In this document: one piece after another, positions 1 to 22,799 of the stretch
Layout: the number at the start of each line of letters is the position of its first letter
How positions within the stretch are numbered: position 1 is the stretch's first letter
Virus record (IMG/VR): IMGVR_UViG_3300032088_000097
Location: 1-22,799 of that record
From: a virus
Length of the DNA stretch: 22,799 nucleotides
Direction: 5' to 3' (one strand)
Translations under genes and position numbers: made by a program
The notes under the pieces: generated by a model
What the model saw: only the letters and a program-made list of their open reading frames with translations
What the model was told of the DNA's origin: nothing
Databases searched by the model: none

Positions 1-201
1 CAGAGACGCCGCATTCTTCATACATGTCGCTCTGGTGTTCGTCATTTGCGAATCACCGGAGCGTCTGAGTTCCCCGACAAACCTGGGCATTGCGACGCTT
101 TCTGGGCTACCTCTGAGCGAAAAAGCATCGTGAATCCAGGGAGGATGATCGCTTCGATTCGCTTCCAATCTGCCGCCATCACGGCCAGCCAAGGAGGTGT
201 G

Positions 202-249
202 ATGCGGTCGCTCCGAAACCAACCACCCAACCACGGACGAAACCAATGA
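202..249 (+). CDS. Possible 15-residue leader peptide upstream of the XRE regulator
   Basis: A strong Shine-Dalgarno sequence, AAGGAGGT at 191-198, lies four to five bases before an ATG at 202. The ATG opens a 15-codon ORF (MRSLRNQPPNHGRNQ) whose TGA overlaps the ATG of the XRE gene as ATGA at 246-249. The XRE gene has no good ribosome binding site of its own: only a weak GGACG precedes it. The arrangement therefore suggests translational coupling through the leader. The peptide's QPPNH part is encoded by a C-rich element that recurs upstream of the methyltransferase gene. The start, stop and overlap are visible in the sequence. That the peptide is made and regulates the next gene is inference; the element may act only as RNA. 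Confidence 0.45.
   Translation: MRSLRNQPPNHGRNQ
219..244 (+). repeat. C-rich, G-poor leader element, copy 1
   Basis: CCAACCACCCAACCAC occupies 219-234 and recurs exactly at 9400-9415. The similarity continues for about ten more bases, with three mismatches in 26. Both copies lie just upstream of a gene that opens a block (XRE regulator; ParB-methyltransferase). C-rich, G-poor and unstructured RNA of this kind resembles a Rho loading site, but this is only a compositional argument. Confidence 0.5.
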
Positions 250-602
250 ATACGACCACGTTTGGATGTCAACTGCGAGAACTACGACTTGCCCACAACA
301 TCACCTTGCGAGACTTCGCCAAGCGACTCGGCGTCACACCCACGTATGTCTCCCAAATCGAACAAGAGTACTGCAAGCCGCCCAAAGCCAACGTGGTGGA
401 GAAAATGGCAACGATCCTTGGCCAGGACGTCGACGAGTTTTTGACACTCGCGGGCCGACTACCCGAGGACCTGTGCGAAGTGATCCGGACCCATCCAGCA
501 TCGATGGTCACCTTCCTGCGCAGCGCCGCACGTTTGACCGAAACCCAGATCGCTGAATTCGCCCGCCAAGCCACCGCTCTGCAACTGCAAAACGAATCCT
601 GA
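246..602 (+). CDS. XRE-family helix-turn-helix regulator
   Basis: This 118-residue protein has an N-terminal Cro/CI-type HTH (about residues 7-65). The visible signature is LRDFAKRLGVTPTYVSQIEQ at 21-40, followed by the helix that usually packs on it (VVEKMATILGQDVDEFL). The remainder is a short helical tail that could mediate dimerisation. It ends two bases before the ImmA-like metallopeptidase gene. XRE plus ImmA/IrrE pairs are known from Bacillus ICEBs1 and many prophages, where the peptidase cleaves the repressor after an inducing signal. Here it is a plausible lysogeny or stress regulator; its operator cannot be identified by eye. An antitoxin role of the HigA or RES-Xre type is less likely because the partner gene is a peptidase. 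Confidence 0.88.
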   Translation: MNTTTFGCQLRELRLAHNITLRDFAKRLGVTPTYVSQIEQEYCKPPKANVVEKMATILGQDVDEFLTLAGRLPEDLCEVIRTHPASMVTFLRSAARLTETQIAEFARQATALQLQNES

Positions 603-604
603 CC

Positions 605-1276
605 ATGACACAAACGCTCGCTCAACCCCATGCCAAACAGATTGATCATGCAGCCGAAAAGTTTTTCAAGGAGACATTCACCCGACGTCTGGCCACCCCG
701 GTCGTTCCCTTCCCGCTGGAATGGCTGATGAGCGATTTGCGATTAAGCGCAGCCTGGGTCGACATGCGAAGCATTCTGCCGACAGTCGAATCACTCGCGT
801 TTTTATGCGTGCCGTATCGCAAGATCCTGGTCGACGAAAGCCTGCACCCCAACGAGTCACCCCAATTGCATTCACGTTTGCGTTTCACCCTCGCTCACGA
901 AATCGGGCATTGGTGTCTGCACCGGAACGAACTGGGCGTCGCCATGCACTGGTCTTGCCGTGAACCGGCCCGAGAAATGGTTCGTGAACATGAAGCCAAT
1001 CGTTTCGCTGGAGCGTTGATGATACCGGCGGATTTACTGCGTGCAGCATGGCGACAACGCTTCGGTTCGCGACCACTGCAGCGCGAAGATTTATTGCCCG
1101 ATCGCGTGCAGCTCATTCGTGAAGAGGTCATTCGTCGGCAATACCAGCCCAAGGGTGAGGATGCCACGGAAAACCTGATGTTTGAGGGTGCCGTCTCGGC
1201 GCTAGCGTCCGAGTTTGGTGTTTCACCGCAGACGATGCGCATTCGCGGCGAAGAGCTCGGGCTGCTCGTGCGTTAA
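605..1276 (+). CDS. ImmA/IrrE-family zinc metallopeptidase
   Basis: This 223-residue protein carries the zinc-peptidase motif HEIGH at residues 98-102, within FTLAHEIGHWCLHR. The third ligand is probably E130 in the family's typical ExANxFA context (EANRFA, 130-135), followed by LMIP. The residues after about 190 (FEGAVSALASEFGVSPQTMRIRGEELGLL) look like the winged-helix segment many COG2856 proteins have. In characterised members, such as ImmA of ICEBs1 and IrrE/PprI of Deinococcus, the enzyme cleaves an XRE-type repressor. The XRE gene directly upstream, with a two-base gap, is the obvious candidate substrate. That pairing is inferred from gene order and family knowledge. It is a cytoplasmic protein with no signal peptide. 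Confidence 0.88.
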   Translation: MTQTLAQPHAKQIDHAAEKFFKETFTRRLATPVVPFPLEWLMSDLRLSAAWVDMRSILPTVESLAFLCVPYRKILVDESLHPNESPQLHSRLRFTLAHEIGHWCLHRNELGVAMHWSCREPAREMVREHEANRFAGALMIPADLLRAAWRQRFGSRPLQREDLLPDRVQLIREEVIRRQYQPKGEDATENLMFEGAVSALASEFGVSPQTMRIRGEELGLLVR

Positions 1277-1344
1277 TTCAGCTGTTTTTTTGGAAAACGT
1301 GTTAGATAATTATTTGTTCGTTTGTACTGAGGCTCCGACTCGCC

Positions 1345-1692
1345 ATGAAAGATACGCATTTGGAACAGACCACACCCCGATCGACGCAGGAACTCTGTGA
1401 ATCTGAACTTCGTTTATTGTCAGTATGTCAACAGATTCGATTCGGCAGCCTGTTTGGACTGCTTGTTACCGATGGCAAACCATCGTTCAATCCACCGCCA
1501 AAGATGCGGCGCAGCCTAAAATTGAACGAAAAGTCCGTGAGACCAAAACCAAACTCGTCTGGTTTCGCATTAAAGGATAAGCATCGGCTGCTGCTTCATG
1601 TGATCAGGGAAATGCGTTACGGCACGATCGATCGCATTGACGTTCGCAATGGGCTTCCCGAAGAAGTCAGCATCGAAAGCGAAATCGACTGA
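1345..1692 (+). CDS. Small protein with two copies of an RxG...xGxP motif
   Basis: This 115-residue protein of unknown function is built from an internal duplication. The first half reads RLLSVCQQIRFGSLFGLLVTDGKPSF. The second reads RLLLHVIREMRYGTIDRIDVRNGLPEEV. Both have RLL, then an I/M-R-F/Y-G turn, a hydrophobic strand and a D/N-G-x-P turn. The motif resembles the DUF2292/YezD small-protein family, but I cannot confirm membership. The gene follows an AT-rich stretch (about 1277-1340) that contains TAGATAAT, a possible -10 element. The start has only a weak GAGG 12 bases upstream. It sits between the metallopeptidase and the sigma factor, so it may belong to the regulatory block. Confidence 0.7.
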   Translation: MKDTHLEQTTPRSTQELCESELRLLSVCQQIRFGSLFGLLVTDGKPSFNPPPKMRRSLKLNEKSVRPKPNSSGFALKDKHRLLLHVIREMRYGTIDRIDVRNGLPEEVSIESEID

Positions 1693-1698
1693 TTTCGC

Positions 1699-1737
1699 CG
1701 ACCAGCCCATTCGACCAGCCTACTCGACCAACCAACA
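1699..1737 (+). repeat. Three tandem 13-base repeats, C-rich
   Basis: Units beginning at 1699, 1712 and 1725 share CGACCA(G/A)CC, with an exact 13-base period. They lie directly after the stop of the small repeat protein and about 230 bases before the sigma factor gene. The rest of 1693-1964 is C-rich with no gene I can support. The units may be a protein binding site or part of a G-poor leader. No function can be assigned. Confidence 0.5.
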
Positions 1738-1964
1738 CCCTCTAACCCACACGATTTTGATCACCAGACAGTCGGCCGACCACCAAGTGGACGCCGTTGT
1801 GGGTGACGCTCCCGAGAACAGGCGAGCTGAACTGCACAATGGTCCCACTTCGCCAATTTTCAGTGCCAATTGTTACTTCGCACGCTTGTTTCTCCGCGTC
1901 ACTCACGACGGTCCCGCTTCCAATCTTCGGCCTCTCCCGAATCCCAAGGAAGTGCAGTCAAGAA

Positions 1965-2627
1965 ATGAGTTCGCAAGGAACCCTCACTAAACCAAAACGT
2001 AGTCGTCAAAGCGCAACCGATACGCTGTCAGCGGATCCCACTGAGCTGGCAAGACAGGTTTTGGAATTGCCGTTCACCGATTCCCTGATTCGTCGGAAAG
2101 CCAGCCAGCTGACCCGCCACCGCGGCTTTAGTGACACCGACGACGAAGACATAACTCAGGAGTTAAGGATTTCCGTCTATCTCGCGTGCCTGAAATACCG
2201 GCGAAGCGAGGGAGCGATCGAGTCGTTCATTACCACCGTCGTCCGCAATCGCGTCGCTGAATTGGCCCGCAATCGCGCCGCAAAACGCCGATCGCCTGAA
2301 TGTGAGGCGGGATCGCTAAATCAAATCATCGATACCGGTGACGGTCCGGTTCAGTGGGTCGACATGTTCGATGTCGAGAAACATGGGCGACCCCGTGCCG
2401 GTCAGCGTCGCGGGGACTCTGAGCAGGTTGAGTTGTTACATGACATCGAAGCCGTCCTCGAAAAGCTAAGCAACGAGACCCGCGAGGTCGCGCGATTGCT
2501 GATGCACTACAGCTCGGCGGAGATCGAACAGCAACTCGGCATGCGGCGAGGAAAAATTCGTAGCCATATCTCGCTGATACGGGAGCATTTCGAGTCGTGT
2601 GGCCTGCACGACTATCTCGGAATATAG
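1965..2627 (+). CDS. Sigma-70-like (ECF-type) RNA polymerase sigma factor
   Basis: This 220-residue protein starts at the ATG at 1965, which has AAGGAAG at 1946-1952. The longer open frame back to 1797 looks like non-coding C-rich sequence. Residues of about 40-110 fit sigma region 2: DITQELRISVYLACLKYRR, then FITTVVRNRVAELARNRAAKRRSP, as in families that bind core polymerase and the -10 element. Residues of about 160-215 fit region 4: LSNETREVARLLMHYSSAEIEQQLGM, then a recognition-helix-like segment. A phage-borne sigma factor would direct host polymerase to phage promoters, perhaps the middle or late ones. No cognate promoter could be defined. The stop lies 44 bases before the nuclease start. 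Confidence 0.8.
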   Translation: MSSQGTLTKPKRSRQSATDTLSADPTELARQVLELPFTDSLIRRKASQLTRHRGFSDTDDEDITQELRISVYLACLKYRRSEGAIESFITTVVRNRVAELARNRAAKRRSPECEAGSLNQIIDTGDGPVQWVDMFDVEKHGRPRAGQRRGDSEQVELLHDIEAVLEKLSNETREVARLLMHYSSAEIEQQLGMRRGKIRSHISLIREHFESCGLHDYLGI

Positions 2628-2671
2628 AAATTTCACAACCAATCCCGCTTCGTTTGGAGAGCTCAATCATC

Positions 2672-3484
2672 ATGTCATCACCACTCATACAAGTCGTCGA
2701 TTCACTCATCCAGGAACCTGCGGCCGAGTATCATGCCCAGTCGGGAAGGAATCTCAGTAGCCACTTACTGGCTCGTTTCCGTGAAAGTCCGCTCCTCTAT
2801 CATCGCACGGTCGCCGGCGAAGTCGACGAGATTGATCGTCCTGCGTACTTGCTCGGACAAGCTGCTCATGCGTTGATTCTGGAAGGGCGCGCGGCTTACG
2901 AGCGGCAGTTCGCCGTGGGCGGACCAGTCAACCCGAAGACCGGGCAAACGTACGGCGCGAACACCAAAGCGTTTCAGGTTTGGGCCGACTCGCAGGGGAA
3001 ACCGGTGTTAACTGACGCCCAGGCATTGCTGGTCGAACAACTCAGTCATGCGGTGCTGCTGCATCCGATCGCCGAGCGATTGCTCGATGACGGTGTGGCC
3101 GAAGGTGTTCTGCGGGCGGACTACTCGGGCATGCCTTGTCAGATTCGGTTGGACTGGTTCAGTCCCCAAAACGGCATCGTCGATCTGAAAACGTGTAACG
3201 ACTTGACTTGGTTCGAGTCCGACGCTCGACGGTTCGGCTACATGCATCAAATGGCGTTCTACCGCGCCGTCGTCTCGCAATTCGCCCAGATGCTGGTTCC
3301 GGTCCACATCATCGCCGTTGAGAAAAAAGAGCCGTATCGCTGCGGTGTCTGGCAGGTTGGGCAGGACGTGCTGGGTCAGTGCCAGAACGAAAACCAAGAG
3401 GCAATCGAGCGGCTGAAACGCTGCCAAGCCAACGATCACTGGCCAACCGGCTACGAGCAGATTCGTCAATTCGATTACGTGTGA
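2672..3484 (+). CDS. RecE/DUF3799-type PD-(D/E)XK exonuclease
   Basis: This 270-residue protein starts at the ATG at 2672, preceded by TTGGAGAG. The earlier in-frame ATG at 2597 overlaps the sigma factor gene and has no family-like sequence. Motifs of the lambda-exonuclease/RecE fold are visible: GQAAHALILE (H66), then RLDWFS (D161), GIVDLKT (D171, K173) and MHQMAFYRA (Q193, Y197). These match the pfam12684 pattern of an early His, the D...DxK metal site and a Q-x-x-x-Y motif. The enzyme would resect double-stranded DNA ends to give single strands for annealing or recombination. The ATPase and DUF669 genes that follow complete a typical phage recombination module. Confidence 0.85.
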   Translation: MSSPLIQVVDSLIQEPAAEYHAQSGRNLSSHLLARFRESPLLYHRTVAGEVDEIDRPAYLLGQAAHALILEGRAAYERQFAVGGPVNPKTGQTYGANTKAFQVWADSQGKPVLTDAQALLVEQLSHAVLLHPIAERLLDDGVAEGVLRADYSGMPCQIRLDWFSPQNGIVDLKTCNDLTWFESDARRFGYMHQMAFYRAVVSQFAQMLVPVHIIAVEKKEPYRCGVWQVGQDVLGQCQNENQEAIERLKRCQANDHWPTGYEQIRQFDYV

Positions 3485-3529
3485 TTCATTTGAACCGTTT
3501 TAAACCCCTAACAGAAAGAGAAAAATCCC

Positions 3530-3805
3530 ATGATTGCTCCCATCACCAGCCCAGCGTGTGAGTGCGACTCCAGTCGGCGTCTCGACATCGACCAGCGGGT
3601 CAATGTCTCACTCGCCTTCAAGAGCTACTTGCGTGCCCAGCGCGAGTACAACGCGGCCGCCCGCCGCTTCAACGAATCGTGCACCGAGCTGCGAAAGCAC
3701 TTGGAGCCGAATCTGCGCGTCGTGATTCGCGCCGATGAGGGTCATTACCTGCTGCAGGTCGACCCGTCGTGCGAATTCGACATGGAACCCATTGAGACTA
3801 TCTAA
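3530..3805 (+). CDS. Small hypothetical protein in the recombination operon
   Basis: This 91-residue protein has a purine-rich AGAAAGAGA before its ATG. The middle is helical and charged (SLAFKSYLRAQREYNAAARRFNESCTELRKHL, about 29-61) and could form a coiled coil. The end predicts two strands (NLRVVIRADEGHYLLQVD). I do not recognise the family. The position between exonuclease and Sak4-like ATPase, nine bases before the next ATG, makes it an operon member and a possible accessory factor. It resembles the small coiled-coil proteins often found beside phage recombinases, but no specific function can be claimed. Confidence 0.7.
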   Translation: MIAPITSPACECDSSRRLDIDQRVNVSLAFKSYLRAQREYNAAARRFNESCTELRKHLEPNLRVVIRADEGHYLLQVDPSCEFDMEPIETI

Positions 3806-3826
3806 CAGAAGGAGATGGAAAGCAGG

Positions 3827-4600
3827 ATGCAATTACTACAGAAAGTGACAACCGGCCGGCAAAACCGGCCACGACGTGTGTTGCTATACGGCACTCACGG
3901 CATTGGAAAATCGACTTTCGGGTCGCAGGCCGACCGGGCCGTGTTCATTCAGACCGAAGACGGTCTTGGTGAGATCGACTGTGCGAGGTTTCCCCTTGCC
4001 ATTAGTTATCGAGACGTCATGACTGCGATCGAGGAGCTGTACTCGTCAGAGCATGATTTCGCCACCGTGGTGATCGACAGTGTCGATTGGCTCGAGCGGC
4101 TGATCTGGGGCGATGTCTGCCGGGAACGGCAGGTCGATTCGATCGAGGACATTGGTTACGCCAAGGGTTACTCGTTCGCGCTGACCCAGTGGCGACAGCT
4201 ACTTGCCGGACTCGATGCCCTGCGTCTGGAACGTGGCATGACCATTGTCCTACTCGCTCATGCACGCATCGAGCGGTTTGAGAACCCCGAGACCGACACT
4301 TACGACCGCTACGTGCCAAGGCTGCATCGTCTTGCGTCACAGATCGTTCAGGAGTGGTGTGACGAAGTCTTTTTCGCCACCTACAAGGTCTACACCAAGA
4401 CGAGTGAGGAGGGTTTCAATCGCAAGAAAGCCAAGGGGGTCGGCACCGGCGAGCGAGTTCTTCGCACCACCGAGAGACCGGCCCACATGGCCAAGAACCG
4501 ACTGCAAAATCTGCCAGAGGAGTTGCCGCTCAACTGGAAGGCTTATTCCGACCACTTTACCAACCGTGACTCGAGCGAAGGAGAACTCGCCAATGACTAG
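3827..4600 (+). CDS. Sak4-like P-loop ATPase (phage single-strand annealing/recombination)
   Basis: This 257-residue RecA-fold ATPase has Walker A GTHGIGKST at residues 22-30, Walker B ATVVIDSVDW (79-88) and a sensor-like strand TIVLLAHARIE (139-149). This is the AAA_24/Sak4 arrangement. I chose the ATG at 3827 because the in-frame ATG at 3815 directly abuts AAGGAG (3809-3814), leaving no spacer; the downstream ATG has 12 bases. The protein is short for RecA and lacks L1/L2-like loops I can recognise, as expected for Sak4. With the nuclease and DUF669 protein it would promote strand annealing. The gene overlaps the next by eight bases. Confidence 0.83.
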   Translation: MQLLQKVTTGRQNRPRRVLLYGTHGIGKSTFGSQADRAVFIQTEDGLGEIDCARFPLAISYRDVMTAIEELYSSEHDFATVVIDSVDWLERLIWGDVCRERQVDSIEDIGYAKGYSFALTQWRQLLAGLDALRLERGMTIVLLAHARIERFENPETDTYDRYVPRLHRLASQIVQEWCDEVFFATYKVYTKTSEEGFNRKKAKGVGTGERVLRTTERPAHMAKNRLQNLPEELPLNWKAYSDHFTNRDSSEGELAND

Positions 4601-5048
4601 TCTTCAAGGATTTGATGCCACCGCCGTGGAGCCGACCACACCGATTGAACCGGTGCCAAGCGGCAAATACGTCGCCATGGTGATTGAGTCGGAAAATAAA
4701 CCGACCAAAGCCGGCACCGGACACTACCTGCAGTTGACGTTTGAAATACTCGAAGGAGATTACAAAGGACGTTTGCTCTGGGCTCGGCTCAATCTCGACA
4801 ATCCGAATGCCCAGGCGGTTTCGATCGCCAGGGCGGAACTGTCGTCGATCTGCCGCGCCGTGGGAGTAATGCAGCCCAAGGATTCAATGGAGCTGCACAA
4901 CCTGCCCATGGTGATCTCGGTTCGCTGCCGTAAACGAAGCGACAGCGACGAAATGTCGAACGAGATCCGCGGCTATGCGAGGAAAGAGGCTGCCGGTGCC
5001 GGGGTTCAATCTGGTACGCACGCGCCGCCATGGAACCGAACGGCGTAA
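4593..5048 (+). CDS. DUF669 family protein, probable ssDNA-binding partner
   Basis: This 151-residue protein starts at the ATG at 4593, with GAAGGAG 9 bases upstream and the start inside the end of the ATPase gene. The long upstream open frame is only a shadow of that gene. The body reads as a DUF669 OB-like fold: PSGKYVAMVIESENKPTKAG, then YLQLTFEILEGDYKGRLLWARLNL, then ARAELSSICRAVGV and LPMVISVRCRKRSD. DUF669 proteins accompany Sak4 or RecA-like phage recombinases and are thought to act as single-strand binding proteins. The C-terminus (GVQSGTHAPPWNRTA) is flexible, with a W close to the end, as in SSB-like tails but without the acidic tip. Confidence 0.8.
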   Translation: MTSLQGFDATAVEPTTPIEPVPSGKYVAMVIESENKPTKAGTGHYLQLTFEILEGDYKGRLLWARLNLDNPNAQAVSIARAELSSICRAVGVMQPKDSMELHNLPMVISVRCRKRSDSDEMSNEIRGYARKEAAGAGVQSGTHAPPWNRTA

Positions 5049-5074
5049 CGCTGATGCGGGAAAGGAGCCCAGGG

Positions 5075-5407
5075 ATGGGAAGACGATCACGCAATAAGGG
5101 AAAGCGTGGAGAACGGGAGGCTGCTCGCGAGATTTCGAGGGTGCTGGGGATCAGCGCCCGACGCGGGCAGCAGTACGCCGGTGGGAGTGACTCACCGGAT
5201 GTCGTGACCGAGTGTGATGATCTGCACATCGAGGTCAAACGCTCCGAGCGGCTAAGCCTCTACAAGGCGCTCGATCAATCGATCGTGGATGCGGGTGAAA
5301 GACTCCCGCTCGTCCTGCATCGCAGCAACCACAGACCGTGGGTCGTCGTGCTGCGTTTGGACGATCTAACTCGGCTGACAGAAATCTTAAACGGACTGAA
5401 ATCTTAG
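5075..5407 (+). CDS. Hjc-like PD-(D/E)XK nuclease, probable Holliday junction resolvase
   Basis: This 110-residue protein is initiated at the ATG at 5075, with AAAGGAG about 7 bases upstream. The earlier in-frame ATG at 5030 lies inside the previous gene. The motif set is that of archaeal/phage Hjc resolvases: basic N-terminus, GERE with E13, then GGSDSPDVV with D42, and HIEVKRSE with E53 and K55. The size is right for the family. It would cut branched intermediates made by the recombination proteins or the replication fork. A restriction-like or repair role (VRR-Nuc type) is the main alternative, because the fold alone does not fix the substrate. Confidence 0.78.
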   Translation: MGRRSRNKGKRGEREAAREISRVLGISARRGQQYAGGSDSPDVVTECDDLHIEVKRSERLSLYKALDQSIVDAGERLPLVLHRSNHRPWVVVLRLDDLTRLTEILNGLKS

Positions 5408-5409
5408 GC

Positions 5410-7059
5410 ATGAAGCTACGCCGATACCAACAAGCCGCCGTCGATGCGGTCTACGATCACTTGCGCACCCGTGGTGACAATCCGGTGGTGGTCATTCCTA
5501 CCGCGGGTGGCAAAACGCCGGTCATTGCAACCATCTGTCGTGATGCAGTCACTCGCTGGTCGGGCCGAGTGTTAATCCTTGCCCATGTGAAAGAACTACT
5601 CTCTCAAGCCGCAGATAAACTGCAATCGATCGCACCGGACCTGAATGTTGGTGTCTATTCTGCTGGTCTTGGGTCGCGAGACACTGCCGGCGATATTCTC
5701 ATTGCGGGGATCCAGTCTGTTTATAAGCGAGCGGCTGAACTGGGGCATTTTGATTTGGTATTGGTTGACGAGTGTCACCTGATCCCTGCATCAGGAAATG
5801 GCATCTATCGTCGATTTCTCGAAGATGCCCAGGCGATCAACCCGCTGTTGCGCGTGATCGGTTTCACTGCCACTCCGTACCGACTCGATAGCGGTTCAAT
5901 CTGTAATGATGATGGCCCCCTTCACAGCACATGCTTCGAAGTCGGCGTGCTTGAATTGATTCGAGATGGCTATCTGTGCCGGCCGGTAGCAAAAGCGGGT
6001 GCGTCAAAAGCTGACACGACTCATCTCCACGTCCGCGGCGGCGAGTTCGTCGCAGCGGAAGCTGAATCCTTGATGAACACCAAACAGCTGGTTGACTCGG
6101 CTTGCCGTGAGATCGTGGACGCGACCGGTGATCGCCAATCATGCTTGATCTTTGCCGCCGGTGTTGACCATGCCCGGGCGATTCTCACAGCCATGCGAGT
6201 CGGCCTTGGAGTGGACTGCGAAGCCATTACCGGAGAAACTCGCAGTGAAGAGCGGCATCGACTTCTTCAGGCGTTTCGCAGTCGCGAGCTGAAGTATCTA
6301 GTCAACGTCAATGTCCTGACCACGGGCTTCGACGCTCCCAACATTGATTGCGTCGCCTTGCTTAGGCCTACTATGTCGTCAGGCCTGTTCTACCAGATGG
6401 TCGGCCGAGGTTTCCGGCTGCATCCCAACAAGCAGGATTGCCTGATTCTTGATTTCGCGGGCAACGTGCTGCTTCACGGACCGGTCGATCGAATCGCACC
6501 CAAAGAGAAGCAATACTCAGGCGGCTCACCCGTCGCCAAAGAGTGCCCGAGATGCCGCAGCTTGATCGCTGGTGGCTACTCGAATTGCCCGACATGTGGG
6601 CACGAATTTCAAACCGAGCTCGAAACTCGCCACGAAGCACAAGCGGCCGGCGGTGGGATTCTCTCCACCGATATCACCATCAACGAATACGAGGTTCAAG
6701 ACGTGGCATACCGCGTCCACACAAAGCGTAATGCCGACGAATTGGACCCGCGTACTATGCAGGTCTCCTATCAGGTCGGGATTGCACACTGGGTCCGTGA
6801 GTACATCTGTGTCGAACACCATGGCTACGCGCGCACCAAAGCCCAGGCTTGGTGGTATGCCCGAACCTCGTTGCCGTTTCCCGACTCAGCCGAAGATGCC
6901 GTATCCATCGCGGAAAGCGGTGGACTCGCCTACACCGAACGAATCACCGTCCGATCCATCGCTGGCCAACCCTACGACCAAATCACCCGACACGAACTTG
7001 GAACGATGTCAGAACTTGTTGAGGCATCACTTGATCTTGACCAGGAAGTCCCCTTTTAA
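5410..7059 (+). CDS. SF2 DEAD/DEAH-type helicase with zinc ribbon
   Basis: This 549-residue helicase starts two bases after the resolvase stop; no clear ribosome binding site is visible, so it is probably coupled. Motifs in order: RRYQQ (4-8), Walker A PTAGGKT (30-36), DECH (120-123), TATP (153-156), motif V TTGFDAP (304-310) and motif VI QMVGRGFRL (329-337). A four-cysteine zinc ribbon follows (C379, C382, C393, C396: CPRC...CPTC), then about 150 residues I do not recognise. The pattern is COG1061 (SSL2/UvsW-like). In phages such enzymes remodel forks or open DNA for initiation. The gene order (resolvase, helicase, primase) supports a role in replication-recombination rather than transcription. 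Confidence 0.88.
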   Translation: MKLRRYQQAAVDAVYDHLRTRGDNPVVVIPTAGGKTPVIATICRDAVTRWSGRVLILAHVKELLSQAADKLQSIAPDLNVGVYSAGLGSRDTAGDILIAGIQSVYKRAAELGHFDLVLVDECHLIPASGNGIYRRFLEDAQAINPLLRVIGFTATPYRLDSGSICNDDGPLHSTCFEVGVLELIRDGYLCRPVAKAGASKADTTHLHVRGGEFVAAEAESLMNTKQLVDSACREIVDATGDRQSCLIFAAGVDHARAILTAMRVGLGVDCEAITGETRSEERHRLLQAFRSRELKYLVNVNVLTTGFDAPNIDCVALLRPTMSSGLFYQMVGRGFRLHPNKQDCLILDFAGNVLLHGPVDRIAPKEKQYSGGSPVAKECPRCRSLIAGGYSNCPTCGHEFQTELETRHEAQAAGGGILSTDITINEYEVQDVAYRVHTKRNADELDPRTMQVSYQVGIAHWVREYICVEHHGYARTKAQAWWYARTSLPFPDSAEDAVSIAESGGLAYTERITVRSIAGQPYDQITRHELGTMSELVEASLDLDQEVPF

Positions 7060-7072
7060 GGAGCAACCCAAG

Positions 7073-8992
7073 TTGACCATCTCGCTCCATGAATCTGCCA
7101 TGCGTTATGCAGATCTCGGTTACCCCGTATTTCCCTGTGTGCCGGGACGTAAAGAGCCTTTGTGCGGCAACGGTTGTCTAGATGCCACCACCGATCTTGA
7201 CCAAGTCGATCTCTGGTGGACGCAGCGACCCAACGCGAATGTCGGAATCGCCACGGAAGGCTTGTTAGTGATTGATGTCGATCACGGATCAAAGTGGCTT
7301 GAAAATGAGGAAGATCGATTGCTTGACCTTGCGATGGCACCACTCTCTCTCACTGCCAGAGAAGGACAACAGTACTTTTTTAGACCGCCGGGCGGCGAGG
7401 CGTTTCGTAACACCGCCGGGATGCTCGCCGAAAAGGTCGATACTCGCGCCGATGGCGGCTATGTCGTCGCGCCACCATCGGTTCTTGAGGGTAATCGCCG
7501 CTATCGCTGGGCCAAAGGCATGGAGCTTGATGTGGTACCGAGCGAATTACCTGAGGCTCCATCGTGGTTGATCGAACAGCTGCAACAACGTGTTGCCTCC
7601 AACAATTCGGTTTCAGGTGATCGTGATGCGTGCACCGGCGGTGAGGCCAATCCAATCCCCAGCGGCCAGCGTAACGCAACGCTTGCAAGACTTGCTGGTG
7701 TGATGCGTCGGTCTGGTATGTCGCGACAGGAGATCGCCGCGGCCCTAGAGGCGACCAATCGTCTGCGTTGCAATCCGCCTGTCGATACTCGCGAAGTAGA
7801 AAGAATCGCAGAGAGCATTTCTCGGTATCGGCCGGACGACATCACCGTCGCGTTGATGGAGAATCACTGGGAGCAATTCATCAAGCAACCCGGTGAATCT
7901 CTTTTTCAACCGATCACATCGGCTCAGCTTGATGCTGAAACCTACGAATTGAATTACCTGGTCAACGGTGTTCTCGTACGGGGCCAACCTGGGGTGGTTG
8001 CTGGACCCAAAAAGACTCTTAAAACCAACATCAGCGTCGACCTGGCGCTGTCACTCTCGGAAGGTTGTGAATTCCTCGGTCGTTTCGACGTGCCCCTGGC
8101 GACCCGTGTCGGGATCATGTCGGGGGAGTCGGGTGCGGCAACGCTGCAAGAGACGGCCAGGCGTGTTGCCAAGGCCAAAGGTTTGCAATTATCGGCATGC
8201 TCGAATCTTGTCTGGTGTTTCGATGTGCCCCAGCTCGGCGACCAGACACATATCGAAGCGCTCGGGAAGATGATTGAAAAGCACGAGCTGGAAGTGCTGA
8301 TCCTCGATCCCACCTACCTGATGATGTTGGGAATCGGAAACGACGCCGGCAATCTGTTCATCGTTGGCGCGTTGCTCAAATCACTCGGTGAATTGGCCCA
8401 AAAAACCGGATGCACACCGCTGCTATGCCACCACCTGAAAAAGAGTGTCGCAGAGCCCTACGAGCCCGCTGAGCTGGAAAACATCGCATGGGCGGGGTTT
8501 CAGGAGTTCGTGCGGCAGTGGATCTTGCTCAACCGCAGAGTCAAATACGACCCCGATCAAGGCGGTCATCACGAGCTCTGGATGGGCGTGGGCGGCTCTG
8601 CCGGCCACAGCGGTTTGTGGGGCATCGACGTTGATGAGGGCGTGCGTGACGAACCTGGCGGACGGCGTTGGGACGTGACAACTCTGGAAGCCAGCGAAGC
8701 CTATCAGCACCGTGACGCCCATGAGGAGCAGCGCAACGAGCAACGCAAGGAATCCCGTGCAGAACGCAAACACCAGAAAGAGCGAGCGGCGCTACTTCAT
8801 TCGTTAACCGAATTTCCGACCGGCGAGACTAGTCGTGTGATTCGTGAAGCTGCCGGCATAAGCGGTAGCCGATTCAAGGACCTAATCGAGGAGCTCATTG
8901 ATGATGGACTGGCACAAAATCGTGAGATCACAAAGGCGAATGGACAAAAATATGAGGGCTTCATCATCAGTGGGACCGAGCTGTCCCAGTGA
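7073..8992 (+). CDS. Primase-polymerase fused to AAA_25-type ATPase/helicase
   Basis: This 639-residue protein uses a TTG start at 7073, with AAGGAG at 7058-7063 at ideal spacing. The open frame extends back to 6572 but there it only shadows the helicase gene. Domains: a prim-pol (about 5-150) with GYPVFPC, the metal-binding LLVIDVD (D68, D70) and GGYVVAPPS; a PriCT-like helical domain (about 197-252); an ATPase (about 290-520) with P-loop GPKKTLKTN (311-319), in which the usual second Gly is Leu, and Walker B VLILDP (408-413). A charged coiled coil (about 545-580) and a small winged-helix-like end follow. It probably primes and unwinds at the phage origin. The iteron-like array begins in its last codons. 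Confidence 0.85.
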   Translation: MTISLHESAMRYADLGYPVFPCVPGRKEPLCGNGCLDATTDLDQVDLWWTQRPNANVGIATEGLLVIDVDHGSKWLENEEDRLLDLAMAPLSLTAREGQQYFFRPPGGEAFRNTAGMLAEKVDTRADGGYVVAPPSVLEGNRRYRWAKGMELDVVPSELPEAPSWLIEQLQQRVASNNSVSGDRDACTGGEANPIPSGQRNATLARLAGVMRRSGMSRQEIAAALEATNRLRCNPPVDTREVERIAESISRYRPDDITVALMENHWEQFIKQPGESLFQPITSAQLDAETYELNYLVNGVLVRGQPGVVAGPKKTLKTNISVDLALSLSEGCEFLGRFDVPLATRVGIMSGESGAATLQETARRVAKAKGLQLSACSNLVWCFDVPQLGDQTHIEALGKMIEKHELEVLILDPTYLMMLGIGNDAGNLFIVGALLKSLGELAQKTGCTPLLCHHLKKSVAEPYEPAELENIAWAGFQEFVRQWILLNRRVKYDPDQGGHHELWMGVGGSAGHSGLWGIDVDEGVRDEPGGRRWDVTTLEASEAYQHRDAHEEQRNEQRKESRAERKHQKERAALLHSLTEFPTGETSRVIREAAGISGSRFKDLIEELIDDGLAQNREITKANGQKYEGFIISGTELSQ

Positions 8993-9208
8993 TTCCCAGT
9001 GCGGCAAGCGAATCAGTGGGACAAGGCAGTCCCACTGTTTCCCACTGTTAAGATAGGTTCACTGGGACCACTGGGACTCAGTGGGACAAAACGTCTGTCC
9101 CAGTGCTGAGCACACCAGTGGGACTAGGCCCCTATAGGGGGCCGTCCCACTGATGTGCGATGTGTGATCGAATCCCACCGATGTGTCCCAGTGAAATCTG
9201 TCCCAGTG
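8968..9208. repeat. Iteron-like array of 14 copies of a 9-base motif, candidate origin
   Basis: The motif CA(G/C)TGGGAC, or its reverse complement, occurs at 8968, 8983, 9014, 9029, 9060, 9069, 9079, 9097, 9116, 9144, 9185 and 9200. One-mismatch copies lie at 8993 and 9039. Both orientations are present and many are separated by about 10 or 21 bases, that is, by helical turns. The array starts in the last codons of the primase/helicase gene and runs through the gene-free stretch. This layout matches origin iterons next to an initiator gene, or a multi-site operator. The repeats are directly visible; their role is inference. CRISPR is excluded because the units are short and occur in both orientations. 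Confidence 0.85.
9116..9152. promoter_or_regulatory. Long near-perfect hairpin inside the repeat array
   Basis: CAGTGGGAC at 9116-9124 pairs with GTCCCACTG at 9144-9152. Inside lies GGCCCC (9127-9132), TATA, then GGGGGCC (9137-9143). The result is about 15 base pairs in 37 bases with small bulges. No T-tract follows, so it does not look like an intrinsic terminator. A cruciform or nicking/initiation structure, or a dimer site for the repeat-binding protein, fits better. Confidence 0.7.
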
Positions 9209-9399
9209 ACGAACGTGCCCGACGCAACGGACCAAAGTGCCGCAATGGCATCCTCCAGAAAAAGATTAGGTACTTCCCGGCGTATGTCGTGATATCAGGC
9301 CCACGGGAACAGCAGCATTGTCAGTCAGAGTTTGTTTGAGTCCGAATGGACATTCAAACTGTTGAAAAGAAACAGTAACCCAGCCAACCGCACACCCAC

Positions 9400-9425
9400 C
9401 CAACCACCCAACCACCGACCGAACC
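9400..9425 (+). repeat. C-rich, G-poor leader element, copy 2
   Basis: CCAACCACCCAACCAC at 9400-9415 is identical to 219-234 and the next ten bases are similar. It lies 38-64 bases before the methyltransferase ATG. Read in the methyltransferase frame it encodes TQPPNHRPN, close to NQPPNHGRN of the first leader peptide. The frame is open back to a TTG at 9332, so an upstream start cannot be excluded. Confidence 0.5.
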
Positions 9426-9463
9426 CCTTCCGTTTCTCTACTCGCCTTGGAAGGGCTTTACGC

Positions 9464-10771
9464 ATGCAGGTCGAAATGTGGTCGCTTGATCGAATCAAGC
9501 CGTACGAAAACAACCCCCGTATCAACGATGCCGCGGTAGACCCGGTCGTTCAGAGTATCAACGAATTCGGTTTCCGGCAGCCGATTGTGGTCGACGCCGA
9601 TGGTGTGATCATTGTTGGTCACACCAGGTGGCAGGCCGCGACAAAGCTTGGCCTTGAGAAAGTGCCGGTGCACATCGCCACGGATCTGTCGCCCGATGCG
9701 ATCAAGGCTTACCGCATCGCTGATAACCGAACCGGCGAAAACGCTCAGTGGGACTACGAACTGTTGCCGATTGAAATTGGCGACCTGCAATCTAGCGGTT
9801 TCGATTGTGAGCTGCTTGGGTTCAACGGCGATGAGCTGGCAAAACTACTCGAGCCAGACATGCAAGCTGGCCTCACCGATCCCGACGATGTCCCGGAGCC
9901 GCCGGACGATCCCGTTACACAGCCGGGTGATCTTTGGATCCTCGGCGAGCATCGCCTGCTCTGTGGCGACTCGTCCAAACCGGAAGATGTGGACCGCCTG
10001 CTTGATGGTGCGGCGATCCATCTTGTGAATACCGATCCCCCGTACAACGTGAAGGTAGAGCCACGAAGCAAAAACGCAATCGCCGCGGGGAACAGCTCGT
10101 TTGCCGGCACCGGAAAGAAGTCCAGTACGTCGCAGAAGATGCGAGCCAAAGATCGGCCTCTCACTAACGACTTCGTTTCTGACGAGGAATTTGATCGCTT
10201 ACTTGGTGCGTGGTTTGGCAACATCGCACGCGTGCTGGAGCCCGGTCGTAGCTTCTATATCTGGGGAGGCTTTTCGAACATTCAAAACTATCCACCGGTC
10301 CTTTCCTCGTGTGGCCTCTATTTTTCGCAGGCCATTATCTGGGACAAAATGCATCCGGTTTTGACGCGAAAAGACTACATGGGCGCTCACGAGTGGGCAT
10401 TCTACGGATGGAAGGAAGGGGCTGGTCACAAGTTCTTCGGCCCTAACAACGCGACCGACCTGTGGCACGTGAAAAAGATCCCGCCGCAGCAGCTTGAACA
10501 TCTCACGGGCAAGCCGGCCGAACTCGCTGTCATTGCGATGCAGAACTCGTCTCTTAAAGGCGAAAACGTGCTGGATCTCTTTGGTGGCAGCGGCTCAACA
10601 TTGATCGGCGCCGAGCAGACCGGGCGACGTGCGTTCCTGATGGAACTGGACGCTCCTTACTGTGACGTGATCGTTGATCGATACCAACGCTTCACTGGCA
10701 AGCCGGCTGTGCTCGAGCGAACCGGCCAGTCGCCGATCCCGATCGGTAAGCGTGAGGAAGCGATGCGATGA
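9464..10771 (+). CDS. ParB-domain DNA methyltransferase
   Basis: This 435-residue protein starts at the ATG at 9464, preceded by GGAAGGG. The N-terminus (about 1-130) is a ParB/Srx-like domain: IKPYENNPRIND, then GFRQPIVVDADGVIIVGHTRW with the GHTR motif at 52-55. The C-terminal part is an N4/N6 amino-methyltransferase with the catalytic DPPY at 191-194 before the SAM-binding FGGSGS at 373-378; a typical HLTGKPAEL precedes it (346-354). This motif order is that of beta-class enzymes. No restriction endonuclease is adjacent, so it is a solitary phage methylase. It may protect phage DNA from host restriction or mark it for packaging or regulation. The target sequence cannot be read from the protein. 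Confidence 0.9.
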   Translation: MQVEMWSLDRIKPYENNPRINDAAVDPVVQSINEFGFRQPIVVDADGVIIVGHTRWQAATKLGLEKVPVHIATDLSPDAIKAYRIADNRTGENAQWDYELLPIEIGDLQSSGFDCELLGFNGDELAKLLEPDMQAGLTDPDDVPEPPDDPVTQPGDLWILGEHRLLCGDSSKPEDVDRLLDGAAIHLVNTDPPYNVKVEPRSKNAIAAGNSSFAGTGKKSSTSQKMRAKDRPLTNDFVSDEEFDRLLGAWFGNIARVLEPGRSFYIWGGFSNIQNYPPVLSSCGLYFSQAIIWDKMHPVLTRKDYMGAHEWAFYGWKEGAGHKFFGPNNATDLWHVKKIPPQQLEHLTGKPAELAVIAMQNSSLKGENVLDLFGGSGSTLIGAEQTGRRAFLMELDAPYCDVIVDRYQRFTGKPAVLERTGQSPIPIGKREEAMR

Positions 10772-10929
10772 GAGGCAAATCGCCACGTGTTCGATCGTGT
10801 CGGCGTCTGTGCAGTAGTCGTCAAAACGGTCTAGCACTGCAACAGGACGCGACAGTGGGCAAGGGTGTGGCCATAACGGGAGAATGCCGGCAGTTTCTTA
10901 CCGGCGTCTGGGTGTGGTCGCTGATTCTT

Positions 10930-11172
10930 CTACAGGATCTCGCCAAGGTTGCTCTTGCGAATCGCTTCGATCGCTTCTACGGCGATCAGGTGCTCTTCAA
11001 GAAGCGGGCCGCCGGTGGGCTTTGCCTTGGTGTCGGCAGCCTCGAGGGATTCGGCCAATTCGTAAAGGCCGTCCATCGCTTGGTAGTAAGCCTGTCGAAT
11101 CCGCTGGTACTTGTCGGCGTCGAGATTGGAAAGAACCTGGCGGAGGTCGGTGGTTTTTTGCGTGTTAGTCAT
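10930..11172 (-). CDS. Small hypothetical protein, the only minus-strand gene
   Basis: This 80-residue protein is read on the minus strand from an ATG at 11172. The frame extends 23 codons upstream, but that part looks non-coding. The protein is helical and acidic-amphipathic (DLRQVLSNLDADKYQRIRQA, then AMDGLYELAESLEAADTK and EEHLIAVEAIEAIRK). I prefer it over the overlapping plus-strand frame (10768-11214), whose Gly/Val-rich translation looks like a reverse shadow. No family is recognised. It faces away from the packaging operon and may have its own promoter in 11173-11301. Bases 10772-10929, just downstream of its stop, hold no gene; they contain a small GCCGG/CCGGC inverted repeat near 10885-10904. 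Confidence 0.62.
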   Translation of the reverse strand: MTNTQKTTDLRQVLSNLDADKYQRIRQAYYQAMDGLYELAESLEAADTKAKPTGGPLLEEHLIAVEAIEAIRKSNLGEIL

Positions 11173-11228
11173 GGCTCTGGTTTCTGTGTGGGCCGGATTG
11201 TTGTTCGCATATGACACACAGAGCCATG
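11170..11228. promoter_or_regulatory. Inverted repeat in the divergent intergenic region
   Basis: CATGGCTCTG at 11170-11179 is exactly complementary to CAGAGCCATG at 11219-11228. TGTGTG (11185-11190) and CACACA (11215-11220) lie within the same span. The left arm covers the start codon of the minus-strand gene. The site lies between divergent genes, so an operator is possible; a chance 10-base match cannot be excluded. Confidence 0.4.
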
Positions 11229-11301
11229 CGTGGCGAACCAAAGCAAGTTAACTCTGGCAAGTTATCCCAGAAGTTCTCAAAAGAGGTAGGGAGGCCTTTC
11301 A

Positions 11302-11505
11302 ATGAGCGAGAACCAGTCGGTCGATCCGACCCAGCTTTCGGCCGAGCAGCTGGCGAAGTTGCTTTCAGCCGCATACGGAAAACAGATCGATTCTGAAAAG
11401 ATTAAGTCGGATGTCGATAACGGTGCGCCAGTGAATTCTGACCGAACCATCAATCTGGCTCACTATACCGCGTGGCAGATCAAGGAGATGGGCCGTGGCA
11501 ACTGA
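11302..11505 (+). CDS. Small protein resembling the terminase N-terminal domain
   Basis: This 67-residue protein has a good ribosome binding site (GGGAGG, 7 bases before ATG). Its sequence parallels the first 60 residues of the terminase that follows. LAKLLSAAYG, a SEKI stretch and INLAHYTAW match LCRLLNSTPLG, SERQI and VDLLRYCAW at equivalent spacing. I infer a duplicated small helical, possibly DNA-binding, domain. Its position directly before the large terminase is where the small terminase subunit is usually encoded, so a role in DNA recognition for packaging is reasonable but unproven. The end overlaps the terminase start by 11 bases. Confidence 0.75.
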   Translation: MSENQSVDPTQLSAEQLAKLLSAAYGKQIDSEKIKSDVDNGAPVNSDRTINLAHYTAWQIKEMGRGN

Positions 11506-13768
11506 CCCCCGCAAGATGCGTCCCGGTGAATTGTGCCGGTTGCTGAATTCAACGCCACTAGGAGAGGTGACCAGTGAGCGACAGATTTATCGGCACAGGC
11601 AGCGTGCCGGTAATCGAATCGGTCAAGGAAGTAACGTCGACCTGCTTCGCTACTGCGCGTGGCTGCACGAAACGCGTCACGCGCCGAAAGCGGTGTCTGA
11701 GGGTGATCCGTATGAGCGGATGAAAGAGTCAGCTCGAGCCCGCAATGCGGCCCTGGCACTCGCCGGTCGCGACATCGGGGAAATGCCAGAGGTCGCCAAC
11801 CCAGACCGGAAAGATCAAGCTTCGCGTGATTTTCGCTACTTCTGCGAAAGCTATTTCCCTCTGACTTTCCACCTTGCTTGGTCCGCGGACCACTTGAAAG
11901 TCATCGATAAGATCCAGCGTGCTGTGGTCGATGGCGGATTGTTTGCACTCGCGATGGCACGAGGGTCCGGCAAGTCCTCCATTGCCGAGATTGCTTGTAT
12001 CTGGGCCGTGCTTTACGGCCATCGAGAGTTCGTTTGCCTGATCGGTAGTGATGAGGGCCATGCCTGCGACATGCTCGATTCGATCAAGACAGAACTCGAC
12101 AGCAACGAACACCTGCTGGCTGACTTTCCCGAGGTTTGTTTTCCGATCCAGGCACTTGACGGGATCTCCAACCGCGCCAACGGGCAGCTGTACCAAGGGC
12201 AACGAACTCAAATTGGATGGACCGCGAAAGAGATCGTGCTGCCGACGGTCAAAGAGAGTGCATCAAGCGGCGCGATCATCAAGGTTGCGGGTCTGACTGG
12301 ACGTATCCGTGGGATGAAATTCAAACGGCCTGATGGGCGAACAGTCCGGCCGAGTCTGGTTGTCCTCGACGATCCCCAGACCGATGAATCTGCTCGTTCG
12401 CTTTCCCAGTGTGCCAACCGCGAGGCGATCCTTGCTGGTGCGGTTTTGGGATTAGCGGGTCCGGGCAAGAAGATCTCCGGCATCATGCCGTGCACCGTTA
12501 TTCGGCCAGGCGACATGGCCGACAACATCCTCGATCGTGACAAGCACCCGGAATGGAACGGCGAGCGGACGCGGATGGTGAATTCATTCCCGACCAACGA
12601 AACCCTTTGGACCCGATACGCCGAGATCCGCGCCGAAGGGCTGCGAACTGGCGATGGCGGAGCGGCAGGAACCGAGTTCTATCGTCAAAACCGCACCGCG
12701 ATGGACGAAGGCTCTGATGTTTCGTGGAAAGACCGATTCAACCACGACGAGCTTTCGGCGATTCAGCATGCAATGAATCTCAAGCTGCAAGACGAAGCTG
12801 CGTTTTTCGCTGAGTATCAGAACGAGCCTCTCCCCGAAGAACGTGTCGATGAAGACCAACTCACTGCCGAGCAGGTCGCCGCCAAGATCAACCGCATCGA
12901 GCGATGTACGGTCCCTATGGCTGCGAATCACCTCAGCGCGTTTATCGATATCCAGCAGAAACTACTGTTCTACGTCGTGGTGGCTTGGGAGGATGACTTC
13001 ACGGGCTACGTCGTTGACTACGGCACTTACCCCGATCAGAAGCGGGGCTACTTCACCCTGCGTGATTCCCGGCACACTCTCGCCGGTGCGGCTGCTGGAT
13101 CCGGACTCGAAGGATCGATTTACGCTGGCTTGGAAGCGTTAACAAACGATCTTCTTGGACGAGAGTGGCAGCGTGACGATGGTGCAGCAATGAAGATTGG
13201 TCGCTGTCTGATCGACGCCAACTGGGGACATTCAACCAACGTGGTTTACCAGTTCTGCCGCCAAAGTCCGCACTCGGCGATTCTATTGCCATCTCACGGC
13301 CGATTCGTTGGTGCTTCGACGATTCCATTCAGCGAATACAAACGCCGACCAGGGGATCGTGTTGGCCTGAACTGGCGTGTGCCGAGCATTCGTGGCAAAC
13401 GTGCGATTCGCCACGTGATCTATGACACCAACTGGTGGAAGTCTTTTACCCACGCTCGTCTCGGTGTCGCCATGGGCGATCGTGGCTGTCTGTCCATCTT
13501 TGGCGATCGGCCGGATGCACACCGCATGTTCGCCGAACAAGTCACCGCAGAATACTTCATTCGCACCGAAGGCCGTGGCCGAACTGTCGACGAATGGAAA
13601 GCTCGCCCAGAGCAACCAGATAACCACTGGCTCGATTGTCTCGTTGGATGTGCAGTTGGCGCATCGATGCAAGGGGCATTGCTGTTTGGAACCGACATCC
13701 CGTCTGCTCGGCAAAGTCCTCGCCTAAGCTTCAATGAACTTCAGAAACAGAAGCGTCGTGATCAGTAG
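11495..13768 (+). CDS. Terminase large subunit, GpA-like (ATPase and nuclease)
   Basis: This 757-residue protein starts at GTG 11495, with AAGGAG 7 bases upstream inside the previous gene. Residues 1-60 are a small helical domain shared with the preceding protein. The ATPase has Walker A ARGSGKSS (155-162) and Walker B LVVLDD (288-293), followed by a coupling motif-like stretch. The nuclease part shows spaced acidic residues expected of an RNase H-like fold: AFIDIQ (D485), CLIDANWG (D574) and HWLDCLVG near 710. Length and arrangement fit lambda GpA-type terminases (pfam05876) rather than the shorter Terminase_6 group. It packages phage DNA into proheads through the portal. The GpA type predicts cohesive or site-specific ends, which is an inference from the family. 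Confidence 0.88.
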   Translation: MATDPRKMRPGELCRLLNSTPLGEVTSERQIYRHRQRAGNRIGQGSNVDLLRYCAWLHETRHAPKAVSEGDPYERMKESARARNAALALAGRDIGEMPEVANPDRKDQASRDFRYFCESYFPLTFHLAWSADHLKVIDKIQRAVVDGGLFALAMARGSGKSSIAEIACIWAVLYGHREFVCLIGSDEGHACDMLDSIKTELDSNEHLLADFPEVCFPIQALDGISNRANGQLYQGQRTQIGWTAKEIVLPTVKESASSGAIIKVAGLTGRIRGMKFKRPDGRTVRPSLVVLDDPQTDESARSLSQCANREAILAGAVLGLAGPGKKISGIMPCTVIRPGDMADNILDRDKHPEWNGERTRMVNSFPTNETLWTRYAEIRAEGLRTGDGGAAGTEFYRQNRTAMDEGSDVSWKDRFNHDELSAIQHAMNLKLQDEAAFFAEYQNEPLPEERVDEDQLTAEQVAAKINRIERCTVPMAANHLSAFIDIQQKLLFYVVVAWEDDFTGYVVDYGTYPDQKRGYFTLRDSRHTLAGAAAGSGLEGSIYAGLEALTNDLLGREWQRDDGAAMKIGRCLIDANWGHSTNVVYQFCRQSPHSAILLPSHGRFVGASTIPFSEYKRRPGDRVGLNWRVPSIRGKRAIRHVIYDTNWWKSFTHARLGVAMGDRGCLSIFGDRPDAHRMFAEQVTAEYFIRTEGRGRTVDEWKARPEQPDNHWLDCLVGCAVGASMQGALLFGTDIPSARQSPRLSFNELQKQKRRDQ

Positions 13769-13883
13769 TGTGAACTCTGGAGGTAGAAGCTTCGGTGATT
13801 TCTGGTTTTTTTTCTTTATACCCAACCAAAACTCGTGTGACTCGCTTTCTTAAATAGGTAGAGGCAACCAAGACGGGTCAAGA

Positions 13884-14081
13884 ATGAGCGGCGATCTACA
13901 AAAAACGATTGAAGAAAACGCCAAAGCACCAGCGAAGGCCTCGGGTGATGCTGGGTCGATCGAGCAACACAAGTTGTCCGAGCAGATTGTCGCCGATAAG
14001 CACCTCGCATCCAAGGATGCCGTGAGTCATAAGTCGCGCGGTCTGCGTTTCAACAAGCTGGTTCCCCCGGGAACGGTTTAA
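13884..14081 (+). CDS. Small protein at the gpW position, head-tail joining candidate
   Basis: This 65-residue protein is acidic at the start and basic at the end (MSGDLQKTIEENAKAPAKAS, then RGLRFNKLVPPGTV). It sits between terminase and portal, where lambda encodes gpW (68 residues), and has the same size. I see no sequence match to gpW that I would stand on, so the call rests on position and length. The ribosome binding site is weak (AAGACGGG about 7 bases before the ATG). The 115-base gap before it contains an unusual T-rich run (13805-13820) and TTAAAT, possibly a promoter. Confidence 0.65.
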   Translation: MSGDLQKTIEENAKAPAKASGDAGSIEQHKLSEQIVADKHLASKDAVSHKSRGLRFNKLVPPGTV

Positions 14082-14140
14082 GCTCACTTTCTTCTCTTTA
14101 CGTGGGGCTGTCGGGTAGCAACGAACGGAAACAAGGCGGG

Positions 14141-15601
14141 ATGCTGAAAACTTTGTCACGGATGTTGAGCAGCGGGAAGCGAAGTCTAATTCGCACCTCC
14201 GGTGGAAGCTCGGCCCGACAGCCTCATTTCTTTCATCGACTGGCCGCACGCTATGACGCTGCGACCACCACGGACGATAATCGTCGCCACTGGGCTAAAA
14301 GTGATGGTCTTTCGGCGAACGCTGCCCAGAGTGCCCAGGTTCGCCGCACGCTTCGCAATCGTTCCCGCTACGAAGTCGCCAACAACAGTTACGCAAGAGG
14401 GATCACACTCACGCTGGCCAATGACTGCATCGGAACAGGCCCGAGGTTACAGCTGCAAACGGCGGATTCCGAAGCCAATCGCCGCATCGAACGCGAATTT
14501 CAGCAATGGTCACGCACGATCAATCTCGCCGAGAAGCTGCGAACCATGCGGCTGGCCCGTGCGGTCGATGGCGAATCGTTCGCGATGCTAACCAGTAACC
14601 CCAAGATCCAGTCAGGTATTCAGCTCGATTTGCGAGTGATCGAAGCTGATCAAATCGCATCTCCCGCCATTGAGGTCGGTGTGAACACAAGCGTCGATGG
14701 GATTTTGTTCGATTCACACGGCAACCCACGTGAGTATCACCTTCTTCGTCGGCACCCTGGTGATAACGGCTACGGTGCCGGATACCAGTACGACAAAGTT
14801 CCGGCTGCATCAATGATTCACTGGTATCGAACCGATCGTGCCGGTCAGTCTCGAGGCATCCCCGACATCACACCGGCCCTGCCGCTATTCGCCCAACTGC
14901 GAAGGTTCACTCTCGCCGTGTTAGCAGCAGCCGAGACGGCCGCAGACTTTGCCGGAATTCTTTACACCGATGCGCCGGCTGGTGGTGAGGCCGACTCTGC
15001 TGAACCCTTCGAGCCAATCGAGCTTGAAAAACGGATGCTGCTCACGATGCCTGGCGGCTGGAAGATGAGCCAACTACAAGCGGAGCAACCAGCCACGACT
15101 TACGCAGAGTTTAAGAAAGAAATCCTCAACGAAATCGCACGATGTTTGAACATGCCCTTCAATGTCGCTGCTGGGAATTCTGCCGGGTACAACTATGCCT
15201 CGGGTCGTCTCGACCACCAGACCTACTACAAATCGATCCGCATTGATCAGGCTCACGCCGAAGTTGTCGTCCTTGATCGGATCCTTTCCGCATGGCTCGA
15301 TGAAGCTTCACTCATACCGGGCATGCTGCCCGAAGGTATCGGTGCCATTGCCTCCTGGACACACCAATGGTTTTGGGATGGGCATGAGCATGTCGATCCC
15401 GCCAAAGAGGCCAACGCTCAGGCCACGCGTCTTACCAGTCACACCACGACGCTCGCGGATGAATACTCAAGACGCGGCCAAGATTGGGAATCTCAGCTCC
15501 AGCAGCGAGCAAAAGAGGTCGCCATGATGCGCGACCTCGGTCTTTCTTCTGAAGATCAAGCGTTTGCGATTCTTGATCAGGAGGAGGCTGACGATGAGTG
15601 A
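14141..15601 (+). CDS. Portal protein, lambda gpB-like
   Basis: This 486-residue protein starts at the ATG at 14141 after AAGGCGGG. A GTG at 14102 in frame has no ribosome binding site. The sequence shows the lambda-family pattern: RYDAATTTDDNRRHWAKSDG near the start, then LRNRSRYEVANNSYARGI, then VIEADQI, SMIHWYRTDRAGQSRGIPDI and, near the end, LNEIARCLNMPFNVAAGNSA with YNYASGRLDHQTYYKSI. It forms the dodecameric channel for DNA packaging. The start codon of the next gene lies inside its last codons (ATGAGTGA at 15594), so the two are translationally coupled. Confidence 0.92.
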   Translation: MLKTLSRMLSSGKRSLIRTSGGSSARQPHFFHRLAARYDAATTTDDNRRHWAKSDGLSANAAQSAQVRRTLRNRSRYEVANNSYARGITLTLANDCIGTGPRLQLQTADSEANRRIEREFQQWSRTINLAEKLRTMRLARAVDGESFAMLTSNPKIQSGIQLDLRVIEADQIASPAIEVGVNTSVDGILFDSHGNPREYHLLRRHPGDNGYGAGYQYDKVPAASMIHWYRTDRAGQSRGIPDITPALPLFAQLRRFTLAVLAAAETAADFAGILYTDAPAGGEADSAEPFEPIELEKRMLLTMPGGWKMSQLQAEQPATTYAEFKKEILNEIARCLNMPFNVAAGNSAGYNYASGRLDHQTYYKSIRIDQAHAEVVVLDRILSAWLDEASLIPGMLPEGIGAIASWTHQWFWDGHEHVDPAKEANAQATRLTSHTTTLADEYSRRGQDWESQLQQRAKEVAMMRDLGLSSEDQAFAILDQEEADDE

Positions 15602-17630
15602 CGACACGGGATCGATCGAAGAAGAGGTCAAAGCGGCTGGCTCCCATGTTCAGTTCAACACATCTGGTGAACTCAAAATTACTGCGACCGCTGGCGACGA
15701 TGCGAACTCATCGCTGCCACGCTTTGAGATGGTCGCCTACACAGGACAGCCAATGCGGATTGCCGGTTGGCGTTACCCGCTTGTGGTGGATCTGAGCGGG
15801 ATGTCTGTCCCCTCTCAATCACGGCCCATCCGCTTTGCCCATGATGCACTCTCTGGCGTGGGTCACACCGATTCCATCCGTGTGGAAGCAGGTCAGCTAG
15901 TTGCCAGTGGTGTGATCTCCCGAGATACGCCGGCGGCTCGCGAAGTGGTCGCTTCGAGCAAGAACGGATTCCCTTGGCAAGCATCCATTGGTGCTAGCGC
16001 TGAGGAAGTCGAGTTTATCAAATCAGAGAGCGACGCGATCGTTAACGGCCAAAGCGTCAGCGGACCGGTGAACATCGTACGCCGATCGACGCTCGGTGAA
16101 ATCAGTTTTGTGGATCTCGGAGCGGACGGAGCCACCAGTGCCAGCGTTTCCGCAAGTCATTCAAGTCTCGAAGGAGAACCAAACGTGGCAGATGAATCTC
16201 AAGTGTTGGAGTCCGAAATCGAAGCCTTAGATGATCCACCAACACCGGAACTGGATACTGTGATCGCATCAGCTCCAGTCGAAACCAACATCGTCGAGCC
16301 AACCGCTGGGGATTCGGTTTTGTCCATTCGCGCGGCTGCCGCTGCGGAAGTAGAACGAATCGCACAGGTGCGGCGAATCTGCAACGGTTGCCATGACGGG
16401 ATCGAAGCCCAATCGATCCGCGAGGGATGGACGGCGCAGCGTACCGAACTGGAGGTGCTGCGCAACGATCGGCCGAGCACACCAGCCATTCATGCCGCAG
16501 ATCACTCTGTCTCGGGCAACGTCCTCGAGGCGGCTTGCATGATGACCGCCAAGCTCGAGGACCTTGACTCGCTTTACGAAGAAAAAACACTTGATGCGGC
16601 GGCACGCAAGTTCCGTGGCGGCATCGGGCTGCAGGAGCTCATCCTCGAAGCGGCCTGGGCCAATGGCTACACCGGACGCAACTTCCGTAACAGCCGTGAA
16701 GCGATGCAGGCAGCGTTCGGTGGATCGATCGAAGCTGGCTGGTCGGGAATCGATATTGGTGGCATTCTTTCGAACGTCGCTAACAAATTCCTGCTGGACG
16801 GTTTCTTCAGTGTAGAGCGAACCTGGCGAAATATATCCGCGACCCGTAATGTGAGTGACTTCAAGACCGTCACCAGCTACCGGCTCGTCGGCAAAGACCA
16901 GTATGAGCGCGTCGCACCTGGCGGCGAACTCAAGCATGGCACGCTTGGCGAAGAGCGATATAGCAATAAAGCCGACACCTACGGCTTGATGCTTTCGGTC
17001 GACCGTACCGACATCATCAACGATGATCTTGGGGCGATCACAGCCGTTCCTCGAAAGCTCGGTCGCGGTAGTGGATTGAAGATCAACGACGTCTTCTGGA
17101 CGACGTTCCTTGCTAACAGCGATTTCTTCAAGACGGCCAATAGTAACTACCTAACCGGTGCATCGACGGCACTCACGATTGATGGACTGACCGATGCCGA
17201 GGTCGCGTTCATGGATCAGGTCGACGGGGATGGTAAGCCTCTGGGAATCATGCCGGCGATGATGCTGGTTCCGACGGCACTCTCCGCGGTTGGGTCGCAG
17301 TTATTCAAATCGCTGGAGCTCCGGGATACCACGGCGAACACCAAGTACCCGGTCACCAACCCACATCAGGGCAAGTTCCGTGTGGAAGTGAGTCGTTACC
17401 TGAATAACGCCGCATACACCGGCAACTCCAGCAAAGCGTGGTATCTGCTTGCAGAGCCAAGTGATCTGCCAGTCATCGAGGTCGCGTTCCTCAACGGCCA
17501 AGAGTCGCCAACGATCGAGACCGCTGATGCCGACTTCAACGTGCTAGGTGTGCAAATGCGTGGCTATCACGACTTCGGTGTGGCTCTGCAAGATCCACGT
17601 GGCGGTGTGAAAGCCAAGGGTGAGGCCTAA
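15594..17630 (+). CDS. Fused prohead protease / scaffold / major capsid protein
   Basis: This 678-residue protein starts at ATG 15594 with GGAGGAGG upstream. Residues 40-180 look like an assemblin-fold prohead protease: RFAHDALSGVGHT (H83 or H91 candidate), GFPWQASIGA (catalytic S131) and the end LGEISFVDLGADGA. About 198-350 is a charged helical region resembling a scaffold (VERIAQVRRICNGCHDGIEAQSI). From about 350 to the end is an HK97-fold capsid protein with Mu-like motifs (GGILSNVANKFLLDGFFSVE, then ADTYGLMLSVDRTDIINDD). In lambda and HK97 the protease and shell are separate genes. Fused versions are annotated in some phages. The shell must be released by cleavage or made separately; a strong internal start at 16185 supports the latter. 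Confidence 0.87.
   Translation: MSDDTGSIEEEVKAAGSHVQFNTSGELKITATAGDDANSSLPRFEMVAYTGQPMRIAGWRYPLVVDLSGMSVPSQSRPIRFAHDALSGVGHTDSIRVEAGQLVASGVISRDTPAAREVVASSKNGFPWQASIGASAEEVEFIKSESDAIVNGQSVSGPVNIVRRSTLGEISFVDLGADGATSASVSASHSSLEGEPNVADESQVLESEIEALDDPPTPELDTVIASAPVETNIVEPTAGDSVLSIRAAAAAEVERIAQVRRICNGCHDGIEAQSIREGWTAQRTELEVLRNDRPSTPAIHAADHSVSGNVLEAACMMTAKLEDLDSLYEEKTLDAAARKFRGGIGLQELILEAAWANGYTGRNFRNSREAMQAAFGGSIEAGWSGIDIGGILSNVANKFLLDGFFSVERTWRNISATRNVSDFKTVTSYRLVGKDQYERVAPGGELKHGTLGEERYSNKADTYGLMLSVDRTDIINDDLGAITAVPRKLGRGSGLKINDVFWTTFLANSDFFKTANSNYLTGASTALTIDGLTDAEVAFMDQVDGDGKPLGIMPAMMLVPTALSAVGSQLFKSLELRDTTANTKYPVTNPHQGKFRVEVSRYLNNAAYTGNSSKAWYLLAEPSDLPVIEVAFLNGQESPTIETADADFNVLGVQMRGYHDFGVALQDPRGGVKAKGEA
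16171..16187 (+). promoter_or_regulatory. Internal ribosome binding site and in-frame GTG start in the capsid fusion gene
   Basis: AAGGAG at 16171-16176 is followed after 8 bases by GTG at 16185, in frame with the fusion gene (codon 198). This is exactly the junction between protease and scaffold/capsid parts. A product of 481 residues beginning MADESQVLESEIEAL would contain scaffold and shell without protease. It recalls lambda C/Nu3, where the scaffold starts inside the protease gene. Confidence 0.6.
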
Positions 17631-17683
17631 GAGCCAGCCTGAGACATGAAACGGACTTCTATTCCTCGAGTGGGTAACGATTA

Positions 17684-18010
17684 ATGCAAGCGACTTATGT
17701 GCAGGCCGGCGAGGGTGTTGAGTTTCTCGCGGCCAGTGACATCTCACGAGGCGATGTGGTGGTTCAAGGCGATCTTGTTGGCATCGCCACCGCTGATGTC
17801 TCAACAGGCGAGCTTGGAACCATCACGGTTGATGGGGTCTTCGACTTTGTGAAGGACTCAGGCGCGACGATCTCAGCGGGTGCAAAAGTCTATTGGGACT
17901 CAGTGAACTCGCTTGCCTTAATCGCTGCCTCAGGGAACAAGCTGATCGGAAAAGCAACCGAAGCTGCCGGATCGGGCGTGACACTGGTACGTGTTCGTCT
18001 CAGCCAGTAA
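17684..18010 (+). CDS. DUF2190-like capsid cement (decoration) protein
   Basis: This 108-residue all-beta protein has the DUF2190 pattern: GEGVEFLAASDISRGDVVVQ, VGIATADVSTGELGTITVDGVFDFVK, then AKVYWDS and IGKATEAAGSGVTLVRVRL. Such proteins bind outside the capsid lattice and stabilise it, as lambda gpD does. It directly follows the capsid gene with a 53-base gap and a weak ribosome binding site (GAGTGGG). No signal peptide or membrane segment is present. Its small size and the beta-rich repeats of G-x-V/T are normal for the family. Confidence 0.82.
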   Translation: MQATYVQAGEGVEFLAASDISRGDVVVQGDLVGIATADVSTGELGTITVDGVFDFVKDSGATISAGAKVYWDSVNSLALIAASGNKLIGKATEAAGSGVTLVRVRLSQ

Positions 18011-18043
18011 TCCCGTCCACACCCCCCCTCAAGAGGAAATCCG

Positions 18044-18325
18044 ATGAAGCGTTCTCTGTGGACAGCCGCCGTGATCGTGTCGGTTGCCTGTTGGATGATG
18101 CCTTGCAATGTGCAGGCTCATGGCCGGTGTGGGTACCGCTTGCGAACCGTTGCTCACGTTCCCCTACGACTGGCTCGCACACCGGTTCGCTTTGTCAGAA
18201 ATATTGGCCAGCATCGATGTGGCTGTGGCCCTGTGTGTGAGTGCAGGCCGGCGTGTTACTGCCATTGCCGAGCCAGCCTATTGAAAACAACGAAGTGTGC
18301 GACAGGTGCCTGTCCGGCGAAGTGA
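18044..18325 (+). CDS. Small secreted cysteine-rich protein
   Basis: This 93-residue protein has a clear Sec signal: KR, a hydrophobic core (LWTAAVIVSVACWMM) and a VQA-H cleavage site near residue 25. AAGAGGAAA precedes the ATG. The mature part of about 68 residues has ten cysteines (C29, C59, C61, C65, C67, C71, C73, C75, C85, C90), mostly as C-x-C pairs, and is basic. It resembles a metal-binding or disulfide-rich exported peptide. I do not recognise the family. It is the first of three exported proteins placed between capsid and neck genes, where lambda-like phages have none, so it looks like an accessory (moron) gene. Confidence 0.72.
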   Translation: MKRSLWTAAVIVSVACWMMPCNVQAHGRCGYRLRTVAHVPLRLARTPVRFVRNIGQHRCGCGPVCECRPACYCHCRASLLKTTKCATGACPAK

Positions 18326-18353
18326 TTCCCGCGTGCGACAAGGAAGAAAAAGC

Positions 18354-18932
18354 GTGAAGTCCACGATGTTTGCGCTGGCGATCTTGTTGACTGCTGGTGC
18401 CGAAATCTCCAGTGGCCAATCGGTCGATTGTCCCGACGACAGGCTCGCGGTCGATTTACCTCGAGACATTCGCAACTGGTTTCGTAACCCCGATGGCTCC
18501 TGCGTGCAGTGTTCGATCGGGATGTGTGGCGTTGACCAGAACGTCCCTGAGGCTGCGACTTTGCTCTGGGACACCGAGTATGGACCGCGGGAACGTGGCG
18601 GCTCTGGACCGTCTCGTGTTTCGGCTTACTGCCATCGCCGTGGAATCCGCGCTTTCAACATCACTGGTTCCAATACCTGGGACTGGATGAAGTGGGCTGC
18701 CGAAACTGGGCGTGGAACGGCGATCGGAGCAGGCCGCGCTCACTTCCAAACGCTCATGGGATACGAGCCCGAGACGGGCACCTGGTACGTCTGCAACAAC
18801 AATTCCCCGACAAGAATCGATGCTTATGACGAAGCGTCGTTCAGGCGGCTCCATCTGGCCAGCGGTCAGTGGGTCGTGATTCTCGACTACCCGCCGCATC
18901 CCGAGCGGCCCCAGTACTTCCAGTGGTGGTGA
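18354..18932 (+). CDS. Exported papain-like cysteine peptidase (probable)
   Basis: This 192-residue protein starts at GTG 18354, with AAGGAAG 7 bases upstream. The N-terminus MKSTMFALAILLTAGAEISS is a signal peptide. The mature part shows a cysteine-peptidase-like order: PDGSCVQCSIGMCG (C50 or C53 as nucleophile), then GRAHFQTLMGYEPE (H130) and WYVCNNNSP (N148-N150), then RLHLASGQWVVILDYPP. This is the Cys-His-Asn order of C1/C39-like folds. It has no propeptide. The substrate is unknown: a host envelope protein, a phage precursor or a cell-wall peptide (SAR-endolysin-like lysis) are all possible. The gene lies 28 bases after the Cys-rich protein and 26 bases before the thioredoxin gene. Confidence 0.65.
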   Translation: MKSTMFALAILLTAGAEISSGQSVDCPDDRLAVDLPRDIRNWFRNPDGSCVQCSIGMCGVDQNVPEAATLLWDTEYGPRERGGSGPSRVSAYCHRRGIRAFNITGSNTWDWMKWAAETGRGTAIGAGRAHFQTLMGYEPETGTWYVCNNNSPTRIDAYDEASFRRLHLASGQWVVILDYPPHPERPQYFQWW

Positions 18933-18958
18933 CACATTTGAGGCAAAAGGATTTGACA

Positions 18959-19879
18959 ATGCGTTCTCTCTTTCTGGCAATCCTCACGATTGGCTCCCTA
19001 AGCAGCGCCGCCCTGGCACAAAGCAATCGACCGGAAGTCGACCACGCGGAAGTGATGCGACTCGGTGACACCGTCCAGTACGTGGGCACTCACGCCGCCG
19101 GGGCAGAGAACGCTGATGCCTTTGTCGCGGCGATGAGCCCACCAGAAAGTGACGCTGACAAGTGGTTCATCAGCGTGCTCACAATGAAGGGCTGCGCCCC
19201 TTGCGAGAAGCTCAAGCGAGACTGGGCAACCAACGAGTGGCTGCTTGCACTTGCGAATCCCAGCGATTCGAAAAGATCGTGGGCGCACTATAAGGTCTAC
19301 GACAAGGATGACGAGAGCCAGAAGTTTCGCTGGGAAAAGGTCAAGATCACCGCCTACCCGACCATCATCATTCAGCCACCACGAAGTGAAATCTATGGAG
19401 ACCCGGCTACGGTCGTGTTCCAGAAGGTTTATCAAGGTGACCCGGAGCGTTTGGCCCGCGGGATCAGTGACGCCATCCGTCGCTACATCGCAAGGCTACA
19501 AACGATTCACGAGTCGGAACCGAGCGGTCTAATCGGACAATCTGCTCCTCCATGGCAACCGGTACCGCGCACCGATCCCTTTCGACCGCCACCCAAGACA
19601 CCTTTCCCTCTCATCGATCCCAATATTCCACCGGAGCCAGTTCCTGTTGCGGTGCCTGCGTCCATCTTTCCATGGTCAGCGGTGCTGGGATTGCTGATGG
19701 CCGGATTCTCCATTCCTGCCGTGATCGCGCTGGTCATCTGGGGCTTTCGCTTCATCCGAGAAAAGAGACAGGCAGCCGGCAAACCACTACTGCTCGACCA
19801 GGAAACATTCGACGAATTGATCGCTCTGCTGCGACAGTTATCAGAAACGCAGGCCCAATCAGCACCAGTTAAGAAATAG
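18959..19879 (+). CDS. Exported, membrane-anchored thioredoxin-fold protein
   Basis: This 306-residue protein starts at ATG 18959 with AAAAGG upstream; the frame further left shadows the peptidase gene. The signal peptide is MRSLFLAILTIGSLSSAALA, with cleavage near A20. The thioredoxin domain follows, with TMKGCAPCEKLKRDW (active-site CAPC, 79-82) and a cis-Pro in ITAYPTIII (P134). A proline-rich linker (about 198-232) leads to one transmembrane helix (about 239-265) and a basic-then-helical tail of about 40 residues. The domain would face the periplasm. It could oxidise, reduce or isomerise disulfides in the two Cys-containing exported partners before it. That partnership is inferred from gene order. 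Confidence 0.83.
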   Translation: MRSLFLAILTIGSLSSAALAQSNRPEVDHAEVMRLGDTVQYVGTHAAGAENADAFVAAMSPPESDADKWFISVLTMKGCAPCEKLKRDWATNEWLLALANPSDSKRSWAHYKVYDKDDESQKFRWEKVKITAYPTIIIQPPRSEIYGDPATVVFQKVYQGDPERLARGISDAIRRYIARLQTIHESEPSGLIGQSAPPWQPVPRTDPFRPPPKTPFPLIDPNIPPEPVPVAVPASIFPWSAVLGLLMAGFSIPAVIALVIWGFRFIREKRQAAGKPLLLDQETFDELIALLRQLSETQAQSAPVKK

Positions 19880-19882
19880 CAG

Positions 19883-20266
19883 ATGACGGATCTGCTCAGG
19901 ATTGGACAGAACTGGCTCGCTGGGAAACTGAAGACCCATGCGTCACAGAGCGTGACTTATAAGCGGGATTCAGCCGAGGCAGAACTACAGGCCACGATCG
20001 GCAGATCGACCTACCAGCAAGACGACGGCGAAGGAATCATCACGCGATCGCAAGTTCGCGACTTCCTGATCGATACATCCGACCTGGTCTCATCAAGCAT
20101 TGGATCACTGCCCCGCCGTGGAGACCGCATCCATCAAAGTGATGGGGAGAACACGATTGTTTACGAAGTCATGTCGCTGGGCGGCGAGCCGCCTTGGCGA
20201 TTTAGTGACCCGTTCCGCCTGAAGCTTCGCATCCACACCAAACAAATCGACACGATTAGTCCATGA
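19883..20266 (+). CDS. Head-tail connector, lambda FII-like
   Basis: This 127-residue protein begins three bases after the thioredoxin gene. Its sequence (SQVRDFLIDTSDLVSSSIGS, then LPRRGDRI and a beta-rich end WRFSDPFRLKLRIHTKQID) resembles the small phage head-tail joining proteins of the FII type, which bind the portal collar and accept the tail. Its position between head genes and tail genes fits. The stop overlaps the next start as ATGA at 20263, suggesting coupled synthesis. Confidence is moderate because these small proteins diverge fast. Confidence 0.68.
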   Translation: MTDLLRIGQNWLAGKLKTHASQSVTYKRDSAEAELQATIGRSTYQQDDGEGIITRSQVRDFLIDTSDLVSSSIGSLPRRGDRIHQSDGENTIVYEVMSLGGEPPWRFSDPFRLKLRIHTKQIDTISP

Positions 20267-20691
20267 CCACCATCCTCCAAATTGCCGATAGCGTGACCGC
20301 TCAGCTAAACGCTGCCACGCTGTCTCAAACGTTTGAGGCGGAGCGACTTTATGTGCCCAATTTTGATTTGGAGGATATGAAGGAGTTGAGGGTGAGCGTC
20401 GTACCACGGGAAGTGCAATTCCTGCCGATGGACCGGTCACTAAGTCGTTATCACGGCAAGATCGACATCGCTGTGCAGAAGAAGTTCTCAGATGGAGACA
20501 ACGTCGAGATCGATCCGCTCGTCGGTCTGGTCGAAGAAATCGCGGACACCTTTCGATTGAAGCGTCTCGACTCACTCGTGGCAGCGCGGTGCATCGAGGT
20601 GGAAAACAGCGTGCTCTATTCAACCGAGCACTGGGAGCAACTCAGGCAATTCACAAGCCTGCTGACCATGACCTTTGAGCTGGCCAAATGA
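20263..20691 (+). CDS. Phage neck or tail-terminator protein (probable)
   Basis: This 142-residue protein is an alpha/beta unit: helix ILQIADSVTAQLNAATLSQTF at the start, then strands LRVSVVPREVQFLPMDRSL and YHGKIDIAVQKKF, helix VGLVEEIADTFR and a last strand. The pattern is that of the tail-terminator or neck group (lambda gpU-like or the HK97 adaptors). Coupled ATGA overlaps at both ends bind it to its neighbours. Which of the two roles it has cannot be decided from sequence alone. Confidence 0.62.
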   Translation: MTTILQIADSVTAQLNAATLSQTFEAERLYVPNFDLEDMKELRVSVVPREVQFLPMDRSLSRYHGKIDIAVQKKFSDGDNVEIDPLVGLVEEIADTFRLKRLDSLVAARCIEVENSVLYSTEHWEQLRQFTSLLTMTFELAK

Positions 20692-21254
20692 TCGCGGTGA
20701 CAGCCAAGACAAAATTCGACTCCGCCAAACTGAAGCAAAAGAGTCACCAAGCCAACTTCCGTTCACTTGGTCACGCTGGGGCAGCAATCCGGCTGACCGC
20801 ACGTCGCAGCATTCGCAGACGCAAGAAGTCCTCACAGCCAGGATCACCTCCACATACCCAAACCGGCAGCCTCAAGCGATCGATTCGATACGAGGTCAAC
20901 AAATCAAAACCCGATGTAGTCATCGGGCCGGTCAATGAGATCGCAGGCAGGATTTGGAACCTACACGAACATGGCGGAGTCTCCAAGAAACGACGGCTTG
21001 TCAAACGTCACCGTTTTCGTGTGGGAGAGTTTGGTCCGATTCGCGTCAAGCAGCCGGGGTACACCACGAAATTTACAAGGGTCCGGCTCACGAGCGCCGC
21101 ACAGGCTGCCAGAGCAACCCGGTTGATCGAGGCAGAAAACGAGCGACGTGGGTCAACCGGCCCAAGTCGTTACCCCAAGCGGCCATTCATGAAACCAGCA
21201 CTCAACATCAATCGCTCCAGACTGCCGACTTTTTGGCACAACTCAGTCCGGTAA
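20688..21254 (+). CDS. HK97 gp10-like tail completion protein
   Basis: This 188-residue protein carries the HK97-gp10/minor tail Z pattern. A basic N-terminus precedes HTQTGSLKRSIRYEV, then VVIGPVNE, then IWNLHEHGG, and RYPKRPFMKPAL near the end; typical members end in RPFMxPAL. It probably joins the tail to the head. The loop between about 100 and 165 is unusually basic (KKRRLVKRHRFRVG, then GRVxL-type segments). It starts in the ATGA overlap with the preceding gene, so the three proteins from 19883 to 21254 form one coupled unit. Confidence 0.72.
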   Translation: MIAVTAKTKFDSAKLKQKSHQANFRSLGHAGAAIRLTARRSIRRRKKSSQPGSPPHTQTGSLKRSIRYEVNKSKPDVVIGPVNEIAGRIWNLHEHGGVSKKRRLVKRHRFRVGEFGPIRVKQPGYTTKFTRVRLTSAAQAARATRLIEAENERRGSTGPSRYPKRPFMKPALNINRSRLPTFWHNSVR

Positions 21255-21287
21255 CGGCGTTACGAAACATTAGGGAGGATACCAGAG

Positions 21288-21692
21288 ATGCCAGAAGTCA
21301 AACTTGGTCTCGATGCAACGCTCACGATCGACGGAGCCGAGATCACCAACTGCAAAGATCTGACGGTTTCTCTTGAGAAAGCAGAGGCTGATGCCTCCAC
21401 CCGCGCAAACAACGGTTGGCGTGCCACGGTCGGCACACTGAAAGATGCTTCGATCGAATTCACGGTTCTCAACAAAGATTCTGACACGACTTTCGCAACG
21501 CTTCAGGGGCTTTTCATGTCGGGCGATCCGTGCAACGTCAGCATCAGCGACGCCGGAGGAACCCTGGCGCTCACGTGCGAGGTGATGCAGTTCAACGTCA
21601 ACCAAAATCTCGAGGAAGTGATCTCGGCGGATGTCACGCTGAAACCCACTCAGTCGACAACCGGAACCGGTTCAAATGTACCAACGGTCTAA
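21288..21692 (+). CDS. Major tail tube protein (probable)
   Basis: This 134-residue protein starts after AGGGAGGATA. It is beta-rich with the tail-tube pattern: LGLDATLTIDGAEITNCKDLTVSL, then ADASTRANNGWRATVGTLKD, ASIEFTVLNKD, and an end strand EEVISADVTLKPTQS. It would form the tube stacked between neck and baseplate. Placement after the neck unit and before the tail-assembly proteins matches lambda gpV and TP901-1 types. No signal peptide or membrane segment is present. Confidence 0.78.
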   Translation: MPEVKLGLDATLTIDGAEITNCKDLTVSLEKAEADASTRANNGWRATVGTLKDASIEFTVLNKDSDTTFATLQGLFMSGDPCNVSISDAGGTLALTCEVMQFNVNQNLEEVISADVTLKPTQSTTGTGSNVPTV

Positions 21693-21717
21693 TCACACGC
21701 AGCAGTAGTGAAGCAGG

Positions 21718-22173
21718 ATGCAAAAGTTTGTTGATCGCAAATCGAATGTCTGGGTCGTTGAGATTGATACGTCGACGATTCGCCGCGTCAAAGCGGTCAC
21801 TGGGGTGAATCTGCTTGAATGCGTCGAGGGAGACTTGATCGAGCGACTCAGTAGCGACGTCTTACTGCTTGTCGACGTCCTCTACGCGATCATCCAGCCG
21901 CAGGCAGATCAACAGCAAATCACCGATGAGCAGTTTGGGGAGGGACTTGCGGGCGATGTGATCACCGATGCCACGACCGCGCTACTGGAAGCGCTGGTGG
22001 CCTTCTTCCCGGAGCCCCGGCGCCGCCTGCTGAAATCAGCGGCGGCGAAATACGCAGTGGTTCAAACGAAGGCGATGGAGATGGTCCAAGCCAAGCTGGA
22101 CAGCCCGGAGCTGGAGAAACAACTGATCGATCAACTGAGGATCGACTTAACGCTGGAGAAGTCGAGGAACTGA
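21718..22173 (+). CDS. Tail assembly chaperone, gpG-like
   Basis: This 151-residue protein lies between tube and tape measure genes, where lambda has G and GT. It is alpha-rich, with an early WVVEIDTSTIRRVKAV and a later DATTALLEALVAFFPEPRRRLLKSAAAK. The position and the acidic-helical character fit a tail assembly chaperone that coats the tape measure protein; no motif is decisive. Its end overlaps a second reading frame in the -1 phase, which encodes the next protein; a frameshifted fusion is likely. Confidence 0.68.
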   Translation: MQKFVDRKSNVWVVEIDTSTIRRVKAVTGVNLLECVEGDLIERLSSDVLLLVDVLYAIIQPQADQQQITDEQFGEGLAGDVITDATTALLEALVAFFPEPRRRLLKSAAAKYAVVQTKAMEMVQAKLDSPELEKQLIDQLRIDLTLEKSRN

Positions 22174-22193
22174 TCTACAAGCTTGCGGGCATC

Positions 22194-22496
22194 GTGGGTG
22201 TGGATCCAGGGCCTCTGACCTTAAAGCATCTCGTGTTGATGGCCAAAGCAAGACAGTCGCACGAATGGAACATTGCCAGCCACGTGATGGCCCTCCTTGC
22301 AGAGACCCACCGCGATCGACGGCGTCGATCACGACCGTTCCGAGCAAATGACTTCAATCCACTGTTATCCAAAACGAGCCGGCCGATCCCAGTCACCGTT
22401 AGCCAGCTAGCCGGGGTGATGGGTCGGAAAGCCCAAGGCCATACCACGCAGGATCCATGTCTCAAGTCAAAGCCGGAGCTGCCTACATTGAGCTGA
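22194..22496 (+). CDS. Second tail assembly protein (gpT-like), possible frameshift product
   Basis: The 100-residue frame given here starts at GTG 22194, but the coding signal begins earlier. In this frame EVEELIYKLAGIVGVDPGPL and LKHLVLMAKARQSHEW run from about 22158, and the frame stays open well upstream with no ATG. It overlaps the previous gene in the -1 phase. Tail chaperones are often made as a fusion by programmed -1 frameshift. Candidate slip sites are GGAGAAAC (22113) and GGAGAAG (22155), neither a classical heptamer. The rest (RRRRSRPFRANDFNPL) looks like a small helical protein found before tape measure genes. Alternatively it starts at CTG 22170 or GTG 22194. Confidence 0.62.
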   Translation: MGVDPGPLTLKHLVLMAKARQSHEWNIASHVMALLAETHRDRRRRSRPFRANDFNPLLSKTSRPIPVTVSQLAGVMGRKAQGHTTQDPCLKSKPELPTLS

Positions 22497-22799
22497 CGAC
22501 GCGAAACTCGCGGTTTCTGCGCGGACTGGCCGATGCGAAGCGAAAGCTGCAAGACTTCGGTGCCTCGGCGCGGATGCTTGGACGACAGGTTTTTTCTGCC
22601 GGTGCAGCGTTGGCGGCTCCGCTCACAGCCAGCACTGCCATCTTCATGTCGTTCGACGATGCCATGCGGCAGGTTCGAGCGATCACGCAGGCGACCGATG
22701 CTGAGTTTGCCAAGCTCACTGATCGTGCCAAGCAGCTTGGAGCGACCACAAGTTTCGCTGCCAGTGAAGTCGCGTCCCTCATGACCGAACTGGGACGAG
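22457..22799 (+). CDS. Tail tape measure protein, N-terminal part (cut by window end)
   Basis: The frame opens at ATG 22457 and runs on past the end, so only about 114 codons are present. It overlaps the preceding frame by 40 bases. The start MSQVKAGAAYIELTTRNSRF leads to a helical region (LADAKRKLQDFGASARMLGR), a hydrophobic stretch and then FDDAMRQVRAITQATDAEFAKLTDRAKQLGATTSFAASEV. That last part is the TP901-type tape measure core (TIGR01760 pattern). The full protein sets tail length and is normally one of the longest of the phage, so most of it lies outside. Confidence 0.85.
   Translation, partial: MSQVKAGAAYIELTTRNSRFLRGLADAKRKLQDFGASARMLGRQVFSAGAALAAPLTASTAIFMSFDDAMRQVRAITQATDAEFAKLTDRAKQLGATTSFAASEVASLMTELGR

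Follow-up and report, generated by a model that had tools for sequence, protein, structure and literature searches.

Why does the primase gene of a phage run, in its last codons, into a dense cluster of short repeats that point in both directions? The DNA analysed here (the window: 22,799 nucleotides, positions 1 to 22,799 of IMG/VR virus record IMGVR_UViG_3300032088_000097) carries such a cluster, for which a first-pass annotation had offered two explanations, a new type of origin or a multi-site operator for the nearby ParB-domain methylase. Our analysis favours an origin reading, and we put at about 0.8 the probability that phage replication starts at the array and that the primase itself binds there through its C-terminal winged helix.

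Structure of the repeat array

The features of the array are as follows.

8968..9208, both strands: array of 14 iterons CASTGGGA(C/A), from motif counts and shuffles
8968, 9014, 9060, 9069, 9079, 9116: iterons on the + strand
8983, 8993, 9029, 9039, 9097, 9144, 9185, 9200: iterons on the - strand
9110..9158, both strands: near-perfect palindrome, two converging iterons around CCCCTATAGGGG, candidate origin centre

The dense 9-base array of the first-pass annotation proved to be real. Twelve exact copies of CASTGGGAC and two of the one-mismatch form CASTGGGAA are packed in both orientations into 241 bp, while dinucleotide shuffles of the same region gave a mean of 0.05 copies and a maximum of 2, and in whole-window shuffles the largest cluster was 2 copies per 245 bp. 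Elsewhere in the window the exact motif occurs once, at 9746, within the methylase gene. As had been noted, the first iteron falls within the final codons of the primase gene; the stop codon is overlapped by the second. From one copy to the next the distances are 16, 10, 20, 16, 10, 20, 9, 10, 19, 18, 29, 41 and 15, so that the earlier description of spacings near 10 or 21 bases is roughly right, and the array is internally built of two blocks that repeat at 46 bp. Two further elements had been overlooked: a degenerate 15th iteron near 9171 on the - strand, and the inverted repeat at 9110-9158, which is 93% complementary, has CCCCTATAGGGG as its core (9129-9140) and folds as a single-strand DNA hairpin with -22.5 kcal/mol (z -7.0).

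As this is a G+C-rich hairpin directly after a gene, the palindrome could be taken for a transcription terminator or an RNA structure beside which the repeats are incidental. We consider this highly improbable: a terminator scan of 8900-9500 found no terminator-like site and no T run, an Rfam search gave no match, and 14 repeats in two orientations would be left unexplained. The array region had no blastn match among phage records. In the open-licence PMC papers that were searched, neither the array motif nor repeats 3' of a phage primase were reported, and an earlier report may exist elsewhere.

The primase and its predicted winged helix

The gene that ends in the array encodes a protein with the following parts.

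7100..8992, + strand: primase/ATPase gene, 630 aa, ATG at 7100, candidate origin-binding initiator
8813..8968, + strand: predicted C-terminal winged-helix domain, residues about 572-623, from AlphaFold2 models
8864..8902, + strand: predicted recognition helix H3, residues 589-601, from the model
8933..8953, + strand: wing KANGQKY, residues 612-618, from alignments

The start codon at 7100 was picked by alignment. According to Pfam, the protein has a Prim-Pol domain (PF09250, 1.5e-37), a PriCT_1 domain (2e-16) and an AAA_25 domain (2.8e-22), and the best matches to the N-terminal part of its model were the structures of the pRN1 ORF904 primase (9aam, 3m1m, 1rni). At the C-terminus, AlphaFold2 placed helices at 578-585 and 589-601 and strands at 605-611 and 617-623, in a block with pLDDT mostly between 83 and 90. 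When this model was aligned structurally in a second look, the top matches were winged-helix regulators, TtgV (Z 9.7) and MarR proteins. At E 0.001 no PDB chain matched the profile of the primase alignment, and a profile of the C-terminal domain found weak winged-helix matches only, so that the assignment as a winged helix is a prediction from the models. In the alignments, the wing KANGQKY is common only to those relatives that have CASTGGGAC-type repeats.

The array in related phages

Relatives of the window were found in Planctomycetota MAGs and IMG/VR contigs (L numbers below). Whether related phages have the array in the corresponding position had been proposed as a check on its significance, and we found that these planctomycete-phage relatives do carry it beside the primase, at the 3' end of the gene. 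The sequence of the repeat is lineage-specific, with the types CASTGGGAC, GGTGGGAC, GGTG(G/C)TCC, CGGACC and GGGCGGCACG. CASTGGGAC-type repeats are found in the window, L005, L006 and L011, and in a reduced form in L008 and L015; GGTGGGAC in L017, L019, L020 and L029; GGTGGTCC or GGTGCTCC in L009, L016 and L018; CGGACC in L012 and L026; and GGGCGGCACG in L007. The k-mer clustering of the arrays is strong in most loci and weak in L007, L008, L010, L015 and L016, and contig ends interrupt the arrays of L009, L010, L012 and L019. One relative with a shortened primase that lacks the winged helix (L014) has no clear array, and none was seen in L102.

The palindrome centre is also conserved. All 15 loci for which the sequence sufficed have a dyad of the CCTATA...GG type, or a close variant of it such as GCGTATATATATACGC in L007, 21-154 bp 3' of the stop codon, and the flanking repeats converge on it in the majority. 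Six of the 15, folded as single-strand DNA, form hairpins with z from -6 to -11. One of the 15 loci is that of a phage with a primase of about 30% identity (L101). Searched across 392 planctomycete genomes, the GGTGGT dyad pattern occurred in one, at an already known locus.

Some other planctomycete sequences showed repeats of other kinds. In a planctomycete genome contig (L059), a related primase gene has its stop codon at 2649, and the region some 69-125 bases beyond it holds GTGCGACA repeats, a further repeat type, and a perfect dyad with 26-bp arms and a TATAAA-type centre. Clustered 6-mers above the level of shuffles follow the primase genes of L058 (ACCTAT/AATAGG) and of L067 and L068 (AATAAT/ATAATC).

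Co-variation of repeat and winged helix

We compared the k-mer similarity of the arrays with the identity of protein regions in Mantel tests. Over 16 loci, which are phylogenetically non-independent, were treated as exchangeable and include some arrays incomplete at contig ends, the raw correlation was 0.72 for H3 plus wing versus 0.28 for the primase core. Controlling for the core left H3 plus wing at r 0.70 (p 0.0001), whereas the core fell to r -0.12 once H3 plus wing was controlled; with core, linker and H1-H2 all controlled, H3 plus wing still gave r 0.60. Taken singly, H3 identity (r 0.62) and the wing region (r 0.65) each correlated with repeat similarity. By eye the wings sort with the repeats as well, NGQKY going with CASTGGGAC, K(N/H)TR-like wings with the GGTGG types, KGGRTFE with CGGACC and KGRSKF with the repeat of L007. 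Since H1-H2 itself retains some correlation with the repeat (r 0.39), linkage between adjacent sequences may still be a cause of the co-variation, one that the H1-H2 control and the flanks shared in the exchanges described below reduce and do not remove.

The other protein that the first-pass annotation had connected with the array is encoded further downstream.

9464..10771, + strand: ParB_N plus N6_N4 methylase gene (Pfam), judged not to bind the array

That the array could be a multi-site operator or target of this methylase is suggested by the position of the gene, just 3' of the array in the window and kept, further downstream, in most relatives, and by a raw correlation of 0.44 between repeat and ParB domain. 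This correlation disappeared when H3 plus wing was controlled (r -0.06). In addition, L007 and L011 have ParB domains that are 96% identical and arrays that share no common motif, and the window and L007 have ParB domains that are 82% identical and unrelated arrays. We have thus rejected the operator reading, to which we give almost no weight.

At the level of compared sequences, therefore, the repeat follows H3 plus wing, and neither the primase core nor the ParB-domain methylase. As a change in the DNA-gripping tip of the primase is always accompanied by a change in the repeat, lock and key appear to evolve together. The origin reading gains support from this co-variation with the putative DNA-binding domain and from the conserved position beside the primase.

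Natural exchanges between near-identical phages

Two pairs of relatives illustrate how abrupt this change can be. L017 and L018, which come from one MAG, are 87% identical in DNA to about the start of H3, differ through the wing and the array, where only 54 bp at the dyad are conserved, and return to 91% identity beyond the array. For L007 and L011, DNA identity is 91% across 3.2 kb and ends near primase codon 535 (their cores are 96% identical), and beyond this codon both winged helix and array are unrelated; this second exchange is less precise because the unlike stretch extends well past the array.

These pairs also bear on whether some other protein binds the array, such as the HTH repressor (246-602) or the sigma-like factor, both encoded in the window, or a host factor, and on whether the array is instead a packaging or regulatory site. 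Any such explanation seems very unlikely to us, as in near-identical phages the change of repeat coincides exactly with the change of primase winged helix, and similar arrays lie 3' of unrelated primase-helicases in other phages.

Similar arrays beside other primase families

A search of 2.9 million viral contigs in IMG/VR with a three-copy CASTGGGAC pattern returned 22 stretches. Three of them belong to relatives of the window, 14 to a family of 808-residue PriCT_2/AAA_25 primases and three lie beside VapE-like primases, and therefore 20 of the 22 adjoin the 3' end of a primase-helicase gene, in three independent families; the 14 PriCT_2/AAA_25 matches are not independent because many are near-identical. 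Unlike these, one match is in a collagen-like repeat gene (L085) and is probably due to chance, and another (L089) has other genes as its neighbours, close to where its contig ends. Within single records most copies of the motif fall in the array, with 13 of 17 copies in the 54.8-kb record of L011 and 3 of 4 in that of L008.

It is possible that winged helix and array form a specificity cassette that is swapped between phages as one unit and would give near-identical phages mutually incompatible origins, and that three primase-helicase families unrelated to one another (Prim-Pol/AAA_25, PriCT_2/AAA_25 and VapE-like) arrived at the TGGGAC-type repeat separately or exchanged it. We advance this as a tentative proposal, to which we would give somewhat less than even odds.

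Several of the arrays in other families have features of their own. In the 808-residue proteins (L081, 4089-4326, and homologues) the CASTGGGAC array is inside the reading frame, towards the 3' end of the gene, and the homologues keep a similar, open frame across it. Pseudomonas phage vB_Pae_U5 (L099, 4080-4345) has an unannotated two-orientation array of the TGTCCCAC type about 0.4 kb after the stop of its VapE-like primase, and Marinobacter phage PS3 (L100, 3608-3860) one of the GGGGTGACC type 3' of a VapE-like primase. In two other VapE-like phages (L074, 4274-4560; L094, 2636-2960), ACTGGGAC repeats surround alternating purine-pyrimidine tracts, TG/CG runs that replace the TATA dyad.

Proposed mechanism and known systems

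We propose that the primase/ATPase would bind the 9-bp repeats through its C-terminal winged helix, by means of H3 and the wing. Oppositely oriented initiator complexes would load around the palindromic CCCCTATAGGGG centre, because repeats on both sides point toward it. Opening of the AT core, possibly by way of a hairpin or cruciform, would fall to the RecA-like AAA_25 ATPase. Priming of both strands by the Prim-Pol domain would make replication bidirectional. DNA binding, melting, priming and origin activity are what we infer from the comparisons above. Some observations count against this model: four left-side repeats of the window array point the opposite way, GC skew in the window and two longer relatives had no inflection at the array, and among the relatives the reduced arrays of L008 and L015 cluster weakly and L102 has none.

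The same co-variation would be expected if the primase bound the array through its winged helix chiefly to hold replication in check or to shut down the operon that encodes it, the true origin being elsewhere, as in copy control or handcuffing at a site of the P4 crr type. Indeed, the same repeats often serve both control and initiation in known iteron systems. As the main function of the array we regard this as unlikely. The array lies downstream of the gene, a scan of 8900-9500 for sigma-70-type promoters found none, and the central TATA dyad is what an opening site would need.

If the array is an origin bound by the primase, it resembles several described systems. The SaPI Rep and SCCmec Cch2 proteins are self-loading initiator helicases whose C-terminal domain binds iterons just 3' of their own genes (PMC7581432), and the window has the same plan, its first repeat falling in the last codons of the helicase gene. 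The proposed origin is therefore not of a new type in its layout, as the first-pass annotation had suggested it might be, but it does differ in its helicase domain and in its TATA dyad: the SaPI Rep and Cch2 helicases are of the DUF927 or Primase_Cterm/D5 type, whereas in the window a RecA-like AAA_25 domain is fused to Prim-Pol (Pfam), and the repeats, unlike those of SaPI Rep and Cch2, lie in both orientations and converge on the dyad. The plasmid pRN1 requires for its replication a stem-loop 3' of its Prim-Pol/SF3/winged-helix gene (ORF904), and a similar stem-loop has been noted after the replication gene of Bordetella phage BIP-1 (PMC4234260). Like ORF904, the window protein joins Prim-Pol, an ATPase and a C-terminal winged helix (predicted here), and it is followed by a stem-loop (9110-9158), although a shorter one than the 100-nt element of pRN1, which has an SF3 helicase and no iterons where the window has AAA_25 and an iteron array with a dyad. 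The alpha protein of phage P4 also combines primase, ATPase and winged-helix origin binding, with repeats at ori (PMC4234260), but its primase is of the bacterial Toprim type and that of the window is a Prim-Pol. The window system would thus operate much as the origins of SaPI Rep, P4 alpha and pRN1 do, and is a strict member of none of these groups; from the SaPI Rep/Cch2 and pRN1 types it is set apart because iterons are combined with a dyad and an AAA_25 ATPase.

Also comparable are primases of the PrimPol-PV1/PrimQH family, which have Prim-Pol, PriCT, diverse P-loop ATPases including the RepA type, and a C-terminal winged helix (PMC5862659). That phage and plasmid PrimPols recognise the origin with their winged helix and wing was a speculation from structure models (PMC5862659), to which the co-variation of repeat with helix and wing described here adds comparative evidence. 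The natural pairs, with near-identical cores and different winged helices and repeats, make that proposal directly testable and could let the recognition code be read. Moreover, converging repeats around a TATA dyad just 3' of a primase are a simple sign by which unannotated origins could be found in phages known from metagenomes only.

Other elements of the window

Between the array and the methylase gene there is a non-coding element (9263-9345) with the segments TTAGGTACTTCCCGGCG...CGGGAACAGC...CAGTTTGTTT...TGTCCGAA, which is kept in L006, L008, L011, L017, L018 and L020 despite their differing arrays; our guess is that it is a cos-like or regulatory site. Upstream of the primase, an AAA_24 protein and a DUF669 protein (3815-5048), together with a DUF3799 PDDEXK protein (2669-3484), probably constitute a recombination or single-strand-binding module. 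Finally, a reading frame in the late part of the window (18869-19879) has a CAPC motif and looks thioredoxin-like by eye.
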